Below are positions 1 through 64,000 of a DNA stretch of 64,000 nt, one piece after another. Location: contig JAHDFB010000005.1 in assembly GCA_020628475.1 (NCBI GenBank), forward strand, positions 1 to 64,000. Reading direction: 5' to 3'. The notes beneath the pieces were generated by a model. That model ran no database searches. It was given only the letters and a program-made list of their open reading frames with translations, and was not told the origin of the DNA. The DNA is from Saprospiraceae bacterium (lineage in GTDB: Bacteria > Bacteroidota > Bacteroidia > Chitinophagales > Saprospiraceae). How positions within the stretch are numbered: the first letter of the stretch is position 1; every line of letters starts with the position of its first letter. Position numbers and translations under genes: made by a program.

Positions 1-54
1 TAGAGCAACGCCCTTTTAAGGCGTGGGCCCTGGGTTCGAGCCCCAGAGCGATCA
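1..54 (+). tRNA. tRNA-Lys (anticodon UUU), 5' part cut by window edge
   Basis: The anticodon arm is ACGCC-CTTTTAA-GGCGT (8-24), with the anticodon TTT at 15-17. The T arm pairs CTGGG (30-34) with CCCAG (42-46) around the loop TTCGAGC. The 3' acceptor strand is AGCGATC (47-53), followed by discriminator A and CC. The 5' acceptor strand and most of the D arm lie outside the window. CCA does not seem fully encoded, which agrees with the cca gene at 55.5 kb. Confidence 0.93.
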
Positions 55-58
55 CCGA

Positions 59-90
59 AGCTCAGTTCCTCTGGAATTGGGCTTTTTTTT
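59..90 (+). terminator. Rho-independent terminator after tRNA-Lys
   Basis: An 11-bp stem, with some G-U pairs, joins AGCTCAGTTCC (59-69) to GGAATTGGGCT (73-83) over a TCT loop. It is followed directly by a run of eight T. Positions 91-327 hold nothing else I can recognise. Confidence 0.85.
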
Positions 91-327
91 GTACTAAAAG
101 TCTCTAATTCCATTTGAAAAGTGGGTTGAAAAAGGATCCGTCTGAAAAGTTGGGGGGTGGCTATGCATATATTTAACTAATCGGTTAAGAAAGAACTCCT
201 GATTTAACGCATCTCTAAATTGCCTTCTTAATGCTTTTTATTACGTCATTGTATTGGGCAATTTCTATTAAAATAAACAGATTTACACGATTACCTTCGG
301 ATGATAAATGACTTTCAATAGTTCATA

Positions 328-3300
328 TCAATTCAAAATCATTATACTGCCTCCATCTTTGATAAGTACTAACTCGCCACCTATTTCAACTTCAAGTTCA
401 AAATAAAATGCATAAACGGCTTGATTAACGTAATTTCCCTTGAACTTTCCATCCCACTCAAAATTCGGATTCTCACTATGATATATTTGTTCTCCCCAAC
501 GATTATAAATTTGAATATCAAATTTTGATATTTCCCAATTTTTAGGAAATGAGAGAAGAAAATGATCATTTACGCCATCGTTATTCGGACTAAAAGTATT
601 TGGGAGGAAAATCATCTCTCTTAGACAATTCTTTAGCTCCAATTCAAAATTAAAGAGCGTATCAATACATGAATTACTAAATTCAATAAAATATAGTCCA
701 GCTTCTTCAATAGAGCGTACCAAATCAGTACTACCATCATTCCAAATAATATTATTCGCCAGAACACTTGTTAAGTCAACAAGCAAAGGCACACCGTTAC
801 AAAGTACATAATGATCTTCCAAAGGTATTTTTATATCTTCCGAAGGTAATACTACGATTTCAACATCATCACGTACTGTTCCACAAACATTGCTAATTTC
901 TAAAGAATAAATTCCCGACTCCATAACTACATAGTCATTGTCAGTCGTCTCATCTTGCCATAAATATTGAAAGGACTCTCCTTGATTTTCCGATAAAATG
1001 ATGGACTGTCCCGAACAAATCGTATCATCTGGACCTAAATCAAAATCTTCTGGTGATGTATAAAAATTGATTTCTATACTATCGGAGAATTCAAAACACG
1101 AATTACTCACTCTTAACCAATATTCATCCGATTCTGTCACTTGAATAAAGGGTTCTGTCGCCATCGTGTTCCATTCCAAGTCAACATCATCCTGAGTTAT
1201 ATTACTTTCTAACAGGTAGCTTTGCTCATCACAGATAGTCACATCCTCTCCCAATGTAAAAGTTTCTATTTCAGGTATCACCGTTAATTGTATACTATCT
1301 CTATGCTTTCCGCAAGAATTGCTTAATTCTAACCAGATTATTTCTGATTCCGAATAGCTGGTCATTCCATCCTCATCGCCATTACTCCATATAACATTTG
1401 TCTGTTCATCAATGATTAAATTATATTCCAAGATTTCGCCCGAACAGATCGACACATCATCCCCCAGGTTAACAACTGGAGCGGCTTCGGCTAATGCTAT
1501 ATTTACACTATCTATGGATTCTCCGCATGAACTTATTAATGTTGCTATATATATTCCTGCTTCTTTTGCATATATACTGGCTCCTTCTTCTCCTGTATTC
1601 CATTCTATATCTCCCATTACTCCACCTACATCTAGTAATATGGAATCACCAGGGCAAATAATTTGATCTAAACCTAAATTGATCTGAGGTAATTCCGTAG
1701 AAAATACCGCTTCTAAAGTATCCGAATCTGATCCACAGACATTACTTCCTGTAACAATATAAGTTCCTTCGTTGTAAATAAATATCGTGTTTTCAATAGA
1801 ATTAGTATTCCAAATTATATCATTGAACCCTTCTCCTTCCACAGTGATTAAGATGGTATCTCCTTCACAAAAACTTATATCTGGCCCAATATTAACAGTA
1901 GGTGCTTCTCCCAAATCCAATACAGTTATTGTGTCGGATACCATATTACAAACTCCCGATATTTGTAACCAATATACTCCAACTTCATCCACTTCGATGA
2001 TTTGTTCTTCAGAACCAGTGTTCCACAAGTAATCCCCCATGGTTCCAATATGTTCAAGGACAGCACTTTCACCGGAGCAAATGCCGATATCCTGCCCTAA
2101 ATTAATATTGGATAATTCATCATTAAATACTAGTTCAAATGTATCCTTTTCAATATAACAAGACGTCATTAGGCTTAACCAATAAGTCCCTTCTTCATAA
2201 ATTGAAATCGAAGATTCCATTTCATTTGTACTCCACTCGATTGAAGTGGCATTCGTTGCAATTTCTAACTCCAGGGTATCACCAGCACATATTTCATATA
2301 TGTCTAATAAATCTGGTTTAAAAATTTCCTCCTCTAATATTATAACGATAGAATCCTTAACAAGGCCGCAATTATTTTCCGCAGCAACTACATAAATCCC
2401 AGCTGAAAACACTTCTATTTCTGATGATTCGCTACCCGTATTCCAAATAAAATCAACACCTGCGATATTTTGAGATGCTGAAATTAATAGCGTATCTCCG
2501 AGGCATATCGTCAAACTATCCGGCATCGAAATCTGAGGCGCCATTCCATCAATTTTCAATTCAATAGTATCCGATAAAATCGAGCAGAATCCCGCAGTAT
2601 TTCCAATTATCATGCCCTCATCTTTAACCCATATTTGATCCGCATATGTACCATTATTCCAGCTAATATCTCCACCAGTTGGGGAAACAATCAATATGGA
2701 ATCACCAGGACAAATAGATAAATCATCTCCGAGATCAAATTCGGGTTCTACGGCTTCATGTATTTCAAATTCAAATACTTGGGTTCGACAATAGTTTGAT
2801 ACCGTCACAGAATAAATACCCGGTCCATTTACTAGATTAAAGGAATTTGTTGTTCCATCATCCCATTCAAAATAGGCATTATTAAATCCCAGATTAATAA
2901 TCTTTTCTTCCCAAGTACAAGCTATTGTATCTATAAAATCAACTATTTCAGGAAAATCAGTTGAAATACTGACTTCAAAGTCCAGATTCTGTGAGAAACA
3001 ATCATTGAATATTTGCAATTGATATACTCCTTCATTTGCTAATTCCATGATTGGTGAGTCTGAACCATCCGACCATAAAAATTGATTCATTTCATCATCA
3101 AATACGGATAAATCAAGTGTGTACGGTATGTCGGTTTCACATAGCATGAAATCTTCAATTTCTGGAACAGAAATCTTTTTAATTTCTTCTACTTCAAATT
3201 CTTCTTGTACCTCTCCACATTGATAAGTTAATGTTACGCCGTAATATCCCTCTTGATTAAGGGTATATTCAGCACCAGTACTACCATCATCCCATAAGAA

Positions 3301-4278
3301 AGCTCCTAATTCTTCATCTAATAGAATCGTTTGATCTTGATCTTCACAAATAGTGATATCTTCAATCTCCAATACAGGTTCTTCTATTTCTGTAATTTGA
3401 ATAGTATCCACACCATACTCACAATCAATATTCACACGTAAATAATATTCCCCAAAATCATTTACCTCGATACTGTTACCCTGTCCTCCAGTACTCCAAA
3501 CATTACAAGCGTCAGGATAATTCGAACTTAAAGTCAACGGAAAATCCGATGAGCAAACTTTAAGGTCTTCGCCTAAATCAACGTCTATATCTTCTGATAT
3601 AGTAGATAAGTCAATCACACCAACAAAATCGATATAATAGTATACAAAATCCTGAACGGGACCATCTGGCGGCATAAAGAAGGAGGTATTGTCATCATTT
3701 TCAAAATTCCCGATGGTAACATGCGTTTCTCCACCAGGAGATACGTATTCTGTAGTCAAGGTATTCCATATTGTTTTACTTTCTATTACTGTTGTTTTAG
3801 CCATTTGTGAGGGTTGATCCAAATAACTAGAAGGAATTCCATCTGAGAGCAACATTCCCAAACCATCGGAATCTCCTTTGAAATCTGCAGAGCTATAAAC
3901 AATAGTAAGTTGATAACAAGCACCTTTTATAGTTGGACTTGTCAATTCAGCTTGAATATATTCCCTGTAATTATCCAGCCCTTTATAATAAGTAATTAAT
4001 CCGGAATAGGCTTCTCCCGTATTTGATTCTTGAAATCCCACAAAATTACTTGGCACACTTACTGCAGTTGCGCCACATTCGTGTAGATAATCCGTTGTAC
4101 CTCCAGTCGGCACAGTCCAATTTAAAGGAGTATAATCAGCTAGACCTACGGGACAAGAATTATATTCCTCAAATCCAGGGTTTAAAAGAAGATTTTGTCC
4201 TACTAGTAATTGACACATAAGCAACAAGCTAAACGAACAAATCGCTTTAGCTTTTCTCTGATTGAAATAAGTTAGCAT
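328..4278 (-). CDS. Giant secreted repeat protein with T9SS type B (CHU/gliding-type) C-terminal domain
   Basis: This 1316-residue protein starts with a signal peptide (about 1-28, ending LLVGQ). Residues ~30-230 form an N-terminal domain resembling the ligand-binding region of large Bacteroidota surface proteins. From ~240 to ~1215 there are about 14 diverged modules of 60-75 residues. Each opens with LG.D..IC.G(D/E)S..L, has a central W..G or WNTGS, then G.Y.V...N.CG...D.I; the two Cys per module may form a disulphide. The last ~85 residues (LPNTFSPNNDGVNDHF... YNRWGEQIY.. WDGKFKG) are the gliding-motility-associated C-terminal sorting domain used by the type IX secretion system. It is probably anchored or released at the cell surface as an adhesin or matrix protein. 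The ligand is unknown. It appears to be monocistronic. Confidence 0.9.
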   Translation of the reverse strand: MLTYFNQRKAKAICSFSLLLMCQLLVGQNLLLNPGFEEYNSCPVGLADYTPLNWTVPTGGTTDYLHECGATAVSVPSNFVGFQESNTGEAYSGLITYYKGLDNYREYIQAELTSPTIKGACYQLTIVYSSADFKGDSDGLGMLLSDGIPSSYLDQPSQMAKTTVIESKTIWNTLTTEYVSPGGETHVTIGNFENDDNTSFFMPPDGPVQDFVYYYIDFVGVIDLSTISEDIDVDLGEDLKVCSSDFPLTLSSNYPDACNVWSTGGQGNSIEVNDFGEYYLRVNIDCEYGVDTIQITEIEEPVLEIEDITICEDQDQTILLDEELGAFLWDDGSTGAEYTLNQEGYYGVTLTYQCGEVQEEFEVEEIKKISVPEIEDFMLCETDIPYTLDLSVFDDEMNQFLWSDGSDSPIMELANEGVYQLQIFNDCFSQNLDFEVSISTDFPEIVDFIDTIACTWEEKIINLGFNNAYFEWDDGTTNSFNLVNGPGIYSVTVSNYCRTQVFEFEIHEAVEPEFDLGDDLSICPGDSILIVSPTGGDISWNNGTYADQIWVKDEGMIIGNTAGFCSILSDTIELKIDGMAPQISMPDSLTICLGDTLLISASQNIAGVDFIWNTGSESSEIEVFSAGIYVVAAENNCGLVKDSIVIILEEEIFKPDLLDIYEICAGDTLELEIATNATSIEWSTNEMESSISIYEEGTYWLSLMTSCYIEKDTFELVFNDELSNINLGQDIGICSGESAVLEHIGTMGDYLWNTGSEEQIIEVDEVGVYWLQISGVCNMVSDTITVLDLGEAPTVNIGPDISFCEGDTILITVEGEGFNDIIWNTNSIENTIFIYNEGTYIVTGSNVCGSDSDTLEAVFSTELPQINLGLDQIICPGDSILLDVGGVMGDIEWNTGEEGASIYAKEAGIYIATLISSCGESIDSVNIALAEAAPVVNLGDDVSICSGEILEYNLIIDEQTNVIWSNGDEDGMTSYSESEIIWLELSNSCGKHRDSIQLTVIPEIETFTLGEDVTICDEQSYLLESNITQDDVDLEWNTMATEPFIQVTESDEYWLRVSNSCFEFSDSIEINFYTSPEDFDLGPDDTICSGQSIILSENQGESFQYLWQDETTDNDYVVMESGIYSLEISNVCGTVRDDVEIVVLPSEDIKIPLEDHYVLCNGVPLLVDLTSVLANNIIWNDGSTDLVRSIEEAGLYFIEFSNSCIDTLFNFELELKNCLREMIFLPNTFSPNNDGVNDHFLLSFPKNWEISKFDIQIYNRWGEQIYHSENPNFEWDGKFKGNYVNQAVYAFYFELEVEIGGELVLIKDGGSIMILN

Positions 4279-4520
4279 CCTATTGTTTTCAAATTAAATT
4301 TGGCAATTTCACTTATGTTAAATATAAATATAAAATTGTCGTCTTTGAAACATATTAAGTAAATCTTTACGTGTGGTCATATATTTCCTTAAAAATCAAC
4401 TAATAAGTATTGGTGCATAGTTCGTGTCTTTGTTTTTATTAGAAAAAAGCAGACCAATTTTAATTCTGATATTCACCGTTTAAAGATTTTTTTCAACTTA
4501 TCCCGATTAGCTGGACAAAA

Positions 4521-4765
4521 TCAGGAAAGGCTTCTTAAATTGCGAATAGATTGATCATAAAAGGGTAAAGTGAAGTAGGCTATGATCAGGTTAGATGAAG
4601 AAAAATTGCCAAAATGATTGGGGTAGTTAATTAGCTTATATTCATAAGATTTACGTTCAAAGCGTCCTAATTCTTTATTGAGCCAAGTAATCACGCTCTT
4701 CTGTGGTGATGAACTTTTGTTTCAGCGAATTTTCTTTGTAATTCACTGAGCCTTTTCTTATTTGT
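4521..4765 (-). pseudogene. Decayed fragment of a HlyD/MFP adaptor gene
   Basis: On the minus strand, 4710-4757 encodes KRLSELQRKFAETKV, matching KRLSELRRKLTETKV of the intact adaptor at 14826-16076. After a frameshift the next frame reads VITWLNKELG, against VITWINEDIG in the adaptor. The match then fades, and the second frame stops near 4521. There is no start codon and no flanking adaptor sequence, so this looks like a remnant of an old exporter gene copy. The rest of the 4279-4862 gap shows nothing I recognise. Confidence 0.6.
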
Positions 4766-4862
4766 ATTGTTGGGGACATGCAAAAGGGGAGAATGGCTTA
4801 CTGATGTGCGTAGGCTGAGTGGTACTGATTGGGAGTTGGGTATGGTGTGGATTGGAGGATTG

Positions 4863-5552
4863 TTAGCTGGAGTTTTGGGTTTGTTTTGTGTTTTGGGTAT
4901 GTTTTTTTTGATTAAAATGTATGCTTTTTGTTCTTTTTATCAATTTTGGTAGGACAATGTTTGTAAAGTCCCGCAAAGTCTGGGTTTTTCTTAAAGATTT
5001 AGTTTGCATTTTCAATTCCTTACTACATAGAAAAATGGATCCTTTACTGATTTCGTGCTGAATCGTATAGTGCTTTTTCTTCCCTCTATATTTTTTCTTT
5101 CTTTGATACATACACACCAACTGCTCACGCATATTTTCTAAATGAAGCTTCGCTTCTGATAAATTTTCAAAATAGTATTTGTTGAAATTACTATGTACAA
5201 GTACACCTGTTCGTCCGCGTCGATAATTGATCGTACGAACATATGAAGAAAGGCAAAGTCTGATACGTTCGGATATGATGCGACTACTGTCTAATTCTTG
5301 ATTGTTACGCTCGATGGAAACGTATTGAAAGGCTTTTTGGATGTTTGCTTCGGATTTAAGCCGAACGGCCAACTGGATTCCATGTCGAGTGATGAGGTAA
5401 TCATGTATTTTGAGGAAACCTGCGGTATATTTTTGAAGTAGGTTGAGCAGTAATTTGGCTTCGGAAAGATGTTCTATGTAGTTGCTATTTGCGGCAACGT
5501 TGCTTTCTAATATGTAAAATCCTTTTGGGTAAATCTTTTTAGTCTTGATCAT
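4863..5552 (-). CDS. Eroded REP-associated (Y1/HUH) transposase-like protein, copy 1
   Basis: I place the start at the ATG at 5552 (229 aa), because there it lines up with the paralogue at 21935-22642 (MIKTKKIYPKGFYILES versus MIPIKQVRSSSLYILCG). A TTG further upstream is in frame but lies in a conserved non-coding block. Residues ~95-130 carry SERIRLCLSSYVRTINYRRGRTG, which resembles the helix of REP-associated Y1 transposases that holds the catalytic Tyr (here Y104) followed by the N.R..RTG motif. The strand that should carry the HUH metal motif reads LITRHGIQLAVRL, so the two His are not kept. The C-terminus is Lys/Gln-rich. It is a distant and probably inactive or domesticated relative; the family call is inference. 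Confidence 0.5.
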   Translation of the reverse strand: MIKTKKIYPKGFYILESNVAANSNYIEHLSEAKLLLNLLQKYTAGFLKIHDYLITRHGIQLAVRLKSEANIQKAFQYVSIERNNQELDSSRIISERIRLCLSSYVRTINYRRGRTGVLVHSNFNKYYFENLSEAKLHLENMREQLVCMYQRKKKYRGKKKHYTIQHEISKGSIFLCSKELKMQTKSLRKTQTLRDFTNIVLPKLIKRTKSIHFNQKKHTQNTKQTQNSS

Positions 5553-5559
5553 ACTGTAC

Positions 5560-5594
5560 TTTCTTATTAGTGTAATCAAGGGTGGATTTCGTTC
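5560..5594 (-). promoter_or_regulatory. Conserved 5' element shared by both transposase-like genes
   Basis: Read on the plus strand, TTTCTTATTAGTGTAAT (5560-5576) and ATTTCGTTC (5586-5594) recur with the same 9-base spacing at 22651-22685. Both copies lie directly upstream of the aligned ATG of the two paralogues. The block may be a promoter, a leader or an element end. Confidence 0.55.
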
Positions 5595-5740
5595 CGTTTT
5601 TTTGCTGTTTTTTTTAAGAAAAATCTGAAAGCCCCGAAATTATAGACAATTCGAGATGAGGAAAAGGATGCGGATAATCGAAAGATGGGTGTGTAAGTAT
5701 TGAATTCTTGACAGAAATAGGGGGCTGATTCTATAAAAAG

Positions 5741-5833
5741 CGGTAGCGCTGCGCAGGTATTTCGCTGCAGGTGAAAGCCCGAAGGGCCAAGCGAATAGCG
5801 CGTACCGAAGCATAGCGACCGAAGGGACCGCCC
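5741..5833 (+). repeat. GC-rich REP-like intergenic element, copy A
   Basis: A GC-rich block opens with GGTAGCGCTGCGCAGG, has GAAAGCCCGAAGGGCC in the middle and GCGAATAGCGCG near the end. It matches the pattern of four other copies in this window (near 16.2, 30.4, 50.6 and 54.4 kb): GATAG start, CCCGAAGGG-type core, ATAGC(G/C)CGG end. It lies between two minus-strand genes. Confidence 0.55.
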
Positions 5834-5868
5834 AAATAAAAAGAACGAGCTTCCAAATGGAAACTCGT
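5834..5868 (-). terminator. Terminator after the secreted T9SS cargo gene
   Basis: On the minus strand a hairpin pairs ACGAGTTTCC with GGAAGCTCGT (plus-strand arms 5845-5854 and 5859-5868, loop AAAT). A T-rich run follows (complement of AAATAAAAAG at 5834-5843). It sits 17 bases past the stop of the gene at 5885-6991. Confidence 0.75.
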
Positions 5869-5884
5869 CCTAGAGTTGAGGCCG

Positions 5885-6991
5885 TTACTCTTTTTGAACG
5901 ACAATTTTTCTTCTTTCTACGATAGAACCGTCGGATTCAATCAGGATAAAATGTATTCCGTTGGAAAGATTGTTGACGGAAATAGCAATGGATTCTTCCT
6001 GTGCACTAAAGGAAGAGCTATATCGTTGAATCCCATTTTGATCTACAATGTATAGTTTAAGTTGCTGGGAATCGTTTTGTGCTCTAGCCTCTATCATCGG
6101 AGCACGTTGCTCTTTTTTGAGGTCGATCATTACAAAATCGTATACTGGATTTGGATAAATCTGATCAATGATCGTTCCTTCTGGTTTCAATTCTTGCGGC
6201 TCCTTATCCTTTTTCTCTTCTTGACAAGTCGAACATTCTACATTGATGTTGAGGTAAAAGTCCAAGCGATAGCATGGTGGATTATCATCCACTTGAACGG
6301 GAGGATTGGAAGTAACAGATCCTAATGATTTTGTTGCGATACAGATCTCATTTGGCTCACAAATGATATCATAACACTTCGGGTTAATCGGTAATTCGTG
6401 TCCAAATATTTGATAATAAGCCTTAAGGGATTGCGCCGCATTATTAGCAAAATTCGTAGCTTGAGCAGCCGTACCATTGAAAAATAGAGATGCTGGACCG
6501 ATGGTAACGAGCTGACTGGTACCGCATTCTAGCAGAATATCTTGCGGCATGAAGAAGGTGTCATCACCACAAATTCCTCCTCCTCCGGCGGCCGTGTCAC
6601 ATACCGAGCAGCTTACTTTGACAACTCCAAAGAACTTTACTTCGTATTTGTTGTCAGAAATTTTTCGTTGAACCGCTTTTACACGCAATACTTGTGCTGA
6701 TTTGTTACAATCCATCGTTACTGGATTGGGACAGTTTGAGTTATCACAAATGTAAAGGCTGGAAATTTTGGCAGCCGCAAAGGCATTGTTAAAATTGATG
6801 ATGGTTTTGATTTGACCTTGAATGATTTCTTTGCGCTCGTCCGCATTTCCTTCAACACATGTGGTGCCGAGATCAATATCATATAAGGTTTGACTAGAGT
6901 TACATGCGAGTGTTATTTTTCTTTCATTTTGGGCGGAGGCATTCATGCTGATGAAGCCGATGAATGCAAGTAATATTAACCATTGTTTCAT
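5885..6991 (-). CDS. Secreted protein with T9SS type A sorting domain, function unknown
   Basis: This 368-residue protein has a clear signal peptide (MKQWLILLAFIGFISMNASAQ). The central region is rich in Cys pairs (SCSVCDTA, CSTCQEEK, and two LECG/ACNS-type segments). They fall into two similar halves, each of the form 'xxxxCGTSQL/ACNSSQTL ... NNA', which suggests an internal duplication. From ~280 the sequence IYPNPVYDFVMIDL, followed by ~75 residues ending VVQKE, is a Por/T9SS type A C-terminal signal, so export across the outer membrane is expected. I recognise no catalytic motif. It has its own terminator and a 354-base upstream region, so it is probably transcribed alone. Confidence 0.85.
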   Translation of the reverse strand: MKQWLILLAFIGFISMNASAQNERKITLACNSSQTLYDIDLGTTCVEGNADERKEIIQGQIKTIINFNNAFAAAKISSLYICDNSNCPNPVTMDCNKSAQVLRVKAVQRKISDNKYEVKFFGVVKVSCSVCDTAAGGGGICGDDTFFMPQDILLECGTSQLVTIGPASLFFNGTAAQATNFANNAAQSLKAYYQIFGHELPINPKCYDIICEPNEICIATKSLGSVTSNPPVQVDDNPPCYRLDFYLNINVECSTCQEEKKDKEPQELKPEGTIIDQIYPNPVYDFVMIDLKKEQRAPMIEARAQNDSQQLKLYIVDQNGIQRYSSSFSAQEESIAISVNNLSNGIHFILIESDGSIVERRKIVVQKE

Positions 6992-7345
6992 TGTAATTGA
7001 TTTTATCTCCAGAAGTGGAGCGTTGAAAAATGTAGTTCAATGATTTTTGTTGCAACTAAAATCTTGGTTTAAAATTAGAGCAATCGTAGATCGCCAACAG
7101 GTCAATGATTATCAGAATATCGTGTGTCTAATGGTCGCGTATATTTTATATGATAATATATTAATATATGTATAGCACTGATTATTATAAATGTATGTCG
7201 AATGGAGCGCTTAAGTTAATTTCTTTTTCCTTATGTCTGAGGAATTATAAGGTCTATATTAAATAAAACTGCTTTTCCTTATGTCTAAATACGGTAATAT
7301 CAAGCTTCTAATGTGTGAAAGAGGAAGGATTTAAGAAAGGAAACC
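6992..7345. other. AT-rich intergenic region with a 14-bp direct repeat
   Basis: This gap lies between the histidine kinase 3' end and the start of the secreted protein gene, and presumably holds the latter's promoter. TTTTCCTTATGTCT occurs at 7225-7238 and again at 7273-7286, 48 bases apart. A palindromic AT run lies near 7150-7175. No gene or RNA is visible. Confidence 0.5.
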
Positions 7346-8665
7346 TTATTTCAAATGGATGGCTTGGCCAAACTGAACCTCAAAATAGGTGCGTTTATCA
7401 TTGGGATTGGTGTAAAGATCAAGTTTACCCTGGTGGTTATCAATAATTTCACGGCTTAGCATCAATCCGATACCTTGGCCATTGGTTTTGGTCGAATAAA
7501 AAGGGGTGGATAATTTTTCTTTATCTCGGACATCTATTCCCGGCCCGTTGTCAATTATGCTAAATCCAATAGGACTTTCATGATATCGAACAACAATACT
7601 TCCGTCTTGACCGATCGATTCTATGGCGTTTTTTAAGGCATTGCTAATGACTCGCTCGATCTGTGCGGCATCGAGGGCAATCATCGTTTCCCTTTCTGAA
7701 TATTTTTCAAGAGTAAGATCAATATTATATTGTTCTGCTACTTTGGTCCAAGCTTTGATGGTGTCTTGAAGTAAGGTATACAAGGAGATAGGACTTAAAA
7801 GTGGTTCAGGAAGCCTAATGATATCGGCGAAATTATCTACGAACTTCGCCAAATTATTATTTCTGGAAATGGCAATGTCTAGTGATTCTTTTAGATCATC
7901 ATCGGCATTCGGGTGTTCAAAACCGAATTCTATGACCGTTTGAAGTATGGAGTTGATGGCTCCCATAGAATTATTGACTTCATGTGCCATCATTCGGATG
8001 AGTTTTTCGTAAGCTTTTTTCTCGGTCTCTAAGATTTCGGAGGTGAGATCTTCGATCACGATAAATTTTCTCGGAAATCCTTTATGAATAATCTGTTCGA
8101 CTTGACATTTATACTTTTCAAAACCTTTATGAGATAATACTATCTTAGACCCTTCTTCGAGTTTTTTGATTTTCGAGATCAACGGATTTTTGGCTATATT
8201 CCATTGCTCTAGGGAATCTTGAGCATCTATTTGGAAGATTTGCAAGGCCAGCTGATTGATTTCCGCGATATTTCCGTCATAATCTAAAATAATGATCCCT
8301 ATGGGAGAAAGATGTATCAATTTTTCCAAAAAGTGGCTTTGTTCTACGGTTTTCGTTTGTACTTTACGTAGGTTTTCAATCATGGCATTGTAAACGGAGA
8401 TTAGTTCATCCGTTTCTTTATAACCCGTTTTGACATATTTAATCGTAAAGTCTTTGTCTGTGATCGCATGTTTACCGTTTTTGAGCAGTTTAATGGGGCG
8501 CATGATTCTCTCAAATAATACAACAAAAAGGGAGAAACTCAAGAGTAGGCCTATCTCACTCAGTATGAAATAGATCTTTTTTTCCTCGATTAAATAATAT
8601 AAACAGACGCCTAATGCAATGTGAAGAAGGGTTATTAAGACAAAATAACTAATTCTGAGACTCAT
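7346..8665 (-). CDS. Membrane sensor histidine kinase (NtrY-like)
   Basis: This 439-residue kinase has two membrane helices (about 5-26 and 32-52) with almost no periplasmic loop, then a HAMP-like linker (~53-105) and a PAS domain (~110-215, PIGIIILDYDGNIAEIN). The dimerisation/phosphoacceptor helix carries H228 in MMAHEVNNS. The HATPase domain has an N box (NALKNAIES, 342-350), DNGPGID (372-378) and GQGIGL. Autophosphorylation at H228 should feed the sigma-54 regulator encoded just upstream, whose 3' end overlaps this gene by 17 bases. The lack of an external domain suggests sensing in the membrane or through the PAS domain. It is the last gene of the exporter/regulator block. Confidence 0.9.
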   Translation of the reverse strand: MSLRISYFVLITLLHIALGVCLYYLIEEKKIYFILSEIGLLLSFSLFVVLFERIMRPIKLLKNGKHAITDKDFTIKYVKTGYKETDELISVYNAMIENLRKVQTKTVEQSHFLEKLIHLSPIGIIILDYDGNIAEINQLALQIFQIDAQDSLEQWNIAKNPLISKIKKLEEGSKIVLSHKGFEKYKCQVEQIIHKGFPRKFIVIEDLTSEILETEKKAYEKLIRMMAHEVNNSMGAINSILQTVIEFGFEHPNADDDLKESLDIAISRNNNLAKFVDNFADIIRLPEPLLSPISLYTLLQDTIKAWTKVAEQYNIDLTLEKYSERETMIALDAAQIERVISNALKNAIESIGQDGSIVVRYHESPIGFSIIDNGPGIDVRDKEKLSTPFYSTKTNGQGIGLMLSREIIDNHQGKLDLYTNPNDKRTYFEVQFGQAIHLK

Positions 8666-10022
8666 GATCTATGTTGTATTTTTCCAAGCGTCGATACAAT
8701 GAAGATCGGGTGATTCCCAGAGCCTTGGCCGTTTTACTAATGGACTGATTGTGAAAATTTAAGGCCTTACGAATCATATTAATTTCTAATTCTTCTAAAG
8801 TGACCTTGCCCACATCAGGTAAGGTTATATTACTAGATGTCTGAGGCTCCGTACTATTGTCTTGAAAATGTTTGATTGAAATCAATCGTTCGTTCATATG
8901 TAGCAATATGGTTCGTTCGACCATATTTTTCAATTGTCTGATATTTCCTGGAAATTCTTGACTTTTTAGCCACTGGTAACATCGATCGTCCAATATTGGA
9001 GTAGGGATGTCATAGGCTCGGCAGGTGGATTGAACAAAATGATCGACTAATAATGGAATATCTTCTTTTCGCTCTTTTAGGGCGGGTATATGAATGGTTA
9101 TCAGATTGATCCGATAGTACAAATCCTCTCTAAATGTGCCTTCAATGGACATGTTTTGAAGATTTTTGTTGGTTGCGCTTATCACTCGAACATCGGTTTT
9201 TTTGGAGTGACTACTACCTAACGGTTCGTACGTTTTCTCTTGTAGAACGCGCAATAATTTCACTTGATTTTCTAAAGGTAATTCTCCTATTTCGTCGAGA
9301 AAAATCGTTCCGCCATTGGCTTTTTCGAAACGCCCCATGCGTTCAGTAACCGCTCCTGTAAAAGCTCCTTTTTTGTGACCAAACATCTCACTTTCGAAAA
9401 GGGTGGAGGATAGCCCTCCAAGATTGACTTTGACAAATTCATTTTGATGTCGATTACTTAATTCATGTATGGCTTCACTGATCATTTCTTTTCCCGTACC
9501 GCTCTCTCCAGTAATCAAAACGCTGGCGTTGGTCTTAGCGACTCGTTGAACCATATCAATGATTTGCTTCATTTTTTCGGAACTGCCAATAATATTGTCT
9601 AATGAGAAATCTTCTTCTTGCACGGTAGCTGATGATTTCGGATAGCTATGAAGTTGGAGAATCGACTCGATAGATTCGATTAAGTGTTGATTATCCCATG
9701 GTTTGGCTAAGAAATCCTTGGCTCCTAATTTCATGCCTTCAACAGCCAGTTGCACCGTAGCCCAACCGGTCATCAGTATCACGGATGTTTGAGGAAAACC
9801 TTGAACGATTTTTTTCAAAATACTTAAACCTTGTTTTCCAGAAGTATCAATGGTAAAGTTCATATCCAGTAAAATCAGGGCTGGATTATATGCTTCCAAC
9901 GTTTCAAGGGCAAGACTGGGATGATGAATGGCTTTGGTTTCATATCCTTTCTTCTTTAGCAGTAACTTCAAACTGGAACATACTGCTCGATCGTCATCTA
10001 GTATCAGGATTTTAATCTTCAT
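8649..10022 (-). CDS. Sigma-54-dependent response regulator (NtrC family)
   Basis: At 457 residues it has the full three-domain NtrC layout. The receiver domain spans ~3-120, with phosphoacceptor D53 (LLDMNF) and the acidic pair DDD at 9-11. The AAA+ activator domain spans ~143-380, with Walker A GESGTGKE (172-179), the sigma-54 contact loop GAFTGA (219-224) and Walker B TIFLDE (239-244). A Fis-type helix-turn-helix lies at ~425-452 (SISKTAKALGITRSSLYRRL). The intact GAFTGA loop means it should activate sigma-54 promoters. The most obvious target is the promoter at 16104-16118 ahead of the linked exporter genes. Confidence 0.95.
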   Translation of the reverse strand: MKIKILILDDDRAVCSSLKLLLKKKGYETKAIHHPSLALETLEAYNPALILLDMNFTIDTSGKQGLSILKKIVQGFPQTSVILMTGWATVQLAVEGMKLGAKDFLAKPWDNQHLIESIESILQLHSYPKSSATVQEEDFSLDNIIGSSEKMKQIIDMVQRVAKTNASVLITGESGTGKEMISEAIHELSNRHQNEFVKVNLGGLSSTLFESEMFGHKKGAFTGAVTERMGRFEKANGGTIFLDEIGELPLENQVKLLRVLQEKTYEPLGSSHSKKTDVRVISATNKNLQNMSIEGTFREDLYYRINLITIHIPALKERKEDIPLLVDHFVQSTCRAYDIPTPILDDRCYQWLKSQEFPGNIRQLKNMVERTILLHMNERLISIKHFQDNSTEPQTSSNITLPDVGKVTLEELEINMIRKALNFHNQSISKTAKALGITRSSLYRRLEKYNIDHESQN

Positions 10023-10071
10023 GAATAGTACAAACTTAATTAAATTGCTAAGAAGCTTGGATGAATTTAGT

Positions 10072-10162
10072 ATGAAACACCTGCACCGGGAATCAATAGT
10101 TCTTCTTTTAGACCAGAGCTGATATTGATTGCTACGTAAAAAGCGTGGTGAAGGTGTTTCAT
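10072..10162 (-). repeat. Long nested inverted repeat between permease and regulator genes
   Basis: The outer arms ATGAAACACCTGCACC (10072-10087) and GGTGAAGGTGTTTCAT (10147-10162) pair over 16 bases with one mismatch. Inside them AATCAATA (10091-10098) pairs with TATTGATT (10123-10130). A stable structure in the 169-base gap could attenuate transcription into the two-component genes, process the mRNA or bind a regulator. There is no T-run typical of a simple terminator. Confidence 0.55.
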
Positions 10163-10191
10163 CTGTATTAATTTTGGTTTAAGGATATCGA

Positions 10192-11361
10192 TTAATCATC
10201 GTGCAATGCAATCGCTGGATGAATTTTTGACGCTTGCCAACTTGGATGTAAAGCACAAACGGTTACAATAATCAATATGATGGCAGCCGACAAGGCAATC
10301 GCATAATAAAGATTGATTGGTTCCAATGGTCCCAACTTGAGAAGCGGGACCTGAATGGCGAAAACGATACCGAGTATTACGGCTAAAGCCGTCAGGAAAA
10401 TAATTTCTAAAATGAATTGTTTCGTGATATCTGTAGTATGTGCTCCAAGCGCTCTTCTGAGTCCAATTTCTCCTTTTCTTTTATTGATATTATACCAGAG
10501 AATACCGAATAATCCTAGAGCCACATTGATGCATAAAAACGTACAAATGCTGATGAGTGCTATGATAGGAATCCAAGTGGATCGACTATTCTGTTTACGC
10601 TGATCTTCTAAATTAAGAATGATAAAGGACTCGTCTTGAACGATATCGGCTATTTTTTTATTAACTGCTTCTTCATATGCTGCTGTGGTGCCGGGTTGTA
10701 GGTCGATATACATAACCCCTAAATTATTATCTCGTGGATGTCCCAATTGTAACATCATTGGTTCTTCCTCGGTAAACTCTCCATTGTATCGATACCCCTC
10801 TATAACTCCAATGATTTGTTTGTCGCCACTAAATACGATAATACTGTCGATCATATTTTTTTCTGGAAAGTACTTATCCATAAAAAATTGATTCACGATA
10901 ACAGGTTCGTAGTTTGGATTTGCATAATCTCGGTCGTCAAAGAATCGACCACTCGTTACTTGGAGATCCATGGTTTCGGCGAAGTTTATGTCGACGGTTG
11001 CTAGCTTGGAACGAATCAAAAAACCGCCACTATCATCTCCACTAATACTATTGTTTCCACTGAATGGTGCGGCATAATTACCGAAAGCAATCTGTTGGAT
11101 TCGATCCATCTGTTCCAATTCCAATTCTAGTGTTTCTTTTAGCTGTCCTCGAGAAAGGCTATCTAGTTCAGACATGTCATTGAGGTATACCATCCATCGA
11201 TCCTGAGATTCAAATCCCAATGGTTTATTCAAGAGTCGGTAGTTGTAGATGACAAAAGAAAGGGATACGAACAATACGATGAAGGATAAGAAGATCTCCA
11301 ATAACATGAGAAAGTTGCTGGATTTCTTATTCCAGATTAGTTTGAAAATATGTCGGATCAT
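10192..11361 (-). CDS. ABC transporter permease, FtsX/MacB type (second)
   Basis: This 389-residue protein has the MacB/FtsX layout: one N-terminal membrane helix (~15-40), a ~220-residue periplasmic domain with MacB_PCD-like features, and three C-terminal helices (~268-292, 315-340, 355-380). The cytoplasmic segment RKGEIGLRRALGA after the second helix is the conserved coupling region of FtsX permeases. Its start overlaps the stop of the preceding permease by four bases, so the pair is co-translated and probably forms a heterodimer with the ATPase at 12713-13378. Such systems are mechanotransmission exporters working with an adaptor and TolC. The substrate is unknown. Confidence 0.9.
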   Translation of the reverse strand: MIRHIFKLIWNKKSSNFLMLLEIFLSFIVLFVSLSFVIYNYRLLNKPLGFESQDRWMVYLNDMSELDSLSRGQLKETLELELEQMDRIQQIAFGNYAAPFSGNNSISGDDSGGFLIRSKLATVDINFAETMDLQVTSGRFFDDRDYANPNYEPVIVNQFFMDKYFPEKNMIDSIIVFSGDKQIIGVIEGYRYNGEFTEEEPMMLQLGHPRDNNLGVMYIDLQPGTTAAYEEAVNKKIADIVQDESFIILNLEDQRKQNSRSTWIPIIALISICTFLCINVALGLFGILWYNINKRKGEIGLRRALGAHTTDITKQFILEIIFLTALAVILGIVFAIQVPLLKLGPLEPINLYYAIALSAAIILIIVTVCALHPSWQASKIHPAIALHDD

Positions 11362-12683
11362 AGTTTTATTGATTTTAAGGCGTTCACAATTTGTAATTTG
11401 GACATACGGTATGCAGGAAGTAAACCGGATAGAATGCCAAAAATGCCAATGATGATGAAGGAATAGATGAAGAATAAAAGATCAATGGAGAGTTTTACGC
11501 TACCTAGAATTTGACTATCGTTGATCAGATAAATGGCGATAAAGGTCAATCCAAGTCCGATAATTCCACCAATGATGGTTTGGACTACATTTTCAAATAC
11601 AAATTGGGTTAAAATCTCCATTTTAGTAGCGCCAAATGCTTTTCGCACTCCAATCTCCGCAGATCGATCCATGATTCTTGAAACATTCAGATTGATCAAA
11701 TTGAGAATAGGCAAGGTGACAAATAAACCCGCAAGTCCAAATAATATAATGCGCATCCATCTGAGACTTTTGGTAGGATCATCATTATACAACATGTTTT
11801 GGGCATAACTTTCTTGATAACTTTTAGGTACAATTTCCAAGACCTCATAATAATCATGTTTGTCCATTGAAATTTGAGAGCTGACAAAATCCATTTCTTT
11901 TCGAGTTTTATCCAAGCCGTTCGCTGTAAGAAAAGTCATCTGATAGCCTCCAAAAAAATATGTGTCATTTGGGTTTTTAGGAAAGACAGTATAAGGAACA
12001 AATGCATAGGAATTGACGGCCTCCATCGATACATTTGGTTTGTGAACCACACCTATAACTTGAAATTGTTTTCCTTCCAGTTTGATCTCTTCGCCCAATA
12101 CGTTTTGCGTTCTTCCAAAATATTTTTTACAGAATTCTGAATTAATCACCATCACGGGTAATTCTTGAGACATTTCTGATGCATTAAATGGCCTTCCCTC
12201 GATAAAATCAAAATTGAAAATTTCCCAGAAATTGGGATCACAATAATTTACACTGACTGAAATTTTATTATTGTTTTGAAAAATATCGAATAAAGCAGTC
12301 GAATTATAAATCGTAGATTTCTCGACGCTTTCGAGTTTGGTAAACTGCTCTTGAAGAATTTCTTCTCCAAAACCACTTCTGGACATATCCGTCCCAGTTT
12401 CTTTTGTGGTATAGGTAGTATCGTATTGCGCAACTTGGTCGATGTAACTCGTATCGATTTGCGTTACGGTATCAAGATGAATTTTCTTAAGAGTAATTTG
12501 TTCGAAAAACAGTAATTTATCAAGGTTTTTCAGAGGTGCTTTTTGACTGAATTCCGTTTGTAAGAAAGAAGTCAAAAGCATTATGACCATCAAGGTAAAA
12601 CTGATGCCGAAGAGCGTGATAAAGGTGAAGAATTTTTTTCGCGAAAGTACTCTCCAAGCTAGTATGATATAATTTTTAATCAT
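11358..12683 (-). CDS. ABC transporter permease, FtsX/MacB type (first)
   Basis: This 441-residue permease has an N-terminal helix (~20-42), a large periplasmic domain, and three C-terminal helices (~308-330, 358-385, 398-425). The cytoplasmic motif RSAEIGVRKAFGATK matches the coupling segment of its neighbour. Periplasmic residues ~65-105 contain a short polar insertion (DTSYIDQVAQYDTTYTTKE). It follows the ATPase gene by 29 bases and overlaps the next permease gene by four. The two permeases are similar in fold but clearly diverged, so a heterodimeric transporter is likely. Confidence 0.9.
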   Translation of the reverse strand: MIKNYIILAWRVLSRKKFFTFITLFGISFTLMVIMLLTSFLQTEFSQKAPLKNLDKLLFFEQITLKKIHLDTVTQIDTSYIDQVAQYDTTYTTKETGTDMSRSGFGEEILQEQFTKLESVEKSTIYNSTALFDIFQNNNKISVSVNYCDPNFWEIFNFDFIEGRPFNASEMSQELPVMVINSEFCKKYFGRTQNVLGEEIKLEGKQFQVIGVVHKPNVSMEAVNSYAFVPYTVFPKNPNDTYFFGGYQMTFLTANGLDKTRKEMDFVSSQISMDKHDYYEVLEIVPKSYQESYAQNMLYNDDPTKSLRWMRIILFGLAGLFVTLPILNLINLNVSRIMDRSAEIGVRKAFGATKMEILTQFVFENVVQTIIGGIIGLGLTFIAIYLINDSQILGSVKLSIDLLFFIYSFIIIGIFGILSGLLPAYRMSKLQIVNALKSIKL

Positions 12684-12712
12684 CTTTTTTAATTTAGAGT
12701 TGAGGCAATCGT

Positions 12713-13378
12713 TTAGGCTACTTGACTTCCGTCATATATGCGTAATAATCGGTGTGTTTTCTTGGCCATATTTTCATCATGTGTTACCATGACAATCGTC
12801 GTGTTTAGGGTCTGGTTTAATTGTAAAAGAATATCCATCACTTCATTACCCATGACGCTATCTAGATTCCCTGTTGGTTCATCCGCTAAAAGAATATCCG
12901 GTTGTCCAACAATGGCTCGGGCGATGGCCACTCGTTGCTTTTGACCACCAGAAAGTTGATTTGGAAAATGTCCCGTACGATTTTTCAAGCCCACAGATTC
13001 TAGCGCCTGGATGGCTAGAGCTTTGCGCTGCTTTGCATTGACTTTACGGTATAAAAGAGGTAATTCTACATTATCAATGACCGATAAATCGGGAATCAGA
13101 TGAAAGCTTTGAAAAATGAATCCGAGGGTTTGATTTCTGAAGGCAGCCGTGGCTTTGCTATTGTAGTTAGCGACTTCTTGATCGGCGACAATGACCTTTC
13201 CAGATGTCGGTTCGTCTAGTAATCCCATCACATTGAGTAGGGTACTTTTTCCACAGCCTGAAGGTCCCATGATGGAAACAAATTCACCTTTTTTAATGTG
13301 GATATTTATATTGTTTAGCGCGGTGGTTTCGATGGTTTTGGTTCTATATACCTTGTGGATGTTTTCTAATTGTATCAT
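12713..13378 (-). CDS. ABC transporter ATP-binding protein (LolD/MacB type)
   Basis: At 221 residues this is a single nucleotide-binding domain. It has Walker A GPSGCGKST (38-46), Q-loop IFQSFHLIPDLSVIDNV (~88-104), the signature LSGGQKQRVAIARA (142-155), Walker B ILLADEP (162-168), the D-loop segment GNLDS and the H-loop VTHD. The length and the FIFQSFHL region are typical of the LolD/MacB/FtsE group that powers FtsX-type permeases. It sits 21 bases after the TolC-like gene and directly before the two permease genes. Confidence 0.95.
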   Translation of the reverse strand: MIQLENIHKVYRTKTIETTALNNINIHIKKGEFVSIMGPSGCGKSTLLNVMGLLDEPTSGKVIVADQEVANYNSKATAAFRNQTLGFIFQSFHLIPDLSVIDNVELPLLYRKVNAKQRKALAIQALESVGLKNRTGHFPNQLSGGQKQRVAIARAIVGQPDILLADEPTGNLDSVMGNEVMDILLQLNQTLNTTIVMVTHDENMAKKTHRLLRIYDGSQVA

Positions 13379-13399
13379 GTTATTTATTTTGATTGGTTA

Positions 13400-14833
13400 T
13401 TATAATGCTTCTCCGGTTAATGTTCTCAGTTGATATAAACTGGTCCAGTAATTTCTCAATGCGGAGACGTAATCTCGATGAATTTGGTCTTTTTCTCGTT
13501 GCGCTAATGTCAGTTCGGTAATGCTTATTTTACCTAGGGTATAGCGTTGATTGCTGATGTCAAATCGATCCGTGGCTAAGGATTTTATTTCTTCCAAAAT
13601 CAATATATCCTGTTGTGCTTGAATGAAGCGCATGGCCGCGTTTCGAATCTCATTTTCTAGGTTTAAAAGATTTTGTTGGTTCGTCGTTTCAATTAATTCT
13701 TGATTTAATCGGGCGATTTTCATCGCTTCTCTGCGTTTTCCTCCATCATAAATGGGGACAGAAATATTGAACCGGATTTGTTGTTCATTAAATGGATTTT
13801 GATAGATATCTTCGATATTTTCAGACCCTCGTGCCCATCCAAATAATGCCAACACATTGGATTGAATTCCATAATCCGAACGTGTTGAAGCGAGCTGTCT
13901 TTTTTGTTCAAGTAATTCACGTTGATATTGTATGATTTCAGGCCTATTTTCCTTGGCTTTCAGAATCAATTGATCCATGTCAATGATGCGTTGTGCCGGC
14001 GCTTCAGGTAAGACAAAATCTTTGCTAGAAAGTTGCTGGGTGTTTAAGAACGTTTCCAACGCTTGAATGGCCTGTGCTTCTTGATTACCTGCCTGAGCTT
14101 CCGTTAAAATGGCTCTTTTTAATTCCATTTCCAATTGTAGAACTTCATTTTCAGAGGTTTTTCCCAATTCAAAGCGCTGTTGAGCGATAAGCAGTAAATT
14201 TTCATTAACCTCTTTATTGGTTTGAGCGATATCCTTTAAGGTTTTGGCTCCAATAATGTCAAAGAATAATTGGGATGTTTGCCATTTGGCATCTTCAACG
14301 GCTATATTATAGGCATATGTCTGTTCTTTTAGTCTCAGTGGAAGAATACGTTTCTGCCATTTTAATGGATTAAAAGCAAACAGCGGTTGGACTATTCCTA
14401 TTCTAAACGGTACCCCATTGTACTGTTTGATATCAGTACTGAAATTGTCAAAACGTTGTAGATCGCTTTGAACAAAGACGTTCGCACCAGTAAGTCCAAT
14501 ATTTTGATTGGCATAAAGGGATAAGGACGAATTATTTTGACTGACACGTTGAAAGGCGATTGATCCATCGGGTTGTGTAACCTGAGTTGACGTGTTGATA
14601 AAATTGGGTAATAAGGCATCCAGTCCGATTGTCGGTCTCAGATTTGCTTTGTATAGCTGATACTCGGCGCTGCTGATCGCCAGATTGGTTTTGGCACGCT
14701 TGACAGAAATGGTCTGTTTTTCTGCCTGTTCCAATAGATTTTCAAGATGAATAGTCCTCTCTTGAGCTGCTGATTGATGAAAGGATATGCCTATCAAGAG
14801 TAGGCAAAGTATATATTTATAAGTATTATTCAT
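13400..14833 (-). CDS. TolC-family outer membrane channel
   Basis: This 477-residue protein has a signal peptide (~1-23, ending QSAAQ) and the duplicated TolC pattern of long amphipathic helices with two strand-forming stretches. The sequences RFELGKTSENEVLQLEMEL and RYTLGKISITELTLAQREKD are the two equivalent helix-start motifs of the outer membrane efflux (OEP) repeats. It should form the trimeric channel and periplasmic tunnel of the exporter. Its start overlaps the end of the adaptor gene by eight bases, so the two are translated together. Confidence 0.93.
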   Translation of the reverse strand: MNNTYKYILCLLLIGISFHQSAAQERTIHLENLLEQAEKQTISVKRAKTNLAISSAEYQLYKANLRPTIGLDALLPNFINTSTQVTQPDGSIAFQRVSQNNSSLSLYANQNIGLTGANVFVQSDLQRFDNFSTDIKQYNGVPFRIGIVQPLFAFNPLKWQKRILPLRLKEQTYAYNIAVEDAKWQTSQLFFDIIGAKTLKDIAQTNKEVNENLLLIAQQRFELGKTSENEVLQLEMELKRAILTEAQAGNQEAQAIQALETFLNTQQLSSKDFVLPEAPAQRIIDMDQLILKAKENRPEIIQYQRELLEQKRQLASTRSDYGIQSNVLALFGWARGSENIEDIYQNPFNEQQIRFNISVPIYDGGKRREAMKIARLNQELIETTNQQNLLNLENEIRNAAMRFIQAQQDILILEEIKSLATDRFDISNQRYTLGKISITELTLAQREKDQIHRDYVSALRNYWTSLYQLRTLTGEAL

Positions 14834-16076
14834 GATTCAGGATAAATTGATCTAGTTTGCGATAAGGTTCCGTGTCAGAAATAATGATTTGCTCACCGAG
14901 TTTGACGGATGAAAGAATTTCAACATAATCCGCATTGGAAATTCCCTTTTTTACAGCCTTCTTGACGGCGCGATTCCCTTCAACAAAAAACAATTCCAGA
15001 TTTGCCGCCCCATTGAAGGCCACTCCGTTTTTGATACGGTATACTTGCTCTTTCTTCTGCGTGATTACATAGATCTCAGCGCGCATGTTTGGTCTAAGAA
15101 TTGAGATATCTTCATCCAATATTTTTACATAGAATTTGACTGTATTATTTTCTACGGTAGGGGAGATTCGTGCGATTTCTCCGGAAAGTCTTTTTCGACC
15201 GATACGAATATTAACAGCTTGTCCAAGACTAATTTTCTCGGTATTGCGATCGGAAATTGTCGCTTCGATAAGATATCGATTGAGGTCGGCAATTTTGACC
15301 AGCGTTTCTCCTTCTTGAACAGTACGTCCGATGTCTTCATTGATCCAAGTAATCACACCATTTTGAGGACTACTTACCTTGGTTTCAGTCAATTTTCTGC
15401 GCAGTTCGCTGAGTCTCTTTTCTTGAATTTTATATTCTAATTCTAGTCCTTTTTTCTCGTTCACATTGACCTCGCGACTATAATCCAGTTCATTGGCGAG
15501 CATTTTCTTTTCCAATTCGAGTACACTAAGTTGGAGTTGCGTTCTTTCGAGTTCTTCTTGGGTAGAACCCCCGATTTCCAACAATCGTTGTTGATCGATA
15601 ACCTCTGCTTTTCGTTCCGTTACTTGAAGCGCTTTGATTTGGTCACGATAATCTAAATCTCGCAGATCCTTGTCAAATTTCAATTTTAGTTTGTCAATAT
15701 TGTTTTTCCGGAGTTCGAGCTCGTCTTTTAATTTTTCATACTCCAATCGGGTATATTCTTGATCGAGTTCTAGAATGACATCACCGGGTTTTACTTCGGA
15801 CCCGGTGGATAAGTTGACTTGTTTGATTTCAGTGGCAACCGGTGCATTGATTTCACGTTCGAAGGCTGGAACGACTAAACCTGAGGCGGTCAATGTGTTG
15901 ATGACATCTCCCTTTTCGACTTTGGCGATTAAAAAATCTGAATGATCGGCTTTGGTGCGTAATAAACTTCGGCTGAACCAAATAAGCCCGGCGAAGGCTA
16001 TTATGGAGCCGCCTATCCACAACCATCGTTTGAGATTGCCTTTGCGTTGTTCTTGAGTACTGAGTTGTCTATCCAT
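14826..16076 (-). CDS. HlyD-family periplasmic adaptor (membrane fusion protein) of ABC exporter
   Basis: At 416 residues it has a basic N-terminus and one membrane helix (~19-38), then half a biotinyl-lipoyl domain (IKQVNLSTGSEVKPGDVILELD, ~90-112). A long coiled-coil hairpin (~115-240) follows, then the second lipoyl half (VSSPQNGVITWINEDIGRTVQEGETLVKIAD) and a beta-barrel domain. It links the inner-membrane permeases to the TolC-like channel. It is the first gene of the block and begins 28 bases after a sigma-54 promoter, so the NtrC-type regulator encoded five genes downstream probably controls it. A decayed copy of part of this gene lies at 4521-4765. Confidence 0.93.
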   Translation of the reverse strand: MDRQLSTQEQRKGNLKRWLWIGGSIIAFAGLIWFSRSLLRTKADHSDFLIAKVEKGDVINTLTASGLVVPAFEREINAPVATEIKQVNLSTGSEVKPGDVILELDQEYTRLEYEKLKDELELRKNNIDKLKLKFDKDLRDLDYRDQIKALQVTERKAEVIDQQRLLEIGGSTQEELERTQLQLSVLELEKKMLANELDYSREVNVNEKKGLELEYKIQEKRLSELRRKLTETKVSSPQNGVITWINEDIGRTVQEGETLVKIADLNRYLIEATISDRNTEKISLGQAVNIRIGRKRLSGEIARISPTVENNTVKFYVKILDEDISILRPNMRAEIYVITQKKEQVYRIKNGVAFNGAANLELFFVEGNRAVKKAVKKGISNADYVEILSSVKLGEQIIISDTEPYRKLDQFILNHE

Positions 16077-16103
16077 TTGTTATAGCAATTTGATAGTACA
16101 AAG

Positions 16104-16118
16104 ACAATGCCTGTGCCA
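16104..16118 (-). promoter_or_regulatory. Sigma-54 (-24/-12) promoter for the exporter operon
   Basis: On the minus strand the sequence is TGGCAC-AGGCA-TTGT, against the sigma-54 consensus TGGCAC-N5-TTGC. Only the last base differs, and the GG-to-GC spacing is right. The predicted start is near 16092, leaving a leader of about 16 bases before the adaptor ATG at 16076. A linked NtrC-type activator with an intact GAFTGA loop supports the call. Confidence 0.8.
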
Positions 16119-16171
16119 AAAATTAAAGTGCTCGTAATGAGTGTTTTATACATTATTGAAAAATAAATGTA

Positions 16172-16185
16172 GTCCGATTTCGGAC
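16172..16185 (-). promoter_or_regulatory. Palindromic candidate enhancer (UAS) for the sigma-54 activator
   Basis: GTCCGA-TT-TCGGAC (plus strand) is a perfect 6+6 palindrome, centred about 86 bases upstream of the predicted sigma-54 start. That is the usual distance for an NtrC-family dimer site. Binding by the linked regulator is inference. Confidence 0.55.
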
Positions 16186-16227
16186 AGGTCTTTGTTCGAA
16201 AATGAGCAACATGATGATTTGGGCGTC

Positions 16228-16244
16228 TGTTGACAAAGTCAACA
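16228..16244. promoter_or_regulatory. 17-bp perfect palindrome TGTTGAC-AAA-GTCAACA
   Basis: The arms are seven bases each with an AAA centre, about 144 bases upstream of the predicted sigma-54 transcription start. It directly abuts REP-like copy C. It could be a second upstream activator site or part of the repeat element. Confidence 0.45.
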
Positions 16245-16316
16245 CCGCGCTATCCGCTCATATTCGCTCCTGCATCAAGATACAGAAGCGAAACCCGCTG
16301 CTATCGCTGACGCGGT
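16245..16316 (-). repeat. GC-rich REP-like intergenic element, copy C
   Basis: Read on the minus strand it begins ACCGCGTCAGCGATAGCAG, runs through GGGTTTCGCTTC and ends GAGCGGATAGCGCGG. It shares the AGCGATAG start and GGATAGCGCGG end with copy B, and less closely with copies A, D and E. Confidence 0.55.
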
Positions 16317-16444
16317 AAGATCAAGGCACCAACCAAATGATATAACGTATATATACTATCGAAATACCAATCTGTAGGAGGTGAAATACTTGTATTCGTT
16401 GAATAAAAATTGACTTTATTTGCAGGTAGCTACAAGTGCATTTA

Positions 16445-16668
16445 TACCATTTAGAATAATAATTGTCGGATATTATTTGCTTTATTTTTGATTTGCTGCG
16501 TTAAAAATACTCGCCGTAGCTAGGGCTATAGCTGCTACACATCCGCTTTCGCGGTTCACAAACTTGAAGTACTAGCGTACTTCACCCTTCGGGGTTCGTT
16601 TTTTCATGCCTTGAAAATCTTCAATTAAATTCAATATCTTCTACGACATTATAAACTATAAATGGTAG
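16445..16668. mobile_element. MITE-like element with imperfect terminal inverted repeats
   Basis: The left end (TACCATTTAGAATAATAATT..GTCGGATATT) resembles the reverse complement of the right end (TACCATTTATAGTTTATAAT..GTCGTAGAAGATATT). The outer ACCATTTA is exact, and the TATAAT/GTCG blocks recur in order. The middle holds GC-rich hairpins such as GAAGTAC-TAGC-GTACTTC and CGCCGTAGCTAGGGCTATAGC. At about 224 bp with no coding capacity it looks like a non-autonomous element. No target-site duplication could be fixed by eye. Confidence 0.45.
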
Positions 16669-16834
16669 TAAAGGTGTTTCTAGACGTTTGACTTGCATAC
16701 ATCATTCGGTTTGTAGGTATCATTGATGTCTTTGCTGATGCATAAACATGATCCTCCAAAGCCTTACATATACTGTATCGGAGTGATTGTTTTGAATAGT
16801 GATGATGGACTTTTGGGCGTAAGCCCAGTAACTA

Positions 16835-18085
16835 TTAATAATCTCTTCTAAAACTGGAGTTTCCTACCCAAGTATATAAGACTCCCGTCAAGATTCCAGC
16901 GCTGGAAAACAGATCACTGAGGTTCGAATCGCCCCATATTTTGGACGTAAGTCCCGTAAGAAATAATATACTACCTATAATGTAAAAGGCACGCGGTAAT
17001 TTTCGAGAAGAAGCAGGTTCTCGTTCCCACATACCAGAGGCGCATAATAAGCCCAGTAATCCCATCAGGCTCAAATTAATCGTAGAAATATCCTGAAAAA
17101 CGAAGTAGAATAATATCCCGAGGGCAGCTATGATCAAATTGATTCCAACAAATTTGGCCGTATTGCTTTCCTCTTCGCTGAGAGATAAACGTCCATTTTT
17201 ATTGCTATACAGTACTAAATTCATGATCGGATCTAAGATCCAACTTGAAAAAACGAATAACATCAGCAGACCGATAATCGAAATGATGCCGTAACGAATA
17301 AATCCAGATACATTGTCTTGTATTCTCTGAAGAATATTGACAAGAAATACCAATCCGATGATAAAGGCCAAATTGAAAGAACGCCCTTTCTTCGTCATGT
17401 ACAATTGAAATTGTAACAACCATTTATAGAGCGGGAATTTTGCCTTCATGGCTAATTTCATACCTTGCTGAGCAAATTCCTGACTGGGATCGTTGATCAA
17501 AGCATTTCTAAAATGCTCTATAGCCTCTTTCACTTTACCTAATTCTAAACTTCGATATCCATAATTAGCATGCGTTTCCCAATTTTCTGGATTTTTTTCC
17601 AAGGCCTTGTGCATGACATCAGCGGCTTCTAGTTTTTTGTTTTGACCGATTAGCGCTTTGGATAAAGAGTTTAATGCATCTTCATTTTCTGGATCTATTT
17701 CTAATGATGCTCTGGCAGCCTCTTCAGCCTGTTCAAATTCATTTTTACTCAGATGCAGGCGTGATTTTAAATCGAAATAATCATCATTATAGCTATCCAA
17801 TTCAATAGCTTCATTAATGGCTACTATACCTTTATCTATTTTATTATCTATGGCGAATAAATTGGCCAAAAGAAATTTAAAGTAGGCATTCCAAGGTTGT
17901 AAATACAATGCATTTAGTATCACCGCTTCTCCTTCTTCTAACTTTCTTAAATTGATACAACATATGGCCAACATGCTCTGGGCATGGATGTCGTCTGGGT
18001 TAAGAGCTAGTATAGCTTTCAGCTCATCATATGCCATATCATAGCGCTTTTGCGCTAACATTATTTCTACTTTTTGATTCGACAC
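16835..18085 (-). CDS. TPR protein with C-terminal membrane domain
   Basis: This 416-residue protein has about six tetratricopeptide repeats in residues ~1-215 (for example AYDELKAILALNPDDIHAQSMLA and EEAARASLEIDPENEDALNSLSKAL). From ~233 to the C-terminus it has about six hydrophobic helices (FIIGLVFLVNIL, GIISIIGLLMLFVFSSWIL, INLIIAALGILFYFVF and others). There is no signal peptide, so the TPR part should face the cytoplasm. Its first base overlaps the last base of the TPR-AAA gene, so the two are co-translated. It may be a membrane platform on which the AAA protein works. The function is unknown. Confidence 0.8.
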   Translation of the reverse strand: MSNQKVEIMLAQKRYDMAYDELKAILALNPDDIHAQSMLAICCINLRKLEEGEAVILNALYLQPWNAYFKFLLANLFAIDNKIDKGIVAINEAIELDSYNDDYFDLKSRLHLSKNEFEQAEEAARASLEIDPENEDALNSLSKALIGQNKKLEAADVMHKALEKNPENWETHANYGYRSLELGKVKEAIEHFRNALINDPSQEFAQQGMKLAMKAKFPLYKWLLQFQLYMTKKGRSFNLAFIIGLVFLVNILQRIQDNVSGFIRYGIISIIGLLMLFVFSSWILDPIMNLVLYSNKNGRLSLSEEESNTAKFVGINLIIAALGILFYFVFQDISTINLSLMGLLGLLCASGMWEREPASSRKLPRAFYIIGSILFLTGLTSKIWGDSNLSDLFSSAGILTGVLYTWVGNSSFRRDY

Positions 18086-19386
18086 TATTTCATATATTTT
18101 AAGATGTCATCATACAAACCACTTTGGTTGGCATAAAGTGCGTAATTTTTAGCAACATTGAACCAATCAACTGTGGTCGGCTTATGTTTTTTGATAGCCT
18201 TCAAGAGGTCTTTCGTAGCAATAGGCACTGTCTCACCTGAAAGAAGCGCCTCTTCCAATTTGTCTTCAATGGCCATATCTACGACTGCATTGATATCGGC
18301 TCCTGAATATTTTTCAGAATGTGCAGCCAATTTTTTAAAATCGATATCAACCGTCGGTTTATCTTTTAAGGCTAGTTCAAAAATATTTTTTCGTGCATCG
18401 ACATCAGGCGGTGGGACGAATATAATTCGATCAAATCGTCCAGGTCTTCGAAAAGCCGTATCCAAAGCCCAAGGTGTATTGGTAGCTCCAACGATGAGTA
18501 AGCCGTCATTTTGACTAGAAATACCATCAAGTTCTGCGAGAAATTGATTGATAATATTCTTTCCAGCACTGTTGATCATGGAGTGTCGACTAGCTCCGAG
18601 TGCATCTACTTCATCGAAGAAAACAACACAGGGCTTGTTTTCTCGTGCAATGCTAAATACCTCGGCTAAGTTGCGTTCGCTTTGTCCGATATACATATCG
18701 AGAATATCGCTGATCGATACGTTGATAAATTTAGCTTTGATTTCTCCGGCTGTGGCTTTTGCAATAAAGGTTTTTCCACATCCTGGAGGACCATACAATA
18801 GAATTCCTCCACCTATTTTTTTTCCATATTGCTTATAGATTTCAGGATTTTCTAATGGCTTGATTATTTTTAGTTGTATTTCTTTCTTTACATGGTCTAG
18901 ACCACCCACATCACTAAAATTAACGTCTGCTTCTTCAAGAAATACGGAGTCTTCTGCTTCTAATTGATCTAATATGTCATATTCTTTAATGCGCAAAGCA
19001 CTATCTAAGCTTTCGTCCTTAAAGTTTTTGTCGTCCTTTAATATTTCTGCGTACATTTCTTGAGCATCGCGTAGGTTTCCTTCTTTTGTTAATGCTTTGG
19101 CGTACCACACTTTCAATTCAAAAGGTAGGTAATCTTGTTCTTTTAACTCTTCCGCCATTACGATGATCGCACTGAATTTTTCTCTTTTGAAAAATGCTTC
19201 TGCGAGTAATACCTTCGCGGCTAAATGATTTCTATCAGATTGTATAATGGCATGTAAATGCTCTTCGGCAGCTTCTATATGTCCATCTTGAAGTAATTTT
19301 TGAGCGAGTAGATGCCGAATAGATGTATTATCAGGACTTGTTTTTAGGGCCTCCATCAAGGCAATAATATCATGGCTATAATTCAT
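18085..19386 (-). CDS. TPR-AAA ATPase (single-ring, Cdc48/Vps4-like AAA domain)
   Basis: At 433 residues it has two or three TPR-like helical repeats (~1-125), then a classical AAA module opening at FSDVGGLDHVKKEI (157-170). The module has Walker A GPPGCGKT (199-206), pore-loop region MYIGQS (~231-236), Walker B VVFFDE (254-259), sensor 1 ATN, arginine fingers RRPGRFDR (313-320) and sensor 2 SGADINAVVD (~361-370). The C-terminal tail matches the helical lid. All catalytic residues are present, so it should be an active hexameric unfoldase or remodeller. The TPRs probably select substrates. It overlaps the TPR-membrane gene, which suggests a two-component complex at the inner membrane. Confidence 0.9.
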   Translation of the reverse strand: MNYSHDIIALMEALKTSPDNTSIRHLLAQKLLQDGHIEAAEEHLHAIIQSDRNHLAAKVLLAEAFFKREKFSAIIVMAEELKEQDYLPFELKVWYAKALTKEGNLRDAQEMYAEILKDDKNFKDESLDSALRIKEYDILDQLEAEDSVFLEEADVNFSDVGGLDHVKKEIQLKIIKPLENPEIYKQYGKKIGGGILLYGPPGCGKTFIAKATAGEIKAKFINVSISDILDMYIGQSERNLAEVFSIARENKPCVVFFDEVDALGASRHSMINSAGKNIINQFLAELDGISSQNDGLLIVGATNTPWALDTAFRRPGRFDRIIFVPPPDVDARKNIFELALKDKPTVDIDFKKLAAHSEKYSGADINAVVDMAIEDKLEEALLSGETVPIATKDLLKAIKKHKPTTVDWFNVAKNYALYANQSGLYDDILKYMK

Positions 19387-19491
19387 ATCTCAATCGTTCT
19401 CTTTCCTTACAAATGTATGATTTATCAGTAAGCAATTGTCACAATTTGGATGATTTGCTTGCAATTATCGATATAAATAGCCCTTGAACTA

Positions 19492-19520
19492 TTTGCATTG
19501 CTTCTGAAATGATATATTTA
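19492..19520 (+). promoter_or_regulatory. Candidate Bacteroidota-type promoter for the M28 peptidase gene
   Basis: TTTG (19492-19495) and TATATTTA (19513-19520) are separated by 17 bases, resembling the -33 TTTG and -7 TAnnTTTG boxes of Bacteroidota sigma-ABfr promoters. The leader to the ATG at 19561 would be about 35 bases. The last base of the -7 box is not consensus. Confidence 0.4.
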
Positions 19521-19560
19521 GCTATTACTGTTTATCAGCTAGGTGTAAACTATTAAATCT

Positions 19561-20931
19561 ATGACTATGCGACTTTTTTCAACGCTTATTATCTGGATGC
19601 TGTTCAATTATGCTTGGGGACAAGTTCCTGCATCCACGAATATGAAGCTTTATGATATTATTGAATCGGTTTCTGCGGATCGTATTCAAAATGATATTGA
19701 AAAGCTAGTATCCTTTGGAACTAGACATACTTTATCCGATACGGTTTCGGATACACGTGGTATTGGGGCCGCGCGTCGTTGGATTTTTGATGAATTTTCC
19801 CGTATTTCGGAAAGCTGTGATGCTTGCTTGGAAGTCCGATATCATCAAGGAATTGTAGAAGTCGGAGAGTCTAGACGTATACCCGAAAGAACGAAGATCG
19901 TTAATGTCTTAGCCATAAAAAGAGGTAGTGTTTATCCCAATCGATTCATCATTATGTCAGGAGATATTGATTCTCGAGTAAGTGATCCTCTCGATGCTAT
20001 TTCGGACAGTCCTGGAGCCAATGACAACGCAAGTGGAATGGCCGGTGTCATCGAAGCAGCCAGAGTTTTATCCTCGTATGAGTTTCCGGTAAGCATCATT
20101 TTCGTTGGACTTTCAGGAGAAGAACAAGGCTTATTTGGTGGAAAATTTTTAGCGGCTACGGCAAAAGAAGAAGGCTGGGATATTTTAGGTGTACTCAACA
20201 ATGATATGATCGGTAATATTCAAGGTATTGACGGTGTCATCGATAATTCTACATTCCGAGTTTTTTCAGAACCAAACCCACCCAATCCGACCGAGCAACA
20301 TTTAATCTGGAATCGATTTTATGGCGGAGAAGTGGATGGCCCTTCCAGGCAATTGGCTAGATATGTACATCGATTAACCAATCAATATATGACGAATCTA
20401 GAGGCTGTGATGATTTATCGCTTGGATCGATTTGGTCGGGGAGGTCACCACCGTCCTTTTAATGATGCGGGATTTCCAGGTGTTCGAATCATGGAAACAC
20501 ATGAAAATTATGACATGCAACATCAGGATTTACGTGTTGAAGACGGCATTGAATATGGAGATAAATTAGATGGTGTAAATTTTGACTATGCCGCCAAATT
20601 AACAGCCGTGAATGCCATTACTTTGGCCTCTATCGCTTGGGCGCCTCCAGCTCCTAAAAATGTTATGATTGGAGGAGCAGTGAAACCCTCCACGCGTTTA
20701 GTTTGGGATGCCTCTAAAGACAAGAATCTTATCGGATATAAGGTATATTGGAGAGAAACTACAGCTGCGCAATGGCAACATGCGCGATTTGTAGGTATGA
20801 AAACGGATGTTACCTTAAAGAATATCGTAATTGATAATTACTTATTCGGCGTCGTCTCCGTCAATAAAGAGGGAGATGAAAGTATTGTGAGTTATCCTAA
20901 AACTTTGATTCCGAGAGGTCTACGCAATTAA
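19561..20931 (+). CDS. Secreted M28-family metallopeptidase with C-terminal fibronectin III-like domain
   Basis: This 456-residue protein has a signal peptide (~1-20, ending NYAWG). The M28 aminopeptidase fold supplies D155 in SPGANDNASG (bridging ligand), E187/E188 in SGEEQGLFGG (catalytic and ligand Glu) and D215 in NNDMIGN. A His-rich segment (RGGHHRPFNDAGFPGVRIMETHENYD) should give the last His ligand. The first zinc ligand, normally His in GGHxDS, is Asp here (SGDIDSR, D135). Residues ~365-450 form a fibronectin III-like domain. It probably acts on peptides in the periplasm or outside the cell. No T9SS tail is present. It converges on the next gene with one base between stops. Confidence 0.85.
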   Translation: MTMRLFSTLIIWMLFNYAWGQVPASTNMKLYDIIESVSADRIQNDIEKLVSFGTRHTLSDTVSDTRGIGAARRWIFDEFSRISESCDACLEVRYHQGIVEVGESRRIPERTKIVNVLAIKRGSVYPNRFIIMSGDIDSRVSDPLDAISDSPGANDNASGMAGVIEAARVLSSYEFPVSIIFVGLSGEEQGLFGGKFLAATAKEEGWDILGVLNNDMIGNIQGIDGVIDNSTFRVFSEPNPPNPTEQHLIWNRFYGGEVDGPSRQLARYVHRLTNQYMTNLEAVMIYRLDRFGRGGHHRPFNDAGFPGVRIMETHENYDMQHQDLRVEDGIEYGDKLDGVNFDYAAKLTAVNAITLASIAWAPPAPKNVMIGGAVKPSTRLVWDASKDKNLIGYKVYWRETTAAQWQHARFVGMKTDVTLKNIVIDNYLFGVVSVNKEGDESIVSYPKTLIPRGLRN

Positions 20932-20932
20932 T

Positions 20933-21751
20933 TTAGAATGCGCCCAATACAAAAAATAGTAGAGGAGAAAGAGCAGCACCCAAAGTGGCTAATGCTATTT
21001 TCCAATTTAGCTCGGATTTAGTCCATTCTCGTTTTGACCATTTTTTACGTTGCTTTAATAATGCTCGAGCTCCAAAAAATATTCCAACCAGCAGAAGTAC
21101 TTGTGTGCCGATCAACACAATGGCCGCTGCCGCTCCCATGCCATTACAGGCCAGGGAACATGAGAATAATGCCGCATAAAAGATGATAATAAGATAGCCT
21201 ATATACATTAATACGAACAGGAGCGCATTTAGTGCTCTTCTACCAGAATCTGATTTTTCTTTTACGGTTTGCACGAACTGGATTAGACCTTGTTGAACGG
21301 ATTCTATTTTTTTCAAGAATCTATTTTTTAAACTAGGTCTATTCGAAGAGTAATTTCCAACTTGCATGGTCGTTGGAGCATCTAATAATGAACCCATCAA
21401 ATGTAAGGTTGATCGTTCATGTAAGTCGTGTTGTGCGGATTGATTGCCTAGGAAGAATGTAGAGCCTGCCAGTATAAGTACTAAGGCAAAGTCGTACATT
21501 TTCCATTTCTGGATATAATTTCTACTCACTCCAATTTTCCGTAGTTCTTTGTTGCTCGGGTACAAGATTAGAATCATTAGAAAAGCGGAAGTCAATGCTA
21601 CAGAAAAAGGAAAAATTCCCAAATTGAATCCATCCAATGATGCTGAAATTCCAAGAAGTATGCCTCCGAGACCAATGATAAGTAGTAGCGTAGTTAGGAG
21701 GAATTGGGCAAGTAGTTTGTGATTTCCAGCCCAGATAATTACATTTTTCAT
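20933..21751 (-). CDS. Multi-pass membrane protein of unknown function
   Basis: I use the ATG at 21751 (272 aa); an in-frame TTG ten codons upstream is possible. Hydrophobic helices fall at ~15-40, 43-62, 78-100, 183-205, 207-235 and 250-270. A ~70-residue soluble loop lies between the third and fourth. The helix around 190-215 is Cys/Ala/Gly-rich (ALFSCSLACNGMGAAAA). I recognise no family. It stands alone between convergent and same-strand neighbours. Confidence 0.7.
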   Translation of the reverse strand: MKNVIIWAGNHKLLAQFLLTTLLLIIGLGGILLGISASLDGFNLGIFPFSVALTSAFLMILILYPSNKELRKIGVSRNYIQKWKMYDFALVLILAGSTFFLGNQSAQHDLHERSTLHLMGSLLDAPTTMQVGNYSSNRPSLKNRFLKKIESVQQGLIQFVQTVKEKSDSGRRALNALLFVLMYIGYLIIIFYAALFSCSLACNGMGAAAAIVLIGTQVLLLVGIFFGARALLKQRKKWSKREWTKSELNWKIALATLGAALSPLLFFVLGAF

Positions 21752-21934
21752 AATAAAGCGTTTTGACGTCTTGATGTACAAGTTATGAAAAAAAATGTGG
21801 TTGAAACGATTTTATGGAGCTAAATTAACTAAGCTTTAGTTAGGGCATAGGGAGTTTGTGAGCGTTCTTGCGATCTCAAGGGAGGAGGTATGTTTTTTCG
21901 GATTTTATGTAGCGTGGTGTTGTAAATAGTGGGC

Positions 21935-22642
21935 TTAGGGTGGAGGAGAGGTGTGGAAATAGCTTAGATTGATGGATTTTATTAAATTATTAAAATCATT
22001 TAAAGATTTAATGGCTTGTTGTAGTACGTCCTTTGTAAGTGGCTTGTAATCAATTAGATATAGGTTTTTGGTCCTATTTTTGATTCGCTTCTTAGAACAA
22101 TATTTCCTTGATCCTACACCTAATTCGTCATTCAATCCGTCAACTTCCGAGTAATCGGGCCGATATTTTTCTTGCTGATGACAAAGATTAATTTTTTCAT
22201 TTTGAATCAACGATACTAGGGCATCGTATTCCTCTTTGGATTCGAATATATATCGTTCAAAAACTGAGTGTACCTTGGTACCTGTTCTACCACTTCGGCG
22301 GTTCATCGCTCGAATTAAAACACTTAGGAAAAGGCGCATATGCTCAGAAATGATAGCTGGAATATGTTGTTTTCGGTGTGCTTCTTTTGCTTTTTTAGAT
22401 TTCAAACGCATCGTTGTATATGCAGATAAAATAGATGTCGCTGACTTAGTCTTAACAATAAAAATCCATCCATCTTTGGTAAAATTGTATTCGATGATAT
22501 CCATGATGGGTTCTAGGAATCTTTTTGCAAATCGATGGGCCAATAAAACATCCTTGGGCTCTTCGAAAAATGGATTCTTCGCTACAGCTTTTCCGCAAAG
22601 AATATAAAGGGAGGAGGATCGTACTTGTTTGATAGGTATCAT
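21935..22642 (-). CDS. Eroded REP-associated (Y1/HUH) transposase-like protein, copy 2
   Basis: This 235-residue paralogue of the gene at 4863-5552 keeps the segment ISEHMRLFLSVLIRAMNRRSGRTG (~98-121) and VFERYIFES. Those parts resemble the N.R..RTG.....F.R region of REP-associated transposases. The position of the catalytic Tyr (Y104 in copy 1) is Leu here (L109). The would-be HUH strand reads FTKDGWIFIVKTK with no His, so both catalytic sites are missing. The open frame and a conserved upstream block argue for selection on some non-transposase role. The family assignment rests on the one motif and is tentative. Confidence 0.5.
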   Translation of the reverse strand: MIPIKQVRSSSLYILCGKAVAKNPFFEEPKDVLLAHRFAKRFLEPIMDIIEYNFTKDGWIFIVKTKSATSILSAYTTMRLKSKKAKEAHRKQHIPAIISEHMRLFLSVLIRAMNRRSGRTGTKVHSVFERYIFESKEEYDALVSLIQNEKINLCHQQEKYRPDYSEVDGLNDELGVGSRKYCSKKRIKNRTKNLYLIDYKPLTKDVLQQAIKSLNDFNNLIKSINLSYFHTSPPP

Positions 22643-22650
22643 GGTTCACT

Positions 22651-22685
22651 TTTCTTATTAGTGTAATGAACCCTGTATTTCGTTC
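22651..22685 (-). promoter_or_regulatory. Conserved 5' element, second copy
   Basis: TTTCTTATTAGTGTAAT (22651-22667) and ATTTCGTTC (22677-22685) repeat the block upstream of the paralogue at 5560-5594, with the same spacing. It starts 8 bases upstream of the ATG. Confidence 0.55.
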
Positions 22686-22814
22686 TTAATTTTGCCTAAT
22701 TTTTTTCAAATTCTGACATTGCCCAATAAATTCAGTATTGTCGGCAGACTTAAAAAAATCTACATATTAAATTTAATACTAATATGAGTAGTTTGTTTCG
22801 ACAGTTTAGAGACT

Positions 22815-23981
22815 TTAGTCTGGTAAGTTTTTTAGAAAGAACTGCTTCAAATTTTCACCCATAATAAGTCTGATTTCTTCCTCCGTAAATCCGTTTTCGA
22901 GCATGGATTCTATAAGTAGCGGCAAACCAGTTGCATCGAATGGGGTATTGACGGTCCCATCAAAATCAGACCCCAAACATATGTATTCGACCCCGATAAT
23001 TTTTTTGGTATATAACATGGCATCTACAATGGATTGTATCGTATTGGCGCAAGTGGCTAATTCGAAAAATCCGATTCCCACCAGTCCACCAGACTGAGCG
23101 ATGAGTTGTAGTTCTTCATCACTTAGGTTTCTGTTAGAAGGGCAGGTGCCGTCAACACCGGTATGTGAAGTAATAATGGGTCGATCGGTCATAGAAACAA
23201 TGTCCTTAATGATTTTCGAACTGGAATGAGAAATGTCAATAATCATGCCCAGTCGATCCATTTCTCGAATAACGTTTTTTCCAAAAGGAGTGAGGCCATC
23301 TTTTTTGACTCCATGGGCAGAACCTCCTAATTCATTGTCAAAAAAATGAGTAGGTCCGAACATACGTACTCCGAGGTCAAACAATTTTTGAACGTTTTCT
23401 ATGTTACCTTCCAAACAATGACCGCCTTCCGCACCAAGAAATGCACCGACATGTTTTCTGTTTTGTTTTCGTTTTTCAAGAAATTGTTCAAATTCACCTT
23501 TAGATCCAATTAGGCTAAAGAACTCGTTATTGTTTGCAGCTCGACGTAAGCGATTACACTGATTTTTGGCGCGAGCAAAAAGACTAAACCAAGTTGAAAT
23601 GGGTTTTGCCTGTCCGATAACCAATCCTGTAATTCGATCACTATTGGCATCATTGGTATCATTGTTGAGTCCGTCGGGAGATTTTGTCACCATGGTAAAC
23701 GCCTGGAAGGCGATATTACCTTCTTGCAAACGAGGAATGTCAACATGCCCAAAATTATGACGTTTATTCATGTTACGTTGCCACATCATGGCATCGCAGT
23801 GCATATCTCCAACAAAATCTAGACGCTCCAATAATTTTACAGATCGTTCGGTAAAAGAATAGGGTTTTTCAATATAAGTCGGATTAAAACCTGCATCGAC
23901 CTGGTCAGCAACGTAGAAGACAACGACACAAATTCCGATGATTATTAATAATGCAAGGGCGATTAGTATTTTTTTTATCAT
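22815..23981 (-). CDS. Membrane-anchored M19 (renal-type) dipeptidase
   Basis: At 388 residues it has an N-terminal membrane helix (~5-27) that probably anchors it facing the periplasm. The M19 zinc site is visible: H61 and D63 in GDMHCDAMMW, the Glu in GAEGGHCLEG, the His in IDISHSS and the His in IITSHTGV. The motif GSDFDG near the C-terminus is also typical. M19 enzymes cleave dipeptides, including D-amino-acid ones, so scavenging or peptidoglycan peptide turnover is likely. It diverges from ligD with only 24 bases between the two start codons. Confidence 0.92.
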   Translation of the reverse strand: MIKKILIALALLIIIGICVVVFYVADQVDAGFNPTYIEKPYSFTERSVKLLERLDFVGDMHCDAMMWQRNMNKRHNFGHVDIPRLQEGNIAFQAFTMVTKSPDGLNNDTNDANSDRITGLVIGQAKPISTWFSLFARAKNQCNRLRRAANNNEFFSLIGSKGEFEQFLEKRKQNRKHVGAFLGAEGGHCLEGNIENVQKLFDLGVRMFGPTHFFDNELGGSAHGVKKDGLTPFGKNVIREMDRLGMIIDISHSSSKIIKDIVSMTDRPIITSHTGVDGTCPSNRNLSDEELQLIAQSGGLVGIGFFELATCANTIQSIVDAMLYTKKIIGVEYICLGSDFDGTVNTPFDATGLPLLIESMLENGFTEEEIRLIMGENLKQFFLKNLPD

Positions 23982-24005
23982 ATCTTTTGCTCAAATTAAG
24001 GATTC

Positions 24006-25856
24006 ATGCCTGACAGGAAACAGTTGGTGGATATAAATGGTCACAAATTGAAATTATCCAATTTGAATAAGGTCTTGTATCCAAATGCTAAGATAGTAAA
24101 AGCTGAGATTATCGATTATTATCTCAAGGTATCGAAATGGATGTTACCTTTTGCTAAAAACAGGCCTCTGAGTATGTTGCGCTTTCCAGATGGCATACAT
24201 GCACATCAATTTTATTCTAAAAATGCTCCCGATTGGAGGCCGGATTGGTTGTCCACGGTACAACAAGAGGGTGACGAGAATAATTATGTGTTGATTCAAG
24301 GTCCGCAAGACTTAGCATGGTTGGCGAATATCGCATCTTTGGAAATTCATGCCATGAATAAGCAACTGAACCATGCGTTATATACCGATCATATTATTTT
24401 AGATTTAGATCCACCCAATCATTTTAGCTATGCCGAATTGCGAGATTTGACCAAGGAGATAGGGACCTTCATCGAATCAAAAGGCATGGTTCCGTTTGTC
24501 AAGACCAGTGGAAGTCGAGGAAGTCATATTTATATACCTATAGTCCCAACTGATTCACATGATCAACTGATTCAAGAAGTCAAAGCATTGGCTAAATCGA
24601 TTGTACTTCAATTTCCGAAGAAAACAACAAATGCCTTGCGAAAAGCTTCTCGAAAAGGAAGAATATTGATCGATATCAATCGAAATTATAAGGGGCAAAC
24701 GACCATTTTACCTTTTAGTACACGAGCAATATCGGGAGCCCCGATATCTATGCCTCTGTATTGGGCAGACTTCAATAAAACAATATCTTCTCAAGATTTT
24801 ACCATTCGAAATGCGTTCAATTATTTGAAGGAAAAGGGCAATGCTTGGATAACATTTAGAGAGCAAGCGGTTGATTTTCTTCCGAAGCCAATAAAAATAG
24901 AAACTCATGCAATAAATGCACCAGATTGGTTTGTAGAGACGCCCTATAAACATATGTTAGCTACACAAGAGGACCGTTTGATTAGATCCAATCAAATGGT
25001 TTACGAAAACAAATGGGATGGAATTCGGGCATTTATATACATTTGGAATGGACAGACTAAAATTGTCTCGAGATCGGGTAGAGATATTACAACTTTATTT
25101 CCCGAACTGCATCAACATCAAGAAAAAAATCGTTCGGCGGTTTTGGACGGTGAGATCGTGGTGACGGATAAAAAAGGCAAACCGATTTTTTCAAAAGTAA
25201 TCAGTCGAATGCATTCAAAGACCCTTACCAGTCATCAAATTGCCAAGAATCGTGCATCTTTTTATGCATTTGATATATTGCGTCTTGGTGATCGAGATTT
25301 GACGAAGTTGCCTTGGTTTGAACGAAGAAATACATTAGAAGAATTACTCGAAATTTTGACAATATACAAACTCAGTAGTGCTGTTGATGAAGGGGCCATA
25401 CTTTATGAAGTGGCGAAGAAAATGGATTTGGAAGGAATTATGATAAAAGATCGTAATAGTCCGTATCTTTCGGGGCAGCGATCCAGTGCTTGGATGAAAT
25501 TAAAATTCCGTCGAGAAGCGATTTGTGTTATTTTGGGTTATACGGAAGGCGATGGAGATCGAAATGCATATTTTGGATCCTTACATCTTGCTGAAATTGA
25601 TAAAAAACAACTGATCTATCGTGGTCGGGTAGGTTCAGGTTTCAATCAAGACAATTTGGAAAGCTATAAAGCGTTATTTGATCAGTTGGAAAAAGGCCCG
25701 CAAGTGGTGGAAGGAGCAGTGGAAAAGAAAAATAAATCGATCTGGTTTGCCCAGAAATTACCGATATGTGAGATACAATATGCACGCTTGACGGAAGGAG
25801 GGCATTTCAGAGAGCCTATATTTAAAAAAATGGAAGATTATTTTTATGATATTTAG
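24006..25856 (+). CDS. ligD: DNA ligase D (polymerase-ligase form, no phosphoesterase domain)
   Basis: This 616-residue protein acts in non-homologous end joining. Residues ~1-290 are the archaeo-eukaryotic primase-type polymerase domain. Its catalytic D-x-D is in ILDLDPP (131-137), and the SGSRGSHIYIP segment is the conserved polymerase motif. Residues ~305-612 are the ATP-dependent ligase domain, with the adenylated lysine K336 in ENKWDGIRAF, SRSGRDIT, LDGEIV, EGIMIKD and WMKLK. The 3'-phosphoesterase domain found in many LigD proteins is absent. The separate nuclease-family gene at 27288-27980 in the same operon might supply such a function. Its end overlaps the next gene by 11 bases. Confidence 0.95.
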   Translation: MPDRKQLVDINGHKLKLSNLNKVLYPNAKIVKAEIIDYYLKVSKWMLPFAKNRPLSMLRFPDGIHAHQFYSKNAPDWRPDWLSTVQQEGDENNYVLIQGPQDLAWLANIASLEIHAMNKQLNHALYTDHIILDLDPPNHFSYAELRDLTKEIGTFIESKGMVPFVKTSGSRGSHIYIPIVPTDSHDQLIQEVKALAKSIVLQFPKKTTNALRKASRKGRILIDINRNYKGQTTILPFSTRAISGAPISMPLYWADFNKTISSQDFTIRNAFNYLKEKGNAWITFREQAVDFLPKPIKIETHAINAPDWFVETPYKHMLATQEDRLIRSNQMVYENKWDGIRAFIYIWNGQTKIVSRSGRDITTLFPELHQHQEKNRSAVLDGEIVVTDKKGKPIFSKVISRMHSKTLTSHQIAKNRASFYAFDILRLGDRDLTKLPWFERRNTLEELLEILTIYKLSSAVDEGAILYEVAKKMDLEGIMIKDRNSPYLSGQRSSAWMKLKFRREAICVILGYTEGDGDRNAYFGSLHLAEIDKKQLIYRGRVGSGFNQDNLESYKALFDQLEKGPQVVEGAVEKKNKSIWFAQKLPICEIQYARLTEGGHFREPIFKKMEDYFYDI

Positions 25857-26487
25857 ATTTGTCATACTACTTGTACTTGTACAATCCTGTGTTAGTTCAT
25901 CTATGATTGATGATGCCCGGCCTGTTGGGAAAGGAAATCGAAGTATTGAAGGTTCATTAGGAAGGGCGGTTTTTACCCCACGGGCACCACAGGTAGATCC
26001 ATTGGCATTTTTTTATGCTTCAAGAGATATAGGAACCTTTCGGGCTTCCTACATCTATGGTATAGGTGACAAAACAAATGTGGGTATCTCCTTGGATTTG
26101 CCCATCGGTTTGCAGTTTAACATGAAACATCTATTGTATACTTCCAATCTTAAACATCTACATGCTATAAAAGCGGAAGTATACCTACCTGCTTTATATT
26201 ATACCAATGATATCAGCGGTGGAGGTATACCATTAGTTGCTTTTAATCCGTCTTACATTTATACTTATCGACACGATGATCTGCTTTCTTGGAGTGTTAA
26301 TACCAACTTTATTAGTATACAAACTACGAATTCTTTGCATTATTTACCAGGGATTGCCACGGGTATACATGTGGGCGATGAGATACGATTTTCAGCTGGA
26401 CTAAGCTACTACAATAATTTTTCTATATTAGGAGCATCTAGAATTCAGTATATCAGCGTAGAAGCTGGCATTAAGTATGATTTGTAA
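25846..26487 (+). CDS. Putative lipoprotein / outer-membrane protein within the NHEJ operon
   Basis: At 213 residues it begins with a lipoprotein signal (MIFRFVILLVLVQSC, Cys15). The remainder alternates polar and aromatic/hydrophobic residues in strands (FRASYIYGIG, NVGISLDLPIGLQF, IKAEVYLPALYY), as in small outer-membrane beta-barrels or barrel-like lipoproteins. I do not recognise the family. It overlaps ligD by 11 bases and ends 12 bases before ku, so it is transcribed with end-joining genes although it should lie in the envelope. The link may be only positional. Confidence 0.7.
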   Translation: MIFRFVILLVLVQSCVSSSMIDDARPVGKGNRSIEGSLGRAVFTPRAPQVDPLAFFYASRDIGTFRASYIYGIGDKTNVGISLDLPIGLQFNMKHLLYTSNLKHLHAIKAEVYLPALYYTNDISGGGIPLVAFNPSYIYTYRHDDLLSWSVNTNFISIQTTNSLHYLPGIATGIHVGDEIRFSAGLSYYNNFSILGASRIQYISVEAGIKYDL

Positions 26488-26499
26488 AGTGTTAATAGT

Positions 26500-27291
26500 A
26501 TGAAGTCAATCTGGCGAGGACATATCCGGTTTTCATTGGTAACAATTCCAATTCAGATTTTCAATGCGATCGAATCGAATAATGAAATTCGGTTTAACCA
26601 ATTGCATAATGAAGATCAAGGAAGGGTTTCTTATAAAAAAGTCTGTAGAATTTGTGATGAAGAACTCTCTTCGAAAGATATAGTAAAAGGCTATGAGTTT
26701 GAGAAAGATCAATATGTTTTGATTGAAAAGGATGAATTCGAACAGATTAAGATAAAGAGTACCAAGGCTATCGAAATGGAAGCATTCATTGATATGAATG
26801 AAGTTCATCCTTCACGATTTGAAGCGGTGTATTATGTTGGCCCGCATGGTGAAGTGGCGGTGGATACTTTTGGTTTATTTGTGAAGGGGCTAGAAAAAAC
26901 AGGTAAGGCGGGAGTCGGAAAGATCGTTTTACGGGATCGGGAAGATGTGGTTTTGCTCAAGCCTTACAAAAATGCCTTGATTATGTATAAATTGCGCTAT
27001 CCATATGAAGTACGAGATATCGAGAAAGTACCTGATGTCAAGGATATTGAGGTGGATGCAGATCAATTGAAGTTGGCTGAGACTTTGATTCAATCATTGG
27101 CTAAAAGTTTTGATGAGGTTCCATTCAAAGATGAATATTATGAAGCTATCTTAGAATTGATTGATTCCAAGATCAAAGGTAAGGAGATCGTGATTTCAAA
27201 TGAAGAGGAAGATGAGGCGCCAGTAGTAGATATCATGGACGCCTTGAAAGCGAGTATTGAAGAGGCAAAAGCGAAGAGAGCAGCGGGATGA
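26500..27291 (+). CDS. ku: Ku protein, DNA double-strand-break end-binding
   Basis: This 263-residue bacterial Ku has the typical start MKSIWRGHIRFSLVTIPIQIFNA and the core sequences ISNN-type EIRFNQLH, RVSYKKVCRICDEEL, VKGYEFEKDQYVLIEKDE and DTFGLFVKGL. It is expected to form a homodimeric ring on DNA ends and recruit LigD. The C-terminal tail is acidic then Ala/Lys-rich (EEDEAPVVDIMDALKASIEEAKAKRAAG), the part that varies between Ku proteins. Its stop overlaps the start of the next gene (ATGA). Confidence 0.96.
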   Translation: MKSIWRGHIRFSLVTIPIQIFNAIESNNEIRFNQLHNEDQGRVSYKKVCRICDEELSSKDIVKGYEFEKDQYVLIEKDEFEQIKIKSTKAIEMEAFIDMNEVHPSRFEAVYYVGPHGEVAVDTFGLFVKGLEKTGKAGVGKIVLRDREDVVLLKPYKNALIMYKLRYPYEVRDIEKVPDVKDIEVDADQLKLAETLIQSLAKSFDEVPFKDEYYEAILELIDSKIKGKEIVISNEEEDEAPVVDIMDALKASIEEAKAKRAAG

Positions 27292-27980
27292 TAAAAATTA
27301 TTTCTTGGAATATTCAGCAAGGAGGAGGTAGTCGTATTGCTGATATTTGTGATGTTTTAGTGGGCTCGGGGGCCCAAATAATCGGTCTACAGGAATTTCA
27401 ACATGGACCTTCTGGTGAAAAAATACGAACGTATCTGTTGCGAAAAGGCTACATCCATCAGTTTGTTGGCATGGCTGACAGTAAAGTTAATACTGTACTG
27501 ATTGCAAGTAAATTACCATTCGATGCCAAACATTTTTCAGCGAGTTCAAAGACATTTCCTCACGCCATTGTTCAAGCATCCTTTCGTGCGTTTGATTTGT
27601 TTGTCTGTTATTTACCGCATAAAAAAAAGCATACGCTATTTGATTTGATGATCGAGGAAATGGCGAAAAACGATCGTGGAATTTTTGTAGGGGATTTTAA
27701 TTCTGGCAAGCAATTTATTGATCAAAAAGGAGATTCGTTTTGGTATTCAGAATATTTTGAAAAAATGGAAGATCGGCAATATGTAGATGCCTGGCGATGG
27801 AAGCATCATGATTTGAAAGAGTACAGCTGGTTTAGTCATCAAGGTAATGGCTATCGTTACGATCACATCTATGTTCATAAAAATATTACTCCAGTCATTG
27901 CTCGATGTGATTATGAACACAGTTGGAGATTGAAAAAAAGATCCGATCATTCGGCTATGGTATTAGAGTTGGGGGCATGA
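27288..27980 (+). CDS. Endonuclease/exonuclease/phosphatase (EEP) family protein linked to Ku/LigD
   Basis: At 230 residues it has every landmark of the EEP metal-dependent phosphodiesterase fold: N8 in SWNIQQGG, metal-binding E36 in GLQEFQ, D136 and N138 in VGDFNSG, D192/H193 in YRYDHIYV and catalytic H221 in RSDHSAM. There is no signal peptide, so it should act in the cytoplasm. It is translationally coupled to ku (4-base overlap) and to the following gene (ATGA). In this context a DNA end-processing nuclease or 3'-phosphatase role is plausible, possibly replacing the phosphoesterase domain missing from LigD. That role is inference. Confidence 0.88.
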   Translation: MIKIISWNIQQGGGSRIADICDVLVGSGAQIIGLQEFQHGPSGEKIRTYLLRKGYIHQFVGMADSKVNTVLIASKLPFDAKHFSASSKTFPHAIVQASFRAFDLFVCYLPHKKKHTLFDLMIEEMAKNDRGIFVGDFNSGKQFIDQKGDSFWYSEYFEKMEDRQYVDAWRWKHHDLKEYSWFSHQGNGYRYDHIYVHKNITPVIARCDYEHSWRLKKRSDHSAMVLELGA

Positions 27981-29146
27981 AAGAATTAGAGAAGATATTG
28001 AATGTTTTAAGTCAAATAGAAGTATATTCTTTTGGTTTGATTACTTCTTGGGTGAAGTCAGATTTATTGGAGCTGCTGAGCCAGGTTGTTCGCATGGAAA
28101 TAAGCCGTATCGATCAACTTCCAAAAGGGGTTTCCTTGGAATTGCTTGAATTACAGAATATTCAAATTCAAGAGCAGACTGTGACGATTCAAGGAGTGAT
28201 TCGAATCATTGGAGAACAACATGTGCTGTTACCCGATACGACAGATCTAAATCTGACGATTGATTTAGCTATTCAGTTCGTACAGGGTTTTATCCAATTG
28301 TCAAAACCATTGATTAAGATAGAGGCGATCGATCAAGGATGGAGAAAAAAAATTTTAAGATTGATCATTGAAAGAGTCATTTATTGGAACGATAAGAAGT
28401 TGGCCGAAATCATAGATTCTAAGGTGAATGTTCGATTACGTGAATCGATGGCATTGAATACCTTAATCGCCAATATTCCTCTAGAAAAGAAGCTAGGTAT
28501 TGATTATCAAATGTTGACTTGGAAAGGAGCAGATGATCCTAAAACCTTGAATCTTGACTTTGACTTTCATGCTTCTTTAGGCGCCAAACTGGATCGAGCG
28601 CATGCTTATAAAGGATTGAAGTTACAGCTCGTAAAAGAGTCTGTAATGAAGGATTTGTTGGCGAGAATCAATAAGGATATCGAAGAGAAAATCGAGCAGA
28701 ATGTGCTTATTCATTCCTTGACTATTCCTTCGGAGAATACCATCGTTGCCAAAGGTCATGTCGAAATGATGAATATTAGGAAGGCATTCGAATTAGATGG
28801 TCTATTGGAGTTTGATGCAAGGGAACAGGTCTTGCAACTCAAAGTTCGCCAAATTCAAATCGATGGTGCATATTTAGTTCGAAAAGCTTTTGAGTTGGTA
28901 GAACCAAGGATTCGAGAGCGTATAGAATCTTCCGTTCGGTTTAGACTAGGAGATTTTATACAAGGACTGGAAATCCCGGTAAACATTCCTACTATTAATA
29001 GACCCTATTCCGCTTCTTTTTCAGCTTTAGAATTGGAAGGCTTATCTATTAATAGCAGGGATGCTTTACTCTTGGTAGATATTACCTACGACCGCTGTAT
29101 TTGCGAGGTAAAATCAGCTACTACTTCACCACAAACGGACGTGTAA
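27977..29146 (+). CDS. Unrecognised protein coupled to the NHEJ operon (possible lipid-binding-like repeat fold)
   Basis: I choose the ATG at 27977 (389 aa), which overlaps the previous stop as ATGA. The open frame begins 18 codons earlier, inside the EEP gene. There is no signal peptide or membrane helix. The protein alternates helices and long amphipathic strands in two similar halves (...SLELLELQNIQIQEQTVTIQGVI... and ...LLEFDAREQVLQLKVRQIQIDG...). This recalls DUF4403/BPI-like tubular lipid-binding proteins, but I would not rely on it. Why it sits with end-joining genes is unclear. Its 3' end overlaps the convergent Omp28-like gene by 26 bases. Confidence 0.65.
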   Translation: MKELEKILNVLSQIEVYSFGLITSWVKSDLLELLSQVVRMEISRIDQLPKGVSLELLELQNIQIQEQTVTIQGVIRIIGEQHVLLPDTTDLNLTIDLAIQFVQGFIQLSKPLIKIEAIDQGWRKKILRLIIERVIYWNDKKLAEIIDSKVNVRLRESMALNTLIANIPLEKKLGIDYQMLTWKGADDPKTLNLDFDFHASLGAKLDRAHAYKGLKLQLVKESVMKDLLARINKDIEEKIEQNVLIHSLTIPSENTIVAKGHVEMMNIRKAFELDGLLEFDAREQVLQLKVRQIQIDGAYLVRKAFELVEPRIRERIESSVRFRLGDFIQGLEIPVNIPTINRPYSASFSALELEGLSINSRDALLLVDITYDRCICEVKSATTSPQTDV

Positions 29147-30167
29147 GAATCTTATTTTTATGTTGTAGGCTAATGAAGTACGTTCCAGCAACTGGAATCA
29201 ACTGTCTGTCTAGAATAAATTCTGATGTTCCCGAGGAAATACTTCCTTGGTAGATTCTGGCAACAATAGTTCCTTTGGTATCTAAGATATTTAATGTTGT
29301 GTTTTCCATGTCTGCAGTTGATTCTATGCTTAATACGGAAGAACTTCTTACAATGGTCGGTTGGATACCAATATTCGCATGTTTGATCGTAAAATCAGCC
29401 GTAGCAGAAGGCGATTTAATATCTGTTGAAATGTTGCTATTGACAACTTGGAATAGATCATTTTCCTTTTTCCAAATAACCGCCACAATTTCAAGATCTT
29501 CTTTTTTCCAATTGGCATCTAAGGTTTTCGTAAAACTATGATCAAATTCGGTACCTGCCGTGATGGATCCATTTTCTAATAATTCGCCGAATGATCCACT
29601 TGATACAGCATCTCTTAATATTTTTTCATGCACTGCATTGGGGCCTTGATTGGCTTGAAAATTAATGACTAAATCTTCTATTATGTAGACACCTAGGTAG
29701 TATTCTCCATCCGCATCTTGGAAGAATTTTGTTTTGGTTTGTACCTGTAGTTCATCTCCATTTAATACCAAATCCATACCTGCATTGGCCACTGGGCTTT
29801 CTTGGCTGGCTGCCGTCACTTTATCCTGAACAGCTGTACGAACGCTGGCTGTATTACTGGATGTCGCGTTCTGATCTTCATTATTGAAGTAGATATATGG
29901 CTGATATGGCGCCTCTAAATTTTCTGAGAAATCTTGTGCTACCGGATTGACTAAATCGCCACTGTGATGTGCCGTAATAAGCACCGCATTATCTTCATTA
30001 TCTTCAATCATATCGTGGTATAAATCCCATGACCAACCGCCACAAGGTGGGCACCACGTCGCTGCTATTTTTGTTATCAATGGTCGCTGAATTTCAGGAA
30101 CTTCTTGAGCTTGTGATTGATAGCTTATGGTTATGATCAGCGTGAGAATGCTAAGGAATTGTTTCAT
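29121..30167 (-). CDS. Omp28-like secreted protein with thioredoxin-type CPPC and T9SS tail
   Basis: At 348 residues it has a signal peptide (~1-20, ending SQAQ). An Omp28-type domain follows whose front part is thioredoxin-like, with C39-P-P-C42 in ATWCPPCGGW. The last ~80 residues (from about NIGIQPTIVRSSSVLSI to RPFVVK) form a T9SS type A sorting domain. Omp28 proteins are surface or secreted proteins of Bacteroidota with suspected redox or adhesin roles. The CxxC pair suggests disulphide chemistry outside the cell. A perfect palindrome lies about 37 bases upstream of the start. Confidence 0.88.
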   Translation of the reverse strand: MKQFLSILTLIITISYQSQAQEVPEIQRPLITKIAATWCPPCGGWSWDLYHDMIEDNEDNAVLITAHHSGDLVNPVAQDFSENLEAPYQPYIYFNNEDQNATSSNTASVRTAVQDKVTAASQESPVANAGMDLVLNGDELQVQTKTKFFQDADGEYYLGVYIIEDLVINFQANQGPNAVHEKILRDAVSSGSFGELLENGSITAGTEFDHSFTKTLDANWKKEDLEIVAVIWKKENDLFQVVNSNISTDIKSPSATADFTIKHANIGIQPTIVRSSSVLSIESTADMENTTLNILDTKGTIVARIYQGSISSGTSEFILDRQLIPVAGTYFISLQHKNKILTRPFVVK

Positions 30168-30203
30168 TGTATACGTTTCTTTTTAGTTCGAAATTTGTTG
30201 AAA

Positions 30204-30223
30204 GACCAGAAATTATTCTGGTC
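30204..30223. promoter_or_regulatory. Perfect 8+8 palindrome upstream of the Omp28-like gene
   Basis: GACCAGAA-ATTA-TTCTGGTC lies about 37 bases upstream of the start at 30167. It could be an operator or a leader hairpin. The T-run expected of a terminator is weak on both strands. Confidence 0.5.
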
Positions 30224-30431
30224 CAGTCATATAATTACATTAGGTAAAAATTGTTTTTACGCTTTGCAAGATATGATGAACTACAGGCTTGGATTGTCGA
30301 GCAAAGGACGATTCATTTAGAAGGCATGTCTCCAAATAGTCAATAAGGATGTAATCTTTCTTTCTGTGCGTCTTCTACATAAGAAATGGTCAAGATAGAT
30401 CTTGGATCACAGGAAAATGTACCTGTGGTAC

Positions 30432-30513
30432 GTGATAGCGATAGAAGTTGCCATACCGAGGCAAGAGGTATGGTCCCGAAGGGATGAACTTGGTGAAACA
30501 ACGCATAGCGCGG
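30432..30513 (+). repeat. GC-rich REP-like intergenic element, copy B
   Basis: It opens GTGATAGCGATAGAAG and contains a hairpin CCATACC...GGTATGG (30451-30457 with 30467-30473). It continues TCCCGAAGGGATGAACTTGGTG and ends GCATAGCGCGG. The best match is with copy D read in reverse (GGGATAGTAATGG...GGTCCCGA...GAAGGGATGA...GCATAGCCCGG). Confidence 0.6.
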
Positions 30514-30551
30514 ACTTATAGAGCTATGATTTGTGTCATGGCTCTATAAGT
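30514..30551 (-). terminator. Strong hairpin just past nhaD
   Basis: ACTTATAGAGCTATGA (30514-30529) pairs with TCATGGCTCTATAAGT (30536-30551) over a 6-base loop. This gives a 16-bp stem with one G-U pair, 25 bases past the nhaD stop. No clear U-run follows on the minus strand, so it may act as a 3'-end stabiliser rather than a simple terminator. Confidence 0.55.
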
Positions 30552-30576
30552 ATCACCCTAATTTTTATATGATTTA

Positions 30577-31956
30577 TTAACCGAAGAGGTTATACATTAT
30601 TAAGAAGGCAATGGCTCCTGCTACGAAACCGATGGCAGCCAACCAGGTAATTTTCTTCAAGTACCAAATGAAATCGATCTTTTCCATACCCATAGCTGCG
30701 ACACCTGCTGCGCTACCGATGATTAACATACTTCCACCAGTACCTGCGGAGTAAGCAATAAAATGCCATAATTTAGAATCAACGGCGGCGTCATACATAC
30801 CCATCGCAGCTGCGACCAATGGAACGTTATCAATAATCGCCGATCCCACTCCCAATAACATGACCACGATGTCTTGATTTGGTATCGAGTTTTCCAGTCC
30901 TTCTGCCACGTATCTCAAAGCTCCAACACCTTCTACTGCTAAAGTTTCCAAGGCGGCAACAGCCATTAATATTCCGAGGAAGAATAATATGGAAGACATT
31001 TCAATTCTAGATAATGCCAAATGAGCAGAATACAGATGCTTACGTTCTTCATTGAAATCTTCTTCGGGGTGGATATATTCAGAAACGAGCCAAACTACTC
31101 CCATACTGAGCATCATACCGATGTACGGAGGAAGATGTGTCAAGGTTTTAAATATCGGAACGAAGACAATCATTCCCAGTCCTAGGAAAAGCATCGTTCT
31201 ACTAGATAATAATCGAGCCGATTCTTCATCGACAGTATCATCAATATCAATTTCTCCCTTAAATGGCTTTAGGAAGGTAGCAATGAAGAAAGGAACGATA
31301 AAACAGACTATAGAAGGTATGACCAACCACCCCACTAATCCTGGGGTAGTTACTTTTTTACCAATCCATAACATGGTGGTTGTAACATCACCGATCGGAG
31401 ACCATGCTCCACCTGCGTTGGCGGCGATAACGGCCAATGATACGAACCAAATTCGGCTATTTTTGTCATTGATTAATTTACCTAGTAGGGTAACGATAAC
31501 AATCGTAGCGGTAAGATTGTCAATGATGGCTGATAGGATAAATGCCAAAATACCGACAATCCAAAGTAATTTCTTTTTGTTGCGCGTCTTCACCCAGCCC
31601 TTGATGATATCGAATCCTCGATGCAGATCGATGATTTCGACAATGGTCATCGCACCAATCAGGAATACAAGTATTTCTGCAGTCTTTCCGAGGTGGTGTA
31701 ATAGTCCATTGGTAAATCCATCAGCTGGTGATCCGTGTCCATGTCCAGCATGATCCGCCGCTCCATGGCCCATCGAGAATAATGTACCATGAGAATCTAT
31801 AACATCCAAGAATCCACCATTGAAACCGATCGCTAGAAATGCCCAGCATAGGGCACCCATGATGAGGGCAGGAACGGTTTTATCTAATTTTAATGGGTGT
31901 TCGAATACGATGGCTAAATAACCAAGTATAAATGTCGCTACTACAGCTATAAACAT
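30577..31956 (-). CDS. nhaD: NhaD-type Na+/H+ antiporter
   Basis: This 459-residue protein has 12-13 hydrophobic helices and belongs to the ion transporter superfamily. Typical NhaD stretches are IIDNLTATIVIVTLLGKLI, AANAGGAWSPIGDVTTTMLWI, GVGSAIIDNVPLVAAAMGMYD and GTGGSMLIIGSAAGVAAMGMEK. The two polar breaks (NAGGAWSPIGD and GTGGS) form the ion path. A His-rich periplasmic or loop segment (GHGAADHAGHGHG, ~64-76) could be a pH or metal sensor. It exchanges sodium or lithium for protons and supports salt and pH homeostasis, which fits a marine or brackish lifestyle. Confidence 0.93.
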   Translation of the reverse strand: MFIAVVATFILGYLAIVFEHPLKLDKTVPALIMGALCWAFLAIGFNGGFLDVIDSHGTLFSMGHGAADHAGHGHGSPADGFTNGLLHHLGKTAEILVFLIGAMTIVEIIDLHRGFDIIKGWVKTRNKKKLLWIVGILAFILSAIIDNLTATIVIVTLLGKLINDKNSRIWFVSLAVIAANAGGAWSPIGDVTTTMLWIGKKVTTPGLVGWLVIPSIVCFIVPFFIATFLKPFKGEIDIDDTVDEESARLLSSRTMLFLGLGMIVFVPIFKTLTHLPPYIGMMLSMGVVWLVSEYIHPEEDFNEERKHLYSAHLALSRIEMSSILFFLGILMAVAALETLAVEGVGALRYVAEGLENSIPNQDIVVMLLGVGSAIIDNVPLVAAAMGMYDAAVDSKLWHFIAYSAGTGGSMLIIGSAAGVAAMGMEKIDFIWYLKKITWLAAIGFVAGAIAFLIMYNLFG

Positions 31957-32003
31957 AGGATATTATATTTTCCGAATTGAATGAATGGGCAGGCTACATA
32001 AAT

Positions 32004-32032
32004 AAAGCAGCTCTATGAAATAAAGCTGCTTT
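32004..32032 (-). terminator. Hairpin terminator after the DUF4153-like gene / nhaD leader
   Basis: AAAGCAGCT (32004-32012) pairs with AGCTGCTTT (32024-32032). On the minus strand the stem is followed by TTATTTATG. It lies between the DUF4153-like stop at 32152 and the nhaD start at 31956. A second small hairpin (TTGCC-GCT-TGGCAA) precedes it, so the pair could also be a structured nhaD leader. Confidence 0.55.
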
Positions 32033-32151
32033 GCTTGCCGCTTGGCAAAGATAGAAAACATCGACAAAAGTGCTACAAGTCCTAGGAAAATTCTATGTTA
32101 AGGCTTATATGGATCCTTGGAAGGATGAATTTGAGAAGTCGATGCATGGGA

Positions 32152-33831
32152 TTAATTGGATGTTGGTGTATTAATGGGAATAGGTTCTTCTTCTATGCGT
32201 ATCAGCTCTGTTTCTTCCGCTTGGATGATCTGTTTTTGGATTTTATTGGCGGAGTCGATCTCTTTTTTAAGTTGTTCTTCGAAAGTAGGGGTAGGAAGCG
32301 TAGGTGAGGGTTGGTATACGCTCCAATAATCCTGTTTCATGATCCGATTGTTTCTACTGGTTAGCCAGTTTCTTTCCTTCCAATGTGCCTCTGAACCGCG
32401 GTAGGATTCATGACGTTCCAATTTTTGACCACTCTTTTCTTCCAGTTTGCTTCTATATTTCAGGAGTAAATAGTCATGTTCGCTGGATATTTTGGTCAGA
32501 TAGGGGAGATCGACATGGGCTTTTTGGAGGTAAGCGGCATGTTTGATGATGACGCTTTCATGATCTAGCAATGAAAAACTTAATAAAATGATATATATGG
32601 CGAGCAGTTGTTTATTGATTAGATGTATCATACTTTGCTGCTTTTTAATCTTTTGGTACACAAAAATCAGTGCCGAAATCACCGTAATAATGAAGATGAT
32701 TACTCCTAATCTCTTGTATGTTAATCCATATTGATTGACGTAATGAAAGTTTCGAGTAAAGGTAGAACAGGCCAAGAATACATTTTGAAAAATCCAGATG
32801 TAGGATAACAGTTTCAGTCCTTGATTTTTGGGATGAAAATTGAGATTTCTTCTAAAAAAATAGGCAATTAGCGAAACTCCTAGGCCAATAGATAGGATAA
32901 CCATGTTGGTACCATCATGCACGTATTGACTTAATTCGGCGGCCGATTTGTCCTGATTTCCAAACCACAAATAAATCAGATCTAGGATGTTGAACAGACA
33001 AACGAGTATATTGAGTCCTATCATGGTGAATACAGACATTTTTAATTCTTGACTCAGGTCTAGATTCTTAAATAGTTGGTTGATTTTTTTACGATTCCTG
33101 TTGATGTGTTTTTTCTTACCAAGTGGGGTCAGTAAAATTTTCTTAAAGGATACAGGTACTAAGAGTGGTATGATGAATACGGCGCCAACGCCCCAAAAGA
33201 AGAATCTGAATAGGTGTAAGGATTCAAATTGTATCATGGAGAGGATGGGCTGGATCAATGTATCAAAGAAATGTTGACTGGCCATTCCGTAAAGGCCGGT
33301 AAATACAGAAATGATTAATATGGGAATGACAGCAATCTTGGCCATTTTTAGTAGGGGCTTTTTCGATTCTTGTTTCCAATATGTTGTGTTAAAGAGCCAG
33401 TAAAGACCGTAGATAGGAGCGGAACATTGTAAAATTCCCCACTGTATCATGGCAAGAGCGATATTGTAGAGTTTATTATGAAGACTTGCAACGACTAAGC
33501 AATAGGAAATGAAAAATAGGAAGAAAGCCCACACATCGGTGTGATAAAAGCAGTTAAGGGAAGAAATGATGACGCCAAAAGATGCCCACCAAAACAGTTT
33601 GTTGTTCATGGCCGGTTGATAGATGCAGATGACCGTGGCCAGGCTGAATACGGTCATGATGAATAGGTTTATTCCTATGCCAAAGGTGTAGTAATCGTAT
33701 TTGTAGAATAGAAAATCAAACAAGGAGAGTAGCGTGATAATTCCTATGAGAACGGTCCAATTTTTTTGTTCTTTGATACCGTAAAAACAGGTTTGTAAAA
33801 TGGACTTAGCCAATAATAATTTCTTTTCCAT
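32152..33831 (-). CDS. Multi-pass membrane protein, DUF4153/DUF4173-like
   Basis: I use the ATG at 33831 (559 aa). The open frame extends 11 codons upstream through the promoter region. The protein has about 12 membrane helices in residues ~20-440, then a ~115-residue cytoplasmic tail rich in charged residues and Pro (PSPTLPTPTFEEQ). The stretch YVNQYGLTYKRLGVIIFI is characteristic of the DUF4153/4173 membrane family. The biochemical role is unknown. The upstream operator ACTTTG-N5-CAAAGT is shared with the winged-helix regulator operon next door, so this gene is probably in that regulator's regulon. Confidence 0.75.
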   Translation of the reverse strand: MEKKLLLAKSILQTCFYGIKEQKNWTVLIGIITLLSLFDFLFYKYDYYTFGIGINLFIMTVFSLATVICIYQPAMNNKLFWWASFGVIISSLNCFYHTDVWAFFLFFISYCLVVASLHNKLYNIALAMIQWGILQCSAPIYGLYWLFNTTYWKQESKKPLLKMAKIAVIPILIISVFTGLYGMASQHFFDTLIQPILSMIQFESLHLFRFFFWGVGAVFIIPLLVPVSFKKILLTPLGKKKHINRNRKKINQLFKNLDLSQELKMSVFTMIGLNILVCLFNILDLIYLWFGNQDKSAAELSQYVHDGTNMVILSIGLGVSLIAYFFRRNLNFHPKNQGLKLLSYIWIFQNVFLACSTFTRNFHYVNQYGLTYKRLGVIIFIITVISALIFVYQKIKKQQSMIHLINKQLLAIYIILLSFSLLDHESVIIKHAAYLQKAHVDLPYLTKISSEHDYLLLKYRSKLEEKSGQKLERHESYRGSEAHWKERNWLTSRNNRIMKQDYWSVYQPSPTLPTPTFEEQLKKEIDSANKIQKQIIQAEETELIRIEEEPIPINTPTSN

Positions 33832-33850
33832 TGTTTTAATTTTTAAAAGT

Positions 33851-33867
33851 ACTTTGTATTTCAAAGT
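33851..33867 (-). promoter_or_regulatory. Operator ACTTTG-TATTT-CAAAGT, copy 1
   Basis: This perfect 6+6 inverted repeat lies 20 bases upstream of the DUF4153-like start, preceded by AAAAGT, so three half-sites lie in a row (AAAGT/ACTTT/AAAGT). The same arrangement occurs at 34916-34932. The winged-helix protein encoded between the two sites is the obvious candidate ligand (inference). Confidence 0.65.
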
Positions 33868-33923
33868 GAGTTTGTAAAAAAAATTGTTTCAAGCCATGCG
33901 GGCTATTAAATATGTTGCGTTTG

Positions 33924-34220
33924 TTAGGTTCTTTTAATCAATGATTCTAATGCTTTCAAATGTTTTTCAAATAAGATTCTACCCGTTTGTGTTACCTTAT
34001 AAGAAGTTTTGGGTCTTTTCCCTACGAATTCCTTCTTAAATTCAATACATTCGGCCTTTTCTAAGGCAGAAATATGACTGGCCAAATTGCCATCAGTCAA
34101 TTCTAATAGTCGTTTCAATTCTTTAAATTCGACCCATTCGTTGACCACCAGTACCGACATGATACCTAAGCGAATTCGATTATCGAATACTTTATTAAGG
34201 TCTTGAATGATATTCTTCAT
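33924..34220 (-). CDS. Small winged-helix transcriptional regulator (ArsR/MarR-like)
   Basis: At 98 residues it is a single winged-helix DNA-binding domain: helix 1 (LNKVFDNRIRLGIMSVLVVN), the helix-turn-helix (FKELKRLLELTDGNLASHISALEKAECIEFKKE) and the wing (KRPKTSYKVTQTGRILFEKHL). It has no effector domain. Such short regulators in Bacteroidota usually sit next to a membrane protein gene, as here (gene at 34253-34897, 32 bases upstream). It probably binds the ACTTTG-N5-CAAAGT sites in front of its own operon and of the DUF4153-like gene. Confidence 0.88.
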   Translation of the reverse strand: MKNIIQDLNKVFDNRIRLGIMSVLVVNEWVEFKELKRLLELTDGNLASHISALEKAECIEFKKEFVGKRPKTSYKVTQTGRILFEKHLKALESLIKRT

Positions 34221-34252
34221 TTTTCTCTATACTTCTTTCATCGGCAAGTGGA

Positions 34253-34897
34253 TTATCCCTGTTTGATGTAAATTTTGGCGCCATAAAATATATGAAATAT
34301 ACCAAATCCAATGGTCCAAAATTCCAATCCATATCCTCGCACAAACAAAGCTATGCAACCTAGCACTATTTCTGCTAATCCGAGCGAGTTTACATCTTGT
34401 AAAGTGTATTTTCCTCCATTAATGAGCGATAGTCCATAAAATATCAAGGTGGCCGGTGCTATAAAATCCCAAGCTCCTTGCAGGGCTAATGCGATACAAA
34501 ATATTCCTCCTACGATTAATGGAATACTGATATTGATGATCATTTGTTGAAAGGATCTGCTCCAAAGTTTCAGCTTATTTTTCTTGACTTTTTTCCAGGT
34601 ATAGTAGCCTCCAATCAGTAGAGAAGACAAAACCGTTGCTCCAGCCAGCAGTATAATAAATAGGATAGGACGCATTCCCCAAATAGTATCTATTTCGTAC
34701 ATTTTTTCATGGAAATACAGATTTTCGAAAGGGTAAACCCGCGCTACCCAAAAACAGATGGAGGCACTGCAGATGGCCAATAATCCAATGACAATTCCTG
34801 TCATTCCACTAAGGGAAACGAACTTCGTAGACTTCTCCATCATCGATCGAATATCAGAAAGTGCTTGTAATTGCTCAGAATAATTGTCCATTCCCAT
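34253..34897 (-). CDS. Membrane protein paired with a winged-helix regulator
   Basis: This 214-residue protein (an internal ATG at 34891 is an alternative start) has a short cytoplasmic N-terminus with an amphipathic helix (LQALSDIRSMMEKSTKF). About six membrane helices follow, at ~28-50, 70-92, 110-130, 133-150, 155-185 and 188-205. No catalytic motif is visible. It is first in an operon with the regulator at 33924-34220 and carries the shared operator upstream. A role as a membrane sensor or antagonist for the regulator is possible but unproven. Confidence 0.75.
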   Translation of the reverse strand: MGMDNYSEQLQALSDIRSMMEKSTKFVSLSGMTGIVIGLLAICSASICFWVARVYPFENLYFHEKMYEIDTIWGMRPILFIILLAGATVLSSLLIGGYYTWKKVKKNKLKLWSRSFQQMIINISIPLIVGGIFCIALALQGAWDFIAPATLIFYGLSLINGGKYTLQDVNSLGLAEIVLGCIALFVRGYGLEFWTIGFGIFHIFYGAKIYIKQG

Positions 34898-34915
34898 AAG
34901 TTATCATTTAAAAGT

Positions 34916-34932
34916 ACTTTGTAATTCAAAGT
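34916..34932 (-). promoter_or_regulatory. Operator ACTTTG-TAATT-CAAAGT, copy 2
   Basis: The inverted repeat matches 33851-33867, including the flanking AAAAGT. It lies 18 bases upstream of the membrane protein/regulator operon. The longer shared stretch reads TTTAAAAGTACTTTGTA(A/T)TTCAAAGT. Confidence 0.65.
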
Positions 34933-35029
34933 TAATGTAATAATCCATTATTCAAAAGGGATATTGTGTTAATGTTTTTTAAATGCGTTGTTTTTTTCCA
35001 ATCTAGGGACTATTCTGGTCTTTAATCTA

Positions 35030-35058
35030 GTCTCAAATGATAGATTGAGACGTCCCAA
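35030..35058. promoter_or_regulatory. Inverted repeat upstream of the GIN-domain/AraC operon
   Basis: GTCTCAA (35030-35036) and TTGAGAC (35045-35051) form a perfect 7+7 inverted repeat. The right half continues as TTGAGACGTCCCAA, one mismatch from the perfect palindrome TTGAGACGTCTCAA found upstream of the S41 peptidase at 48626. It may be a shared operator. Confidence 0.5.
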
Positions 35059-35157
35059 ATACTATTTTGAAGCGCCGCAGGTCAGATGTCCTGATAGCTT
35101 TGAGATATTGAAAATCGGATGCTGTCCAACATGTAGTATCCATAAAATCTATAATCA

Positions 35158-36039
35158 ATGAGAGATCATAACAATTTTAAATCACTGTTTTTCTGCAGTT
35201 TTTTTGTACTGCTTGGTTTTTCCCCCATGTTTGCTCAAAAAGCCATTTATGGAAATGGTGATATTCAACAGGACATTCGAAAGCTCAAATTATTTTCTAA
35301 GTTGAATGTTGAATTAAACGGTGATATCATTATCCATTTGGGAGAACAACCCAAGGTGATTGTGGAAACGGACGAAAATATTTTGAAAAATGTCACGACC
35401 CTAGTTTCCAACAATGAACTTGTCATCAGTCAAAAAGATTGGCCTGAGCCTTCCAAAAAGTTAATCGTTCATGTGTATACTCCAATGATTCATCAGATTG
35501 TGAGTGATTCCTGGGCCTATATTGAGTTGTTGAATATGAACCAAGCTACATTGAAGATGGATCTTGAATCTGGATCTTTGAGGGCTTCTGGTCGAGTGGA
35601 TGCATTACAGCTCAATTCCGAAGATACCAAAATTGATTGTTCCAATCTTACGGTGGGAGAGGCTACAATTCGTTTAAGAGGATACGCGGACATGCGTTTA
35701 TGTTGTGCTGAGGTATTAAAGAAAGATGTAGATGGTGGGGCTCAATTACGGCTGTTATCCATGGATGATGACGTAGCCGGGTCTGAATCAAAAGAATCAC
35801 TTCAATATATCGACTTTGAGATTGTCAATAACAGCTGGTCCAGAAAACATTTCGTTGTCCGTGGACCAAAAGGACATCCATTTTCATATGGTTTTCCGAT
35901 GAATCCGTTATTTTCACGTCCTGAACGTTGGCCAGTAGGTACGAAAGTATACAAAACCAGTCCGTTGGGAATGGAGCAATTAATTCTCGAAATTCGCGCA
36001 GAGGATGAGAACCAACGTATACAGTTATTTAAGGATTAA
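35158..36039 (+). CDS. Secreted head-GIN domain protein (DUF2807)
   Basis: At 293 residues it has a signal peptide (~1-26, ending SPMFAQ). A right-handed beta-solenoid-like GIN domain follows (~35-210): LFSKLNVELNGDIIIHLGEQPKVIVETDENILKNV is the typical opening, and the LNSEDTKIDCSNLTVGEATIRLRGYADMRL rungs follow. Such domains occur in putative adhesins and secreted proteins of Bacteroidota. The C-terminal ~80 residues have no recognised domain and no T9SS tail. It is followed after 11 bases by a membrane-linked AraC regulator, so the pair is one operon. Confidence 0.85.
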   Translation: MRDHNNFKSLFFCSFFVLLGFSPMFAQKAIYGNGDIQQDIRKLKLFSKLNVELNGDIIIHLGEQPKVIVETDENILKNVTTLVSNNELVISQKDWPEPSKKLIVHVYTPMIHQIVSDSWAYIELLNMNQATLKMDLESGSLRASGRVDALQLNSEDTKIDCSNLTVGEATIRLRGYADMRLCCAEVLKKDVDGGAQLRLLSMDDDVAGSESKESLQYIDFEIVNNSWSRKHFVVRGPKGHPFSYGFPMNPLFSRPERWPVGTKVYKTSPLGMEQLILEIRAEDENQRIQLFKD

Positions 36040-36050
36040 GAAAGAAAACC

Positions 36051-37205
36051 ATGATCATTAATGCTTATGCAGTACCATTAATTGTTGGATTTGTCGTATC
36101 CTGGATTGCTGCTATCTTAATTTTAATACGATCGATTCGAACAGCTCGATATTCGGACGCTCTATTTAGTGCTTTATTAATAGCTAGTTCATTTTTGCTA
36201 TTAGAATATATGTTTGGGTATATGGGCATTAATGTTCTATGGAATGAAATGTTGTACTTTCCTTATGAAACTTCTTTGCTGATTGGTCCACTTTTTTATC
36301 TCTATTTCCGGGCGCAAATTGATACGAATTTCAGGGTAAAAGGGAAACAATGGTTGCACTTTTTGCCATATGTACTCTATGTAATTCATCGTCTCATCGT
36401 GTTTTCGCAAGGGGGAGATTTTGTTCGATCCTATCTTGATATGATTGGTATAGCAGGATATATTGATTTGGCCGCATCGTTTTTATCGAATGTTATTTAC
36501 TTCATATTAACCCTGCGTTTATACCGCGTTTATCGAAATTGGCTATCCAACGAGATGCCAGAAGGCTCTTCATTTTCGTTTCAGTGGTTCAAAGTACTTT
36601 TGCTTTTTATTTTCTTGAGTATCATCATTATGTGGACATTTACCACTATTAATTTACTTGGATTCCCTTTAGATTATCAGCATAATGTATGGCAGTATAT
36701 TTTGTTATCCGCGATTTTGGTCATGCTGTCTTTTGAAGGATATGCGCAAAAACAGCCGATGTACTTGAATTTTCGACCTCATGAACGTCTGGAAACAAGT
36801 CGTGATGAACAAGCATCGAAAGAAACCGGTGTTACTGACAAAACGGTAGATCCACAATTAGAAAAGAAGGTTGTGCAATTAATGGAAGATCAACGTTTGT
36901 ATTTAAATCCCGATATCAGTCTGAGTGTTTTTGCGCTAGAATCAGGTTTTTCGAAATCGGATGTATCTTATTGCATCAATACTGTATTCCATAAAAATTT
37001 CAGTCAATTTGTGAATGAATATCGGGTACAGGAAGTATGTACGGCACTTGATCGAGGAGATCACAATCAATTTTCTTTGCTGGGCATCGCTATGAATGCA
37101 GGATTCAATTCAAAGGCAACATTTAATCGAGTTTTTAAAGAATTAAAACAAATGACTCCTTTGCAATATGCACAACAAGTAGAAATACGAAGGAGCGAAA
37201 AATAA
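36051..37205 (+). CDS. AraC-family regulator with seven-helix membrane N-terminus
   Basis: At 384 residues, about seven membrane helices (~8-235) precede a linker and an AraC helix-turn-helix domain (~285-378). The domain has two HTH units: ISLSVFALESGFSKSDVSYCINTVFHKNFSQFVNEYRV, and the second around FSLLGIAMNAGFNSKATFNRVFKELKQMTPLQY. The membrane part presumably senses an envelope signal and the DNA-binding part works from the membrane. It lies between the GIN-domain gene and the gluconate cluster (39 bases to gntK), so either could be its target. Confidence 0.9.
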   Translation: MIINAYAVPLIVGFVVSWIAAILILIRSIRTARYSDALFSALLIASSFLLLEYMFGYMGINVLWNEMLYFPYETSLLIGPLFYLYFRAQIDTNFRVKGKQWLHFLPYVLYVIHRLIVFSQGGDFVRSYLDMIGIAGYIDLAASFLSNVIYFILTLRLYRVYRNWLSNEMPEGSSFSFQWFKVLLLFIFLSIIIMWTFTTINLLGFPLDYQHNVWQYILLSAILVMLSFEGYAQKQPMYLNFRPHERLETSRDEQASKETGVTDKTVDPQLEKKVVQLMEDQRLYLNPDISLSVFALESGFSKSDVSYCINTVFHKNFSQFVNEYRVQEVCTALDRGDHNQFSLLGIAMNAGFNSKATFNRVFKELKQMTPLQYAQQVEIRRSEK

Positions 37206-37244
37206 TTTGAAATTCAAGTAGAAAGCTCTATTTTGCGGGTATAA

Positions 37245-37760
37245 ATGCAATCACAAATCAACTTGAATCCATGTACACACATATTGGTTATGGGTGTCTC
37301 TGGCTGTGGTAAAACCACTATAGCCAAACGATTATCTTCGTATTTTGATCTACCGTTTTTGGAAGGAGATGACTTTCATCCTGCAGAAAATATTGAGAAA
37401 ATGTCTAGTGGTATTGCTTTGACCGATGAGGATCGAATTCCTTGGTTGGAGCGTTTGAATGCCGCTTGTTTACAATTTCCAAAAGGAGCTGTTCTAGCAT
37501 GTTCGGCATTGAAAGAATCTTATCGAATGATGCTACATCAATCAATTTCTGAAATGATCGTTGTATTTTTAGAAGGTGATTTTGATATCATACACCAAAG
37601 AATTCAAGAAAGAACGGGACATTTTATGCCAGCTCATTTATTGCAAAGCCAATTTGAGGCATTGGAATTACCTAAAGAAGGTATATATATATCCATTGAT
37701 CAATCCTTGGAGGACATGGAACAAGAAATTATCCAAAAAATCAATGATAGACAACAATGA
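37245..37760 (+). CDS. gntK: Gluconokinase
   Basis: At 171 residues it is of normal size for the small P-loop gluconokinases. It has Walker A GVSGCGKTT near the N-terminus (~18-26), the substrate segment LEGDDFHPAENIEKMSSGIALTDEDR, and the later ACSALKESYR motif. It phosphorylates gluconate to 6-phosphogluconate in the cytoplasm. It overlaps the next gene (gnd) by four bases, and gntP follows, so uptake, phosphorylation and oxidative decarboxylation are encoded together. Confidence 0.95.
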   Translation: MQSQINLNPCTHILVMGVSGCGKTTIAKRLSSYFDLPFLEGDDFHPAENIEKMSSGIALTDEDRIPWLERLNAACLQFPKGAVLACSALKESYRMMLHQSISEMIVVFLEGDFDIIHQRIQERTGHFMPAHLLQSQFEALELPKEGIYISIDQSLEDMEQEIIQKINDRQQ

Positions 37761-39184
37761 TGTTACATGAAATAGGCGTATTAGGATTAGGGGTTATGGG
37801 AAAGAGTTTGGCTCGGAATTTTGCCTCTAGAGGTATTCGTGTGTCCGTATTTAATATGCCCTTACCAGGTGAAGAAAATACTACCAAACAATTTGTAGAA
37901 GAATATGGCACCGATTCGTTTTATGGTGCGAGGGATTTGAAGGATTTTGTGGAATCCTTAAAGAAGCAACGATTGATTCTATTGATGATCAAGTCTGGTG
38001 ATCCTGTAGATGAAATGATAGAAGCCCTGCTTCCATTCTTAGAGCCGGGTGATTCCATTATAGATGCTGGAAATTCTTTTTATAAAGACACACAAAGAAG
38101 ATCCGCTTATCTTTCAAGTAAGGATATTCATTTCGTAGGTATGGGCGTGTCCGGTGGAGAAGAAGGCGCTTTAATAGGTCCTTCCATTATGCCTGCTGGA
38201 ACGGATTTGTCAAAGGAGCGGCTTTTACCGCTATTAGAAAAAATTGCAGCGGTTGTTTATCATGAACCTTGTGTTCACTGGATCGGTACCGATGGAGCGG
38301 GTCATTTTGTAAAAATGGTCCATAATGGGATTGAATATGGAGATATGCAATTATTGTCCGAAGCTTACGGTATTTGCCGCTTTGCCGCGGGAATGGAAAA
38401 TGCAGCCATTGCAGATCTTTTTGAGGAAAATCTGACAAATTTTCACGAAAGTTATTTGCTGTCGATCACGATTGATATTCTTCGTAAAAAAGAAAAGGAT
38501 GACTATGTGTTGGACAACATATTGGATGTCGCCGGACACAAAGGAACGGGAATGTGGACCTCTAGAGAAGCCTTAGAAATGGGCGTAGCAGTACCGACAA
38601 TTACTGCTGCGATGAATCAGCGAATCATTTCCTCTTATAAGCATATTAGGAATCAATTTTCTGAGAAAATGTTTCGATTAAACAATGTGATTCAACCTGA
38701 GATATTACAAAAAGTATTGGCTCCAGCCTTGTTAGCGGCGCGATTAGCTGCACATGCCGAAGGATTTCACTTAATGCAAGTTGCTTCTGATCGCTATCAA
38801 TGGAATTTGAATCTAGAGGAAATTGCTAAGATTTGGCGCGGTGGTTGCATCATCAAGTCGTCGATGCTACCCATTATTGCAAAGGCCTATTATGATGCTT
38901 CCGAATCAGAGGAGGTAGAACGATTGGAGCATTTGTTTTTAGATGAGACCTATCAGATGCTGGTGAATAATAACATCGTGGCACTTTCTGGATTATTATC
39001 TTCCATCAAAATGGGTAGTGATTTGGCGACGCCTTGTTTGTCTGCAGCACATGATTATGTTCGATCCTTGGGATCGAAAAAACTGCCTATTAACATGATT
39101 CAAGCACAACGAGATTATTTTGGGGCGCATACTTATCGCACCATTGATAAACCGGAAATAGCTGTACATACAAATTGGAAATAA
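37757..39184 (+). CDS. gnd: 6-Phosphogluconate dehydrogenase, decarboxylating
   Basis: This 475-residue enzyme has the Rossmann motif GVLGLGVMGKSLARN (as LGLGVMGKSL, ~7-16), VSGGEEGALIGPSIMPAG and the catalytic segment HFVKMVHNGIEYGDMQL (Lys and His-Asn). The C-terminal dimer arm is complete. It converts 6-phosphogluconate to ribulose 5-phosphate and CO2 with NADP+ (or NAD+). Together with gntK it lets the cell use gluconate through the pentose phosphate pathway rather than Entner-Doudoroff. The stop overlaps the gntP start (TAATG). Confidence 0.96.
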   Translation: MMLHEIGVLGLGVMGKSLARNFASRGIRVSVFNMPLPGEENTTKQFVEEYGTDSFYGARDLKDFVESLKKQRLILLMIKSGDPVDEMIEALLPFLEPGDSIIDAGNSFYKDTQRRSAYLSSKDIHFVGMGVSGGEEGALIGPSIMPAGTDLSKERLLPLLEKIAAVVYHEPCVHWIGTDGAGHFVKMVHNGIEYGDMQLLSEAYGICRFAAGMENAAIADLFEENLTNFHESYLLSITIDILRKKEKDDYVLDNILDVAGHKGTGMWTSREALEMGVAVPTITAAMNQRIISSYKHIRNQFSEKMFRLNNVIQPEILQKVLAPALLAARLAAHAEGFHLMQVASDRYQWNLNLEEIAKIWRGGCIIKSSMLPIIAKAYYDASESEEVERLEHLFLDETYQMLVNNNIVALSGLLSSIKMGSDLATPCLSAAHDYVRSLGSKKLPINMIQAQRDYFGAHTYRTIDKPEIAVHTNWK

Positions 39185-40527
39185 TGGATTATTCGTTATT
39201 GTTGGCTTTTTTAGGTGGAGTAGGGGTGTTACTTCTGATGATTCTTGCCTTGAGAATCAATGCCTTTATTTCTTTATTGGTAGCAAGTATCACGGTGGGG
39301 ATTCTTTCAGGAATGGAGTGGTCTACCATTGTTGATACGGTTATTGAAGGCATGTCTAATACACTCGGCTTTGTAGCAACCATTGTGGGGTTGGGTGCTA
39401 TTTTTGGTGAAGTGTTACGTCAAAGTGGTAGTACAGAAAAATTATCCAGGGTCATATTGAAGTTGTTTGGATTGAAACGGTCACCCCTGGCATTGAGCAT
39501 CTCCGGCTTTTTAATTGCTATTCCCGTTTTCTTCGATGTTGCCTTTATCATTTTGGTTCCAGTGCTCTATGCCTTGCAAAAAAGAACGAAGAAATCCCTT
39601 TTATACTTTGCGATACCATTACTGTGTAGTTTGGCGGTCACACATGCATTTATTCCTCCTACACCTGGACCGATTGCCGTAGCGGATATTTTAAACGTAG
39701 AATTGGGATGGGTGATTCTATTTGGATTTATTGTTGGAATCCCAACTACCTTGATCGCCGGTCTTGTTTTTGGGAAATTTATTGCTGGAAAAATACACGT
39801 TGAAGTACCAGAAGATATGCAGATTGAAATCGAGAAAAAAGAAGCCTTGGATCCCGATTTATTCTCGGTGCTCGCTTTAATCTGTTTACCTATATTATTA
39901 ATTCTTTTCAATACTTTGAGCTCTGCTATTTGGAAAGATTATACTAGCTTTTGGTTATCATTCATCCAATTTGTTGGACATCCAATTATAGCTTTGATCA
40001 TATCTACCTTATTAGCGATGTATCTCTTAGGCACTAGAATGGGCTTTACAAAGGATCAATTACAAGCTATGAGTGTCAGAGCTTTGGGCCCTGCGGGTAT
40101 CATAATCTTGATAACAGGTGCAGGTGGTGTATTCAAGCAAATGTTGATCACCAGCGGTGCTGGGAAAATGTTGGCCGAACAATTTTCGGCCTTTAATATG
40201 ACACCGATTTTAATGGCCTTTATCGTGGCTTTGATTATACGCTTAGTACAGGGATCTGCTACAGTGGCGATGATTACCGCCGCTGGTATTATGGCGCCCA
40301 TTCTCGATTCGATTCCAACTTCCCCTATGGGCATGGCTTTGATCGTTTTGAGTATTGCAGCAGGAGCCAGCGGATTTTCCCATGTGAATGATAGCGGATT
40401 TTGGTTGGTCAATCGTTATCTAGGAATCTCCGAGTCAGACACCTTGAAAAGTTGGACGATGATGACAGGAATTTTGGCACTTTCCGCACTAAGTATCATC
40501 TTATTGTTAAGTCAAATTGTTTCTTAA
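39184..40527 (+). CDS. gntP: Gluconate:H+ symporter, GntP family
   Basis: I use the ATG at 39184 (447 aa), one base overlapping the gnd stop. A TTG three codons earlier is in frame. The protein has 12-14 hydrophobic helices with GntP hallmarks: GLGAIFGEVLRQSGSTEKLS, AIPVFFDVAFIILVPVL, THAFIPPTPGPIAVADIL, LVQGSATVAMITAAGIMAP and GASGFSHVNDSGFWLVNRY. It imports gluconate or a related sugar acid across the inner membrane with protons. It closes the gntK-gnd-gntP operon. Confidence 0.95.
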   Translation: MDYSLLLAFLGGVGVLLLMILALRINAFISLLVASITVGILSGMEWSTIVDTVIEGMSNTLGFVATIVGLGAIFGEVLRQSGSTEKLSRVILKLFGLKRSPLALSISGFLIAIPVFFDVAFIILVPVLYALQKRTKKSLLYFAIPLLCSLAVTHAFIPPTPGPIAVADILNVELGWVILFGFIVGIPTTLIAGLVFGKFIAGKIHVEVPEDMQIEIEKKEALDPDLFSVLALICLPILLILFNTLSSAIWKDYTSFWLSFIQFVGHPIIALIISTLLAMYLLGTRMGFTKDQLQAMSVRALGPAGIIILITGAGGVFKQMLITSGAGKMLAEQFSAFNMTPILMAFIVALIIRLVQGSATVAMITAAGIMAPILDSIPTSPMGMALIVLSIAAGASGFSHVNDSGFWLVNRYLGISESDTLKSWTMMTGILALSALSIILLLSQIVS

Positions 40528-40623
40528 ATAGAAGGTGTATGCCTTCGTTTTATCTAGCTTCTCACTTTTAAACCTTAAAATATCCACCCAGTTCACTATC
40601 TTTAGGTAACACAAATATCCACG

Positions 40624-41019
40624 ATGTTACGATTTGCGTATACCATCCTTTATGTAGAAAATGTTCCTGAATCTATAGAATTCTATGAACGTGCATTTGG
40701 CTTTAAAAGAAAGTTTATTACCGAAGAACAGGATTACGGCGAACTCTTGACAGGAGATACGGTTTTGTCATTTGCTAGCCTCGAATTAGGAAGGTCGAAT
40801 ATTGGTCAATCGATGCAGGCGAGTACAAATCAAAAGGACCCCTTTGCCATAGAATTAAGTTTTACCTCTTCTTCTATTGAAGATGATTTTGATCATGCGA
40901 TCAAAGCAGGTGCCATTTTAGTCAATGCAATCAATGCAAAGCCTTGGGGACAACGAGTCGGTTATGTACGCGATAATAATGGATTTTTAATAGAAATATG
41001 CACACCAATGCAATGGTAA
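40624..41019 (+). CDS. VOC-superfamily (glyoxalase-like) protein
   Basis: At 131 residues it has the two beta-alpha-beta-beta-beta units of the vicinal oxygen chelate fold. It opens with FAYTILYVENVPESIEFYERAFGF, typical of the family, and closes with GYVRDNNGFLIEICTPM, which contains the metal-binding Glu position. The N-terminal metal His of true glyoxalase I is not seen, so the substrate cannot be assigned; antibiotic-resistance-type or dioxygenase-like roles are possible. It is transcribed alone, 96 bases after gntP. Confidence 0.85.
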   Translation: MLRFAYTILYVENVPESIEFYERAFGFKRKFITEEQDYGELLTGDTVLSFASLELGRSNIGQSMQASTNQKDPFAIELSFTSSSIEDDFDHAIKAGAILVNAINAKPWGQRVGYVRDNNGFLIEICTPMQW

Positions 41020-41191
41020 ATACGTACGGGAGTATAGTCTAAATGACCGCCTTGTGAAATTTAATTTGGTATTTTTTATTGTTCGGCAAACAGGCAATTG
41101 TTTTACTTTGTTTGACTTGCGACAATAATTGATAATATTGATCTTTTACAGAATAAAGCTCATTATCTTTACTGAAATTAAATCTTACTTA

Positions 41192-44100
41192 ATGCAATTA
41201 TTTTTCTCCAGAGTGTTTATACTCTTGCTCTTTTGTTTTGTGAACGTCTCACTTTTTGCACAACAACCTACCTGGCGAACGTTTGACGAAACTAGAATTC
41301 AGGCTAGCAAACAATCCAGTCGTCAGATCATGCCTAATGTGTATAAGACGCAAGCAATATCATTTAAAAGTTTAAGAACGTATTTGAATGATCATTTGAA
41401 TGCTAAATCAGATCAACTCATTTTTGAAGTTCCTAGGCCTGACGGGGAATCTGAGCATTTTGAAATAGCGCTTTCTAATGTGTTTTCAGATGGATTGGCA
41501 GCCAAATACCCATCGATTAAAACCTATAAAGGAACGAGTATAGATGGCACCGCTACGATTCATTTGGGGCTTTCGCCCAAAGGCTTTCATGCCATGGTTT
41601 TATCGAATAGAGGTAGCTATTTTATAGATAATTATTTACCCTCTAATCAGGATTTATACCAAGTGTATTTTAGAAAGGATTACGATCAGCAAACGGTATT
41701 TCAATGTCTAGTGGAAGATAGCGCCAATGAACTAATCGAAGAAAACAACAACTTGAATGTGTTGGCGGGAGATTGTCAATTAAGAAGATATCGTCTGGCC
41801 TTAGCTTGTACTGGAGAGTATGCTACCTTTCATGGCGGAACCGTCGAAAGCGTTTTGGCAGAATATGCTGTCGCAATGGCACGAGTCAATGGAATCTATG
41901 AGCGAGACAATGGTATTACAATGGAACTCATCGAGAATACGGATGATGTGATTTTCCTCAATGGTGCAACAGATCCATACACCAATAATAGTGGTGGTAC
42001 GATGTTAGGAGAGAATCAAGCGACTTTGGATGATATTATTGGTCCAGCCAATTATGATATAGGTCATGTTTTTAGTACAGGTGGCGGTGGAATTGCTGGT
42101 CTTCAAACACCCTGTGGAAATGGAAAAGCGAGAGGAGTTACGGGTTTAGGAAGTCCTGTAAATGATCCCTTTTATGTAGATTACGTCAGTCATGAAATAG
42201 GGCATCAATTTGGTGCCAATCATACACAAAATAACGATTGTAATAGAAATAACGCGACGGCCATGGAGCCGGGAAGTGCAAATACGATTATGGGGTATGC
42301 GGGTATTTGTTCTCCGAATACCGCCAATAACAGTGATGATCACTTTCATGCCATTAGTATACAAGAAATAGCGAATTTCATTGTCTCAGGAAATGGAGCA
42401 ACCTGTGCAGAATATGTTGACATAGAAAACGCAGCTCCAGAAATCTCTGTAGAACATAGTATGTACAATCTGCCAATTGGTACGCCGTTCAAACTAGAGG
42501 CAATGGCAACGGATGCAAACAATGTAGATTTAAGTTATTGTTGGGAACAAATGGATAATGAGGTTGCTACGATGCCACCGGTTAACACTAATGATCGAGG
42601 TCCAGCATTTATTTCTAGACCTCCTGTACCTGAACCATACCGTTATTTTCCAAATATCATTGCGATTATAAACAACCAAATTCCTACTTGGGAGGTAGTT
42701 CCTTTTGTGGAGCGTGAGATGTCCTTTATTTGTACGGTTCGAGATAACAATGCTATCTTGGGTTGTACCGATGAAGTCATGGTAGATCTCAACTTCAATG
42801 AGGACGCAGGTCCATTTTTAGTCATGCATCCGAATACGAATGTGACATGGAATTCTGCTGATACTGAAGAGGTAACTTGGGATGTTGCTGGTACGGCAGA
42901 TGCACCAGTTTCTTGTGCATTGGTGGATATATATTTATCCATTGACGGTGGATTTACCTACCCTATATTGATCGAAGCGCAAGTAGAAAATGACGGAAGT
43001 CATAATATTGTAGTACCAGGTGTAAATACGGATGACGCACGAATCATGGTAAAATGTTCGGATAATATCTTTTTCGACATTTCCGATGAGGATTTTACGA
43101 TTAAGTCTCCATTTTCCATCAGTTTGAGCAAAGAAGAAAGCTCCTTTTGTGAAGCGGGGATTGATTCTGTGATATTGAATACAGAAGCTTTTGATGGATT
43201 TGATGAATCACTCAGTGTAGCCTTTTTAAATGTACCAGATGGTGTGAATATAAGCGCTTCCAATGATCCGATCTCTCCACCAGAAAGTAGTACCATTTAT
43301 ATAGAAAACGTCAATGCGATCCCAGGCACTTATCCAATCACGGTTCAAGTGATAAGCTCCGTGATCACATTGGAACAGACAATAGAAATTGATGTGATTT
43401 CGAGTACCATTATCGCACCGGTACCTCAAACACCGGAGAACGGAGCGACAGATATAATGACCGATATAGAATTATTTTGGAATGCAACAGATCATGCAGA
43501 ATCATACGAAATTGTTATCAGCACAAGTCCTGATTTCTCAGTAGCACCAGCCATTATTAATATCCTAAATGGAAGTCTATCCACATCCATTTCAGGTTTA
43601 GAGGAAGGAACAGTGTATTATTGGAAAGTTCAGGCTAGCAATGCATGTATCGATGGCCCAGATTCAGAAACGTATGCTTTTCAAACAGCACAATCTAGTT
43701 GCCAATTGATCGCAGCCAATGATTTGCAAATTGAGATTCCTGCAAATTCTAATGCTGTCATTAATCATCAGATTGATGTAAGCGGTATCAGCTTTTTTGA
43801 TTTCATACGGGTTTCTTTTGATATGGATCATACTTGGCTGGGAGATATTAAAACCACCATTACCTCTCCACAAGGTACAGAAGCAATTTTATTTGATCAG
43901 ATCGGTGTTCCAGCTAGTCAATATGGTTGTGATCAAGATGATATGATTCTTCAATTTTTTGATAGTTCCATTAATACGGCAGAGGAACTGGAAGAAACCT
44001 GTGGAAATTTTGCAGATAATTACCAAAGTGTCGATCCACTCTCCATATACAATGAGGAAAATGTCAACGGCGTCTGGGATATTGAAATTCAAGACTTCTT

Positions 44101-46081
44101 CGCCCAAGATGGAGGAGAATTGGATTCTTGGGCTCTTGAATTTTGTACCGTTGGGATTAATACAGATGCCATCTTATCACATAACCCATTGGTCCTAAAT
44201 CAAGGAGCAACTAAGAATGTATCGAAAATTCATTTGGATATGGCAAACAGTGCCGATGATATAACGATGTTTACCATTCGATCCTTACCGGCACACGGAA
44301 TGTTAGAAGTAGATTTGGAAAATGATGGAAGCTTTGAACAAGTGTCGATCGGAACTATATTTAGCGAACAGGATATTTCCGACAACTTAATCCGATATAC
44401 CCATGATGGAGGAGATGAAATGATGGATGCATTCTTCTATGATGCTCTAGACGAAAATAACGGATGGTCAAACCAAGAAAAATTTGATATTCAGATCAGC
44501 GATGGCAGTCTTACAGCTTTCGCGGTGATTACGGAAGATATACTTTGTTTTGGTGGACACAATGGAATTATAAGTGTAGAAGTGGTCGGAGGACTTGAAC
44601 CATACCAGTACAGTATTGATGGACAGAATTTTCAAGATGAATCGATTTTTACGAATCTAACAGCAGGAGATTATGAGATTACCGTATTGGATGCGAATGG
44701 TCAAGAGGTATTGACTGATCTTTTGAAGCTGGTAGATCCAGATCCAATCATAGCTACATCCAATTTAGACTTTTATAATATAGAAGTCGATGCTGAGGGT
44801 GGTACACCGGGATACACCTACAGTTTGGATGGACAAAATTACCAAGAAAGTAATGTTTTTGTGAAACCAGGAAATGGTTCTTATACCGTATTTGTCAAAG
44901 ATGCCAACGGTTGTATAGAATCAGCTTTTATTACCGTAGATATTGCGGCACTTGAGTTGGGATTAAATGTAACGGCAGAAGTAGAATGTTTTGGTGACCA
45001 AACAGGAGCCATACAGACGACCGGTGTAGGAGGGTATGAACCTTACGAATACAGTATTGATGGCAACAATTTCAGCGATCAAAACACCTTCGAAAATCTA
45101 CCCGCCGGTATGTACACGATGTATATTCGAGATGCAGGAGGTTTAATTACAACGGCAGAAATTACTATTGACAGTCCAGAGCAAATTATCTTGAATGGAA
45201 ATTTTGCCAATAATGTGTTGAACCTGGATGGAATGGGTGGAACGGGGAACTTAGAGTACAGTATTGATGGAACCAATTATGGCTCAGAACAGTCATTCGA
45301 TGACTATGGTGTGCAACCATTTACTGCTAATGTGCGCGATGAAAATGGATGTATTGTTTCCGTGGAATTAACGCCTTTATATGCGGAGTTGGATGTTGAT
45401 GAGATTGAATGTTTTGGCGATAATAATGGTCGTATCGAATCAATGACGCAAGGAGGATCTACGATGGGTTACGAATACAGTTTAGATAACGTTTCTTTCC
45501 AGAGTGAACCAGTATTTGATGGATTGACTCCGGGTGACTATACGGTTTATATCCGAGATGATGCCAATAATACATATACTTCTGAGCAAATAAGCTTGAT
45601 CGAACCAGAAGAACTAACGGCAACCGTTTCATTTGATGGTAACGATCTGATTACGGTCATGGCCGAAGGTGGAACGGGAACGATATTCTATAGTTTTGAT
45701 GGAGGTTCCACATTCAAGGATATTAATACCTACACCTGGATGGGAGAAGATGCGTTGATCATTTATGTAAAGGATGCCAATGGATGTGAGATTGAATTGA
45801 ATTATTCGGTGGTCAATAATAAAGAATTGGAAGCATTGGATTGGAAGATTTATCCTAATCCGGCCAACGACCAGCTGACCATCCAATGGTCAGATCAAGC
45901 AACAGCTGGAAAGTGGGATGTTTTATTATTGAATCATTTAGGACAAAAGGTCATGGAAAAACAATGTGATCAAAATACCATGACGATGTCTACACTTAAC
46001 TTACCAGAAGGATTATATCATGTAATGATAACGCATGAATCACAACGATTTAGCCAAAAAGTAGTGATTGTGCATCCATAA
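41192..46081 (+). CDS. Secreted reprolysin-like metalloprotease with P-domain, SprB repeats and T9SS tail
   Basis: I use the ATG at 41192 (1629 aa), which starts a good signal peptide (MQLFFSRVFILLLFCFVNVSLFAQ). A propeptide (~25-200) precedes a M12B-type catalytic domain with the zinc motif HEIGHQFGANH (334-344) and a Met-turn candidate MGYAG. Then come Ig-like domains, a fibronectin III-like domain (~755-840), a proprotein-convertase P-domain (~845-985, MDHTWLGDIKTTITSPQGT), a CSPG/cadherin-like repeat, and about five SprB-type repeats (PYQYSIDGQNFQDE and similar). The type A T9SS sorting domain is KIYPNPANDQLTIQW...VIVHP. It is a surface or extracellular protease. The SprB repeats link it to gliding or adhesion machinery. 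Confidence 0.92.
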   Translation: MQLFFSRVFILLLFCFVNVSLFAQQPTWRTFDETRIQASKQSSRQIMPNVYKTQAISFKSLRTYLNDHLNAKSDQLIFEVPRPDGESEHFEIALSNVFSDGLAAKYPSIKTYKGTSIDGTATIHLGLSPKGFHAMVLSNRGSYFIDNYLPSNQDLYQVYFRKDYDQQTVFQCLVEDSANELIEENNNLNVLAGDCQLRRYRLALACTGEYATFHGGTVESVLAEYAVAMARVNGIYERDNGITMELIENTDDVIFLNGATDPYTNNSGGTMLGENQATLDDIIGPANYDIGHVFSTGGGGIAGLQTPCGNGKARGVTGLGSPVNDPFYVDYVSHEIGHQFGANHTQNNDCNRNNATAMEPGSANTIMGYAGICSPNTANNSDDHFHAISIQEIANFIVSGNGATCAEYVDIENAAPEISVEHSMYNLPIGTPFKLEAMATDANNVDLSYCWEQMDNEVATMPPVNTNDRGPAFISRPPVPEPYRYFPNIIAIINNQIPTWEVVPFVEREMSFICTVRDNNAILGCTDEVMVDLNFNEDAGPFLVMHPNTNVTWNSADTEEVTWDVAGTADAPVSCALVDIYLSIDGGFTYPILIEAQVENDGSHNIVVPGVNTDDARIMVKCSDNIFFDISDEDFTIKSPFSISLSKEESSFCEAGIDSVILNTEAFDGFDESLSVAFLNVPDGVNISASNDPISPPESSTIYIENVNAIPGTYPITVQVISSVITLEQTIEIDVISSTIIAPVPQTPENGATDIMTDIELFWNATDHAESYEIVISTSPDFSVAPAIINILNGSLSTSISGLEEGTVYYWKVQASNACIDGPDSETYAFQTAQSSCQLIAANDLQIEIPANSNAVINHQIDVSGISFFDFIRVSFDMDHTWLGDIKTTITSPQGTEAILFDQIGVPASQYGCDQDDMILQFFDSSINTAEELEETCGNFADNYQSVDPLSIYNEENVNGVWDIEIQDFFAQDGGELDSWALEFCTVGINTDAILSHNPLVLNQGATKNVSKIHLDMANSADDITMFTIRSLPAHGMLEVDLENDGSFEQVSIGTIFSEQDISDNLIRYTHDGGDEMMDAFFYDALDENNGWSNQEKFDIQISDGSLTAFAVITEDILCFGGHNGIISVEVVGGLEPYQYSIDGQNFQDESIFTNLTAGDYEITVLDANGQEVLTDLLKLVDPDPIIATSNLDFYNIEVDAEGGTPGYTYSLDGQNYQESNVFVKPGNGSYTVFVKDANGCIESAFITVDIAALELGLNVTAEVECFGDQTGAIQTTGVGGYEPYEYSIDGNNFSDQNTFENLPAGMYTMYIRDAGGLITTAEITIDSPEQIILNGNFANNVLNLDGMGGTGNLEYSIDGTNYGSEQSFDDYGVQPFTANVRDENGCIVSVELTPLYAELDVDEIECFGDNNGRIESMTQGGSTMGYEYSLDNVSFQSEPVFDGLTPGDYTVYIRDDANNTYTSEQISLIEPEELTATVSFDGNDLITVMAEGGTGTIFYSFDGGSTFKDINTYTWMGEDALIIYVKDANGCEIELNYSVVNNKELEALDWKIYPNPANDQLTIQWSDQATAGKWDVLLLNHLGQKVMEKQCDQNTMTMSTLNLPEGLYHVMITHESQRFSQKVVIVHP

Positions 46082-46104
46082 AATAGATCTAGCTATTTTA
46101 CGAT

Positions 46105-46141
46105 AAAAAAAGGAAGTGCTGATTTCAGCACTTCCTTTTTT
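46105..46141. terminator. Bidirectional terminator between the protease gene and icd
   Basis: A 16-bp perfect stem pairs AAAAAAGGAAGTGCTG (46106-46121) with CAGCACTTCCTTTTTT (46126-46141) over an ATTT loop. It is A-rich on one side and T-rich on the other, so it serves both convergent genes. Confidence 0.92.
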
Positions 46142-46226
46142 ATTATTCAATCTTTCGAAAAGAAACCGTAGACTATCAATGTTGCATACAACGACCAATA
46201 TTCGTCAGTTATAAGCATACATCGTA

Positions 46227-48521
<2,295 letters not shown>

Positions 48522-48625
48522 TTAAAGAAGATCAACTGTTGACGAGTCATTGAAAACCTGTGTCCGTTGATATACAATTTCTAATTGAATAACATTTTGG
48601 TCGATTATTGGAACAAATAGTCATG

Positions 48626-48679
48626 TTGAGACGTCTCAAAAACATATTTGATACGTTCAGATACGAAATTGAGACTCAA
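48626..48679. promoter_or_regulatory. Palindrome TTGAGACGTCTCAA and nearby related site
   Basis: TTGAGACGTCTCAA (48626-48639) is a perfect 14-bp palindrome followed by AAAC. TTGAGACTCAA (48669-48679), also followed by AAAC, is a shortened version 43 bases downstream. Both lie between icd and the likely S41 peptidase start at 48818, and a near-copy lies at 35045. They may be operators. The rest of the 48450-48817 gap shows no gene I would support. Confidence 0.5.
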
Positions 48680-48817
48680 AAACTTCACATGGTATTCAAT
48701 TTTGACTCGACAAACCAATTATGCAAATTTGAAAATGTAAACATGCGAAAACAACTGATTAGGTCATTGCAAAAAATGACTTCCTCCATCCAATCAAAAG
48801 ATCTACGCCCATTCTTT

Positions 48818-50623
48818 ATGAATACCAATACTTGGATCAGCTTTATCGTAATTCTACTTAGTTTGATACCGAGTCTGACGCATGCTAAAACCACGGAAAT
48901 ATTCTTTCAAGTGGATATGACCGCCATTCAAGGTCCGATAACAACGGTCGCTGTTCGGGGCGCTATGGCACCACTTTCTTGGGAAACCGATTTCCAGTTA
49001 AAAGATGAAGATCAAGATGGTATATACACCGGACGGATAAGCATCGATTCACCGTATCGATATCTACGTTTCAAATTTGTTCTAAATGGACTGTTTGAAT
49101 TGGAAAATGGGGATAATCGAATGATGGATCTTCGAGACTACCAATCGGTAATTTACCAGTATAATCGATATTACGCCCTTGATCAAGGGACTTTAGATGC
49201 TATTCGATTTAGCCCGGAACAAATCGAAGAAGATATCCGAGTCCTTCAAGCGACCTTGGAGTACATTCATCCTGGACTATATAATTATCAAAGTAAGTCC
49301 GAGTTTGTGGAGGCCCTGTCGACATTGGAGGCTGATATGAAAAGCAATCCGAGTCTTCAAAATGTCTATTGCAAAATCTCCGAATTTATAGCCAATATCC
49401 GCTGCTCACATACTTTCAGCAACCCTTACAATCAGAAGCACCGCATACAACAAGCTTTTTTCTTCCAAGAGGATAAACTGCCCTTGACCTTTACTCGCGC
49501 TGATCGTCAGTTCTTGATCGATCGTTTCGTTACGGACAATCCGCAGATTTCGAAAGGTTTAGAAATCGAAGCGATCAATGGAGTGCCCATGTCGACCATT
49601 ATGGAATCATTGGTCCCGTTCATCGCAGCGGATGGAAGTAATCATGAAAAGAAGTGGCAGCGATTAACCATGTCCGGCCAGGCCAAGGTTGAATTGTTTG
49701 ATCTGTATTATCCATTGGTATATGGTTCTTCAGGTCGATTCCAATTACGCTTGAAAGATTACGTCAAGGATACCGTTTACACGACGGAGGTGCGTGCCAT
49801 CACTAAATATGAACGTGATCAAGGATTGCAGCAAAAATATCCAGATTTCACAACGGATTTCGAATCCGGCCTCTCTTTTGAAATTATGGAAGGCCGACTT
49901 GGAAAAATGACGATAAATAGTTTTGCCAATTTTAATTCCGATTATAATTTTGAGGCCTTTGTTCAGTCTTCCATTCAACAAATGAAGGATCAGAATATCG
50001 AGCATTTTGTGATTGATATTCGTCAAAATGAAGGAGGTAATTCGGATCCGATGGAGTATTTGTTGGAGCAGATTTTACAAGAAGAAATTATCGTGCAACC
50101 CGTCCGAAGTACTACGGCCTATAAGAAAATCCCCGATACGATCCGCCCTTACATTACGACCTGGGATAAGCGGGTGTACAATCAAGGCTGGAAGGTTCAA
50201 AAACAGGGTAATCGAGAGTATAAGCTACGGTCCATTTTATCAGGTAGGAAAAAGCGATACAAACCATCCAAACAAGGATTCAAAGGCAAGGTTTATCTTT
50301 TGGTCAGCGCAGAAAATAGTTCGGCGACTCATATCATGGCCACTTATGTCAAAAGGCATCAATTGGCTACGATCATTGGCCAGGAGACGGGTGGGAATCA
50401 GAAAGGATTAAATGCTGGAGTTTTGTTTTTTACGACCTTACCCAATACCCAAATAGAGCTGGATATTCCGGTTTATAACATACAATTGGGCGCCGTTGGA
50501 GAAAATACCCGAGATGGAGGTATATTACCTGATTATACGGTGGTACGAGAAGCTCGAGATATTGCTTTAGGTATCGATCCAGAATTGAAAAAAGTATGGG
50601 AGCTTATAGATAATGAAAAATAG
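48818..50623 (+). CDS. Secreted S41-family (tail-specific/C-terminal processing type) serine peptidase
   Basis: The open frame begins at 48608, but the ATG at 48818 (601 aa) gives a signal peptide at once (MNTNTWISFIVILLSLIPSLTHA), and the DNA before it carries palindromes. Residues ~25-105 form an immunoglobulin-like domain resembling glycogen-binding/CBM20-type modules (FQVDMTAIQGPITTVAVRG...LRFKFVLNG). A helical segment follows, and then the S41 core with the catalytic Ser region VYLLVSAENSSATHIMATYVK and the oxyanion/Lys part IIGQETGGNQKGLNAG. No PDZ domain is obvious. It probably degrades peptides in the periplasm. Translation may instead begin at 48776. Confidence 0.82.
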   Translation: MNTNTWISFIVILLSLIPSLTHAKTTEIFFQVDMTAIQGPITTVAVRGAMAPLSWETDFQLKDEDQDGIYTGRISIDSPYRYLRFKFVLNGLFELENGDNRMMDLRDYQSVIYQYNRYYALDQGTLDAIRFSPEQIEEDIRVLQATLEYIHPGLYNYQSKSEFVEALSTLEADMKSNPSLQNVYCKISEFIANIRCSHTFSNPYNQKHRIQQAFFFQEDKLPLTFTRADRQFLIDRFVTDNPQISKGLEIEAINGVPMSTIMESLVPFIAADGSNHEKKWQRLTMSGQAKVELFDLYYPLVYGSSGRFQLRLKDYVKDTVYTTEVRAITKYERDQGLQQKYPDFTTDFESGLSFEIMEGRLGKMTINSFANFNSDYNFEAFVQSSIQQMKDQNIEHFVIDIRQNEGGNSDPMEYLLEQILQEEIIVQPVRSTTAYKKIPDTIRPYITTWDKRVYNQGWKVQKQGNREYKLRSILSGRKKRYKPSKQGFKGKVYLLVSAENSSATHIMATYVKRHQLATIIGQETGGNQKGLNAGVLFFTTLPNTQIELDIPVYNIQLGAVGENTRDGGILPDYTVVREARDIALGIDPELKKVWELIDNEK

Positions 50624-50624
50624 G

Positions 50625-50717
50625 GGGACAGCCGGGCTATGCATGGTATCGCTAGGCTCATCCCTTCCGTTGGTCGGGACCGTCTCCCTTGTCGCCGGCC
50701 ATTACTATCCCTGTCCC
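50625..50717 (-). repeat. GC-rich REP-like intergenic element, copy D
   Basis: On the minus strand it begins GGGACAGGGATAGTAATGG, runs through GGTCCCGACCAACGGAAGGGATGAG and ends GCATAGCCCGGCTGTCCC. GGGACAG and CTGTCCC are exact terminal inverted repeats (50625-50631 with 50711-50717). It starts one base after the TAG of the S41 gene. Confidence 0.6.
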
Positions 50718-50806
50718 GTTGAGTTTGATGATGATTTTAATGGTTGGTCCTACTGAAAGGGAGATGATGTCAGCTAGTTGCCTAAGCATGGTTGGTGTCT
50801 AGATGA

Positions 50807-51826
50807 TCATTCATCCCTTAACCATTTTCCAAATGTATCTAATGCAGCCTTATTTTCATGTAACCAGTTAGCGGCAGCTTGATCCGAACTTTGACGGATA
50901 TACTTGCAGTAAGTTTTAAAATGATCACTCTTGACTATATCATAGAAAAAAGGAACATAGAAATTATCCCAAATATCAGAATCCTCACTAGATTCCATTT
51001 CGCCAAGAAGCGTAAAAAGTGATTCCGTATTTTCAATGAATAATTCTTCATTGGACTTTCCTTCATTTTTTTCAAGATATTTGGACGACGCTAACATTGA
51101 AATCATTAATTCTATGGATGCATATTTACTATCATTATTTTCTAGAATACTGATATTGATCGTATTGGATTCTTTATCGTCTTTCGAAGCTCCTTTATCA
51201 AAATTATGTTGAAGTCTTGCATACACATCTGCAGATCTAGATGAATTAGGTTCCAACAATAAAAAATAGTGCATGGCTAGTAGGGTCTGAACCGGATTAT
51301 CGATGGCCTCGTGAATATTGGCCAACATGAGGTGACTCGTTGAATGATATACATTGTTCTCAATAGCTTTTAAGACATAATGCTCGGCTTCTTGAAAGTT
51401 ACTCTCATTATAATAATTTAGAGCTAAATTATAATACAATAAGTAATGAGCCCCCACCGCATTGATTGCTGTCTTGAAGACTTCTTTTGATTTTTCCGTT
51501 TTTCCGAGTAGATCTAGTGCGGATCCTTTTGTTAGATAAGCCTCTAGTAAATTTGTCGAATTAGATTCAATCACATTGTCAGAATACTCGATAGCTTTTT
51601 TGTACTTTCCTAGAGAAAAGTAACTAAGTGCCATTTCATAATGAACTAAGGTAGATTCGGGATCTATTTTTTGGGCTTTTTTATATACTTTAATGGCCTC
51701 TTTATAATCTCCATTATCGTGATATTTAATCCCCTCCATCACCAATTCATCGATGGTTGACTGAGCCATGATTTGAGAGATGAACAATAGAAATACGAAA
51801 AGAAGTTGGATTTGTTTATTCTTTAT
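50807..51826 (-). CDS. Secreted TPR protein, apparently starting at an ATA codon
   Basis: The protein has about five TPRs (ITAGIKYHDNG-type units such as DYKEAIKVYKKAQKIDPESTLVHYEMALSYF) over residues ~25-200 and a ~130-residue C-terminal domain I do not recognise. ATG at 51769 or TTG at 51787 would be standard starts, but both cut off a perfect signal peptide. In frame from 51826, ATA is followed by KNKQIQLLFVFLLFISQIMAQS, with a stop codon two codons before. This suggests real initiation at ATA, or an ATG-to-ATA change or base-call error. The gene starts 6 bases after the stop of the LRR-like lipoprotein gene. Confidence 0.72.
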   Translation of the reverse strand: MKNKQIQLLFVFLLFISQIMAQSTIDELVMEGIKYHDNGDYKEAIKVYKKAQKIDPESTLVHYEMALSYFSLGKYKKAIEYSDNVIESNSTNLLEAYLTKGSALDLLGKTEKSKEVFKTAINAVGAHYLLYYNLALNYYNESNFQEAEHYVLKAIENNVYHSTSHLMLANIHEAIDNPVQTLLAMHYFLLLEPNSSRSADVYARLQHNFDKGASKDDKESNTINISILENNDSKYASIELMISMLASSKYLEKNEGKSNEELFIENTESLFTLLGEMESSEDSDIWDNFYVPFFYDIVKSDHFKTYCKYIRQSSDQAAANWLHENKAALDTFGKWLRDE

Positions 51827-51832
51827 ACTTTA

Positions 51833-52546
51833 CTAATTACAAAAGCTTAGGATATCGTCATAACCCGGGTTTTCTGCATTGTTGCTTACCGTCAATGTAA
51901 GATTGGGAGAGTTTTCCAAGGCCTTTTTGATACCACAGAAATCTTTCAGTAAAAAATTATTCTGGATGATCAATTCGGTACCAATCGATTCTAGATTTTC
52001 TAACAAATCTAGATTCGATAGATGATATAGATTGACCAATGCCATTTCTTCCTCAATGGTATGAAGGTGCCGGAGAACGTCAAAGTTTTGAAGACCTTCT
52101 TCATCCAAACTAAAGTTTTCTAAGGAAGTCATATTGGGCATTTCAGGTATTTGTTGAATATCATTTTGGTACATGATGAAAGATTCTGATACCTGTAGAG
52201 CGGCCAAATCGTTCAGATCTTTGATGCCATAACAAAAGCTAAAATTGAGGGTTTCGACCGATTCTAGCTTGGAAAGATGGCTGAGACCTTGGATTCTACT
52301 ATTGGTTATGCCCAGTATTCCTTTGATGACTTTGACATTACTCAAAAAATCCAATTGTTCGATATCGGAGTTGATAATGATGACATTACCATGAATAGTG
52401 TCCAAATCTCCTAGATCAATCTCTGTGAAATCAGTGTTGGAACTTATATGAATACCGTTTTTATAAGGATTTTCTGGTTCTATAGGCTCTGCACATGAAC
52501 TTATGAAGATCGCCCAAATTGCAACAAAAAAGAATCGTTTTTTCAT
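51833..52546 (-). CDS. Lipoprotein with leucine-rich-repeat-like (receptor L-type) fold
   Basis: At 237 residues it has a lipoprotein signal (MKKRFFFVAIWAIFISSC, Cys18). The body repeats a ~22-24-residue strand pattern (IDLGDLDTIHGNVIIINSDIEQLDFLSNVKVIKGILGITNS..IQGLSHLSKLESVETLNFS), as in irregular LRR or receptor L domains. It should sit on the outer membrane or surface and bind a partner. It is followed after 6 bases by the TPR gene and preceded by the RDD gene after 51 bases, so the three may be one operon. Confidence 0.75.
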   Translation of the reverse strand: MKKRFFFVAIWAIFISSCAEPIEPENPYKNGIHISSNTDFTEIDLGDLDTIHGNVIIINSDIEQLDFLSNVKVIKGILGITNSRIQGLSHLSKLESVETLNFSFCYGIKDLNDLAALQVSESFIMYQNDIQQIPEMPNMTSLENFSLDEEGLQNFDVLRHLHTIEEEMALVNLYHLSNLDLLENLESIGTELIIQNNFLLKDFCGIKKALENSPNLTLTVSNNAENPGYDDILSFCN

Positions 52547-52597
52547 CGTTTAATGTTTATTTATGAAACGAATGCTGCATCAAGGAGATAAAAGCGT

Positions 52598-53017
52598 TTA
52601 ATACAGAGAAAGGTCTTCTTCATCGTCGAGTGGCTCGGCTTTCACAATGGCACAGTTGGAAACAAGATCATGCAGACACTGTTGTTTTTCGGTGGTGAAG
52701 AATAATATAAACCCAATTCCCAGTGTCAATACATTTAAGAGATTTCCAAAAAATCGTCCGGTTGCTTGTCCGAAACTAACCTCATTGCCATCCAAACTCA
52801 CGGTTTTTATTTTCATGGCTTTCTGACCGACTGTGGCTTGTGAAGCACCACTTTGTTGTAAGGCCCAATACAGCCAACCAGGGAGAATAGGAATAATAAG
52901 ACTTGGAATTGAAATGATGAGAACATCAATGATTCGGGCCACAAAGCGATCTCCAAAACTGGCTAATTCGTAATGCACGACACCATCACCAACACGGATT
53001 TCTAAAGTTTTTTGCAT
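52598..53017 (-). CDS. RDD-family membrane protein
   Basis: At 139 residues it has the RDD signature: Arg and Asp in GDRFVARIIDVLIIS at the start of the first helix. The conserved segment GQKAMKIKTVSLDGNEVSFGQATGRFFGNLLNVLTLGIGFIL follows, with LHDLVSNCAIVK at the end. There are about three membrane helices. RDD proteins are small inner-membrane proteins, some linked to ion or proton transport; the function here is not known. Neighbours are the duplicated membrane genes upstream and the LRR lipoprotein gene downstream on the same strand. Confidence 0.9.
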   Translation of the reverse strand: MQKTLEIRVGDGVVHYELASFGDRFVARIIDVLIISIPSLIIPILPGWLYWALQQSGASQATVGQKAMKIKTVSLDGNEVSFGQATGRFFGNLLNVLTLGIGFILFFTTEKQQCLHDLVSNCAIVKAEPLDDEEDLSLY

Positions 53018-53085
53018 AGTATTAATAAATTATGATTTCTTTAAAAGTACATAAAATTTCTCAATTGCAACAGATCGAAAAGTTT

Positions 53086-53601
53086 CTATTCTTTGAGGCG
53101 ACTGGGCTCTATAAAGTTAATGGACATCTTTAGAGGAGTTGTATCTTGGTTATTTGTGTAAAGAAGAAGCTGATTGTCTGGAGTATTTGGATCCCCTTCC
53201 ACGATGCCAAAGGTGTAGAATTGATCGATATTTTTTTTCTTCTTCAGATCGTGCATGAAAATGGTATCATTGCGCATCGTATAACGACCGCGAAGTTGTT
53301 TCATAGGTTCATCAATCTGCACATAGGCAAATTTTCCGTTTTTCATATAGACGATGCTTTGAACATGCATTATATCCTGTGTATTTACGGCAACAAGTGC
53401 TTGTCCTAAGTGAAGGTTAGTGATGTACTTCTGAATACCGGGTTTAGCAGCAGAATAAATAATGCCAAAAACAATAATTCCAAGAAAAATTAAAACATAA
53501 TTTCTTGATTTATTTTTGTAGTTTTCTTTCAATGCGCGGTTCAATTGAAAGATAAATACAACTATGATCATACAGATCAGCACTAGGATCAACGATGCCA
53601 T
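53086..53601 (-). CDS. Single-pass membrane protein, tandem paralogue 1
   Basis: This 171-residue protein has two hydrophobic helices (~3-22 and 36-55), then a ~115-residue soluble C-terminal domain of beta-rich character (IVYMKNGKFAYVQIDEPMKQLRGRYTMRNDTIFMHD). It is paralogous to the gene at 53660-54196. Residues in the central C-terminal domain are identical and the two genes share a 229-nt perfectly identical tract, although the N-terminal halves differ at about half of positions. I recognise no known family. It lies 58 bases downstream of its sister. Confidence 0.75.
   Translation of the reverse strand: MASLILVLICMIIVVFIFQLNRALKENYKNKSRNYVLIFLGIIVFGIIYSAAKPGIQKYITNLHLGQALVAVNTQDIMHVQSIVYMKNGKFAYVQIDEPMKQLRGRYTMRNDTIFMHDLKKKKNIDQFYTFGIVEGDPNTPDNQLLLYTNNQDTTPLKMSINFIEPSRLKE
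53139..53367 (-). repeat. 229-nt identical tract shared by the tandem paralogues, copy 1
   Basis: By direct comparison every base from TTGTATCTTGG to TTTGAACATG matches 53713-53941 (offset 574). The flanks fall quickly to partial identity, apart from a second ~40-base match a few bases further on. Gene conversion is the simplest explanation. Confidence 0.85.
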
Positions 53602-53659
53602 ATTGTATGTTTTTTTAGATTATTGATATACATTAATTTTATTAATAATTAAGATGGTT

Positions 53660-54196
53660 CTATTCTTTAAGGCGGCTCGGTTCTATGAAATTAATGGACA
53701 TCTTTAAAGGAATTGTATCTTGGTTATTTGTGTAAAGAAGAAGCTGATTGTCTGGAGTATTTGGATCCCCTTCCACGATGCCAAAGGTGTAGAATTGATC
53801 GATATTTTTTTTCTTCTTCAGATCGTGCATGAAAATGGTATCATTGCGCATCGTATAACGACCGCGAAGTTGTTTCATAGGTTCATCAATCTGCACATAG
53901 GCAAATTTTCCGTTTTTCATATAGACGATGCTTTGAACATGACTTAAATCCTGTGTATTTACGGCAACAAGTGCTTGTCCTAAGTGATGTTTGGCCCGAT
54001 ACATTTGGATGCCTGAATTCGCAGCTAAATACATAAACCCAAGAATAACAATTCCTAGAAAAGTCAAAACGTAATTTCTTGTTTTGTTTTTGAAATCCTC
54101 ATTCAGTGCTCTGGATAACTGATAGATAAATATGACCATCACAGTTATAAAAAGTAGAAGAATCAATAAGGCAATGATTCCAACTGTGAATGCCAT
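53660..54196 (-). CDS. Single-pass membrane protein, tandem paralogue 2
   Basis: I use the ATG at 54196 (178 aa), where it aligns with its sister (MAFTVG versus MASLIL); a further ATG at 54232 is in frame. It has two hydrophobic helices, a short basic loop (RALNEDFKNKTRNY) between them, and the same soluble C-terminal domain as paralogue 1, ending FIEPSRLKE. Only the last-but-few residues (TIPLK versus TTPLK) differ in the C-terminal half. No function can be assigned. The pair probably arose by tandem duplication. Confidence 0.75.
   Translation of the reverse strand: MAFTVGIIALLILLLFITVMVIFIYQLSRALNEDFKNKTRNYVLTFLGIVILGFMYLAANSGIQMYRAKHHLGQALVAVNTQDLSHVQSIVYMKNGKFAYVQIDEPMKQLRGRYTMRNDTIFMHDLKKKKNIDQFYTFGIVEGDPNTPDNQLLLYTNNQDTIPLKMSINFIEPSRLKE
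53713..53941 (-). repeat. 229-nt identical tract shared by the tandem paralogues, copy 2
   Basis: Second copy of the tract at 53139-53367. It is wholly inside the coding region, covering most of the soluble domain. Confidence 0.85.
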
Positions 54197-54383
54197 AATG
54201 GAAGCAGGATTCGAATGTACCGTATAAATCATGGGCGTATTTTTTGTTCGTTTGAGTCTAAATATACAGAAAATCGCATGTAGTGTTTTCTATGCTCGAA
54301 ATTTTCAACCAATATAATAGATCATGGTGTAGGGTATGATGTAAGGGTAGAAGCTGAGTTAAATCAATAAGCTCGGATATTAT

Positions 54384-54500
54384 GGGATAGGGATGGGAAG
54401 GAATTTCCGTCAGGAAATGTCCGTAGGACGGAGTGCAACGAACTCCTGGAACAGCCCGACCTTGATCGCATCCATCAAGAGGCGATCGAGGGATCCCCCC
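54384..54500 (+). repeat. GC-rich REP-like intergenic element, copy E
   Basis: It opens GGGATAGGGATGGGAAGG and contains small hairpins (GGAATTTCC and GTCCGTAGGAC). It ends around GGAACAGCCCGAC (to 54460), followed by CTTGATCGC...GCGATCGAGGGATCC. It fills most of the 348-base gap upstream of dusB. A TATTTTTG (-7-like) box at 54533-54540 lies only five bases before the dusB ATG. Confidence 0.55.
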
Positions 54501-54544
54501 AAAATATACTAAGAGGTGTACAGAGATTTATTTATTTTTGCGTT

Positions 54545-55543
54545 ATGGTAAAGATTGATCAAGTAGATTTGGGAGCATTTCCGCTATTGCTAGCTCCGAT
54601 GGAGGACGTGAGTGATCCGCCTTTTCGCGCCTTGTGTAAGGAACAGGGCTGTGATATGATGTACACCGAATTTATCTCGGTGGAAGGGCTGATACGCGAT
54701 GCGACCAAGAGTGTACAGAAACTTGATATCTATGACTATGAACGTCCGATCGGAATCCAAATTTTTGGTGCTGAACTGGACTCAATGATGCGTGCCGCGG
54801 AGATCGTTGAAGAAGCACAACCAGAAGTTTTGGACATTAATTTTGGCTGTCCGGTCAAGAAGGTGGTCAGTAAAATGGCTGGTGCTGGTATCTTACAAGA
54901 TCTAGATAAGATGGTCAAGTTGACTGATGCGGTTGTAAAAAGCACTTCACTACCTGTAACGGTAAAAACTCGATTGGGCTGGGATGAAAATACGAAGTAC
55001 ATAGAGGAGGTGGCAGAACGACTTCAAGATGTGGGAATCAAGGCTTTATCTATACATGGACGCACACGAAAGCAAATGTATAAAGGCGAAGCGGACTGGA
55101 CCTTAATCGGGAAGATCAAGGAAAATCCGCGCGTTCATATTCCGATTTTCGGAAATGGAGATATCAACTCTCCGCAGAAAGCGGTAGAATACAAAAATCG
55201 ATACGGTGTCGATGGTATCATGATCGGTCGTGCAAGTATCGGTTATCCATGGATATTCCGAGAAATTAAACACTACATGGCAACTGGTGAAATCTTACCT
55301 CCGCCATCTATAGATGAGCGTGTCGATGCGGCAAAACGTCATTTGGAATTTAGCCTGCAGTGGAAAGGACCGAAATTGGGCGTTGTAGAAATGCGTCGAC
55401 ATTATACTAATTATTTCAGAGGTTTTCGGGACATCAAACCGATTCGTTCTAAATTAGTCACGGAATATGATCCGGCGACTATTTTTGACATATTGGAATA
55501 CATCCGTGATAAATATAGCCAAAACGAACTTGCCCAAATCTAA
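54545..55543 (+). CDS. dusB: tRNA-dihydrouridine synthase (DusB/NifR3 type)
   Basis: This 332-residue FMN-dependent enzyme reduces specific uridines in tRNA to dihydrouridine. It has the TIM-barrel opening LLLAPMEDVSDPPFRALC-type segment, the catalytic Cys in DINFGCPVKKVVSKMAGAGIL, the phosphate/FMN motif TVKTRLGW, LSIHGRTRKQMYKG and FGNGDINSPQKA...GVDGIMIGRASIG. The size and MYTEFISVEGL motif fit the DusB group. cca follows after 8 bases on the same strand, so two tRNA-maturation genes form an operon. Confidence 0.95.
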   Translation: MVKIDQVDLGAFPLLLAPMEDVSDPPFRALCKEQGCDMMYTEFISVEGLIRDATKSVQKLDIYDYERPIGIQIFGAELDSMMRAAEIVEEAQPEVLDINFGCPVKKVVSKMAGAGILQDLDKMVKLTDAVVKSTSLPVTVKTRLGWDENTKYIEEVAERLQDVGIKALSIHGRTRKQMYKGEADWTLIGKIKENPRVHIPIFGNGDINSPQKAVEYKNRYGVDGIMIGRASIGYPWIFREIKHYMATGEILPPPSIDERVDAAKRHLEFSLQWKGPKLGVVEMRRHYTNYFRGFRDIKPIRSKLVTEYDPATIFDILEYIRDKYSQNELAQI

Positions 55544-55551
55544 GACCGACC

Positions 55552-56973
55552 GTGCTTTTTGACATTGAACCATACGAAAGGAAGATATTCAGCCTATTAA
55601 GTGAGGCTGCGAAAGAATTGAATGTACCAGCCTACATTGTAGGAGGATATGTTCGGGATCGAATATTAGCAAGACCTTCAAAAGATCTAGATGTTGTCTG
55701 TGTCGGTAGCGGAATTGAATTAGCTCAGCAATTGGCAAGTAAATTGAGACCCATTCCTCGATTGGTCGTGTATCAACGTTTCGGAACAGCCATGCTCAAG
55801 CACAAAGAGTTGGAAATTGAGTTTGTTGGAGCGCGTAAGGAATCCTATCGTCCAGATTCAAGAAAACCGGCAGTAGAAGAAGGCTCCTTACAAGATGATC
55901 AAAATCGACGTGATTTTACCATCAATGCTTTAGCGGTCAGTTTGAATGCTCGGGATTACGGAAGTATTATCGATCCCTTCAATGGTTTGGAAGATCTCAA
56001 TAATAAGCGCATTGTTACACCGCTCGAACCGGGAAAGACCTTTTCTGATGACCCATTACGCATGTTGCGTGCCATTCGATTTGCCACGCAGCTTCAGTTC
56101 GACATTGATCCAAAGACTTTCCAAGGAATACGACAGTATGCCGGTAGGTTAAAGATTATTTCCAAAGAGCGTATTGCGACGGAGTTGAATAAGATTATCT
56201 TATCGCCGAAGCCATCAATCGGCTTTAAATTGCTGGAAGAATCAAACTTATTACAACAATTTTTTCCAGAATTGACAGATTTGAAAGGAGTAGAGGTTCG
56301 AGATAAGCAAGCGCATAAGGATAATTTTTATCATACGCTGGAAGTACTGGACAATATATCGAAGGAAACGGATGACCTATGGCTTCGATGGGCGGCTATC
56401 ATGCATGATTTAGGTAAAAAAACGACCAAGCGTTTTCAGAAAGGACATGGGTGGACCTTTCATGGACATGAGGTGATCAGTGCTCGATTGGTACCGAAAA
56501 TCTTTAAACGATTGAAATTACCACTAGATCATAAAATGAAATTTGTTCAGAAAATCGTGGGTCTGCATCACCGTCCTATTAGTTTGACCAAGGATAATAT
56601 CACAGATTCTGCTATTCGACGGCTATTGTTTGATGCGGGTGAAGATATTGATGCTTTGATGATCATGTGTAAGGCAGATATTACCTCTAAAAATGAAGCA
56701 AAACGACTTCGATTTATCGCTAATTTTGATTTGGTGCAAGAGAAGTTGATTGAGATAGAGGAGAAGGATAAAATCCGGAATTGGCAACCACCGATTTCGG
56801 GTGAACATATCATGGAACATTATTCAATTCAACCATCTCGAGCGGTTGGTATGATTAAAACGGCCATTCGTGAAGCCATTTTAGATGGTAAAATCCACAA
56901 TGATTTCGAGGAGGCCCATGCTTATATGTTAGAAATAGGAGCTGGGATGATCGAGGCTTCTAAGAACCTATAA
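55552..56973 (+). CDS. cca: CCA tRNA nucleotidyltransferase with HD domain
   Basis: At 473 residues it begins with GTG at 55552, eight bases after dusB. The class II nucleotidyltransferase head has YIVGGYVRDRIL and the metal pair in KDLDVV (~30-50), then RRDFTINALAV and DDPLRMLRAIRFATQL. A C-terminal HD phosphohydrolase domain (MHDLGKK, with HxHE/H residues in HGHEVISARLVPK) suggests it can also process 2',3'-cyclic phosphate ends. It adds or repairs the tRNA 3' CCA, which fits the tRNA-Lys at the window start lacking a clear encoded CCA. Its end overlaps the convergent DsbA-family gene by 14 bases. Confidence 0.95.
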   Translation: MLFDIEPYERKIFSLLSEAAKELNVPAYIVGGYVRDRILARPSKDLDVVCVGSGIELAQQLASKLRPIPRLVVYQRFGTAMLKHKELEIEFVGARKESYRPDSRKPAVEEGSLQDDQNRRDFTINALAVSLNARDYGSIIDPFNGLEDLNNKRIVTPLEPGKTFSDDPLRMLRAIRFATQLQFDIDPKTFQGIRQYAGRLKIISKERIATELNKIILSPKPSIGFKLLEESNLLQQFFPELTDLKGVEVRDKQAHKDNFYHTLEVLDNISKETDDLWLRWAAIMHDLGKKTTKRFQKGHGWTFHGHEVISARLVPKIFKRLKLPLDHKMKFVQKIVGLHHRPISLTKDNITDSAIRRLLFDAGEDIDALMIMCKADITSKNEAKRLRFIANFDLVQEKLIEIEEKDKIRNWQPPISGEHIMEHYSIQPSRAVGMIKTAIREAILDGKIHNDFEEAHAYMLEIGAGMIEASKNL

Positions 56974-57631
56974 GTTGCTGAAGACGAGCCGATAGAACTT
57001 CAGAACCAATGTAGCCTTGAGCCATGAGGTAATACTGATCTCCTTTTTTAGCGATGACCGTAGGAAAACTTCTTGCATGGAGTGCTTGTGCCTGTTGGAA
57101 GTCTTGTTTAACCGCCAATTTCATCTCATCGGATTCAAAGCGTTCTGTAAATTTCGTCTGATCGATGCCATATGTTGCGGCGAGTTCTGCAAAGGTGTTG
57201 CTGCGCAGAGGATGTTTGTTTTCTGCATAGAATGCAGCTTGTACATCTTTGAAGTACTCGAAGCTTTTATCCGGTTGAAATGTTTTGAATGTGCATATAG
57301 CCCGACAGCTGGGTTCGGTATCATAGGTTATTGAAGCATCATCCAGAATATCAAACTTAAAGTTTTGACCGCTAGCTTTATGTACTTCTTCCCAATGTTC
57401 TCGAAGGAAATCTCGAAGATTGGTCATGGATTCGGTATTATATGGTCGTAATCCACCCATGATCAACTGCACATCGACTTGATCCTTCCACTGTTCGAGA
57501 AAGGTGGAGAGTTCTGGAGAAAAGCCATAGCACCAAGAACACATAGGATCTCCGACATAGATTATAGTGATTTTTTCTTGAGCGTTCATAGATTGCGTCA
57601 TGAGAATAAGTAAAAGGAGCATAATGCGCAT
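56960..57631 (-). CDS. DsbA-family (FrnE-like) thioredoxin-fold protein
   Basis: I use the ATG at 57631 (223 aa). It gives a signal peptide (MRIMLLLLILMTQSMNAQ); the open frame starts 18 codons earlier, across the terminator hairpin. The active site is CSWC in VGDPMCSWCYGFSPEL, at the start of a thioredoxin fold with the DsbA helical insert. The cis-Pro segment is RSFPTVIAKKG. The DPMCSWCYGF motif is typical of the FrnE/DsbA-like oxidoreductases. It is probably periplasmic, handling thiol-disulphide exchange. Confidence 0.88.
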   Translation of the reverse strand: MRIMLLLLILMTQSMNAQEKITIIYVGDPMCSWCYGFSPELSTFLEQWKDQVDVQLIMGGLRPYNTESMTNLRDFLREHWEEVHKASGQNFKFDILDDASITYDTEPSCRAICTFKTFQPDKSFEYFKDVQAAFYAENKHPLRSNTFAELAATYGIDQTKFTERFESDEMKLAVKQDFQQAQALHARSFPTVIAKKGDQYYLMAQGYIGSEVLSARLQQLIGS

Positions 57632-57660
57632 AGCCAATACATGTAATATAGTAAGAAGAC

Positions 57661-57697
57661 AAAAAAAAGAGAATACTGTTTCCAATATTCTCTTTTA
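57661..57697 (-). terminator. Terminator after the coiled-coil membrane protein gene
   Basis: AAAAGAGAATACT (57665-57677) pairs with AATATTCTCTTTT (57684-57696). On the minus strand the hairpin runs into eight T (complement of 57661-57668). It lies 23 bases past the stop at 57719 and separates that gene from the DsbA-family gene. Confidence 0.8.
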
Positions 57698-57718
57698 TTA
57701 TTAATCAAATTTAATTTT

Positions 57719-58747
57719 TTAGTCAAAAAGACCTTCGTAGGAGTTGTCGCCGTCTCCCGATCTTTCGATAGGGTCCATATCTGGAATTTCATCAAGGTCT
57801 AAAACGTCATCGTGTTGTTCTGCTCCACCCATTAAAAGTAGACTACTTCTTTTTTCGTATTCTTCGAGCATTTTAAGTCCTTGCTCTTCGAAGACACCGC
57901 TTTGAAGATCGATGGAGTCCATAAATGAAGAAGACATTTCCATGAATTGTTCCATTTCACCTACCTTATTTGCTACATCGTCCGCAATGTGTTCCATGGC
58001 CTGATCAAACATAGCCCGCTTATCTTTATCACCACTGATGATGCTCATCGCTGATTTCATCGCAGAGTGTGATGTCTTAATGGCTTTGTATTCCACCTCT
58101 TTTACCGCCACCTGATCTTTGGTATCTTCCAATAAGATTTCGGAATTGGAGTACATTTTTGTCAATACCTTGTGCAGGATTGTCATTCGTTTGTGTAGTA
58201 CCGCATATTTTTTGTTACTCTCTTTTAGGCGAGCTGCTTTTCTTGTATTTAAGGTAAGGGCAGAAGCATTTCCTTGTTCTTTCGCTTTTTTAGCAATCAG
58301 TAGATTCTGCTTGATATCGGCGTTGTTATTTTTGATCAAATCATTGATTTTTCGCATTTGACCGCGAAGAGATCCGATTTGTTTGCTCATTTTCTGAAGA
58401 TTATCTTCTAGATCACCGATATAATTTTTAAGTATCCCAATAGGGTCGATGGTAACAAAAATGGATGTTATTTTTCGCATCACACTTTTGTACATATATC
58501 CGACTACTGCTCTTACTTTAGGATCTAAAGCCATATAGATCAGTAGACCAAGAACAAGCACACTGATAATTAAACCAATCGTGGAAGTTACGAAAGTGAT
58601 TAAAGTAGGAATTCCAATAGCAAAAATACCATAAGCTAGTGCTGCTAAAATTCCGATTAGAAAAATGGCTCCAGTTTTTCCCTCTGGCCTTTGCCAAAAT
58701 GATTTTTGTTTAAATGTGTCGTTATTTAAGGGGTTTGATACCGCCAT
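57719..58747 (-). CDS. Membrane-anchored coiled-coil protein (function unknown)
   Basis: At 342 residues it has two adjacent membrane helices (~26-50 and 53-72). About 170 residues of continuous coiled coil follow (~100-270: IGDLEDNLQKMSKQIGSLRGQMRKINDLIKNNNADI...). It has an acidic C-terminal tail (DDVLDLDEIPDMDPIERSGDGDNSYEGLFD). The topology, a membrane hairpin with a cytoplasmic helical rod, recalls PspA/Vipp1-like or flotillin-like scaffolds, but no family motif confirms this. It lies 13 bases downstream of a second coiled-coil gene, so they form an operon, and both face the exporter-like operon starting at 59738. Confidence 0.75.
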   Translation of the reverse strand: MAVSNPLNNDTFKQKSFWQRPEGKTGAIFLIGILAALAYGIFAIGIPTLITFVTSTIGLIISVLVLGLLIYMALDPKVRAVVGYMYKSVMRKITSIFVTIDPIGILKNYIGDLEDNLQKMSKQIGSLRGQMRKINDLIKNNNADIKQNLLIAKKAKEQGNASALTLNTRKAARLKESNKKYAVLHKRMTILHKVLTKMYSNSEILLEDTKDQVAVKEVEYKAIKTSHSAMKSAMSIISGDKDKRAMFDQAMEHIADDVANKVGEMEQFMEMSSSFMDSIDLQSGVFEEQGLKMLEEYEKRSSLLLMGGAEQHDDVLDLDEIPDMDPIERSGDGDNSYEGLFD

Positions 58748-58760
58748 AATGTATTAAATT

Positions 58761-59315
58761 TTATAAGTATTGTTCAAATAGTTCAACATCCGCTTTGATT
58801 TTTCCTTCGAAATGGTCGTAGGAATCCACAAAGTTTTTGGTCACGTTTTCTAATTTGACGCGTTCTTTTTCCATGTTCGCATCAAATTCAAGCAGTTTTG
58901 TTTCGTATAATTTAATTTCTGCCTTTAGTTTTTCAATTTTTTGTTTGTGATTGCTGATTTTTTGTTTGATGGCTTCCATCTTATCAGCTCGATTAGTAAC
59001 CTTATCAGCTCGTTGTCTTTTGAGGGCATCGGCAAAACTTTCTCGCTGAGCAGAAAGAACATTTAAATAATGTCTGGCGCCTTTGCGAAAAGCATCTTTG
59101 GTAAATCCCATGGTCTTTGCAGTCGTGAAAGCTGATTTGAAAGCTGTTTCCTCATCGATATCCATAGACAACAAGGTACTCACGGAATGCATAAATTTAA
59201 GGTAATCAAAGCCTTCTAAGTGGTTTTCTTTTATTGCTTTAACCAGTGCATCTGTCGACCGCTTATCCAGATCACTATTTACACCCATTAATTTTTTTAT
59301 GTCAATTGCTGCCAT
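58761..59315 (-). CDS. Cytoplasmic coiled-coil protein partner (function unknown)
   Basis: At 184 residues the N-terminal half (~1-95) is a compact helical domain (LVKAIKENHLEGFDYLKFMHSVSTLLSMDIDEETAFKSAF..). The C-terminal half (~98-180) is a charged coiled coil (KMEAIKQKISNHKQKIEKLKAEIKLYETKLLEFDANMEKERVKLENV). There is no signal or membrane helix. It probably assembles with the membrane coiled-coil protein encoded directly downstream. It diverges from the TolC-like operon across 422 bases. Confidence 0.75.
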   Translation of the reverse strand: MAAIDIKKLMGVNSDLDKRSTDALVKAIKENHLEGFDYLKFMHSVSTLLSMDIDEETAFKSAFTTAKTMGFTKDAFRKGARHYLNVLSAQRESFADALKRQRADKVTNRADKMEAIKQKISNHKQKIEKLKAEIKLYETKLLEFDANMEKERVKLENVTKNFVDSYDHFEGKIKADVELFEQYL

Positions 59316-59737
59316 TGGTCACTAAATTAGAATATATCTATGTAAAACAGGCAAATTACGATAAAAGCATTCAAAAAAAACTGATTTTTTTCCATGTGAG
59401 GGCTAGAATATCGACTAATGGCCATATTGGGGCTACCGATGACAATCTGTACATTATTAAACATATTGTGAAATAATTTAATATGTGGCACGGTGTTTGC
59501 AACTAAGATAATTACTTGTGATATTCATATTCTTTTAAAACGTCTTTGATCGCATTCTTAATATATTAATTGTAAGTGTATTATATATTGTAGATAATTT
59601 TAATATATTTGCATACTTCATGTTTGTCCCAAAACAGATAACTATTAAATAAATCATTTACCTAGTTAAACAGATTTATATGCATTTTAAACTCCCAAAG
59701 TTTAATATGCAACTACTTAAACAACTAAACCGATTTT
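59316..59737. other. AT-rich divergent intergenic region
   Basis: This gap must hold the promoters of the coiled-coil pair (leftward) and the TolC-like operon (rightward). TATATTTG at 59604-59611 fits the Bacteroidota -7 box for the rightward operon, but no good -33 box stands at the right distance. Several TATATTA-type near-palindromes lie between 59555 and 59610. No gene is visible. Confidence 0.5.
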
Positions 59738-61333
59738 ATGCGCAGCTTTATTCTGGCATGTATTTTCGTTATTCCTAGCATGATGTGGGGACAATCGCTT
59801 GATCGACTTGAGCAATTACTTCATCATTCATTTAGTACCGTATCACAGGTAGATGTGCAGCGAGCTCAGGCACGTTTGGACTATAATGAAAAACAGAATG
59901 GTGTTCGCTTCCAATCAGCCATGACCAATAATGATTTTGCTGGTTTAGAACTTGGAAATGTTTGGAGAATTTCTGGTGGTGTTTCTATGGACTTCTTACA
60001 AAACGGTATCCGTCAGAAACGACAAGAAAGAACCGTTTTAGAAATAGAGAAGGAGTTAGCTGAACTTACTATTGAAAAATCCACCCTCGATAAGAACTAC
60101 GGTTATCTATTCAATTATTTTATCTATTCGTTTAATAAGGAGAAAAAAATGTTGCTTCATCAAAAGCAACTGGTCCTAAATAGTTTGATCAATAAGAATT
60201 ATGATTTGTACTATAACCACGAATTGAGTTATGAGGAAATTCTATATCTACAAGGATTAGCAAGAGAAACAGAAATTATTTTACAATCTATCGAACATAC
60301 AGACGAGATGTTCGAGCAGATGATTGATTTGAAGGAGGTACCGAGTTTGGCCATCCGAAATCTTCCTATTTTTGAATTGCAAATTGATAGTTTTTTACAG
60401 TATAAGCCATTTGACTACCTAGAAAAAGAGGCGGAACTCATGAAGAAGCGTTCCGATTACGTTCAAAAGTTAACGGATCGCCAGAAATTAACCTTATATG
60501 CCAATATTCACTATCGTCCTGATTTTGGTAATCAGGAGAGAACGGGTTTTTACAATAATTTCGGTCTTCGGTATTCTACGCCATTAAACTTTGATAAAGA
60601 AGAGGAAAAAAAGCTGGTAGAGTTGGAACAAGAGCGCATCGATGCTTTCAATGATGATCTTATTTTCAATGAATACAAAGAGCTGATCAATCTAGTCTTG
60701 GATTATGATACGAAATTGAGACAATATTCCAATTTTCATTACAAGTTGAAAAAATTAAAAGAATCGCAACGAGTGCAAGGTGCGATCATGCAAGTATCTA
60801 CGCAAAAAGTTCAGAGCCGTAAGGATTGGAAGATTGAATTGGAGATTTTGAATGTGGAATATGAGCTTCTTGGCTTGAAACAGCTCTTGTATCTTGCTTT
60901 TTTACGGATATATAATAAGGCGCGACTCACGGAGGTAAATCCCTATGTCAATATTATTCCATTTGAGTTGGATCAAAAGCGATTTAAAGGGGAACGCGTA
61001 TTAAAAATCGCTGACACTCAGAAAGAGCAATTGATGAGTGATTTTGTTATTGACTATTTACAAAAGAATAATTTCAAATATGCGCTTTGGTTAGGGACGC
61101 AGGTGCCTTCGGATCTAAAGCAAAAGTTGTACGAACATGGAATCTTGCTTGTGGCGGATCAATCCATGTATAATGAAAAAGCGATCATACCTGTTCCTGT
61201 GCGCCAGTTTTCGAGTAGGGGAGACATGGAACTTTGGATCGATCAGATGTTATTGGAACATGCTAGCAGTTATTTATTTTTTGAAGCTATTGATGAGCTT
61301 ATCTTGTTGGACAGTAAAACCTTAGGCGATTAA
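59738..61333 (+). CDS. TolC-like outer membrane protein with extra C-terminal domain
   Basis: At 531 residues it has a signal peptide (~1-19, MMWGQ) and long helical hairpins of the TolC type (~20-420) with amphipathic strands (LTLYANIHYRPDFGNQERTGFYNNFGLRYSTPLNFD). Family matches are weak, but the order helix-strand-helix is right. After ~420 there is a ~110-residue extra domain (RVLKIADTQKEQLMSDFVIDYLQKNNF...ILLVADQSMYNEKAIIPVPVRQFSSRGD) of alpha/beta look, not seen in normal TolC. It is the first gene of an operon coupled (TAATG) to the HlyD-like gene. Confidence 0.7.
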   Translation: MRSFILACIFVIPSMMWGQSLDRLEQLLHHSFSTVSQVDVQRAQARLDYNEKQNGVRFQSAMTNNDFAGLELGNVWRISGGVSMDFLQNGIRQKRQERTVLEIEKELAELTIEKSTLDKNYGYLFNYFIYSFNKEKKMLLHQKQLVLNSLINKNYDLYYNHELSYEEILYLQGLARETEIILQSIEHTDEMFEQMIDLKEVPSLAIRNLPIFELQIDSFLQYKPFDYLEKEAELMKKRSDYVQKLTDRQKLTLYANIHYRPDFGNQERTGFYNNFGLRYSTPLNFDKEEEKKLVELEQERIDAFNDDLIFNEYKELINLVLDYDTKLRQYSNFHYKLKKLKESQRVQGAIMQVSTQKVQSRKDWKIELEILNVEYELLGLKQLLYLAFLRIYNKARLTEVNPYVNIIPFELDQKRFKGERVLKIADTQKEQLMSDFVIDYLQKNNFKYALWLGTQVPSDLKQKLYEHGILLVADQSMYNEKAIIPVPVRQFSSRGDMELWIDQMLLEHASSYLFFEAIDELILLDSKTLGD

Positions 61334-62388
61334 TGAGGAATTTTAGCTTAAGAGAACGTCCTTCGGTTATTACCGTTCTTCGGGAGCCACCGAAGAAGAA
61401 AAAATCCTTTCCTTGGCAGAAGTGGACCTTCATTGCCGCAGTCATATTTTTGATTAGTTACATTGGTTATAAGGCGGTTACAAATTTATGGATCATCAAT
61501 GCCAATGGACAAATAGAAGTAAAAAAACAAACGGTTCATTTTGCGGACGATGTGACCCTCAATCAATTTTTTGTGGCAGAAGGTCAGCAAGTAACTGCGG
61601 GAGATACCTTGTTTACCTATTTGCCGATCATCGAAGACGTCGTGAGTACAAGTGTGACCGATTATGACAAAACCAATGATTGGGTGGAGAAAGAAAAATT
61701 AAATATCCAATCGAAAATAGCACACAAAACCTTCGAGATTGAGTCTTTGATCGGGCGAATCAATAATTCTCAATCTTTGGCCACCATGAAAAAAGAAATG
61801 GTGCTTCTTGGTTCAGTCAATGATAAAAATGAGTATGAATATCTCATGTTGGACATCAAAAAGATGGGCCTAGAATTGGAAGGACTTAAAAAAGAAAAGA
61901 AATACCTTCAAGGATTGCTGTATTCCTTAGATCAGAAGAAGGCTGTTCCTCAACAAAAAGTGACTACGAGCACCCGAAAACACGGAGATACCAAAACGGC
62001 TTTTGTTGCTCCTATGGACGGTATTATAGGGCAAATCAATTTTAATCCCAACGAGGTTTGTTTCCGACGCGAAGAAATCTTGACCATTCACAAATTAGAA
62101 GACATGATGATCAAGGTGTATTTCGATCCTTATGAGATGAAATACCTTGAACAAGGGGATGATGTCGATGTCATTTTTCCAGATGGATCGAGTTCAGAAG
62201 GATTTATTGAAAATTTCCATGTTGCGACCTACGCTTTACCAGAAGAATTTCAGAAGAAATATGAGCCAACTACCAGAAATATTGTGGCCAATGTTCATTT
62301 GAAAAATTCGAATGACCGCTATAAACTGATGAACTTCTATAAAATGAATGTTCGAATTTCAAAATCTCGATTTAATATACCGATATGA
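61333..62388 (+). CDS. Single-pass HlyD/Alg44-like membrane fusion protein
   Basis: At 351 residues it has a short basic cytoplasmic N-terminus, one membrane helix (~30-50) and a lipoyl-type half (LNQFFVAEGQQVTAGDTLFTYLP). A coiled-coil hairpin (~115-215) follows, then the second lipoyl half (FVAPMDGIIGQINFNPNEVCFRREEILTIHKLEDMMIKVYFDP) and a beta-barrel. This is the layout of HlyD adaptors and of the periplasmic part of alginate Alg44. It should connect an inner-membrane enzyme with the TolC-like protein encoded one base upstream. Its 3' end overlaps the next gene by four bases. Confidence 0.85.
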   Translation: MRNFSLRERPSVITVLREPPKKKKSFPWQKWTFIAAVIFLISYIGYKAVTNLWIINANGQIEVKKQTVHFADDVTLNQFFVAEGQQVTAGDTLFTYLPIIEDVVSTSVTDYDKTNDWVEKEKLNIQSKIAHKTFEIESLIGRINNSQSLATMKKEMVLLGSVNDKNEYEYLMLDIKKMGLELEGLKKEKKYLQGLLYSLDQKKAVPQQKVTTSTRKHGDTKTAFVAPMDGIIGQINFNPNEVCFRREEILTIHKLEDMMIKVYFDPYEMKYLEQGDDVDVIFPDGSSSEGFIENFHVATYALPEEFQKKYEPTTRNIVANVHLKNSNDRYKLMNFYKMNVRISKSRFNIPI

Positions 62389-63764
62389 TTCTTAAAAATC
62401 TAGAAGCCAATGTCAATACGCTGATTCGTGAAAATGATATCGATTTTCACATCGTTAATTCGCAAACCGAATTACAATTAGAGGACTTGGTGGCTTGTGA
62501 TGCCCTCATTTTTCGATCGGATCGCGCGAGTCAAATCCAGGTAGAAATTGAAAAAATTAGACGTGCTGATAATCCGAGATTATATTTGAAACCGATCTTC
62601 GTTTCATCAAGAAGGATGAAAATACGGCTAAATAATGAAGTCGACGGAATTGTAGAAGGTTCAGATTTGGATAGTATTGAGGAACAGACCAAGAACTTAC
62701 TGTCAAAAATAAAGGAAATCAATCCGAAGCCATTATCAAAATCCATGGCTTTTAATGACCGCGTGTTATTAAAAACGATGCAGTTCATGTACACAAGAAG
62801 TCTTGATTTAAAGCCGAAGCGGAGTCGAGCTGCTTTGATGGGTTATCATTATCCTTTTGTACGAACGCTCATTCCGAATTTTGAAGTGACTACCTTTCTG
62901 GATAAACTGGATGTCGCCAGCAAAAAAAACTGGTTCCATACCAAGTTGGAAGATCGAGTCAATTTATGTAATTCATGTGGTAGTTCTTATTTACATTTTG
63001 TGGAATCATGTCATAAATGTCATTCCATCGATATCAATGCGGAACCGCTGATTCATCATTTTAGATGTGCCTACATCGGACCACAAAGTGATTTTGAACA
63101 AGAAGATTTATTGATTTGTCCAAAATGTGATAAAGTACTTCGACATATCGGAGTGGACTATGATAAACCTTCTGAAATTTTAACTTGTAATTCTTGTAAC
63201 CATCAAGCTCAGCAATCCAGTATTCGAGCGGGTTGTATCGATTGCGGCGATCAAAATGAACTGACCAAATTACATTCAAAAGAGGTTCACTCTTATGTTT
63301 TGACAGTAGAAGGTATTGAAATAGCCAGAACAGGCCAATCTTTTGATATTGTTGAAGAAAATGACGTGCTGAAAATGCATAAATACGAATTGGAAGCGCA
63401 GGTTTTTGACCTGTTGCGTTATCAGGAAATAAAAAAGACCGTTACCAATAAGCAGAAGTCCTATACGCTTTCGGTTGATTTTAATGAATCCGTTTTGGAT
63501 GATTTAACCAATACAGAACGAATTACTTTTACCAATGAATTCAAGGATATTTTAGGCAATTATTTGGATGAAGTGGACTTGATGACGACGCGTTCAATCT
63601 CTAGTTATGAGATTTTACTGAGCTGTAAACGAAAGGATTACGCAGAAGATATGATGGAGACCATTCGGTACAATGTGAATAAAATCATCAATGATAATTT
63701 TAATGATCCAAAACATGATTTGAGCGTTCAGCTTCAAGTTTTGGATAAAAATTTTGTGGCTTAA
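62385..63764 (+). CDS. Multi-zinc-ribbon protein (TackOD1-like, possible degenerate GGDEF-like end)
   Basis: This 459-residue protein has no signal peptide. Residues ~1-110 look like a receiver-like Rossmann domain without a clear phosphorylation Asp (VACDALIFRSDRASQIQ). Residues ~120-290 carry eleven Cys, mostly in CxxC pairs: C195/C198, C209/C212, C228, C245/C248, C268/C271 and C284/C287. That gives three zinc ribbons and resembles the TackOD1 output domain (recalled, not verified). Residues ~335-459 have a beta-alpha-beta pattern (YTLSVDFNESVLDDLTNTERITF...DEVDLMTTRSISSYEILLSCKR) like a nucleotide-cyclase/GGDEF fold lacking GGDEF. It may regulate the membrane protein encoded next. Confidence 0.55.
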   Translation: MILKNLEANVNTLIRENDIDFHIVNSQTELQLEDLVACDALIFRSDRASQIQVEIEKIRRADNPRLYLKPIFVSSRRMKIRLNNEVDGIVEGSDLDSIEEQTKNLLSKIKEINPKPLSKSMAFNDRVLLKTMQFMYTRSLDLKPKRSRAALMGYHYPFVRTLIPNFEVTTFLDKLDVASKKNWFHTKLEDRVNLCNSCGSSYLHFVESCHKCHSIDINAEPLIHHFRCAYIGPQSDFEQEDLLICPKCDKVLRHIGVDYDKPSEILTCNSCNHQAQQSSIRAGCIDCGDQNELTKLHSKEVHSYVLTVEGIEIARTGQSFDIVEENDVLKMHKYELEAQVFDLLRYQEIKKTVTNKQKSYTLSVDFNESVLDDLTNTERITFTNEFKDILGNYLDEVDLMTTRSISSYEILLSCKRKDYAEDMMETIRYNVNKIINDNFNDPKHDLSVQLQVLDKNFVA

Positions 63765-64000
63765 TTGTTAGATAATTCCATATTCGAAAACCTGATTCCA
63801 GAATTTATCAATTTCTGGATAGAAGGAGGCACGGGCAAGTTTGTTCGGGTCTTCTGGTATTTTATTATTTTCGAATTAACGCGTTATATAATACTAGATT
63901 ATTCGGTCTATATCTATCGGATTTTTACGCGCAATGAACGTAGAAAAAAATGGGCAGCAGCTAAAAAAGCCTTCCATTTGGAAAATCCATTTATATCTAT
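63765..64000 (+). CDS. Start of a membrane protein, possibly a GT2-type glycosyltransferase (truncated by window end)
   Basis: A TTG directly after the previous stop opens a frame through the window edge (at least 78 residues). The visible part has a short N-terminus and one or two membrane helices (VFWYFIIFELTRYIILDYSVYIY). A basic stretch (RIFTRNERRKKWAAAKKAFHLENPFIS) follows. Such N-termini are seen in membrane glycosyltransferases of the GT2 polysaccharide-synthase group, where 'P(x)ISV..P..NE' follows, but no catalytic motif lies inside the window. The operon context (HlyD/Alg44-like and TolC-like genes) supports the idea only indirectly. Confidence 0.4.
   Translation, partial: MLDNSIFENLIPEFINFWIEGGTGKFVRVFWYFIIFELTRYIILDYSVYIYRIFTRNERRKKWAAAKKAFHLENPFIS

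Follow-up and report, generated by a model that had tools for sequence, protein, structure and literature searches.

Among the closest described counterparts of the locus analysed here is the XcsA-XcsB-TolC model for how cyanobacteria secrete cellulose (Maeda 2018, via PMC12430437), in which a GT2 synthase, a HlyD-like adaptor and a TolC-like outlet are proposed to form a tripartite route. The review that presents this model states that experimental validation is lacking; in T. vulcanus the genes lie scattered, and the synthase carries PilZ, linking it to c-di-GMP. In alginate secretion, the GT2 polymerase Alg8 likewise has a HlyD-domain partner, Alg44, which combines PilZ with HlyD_3 (PMC4594306). 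BcsE of Escherichia coli cellulose secretion is a cytoplasmic regulator of the synthase-exporter, built on a degenerate receiver-GGDEF tandem that follows a different N-terminal domain, and it binds c-di-GMP (PMC7439463). The name TackOD1 dates from a 2018 paper on archaeal regulators, which also mentions 'some bacteria'; the domain is described there as an output domain of response regulators, accompanied by a winged helix in some proteins, and in Thaumarchaeota it occurs in type IV pilus loci, its function being left obscure (PMC5847659).

The locus described here unites a GT2 synthase-like gene, a HlyD adaptor, a TolC-fold protein and a TackOD1 protein in one operon that lacks PilZ. It lies at the right end of the window, the 64,000 bases analysed, which are positions 1-64000 of a 96,884-base contig (C94), and all six genes described there by the initial annotation are present. 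Two coiled-coil genes occupy the minus strand, one of 342 aa with two spans (57719-58747) and one of 184 aa (58761-59315). Facing them on the plus strand are genes for a TolC-fold outer-membrane protein of 531 aa by predicted fold (59738-61333), a HlyD-family periplasmic adaptor of 351 aa (61333-62388), a TackOD1 regulator of 459 aa (62385-63764) and the start of a GT2 polysaccharide-synthase-like gene (63765-64000 within the window). The TolC-type and HlyD genes overlap by 1 base and the HlyD and TackOD1 genes by 4 bases, and the GT2 reading frame opens with TTG at 63765, directly after the TackOD1 gene; starts were taken as the first ATG, GTG or TTG, and the frames may thus be too long. Past the window edge the GT2 gene is complete on the contig (63765-65090, 441 aa; L009:6766-8091) and is followed by a convergent pseudouridine-synthase gene and then a YidC gene. 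No ABC, RND or MFS gene is found among the four rightward genes.

The first rightward gene is predicted to encode a TolC fold, with beta hairpins and long coiled helices, in agreement with the outer-membrane tunnel proposed from the sequence. The AF2 model, built on 36 sequences, has a pLDDT of 86, and its residues 20-402 resemble TolC/OprM-type channels (Z up to 20.1, rmsd 5.0, 369 aligned; Foldseek E 3.7e-12). The fold search alone gave matches: by sequence the protein has no Pfam match at E<=1, OEP (PF02321) included, it is absent from the eight OEP matches of its own genome, and its profile retrieved nothing from the PDB sequences at E<=1. The protein ends in an alpha/beta extension of about 135 aa (60926-61333), which is probably a shortened relative of a GH18-like domain of about 250 aa carried by long TolC homologues; hhalign against the alignment of these long-form tails (A4) gave a probability of 73.6 and E 2.9e-5 over 54 C-terminal columns. 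Within the whole-protein model, the extension has no clear fold match, its weak rows reaching Z 5.5. As for the long-form tails themselves, PF00704 (GH18) reaches E<=0.01 in 5 of 25 members, with 7.2e-8 as the best value, and an acidic motif of the LD[VI]E type is seen in 24 of 26. Their profile matched chitinases in the PDB at E 0.002-0.8, ranked under PPR repeat proteins, and the latter were set aside because their single stretches were insignificant. The GH18-like tail is fused to TolC in 26 of the 64 loci that have all four genes.

The second gene product has one N-terminal membrane span by hydropathy (residues ~32-50) and matches HlyD_3 (PF13437) at 33 bits against a cut-off of 22.2, which bears out the suggestion of a single-pass HlyD-like linker. 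Its description as Alg44-like holds for the HlyD part and fails for PilZ, which has no match in the protein at E<=1 and none in the 61%-complete genome. The TolC fold, moreover, stands here in the position that AlgE/AlgK hold in the alginate system (PMC4594306).

The third gene had been read as a zinc-ribbon protein with a receiver-like front and a nucleotide-cyclase-like end, and the profiles and the AF2 model (pLDDT 90) resolve these parts as a pseudo-receiver, a TackOD1 domain and a degenerate GGDEF fold. The TackOD1 domain (62757-63299 by profile coordinates) scores 170.7 bits against a cut-off of 32 (PF18551, E 3.3e-50), and its 11 cysteines and 3 histidines are invariant in all 74 rows of the protein alignment (A3). 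Structures of PleD and WspR align to residues 17/18-459, covering both the receiver and the GGDEF parts. The receiver-like domain, with approximate boundaries (62406-62729), has Arg in the phosphosite column and lacks the acidic-pocket residues, which sets it apart from phosphorylatable receivers; an intact receiver, with acidic pocket, phospho-Asp and Lys, is present in 5 of the 11 rows of alignment A1. We considered that the domain in the window might be a decayed form of the intact receiver. This is undercut by a separate gene of about 110 aa in five intact-receiver loci (L025, L029, L030, L031, L033), which matches the TackOD1-protein profile over the first ~88 profile positions, and the domain may instead be a pseudo-receiver in its own right, standing beside an intact one in those five loci. 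The C-terminal domain (63366-63764; model residues ~328-459) is assigned to the GGDEF fold by predicted structure and alignment, with Z 11.8-13.6 over the 50 GGDEF-structure matches listed (VIA-align). The GG[DE]EF signature occurs in none of the 74 rows of A3 and none of the 11 of A1, which indicates that this is not an active diguanylate cyclase type; an RxxD site, by which BcsE-like c-di-GMP effectors are recognised in this fold, is found in 17 of the 74 rows, the protein in the window having DxxD. The TackOD1 domain here is the same as that of PMC5847659, and some relatives share the REC-TackOD1 architecture, but the part of that paper available does not mention a GT2-HlyD-TolC neighbourhood. 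The resemblance to BcsE lies in the degenerate receiver-GGDEF tandem, whereas here the TackOD1 zinc domain is inserted between the two (PMC7439463). Viral contigs scanned with the single TackOD1 protein gave no match.

The initial annotation considered the gene cut by the window edge a possible glycosyltransferase and proposed that it be followed beyond position 64000; the complete gene belongs to the GT2 family (PF00535, E 2e-28, 99.7 bits against a cut-off of 23.3). Its best NCBIfam model is that of the PNAG synthase PgaC/IcaA (TIGR03937, E 3e-51), which covers nearly the whole length (residues 54-404), yet at 174.5 bits it stays below the equivalog cut-off of 422.3, as it stays far under that of every NCBIfam equivalog listed. 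The partner genes of Pga also differ from those found here. The GT2 in the window has the QxxRW motif, and all 75 GT2 relatives of 425-450 aa have both QxxRW and DxD. By family and motifs the enzyme resembles the processive polysaccharide synthases, and it would be expected to act processively. An apparent TackOD1-GT2 fusion in one locus (L152, an 882-aa ORF) was rejected, its first half reading as a wrong-frame, high-GC stretch, and the genes were taken as adjacent.

The TolC-HlyD-TackOD1-GT2 order recurs in Bacteroidota. We mapped 91 TackOD1 loci, of which four (L050, L067, L071, L091) were dropped as lying on the same contigs as others, although for L071 the two lengths are 100 bases apart, leaving 87, and one (L051) had no TackOD1 row because the longest-ORF rule had kept an ORF on the opposite strand, leaving 86; L155-L157, whose contigs equal those of L094, L084 and L096 in length, were treated as repeats of these and not recounted. 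GT2 lies directly downstream of TackOD1 in all 85 loci with a downstream gene, mostly with gaps of -8 to +12. HlyD is found at most four genes upstream of TackOD1 in 79 of 86 loci, and HlyD and TolC together in 68; the 11 loci with HlyD and without TolC are all on cut contigs, and two (L093, L101) have TackOD1-GT2 with neither HlyD nor TolC in the locus. These counts lean to closer relatives, the 80 named loci being the best 80 of 320, and some loci repeat nearly the same information: among 64, there are 17 pairs whose GT2 proteins share about 90% identity or more, so the loci cannot be treated as independent. In an even sample of the phylum, all 10 loci over the cut-off besides that of the window show all four genes. 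The distances between proteins correlate for TackOD1-GT2 (rho 0.58), TackOD1-HlyD (0.67) and HlyD-GT2 (0.79), values reached by none of 300 permutations; those of TolC and GT2 do not (rho 0.055, reached by 52 of 300). A cut gene that was neither a glycosyltransferase nor another synthase, together with a gene order confined to this genome, would have counted against the initial annotation; neither was observed, and the arrangement, kept in dozens of other loci, is not due to chance. The link between TackOD1 and export is not universal, since in the phylum of L119 three of the seven TackOD1 genes over the cut-off have no GT2 in the stretch examined and L119 alone has HlyD and TolC.

The initial annotation further suggested looking for co-occurrence of all six genes in Bacteroidota and held that the coiled-coil pair may belong with the operon. 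We regard it as very improbable that a single envelope system for scaffolding and export comprises all six genes. The pair does adjoin the operon divergently in the window and in L046, and lies a few kilobases off in Portibacter marinus (L032/L050). Nonetheless, co-occurrence holds for the four operon genes and not for the pair, the 342-aa gene being found in only 4 of the 91 mapped loci, two of these on the same contig. The 342-aa gene is present in 38 of 41 genomes of the family, and TackOD1 over the cut-off in only 4 of the same 41; the pair is usually present in two copies, and its two genes are adjacent in all 12 loci looked at. The pair is thus independent of the operon, and we judge it a separate, family-wide feature that lies outside the export system. 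Weak Pfam matches of these genes (PspA, FlaC, CCDC22 and others) were under the cut-off and taken as coiled-coil noise.

PilZ and GGDEF profiles were run against 13 TackOD1-carrying genomes, of which two are incomplete. Neither profile had a match over the cut-off in the 12 genomes other than that of the window; in these 12, PilZ had no match at all and the one weak GGDEF match overlaps a TackOD1 gene; the genome of the window (61% complete) also has no PilZ and no GGDEF over the cut-off. This differs from the c-di-GMP setting of BcsE. Because neither Bacteroidetes nor Bacteroidota turned up in PMC10333796, the absence of these c-di-GMP parts is drawn from the present genome searches.

Genes accompanying the operon in relatives hint at the polymer and the signal. 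They were counted anywhere in the locus by phmmer (E 1e-10), Pfam and NCBIfam names being available for representatives only. A TviB-like UDP-HexNAc dehydrogenase occurs in 32 of 87 loci (two on the strand opposite TackOD1, L077 and L112) and GlmS in 7 of 87; the 61%-complete genome of the window has no TviB-like dehydrogenase. Together with the GH18-like TolC tails, these genes of relatives suggest an amino-sugar polymer, with N-acetylhexosamine or the corresponding uronic acid as its most likely building block. Relatives also carry H-NOX/phosphorelay genes, H-NOX being found in 14 of 87 loci (one on the opposite strand, L057). A protein of the 654-aa type was also seen in 17 loci, in two of them on the opposite strand (L074, L090).

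We infer, with a probability of roughly 70%, that the operon encodes a synthase-dependent exopolysaccharide secretion system with a TolC outlet and with a TackOD1 regulator instead of c-di-GMP control, its product, route and regulation being deduced from families, folds and gene order. As its family and motifs suggest, GT2 would polymerise sugar in the cytoplasm, drawing on a nucleotide-activated donor, and thread the chain through the inner membrane. The HlyD adaptor would span the periplasm from GT2 to the TolC-fold tunnel, so that the chain could exit in one step with no need of an ABC, RND or MFS pump, and the cytoplasmic TackOD1 protein, next to GT2 in the gene order, would dock on the synthase and switch it, filling the place of the PilZ/c-di-GMP proteins of the cellulose and alginate systems. 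Phosphorylation is probably what throws the switch in relatives with an intact receiver, and in other relatives the locus may receive its input from a nitric oxide relay through H-NOX; as the phosphosite is missing from the protein in the window, the latter probably answers a ligand or another protein that partners it.

Pumps are the usual partners of HlyD and TolC proteins, and this, with a GT2 that stays under the listed equivalog cut-offs, would fit a tripartite export machine whose cargo is a small molecule, a lipid or a glycolipid, in which GT2 modifies an acceptor and the energising partner is encoded elsewhere. We consider this improbable, because the four core genes include no pump and the Pfam-scanned representatives of neighbouring gene clusters no transporter, and because the QxxRW motif in 75 of 75 relatives, the nearly full-length PgaC match and the GH18-like tail in 26 of 64 loci point to a polymer. 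A polymer could also be exported while the TackOD1 protein is merely a co-transcribed transcriptional or other signalling output that does not switch the synthase directly. The known role of TackOD1 as a response-regulator output, at times with a winged helix (PMC5847659), and the three of seven cases in another phylum without GT2 nearby speak for such an output. Against it stand the constant adjacency of GT2, mostly coupled or at near-zero gaps, the correlated distances, the lack of any DNA-binding domain match at E<=1 in the protein of the window, and the precedent of BcsE, a degenerate REC-GGDEF protein within a synthase complex (PMC7439463); on balance we find it unlikely, though less so than the small-molecule exporter, and prefer direct control of a polysaccharide synthase. 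Extending this secretion system to a class found throughout Bacteroidota is more tentative, and we put it a little below even odds. In such a class, the receiver-TackOD1-GGDEF-fold protein would replace c-di-GMP control, consistent with the lack of PilZ and of GGDEF over the cut-off in the 13 tested genomes, a TolC tunnel, often fused to a GH18-like domain, would replace the dedicated beta-barrel porin, and nitric oxide sensing through an H-NOX phosphorelay would feed the switch in several lineages.

Among the titles and abstract openings listed in the open library searched, none described the operon, and a single paper there deals with TackOD1. As a whole the module is accordingly undescribed in that library, as had been supposed, but the TackOD1 domain is not (PMC5847659), and a TolC-HlyD-synthase route is already a proposal for cellulose in cyanobacteria (PMC12430437). 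The present locus would encode that route within one operon; the cyanobacterial version is still a model, and its genes are partly scattered. Our results offer a testable function for TackOD1, which its describers left with an obscure role, and for TolC-like proteins that escape every Pfam model, and they suggest a way of controlling a polymerising synthase in bacteria that have no detectable c-di-GMP parts.

The window comprises the first 64,000 of the 96,884 bases of its contig, in a draft genome of 3.4 Mb that is 61% complete. An ORF check of the window confirmed the positions and couplings of the six genes that the initial annotation had grouped into one candidate export system: a rightward operon encoding a TolC-fold protein (59738-61333), a HlyD adaptor (61333-62388), a protein with the zinc domain TackOD1 (PF18551; 62385-63764) and a membrane enzyme (from 63765), and a divergent leftward coiled-coil pair. 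The last gene of the operon, cut at the window edge, was followed past 64,000 and encodes a complete 441-aa family-2 glycosyltransferase (GT2).

The TackOD1 domain scored above the cut-off in 10 of 296 genomes of the phylum, the window's own included (13 at E<=0.001), and the proposed set of TolC, HlyD, TackOD1 and GT2 was complete in all ten other above-cut-off loci, two of which lie in one genome. Named genomes were also scanned and yielded 320 relatives; the titles among the best 80 retained include Saprospiraceae, Flavobacteriaceae, Tenacibaculum, Balneolaceae, Prolixibacteraceae, others and one Desulfuromonadales bin. Gene order was counted over 87 non-duplicate loci, the named ones being these best 80 of 320, with a TackOD1 gene called in 86. 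GT2 was the next gene in all 85 loci having a downstream gene; HlyD lay within four genes upstream in 79/86, and both HlyD and TolC in 68/86. Two of the seven loci lacking an upstream HlyD are cut contigs (L065, L116), in three (L096, L102, L115) the HlyD-TolC genes lie at another place in the locus, and neither gene was found in the loci L093 and L101. Pairwise protein distances of TackOD1, HlyD and GT2 were correlated (rho 0.58-0.79; reached by 0/300 permutations), and TolC distances correlated with those of TackOD1 (0.36) and HlyD (0.34); no correlation was seen between TolC and GT2 (rho 0.055; reached by 52/300 permutations). Among 247 genomes of the phylum to which the Desulfuromonadales bin belongs, seven had TackOD1 above the cut-off. 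One of these seven holds a full operon (L119). In the other six (L149-L154) no HlyD or TolC was found with the profiles used; GT2 adjoins TackOD1 in L150 and L152, an epimerase gene separates the two in L153, and no GT2 lies in the fetched stretches of L149, L151 and L154, where the domain perhaps has another role. Within this sampling, the four-gene module thus belongs mainly to Bacteroidota.

The inclusion of the coiled-coil pair in the system was not supported. The larger gene (57719-58747, 342 aa), a coiled-coil membrane protein without a family name, occurs in 38/41 family genomes, mostly in two copies, whereas TackOD1 exceeds the cut-off in 4 of those 41 genomes (7 at E<=0.001). Its 184-aa partner (58761-59315), also coiled-coil, adjoins it in 12/12 loci examined, and the pair is a separate, family-wide feature of its own. 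Elsewhere in the window, two adjacent leftward ORFs (53086-54232; 171 and 190 aa) share nearly the same sequence along much of their length and look like a recent tandem duplication.

The 351-aa adaptor matched HlyD above the Pfam cut-off and has a single membrane span. The best model for GT2 was PgaC, covered at nearly full length with a score far under that model's cut-off, and among its relatives of solved structure are chondroitin, hyaluronan and heparosan synthases. QxxRW and DxD are both present in 75/75 GT2 relatives of 425-450 aa, and DGD, which we take to occupy the position of the ED motif in other synthases, in 71/75. The 531-aa TolC-fold protein had no Pfam match at E<=1; residues 20-402 of its AlphaFold2 model (36 sequences, pLDDT 86) match TolC, OprM, CusC and similar proteins (Z up to 20.1; Foldseek E 3.7e-12), and an alpha/beta tail of ~135 aa follows. 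The window also holds, at 13412-14746 and leftward, a conventional gene of the OEP/TolC type that PF02321 does recognise.

A longer tail of ~250 aa (350 in one case) follows TolC in 26/64 four-gene loci, for example at L119:6974-7756 and L083:7040-7813. An LD[VI]E-type motif occurs in 24/26 of these tails and GH18 matches in 5/25 scanned (best 7.2e-8); long-tailed TolC looks like a tunnel fused to a candidate glycoside hydrolase. The window's short tail aligns with the long domain (hhalign E 2.9e-5, probability 74%) and, by sequence, looks like a shortened relative of it. Across the 87 loci (the named ones again the best 80 of 320 relatives), a dehydrogenase resembling TviB, a UDP-GlcNAc C6 dehydrogenase, was present in 32, GlmS in 7 and a DUF4114-containing protein of the 654-aa type in 17. 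Two representatives of the dehydrogenase exceed the nucleotide-sugar dehydrogenase cut-off and score 453 bits against a TviB equivalog cut-off of 592, which is not reached; no such gene was found in the window's own 61% complete genome. The dehydrogenase occurs in 2/26 long-tail loci (both on the opposite strand) versus 28/38 short- or no-tail loci, and this rare co-occurrence suggests two subtypes. Taken together, dehydrogenase, GlmS and GH18-like tails favour a polymer that would be N-acetylhexosamine-based.

The 459-aa protein matches TackOD1 with 170.7 bits, and its zinc domain has 11 Cys and 3 His invariant across 74 aligned sequences. In its model (pLDDT 90), residues ~328-459 fold like GGDEF domains (Z 11.8-13.6 across the 50 listed entries), and a profile search matched GGDEF structures at E 9e-5. 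PleD and WspR structures align from residue 17 or 18 onward, indicating a receiver-like fold at the front. The GG[DE]EF signature is absent from all 74 proteins, RxxD is retained in 17/74, and the phosphosite column holds Asp in 36/74 and Arg in the window protein. A complete receiver is present in 5/11 rows of the phylum-wide set. Because a separate ~110-aa protein, encoded between HlyD and TackOD1 in the five intact-receiver loci (L025, L029, L030, L031, L033), matches the first ~88 profile positions, which correspond to the window protein's front domain, the latter is perhaps a pseudo-receiver in its own right.

Alginate and cellulose synthases are usually switched by c-di-GMP (PMC4594306). 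No PilZ match was found in 12/12 TackOD1 genomes, 11 of them at least 90% complete, and no GGDEF match above the cut-off, the single weak one overlapping a TackOD1 gene; neither was found in the window's own genome (61% complete). A degenerate receiver-GGDEF pair can belong to a synthase complex, as described for BcsE in part of PMC7439463. From these absences and this precedent we infer that the TackOD1 protein stands in for the c-di-GMP module, and the gene order suggests that it may contact GT2. An H-NOX gene, encoding a nitric-oxide sensor, is present in 14/87 loci (same set, best 80 of 320), among them L058, L061-L064, L068, L087, L096, L102 and L115; in L058, which was scanned, receiver, histidine kinase and receiver-LytTR genes lie alongside. 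Locus L026 carries genes for Hpt and for a receiver-LytTR protein. Exopolysaccharide in Bacteroidota could be under nitric-oxide control.

The function of TackOD1 is called obscure in a passage of PMC5847659, the sole TackOD1 paper found in the open literature searched. Each part of the module is known; that literature contained no description of the parts in combination or of how widely the combination occurs. The module would be a variant form of synthase-dependent polysaccharide secretion.
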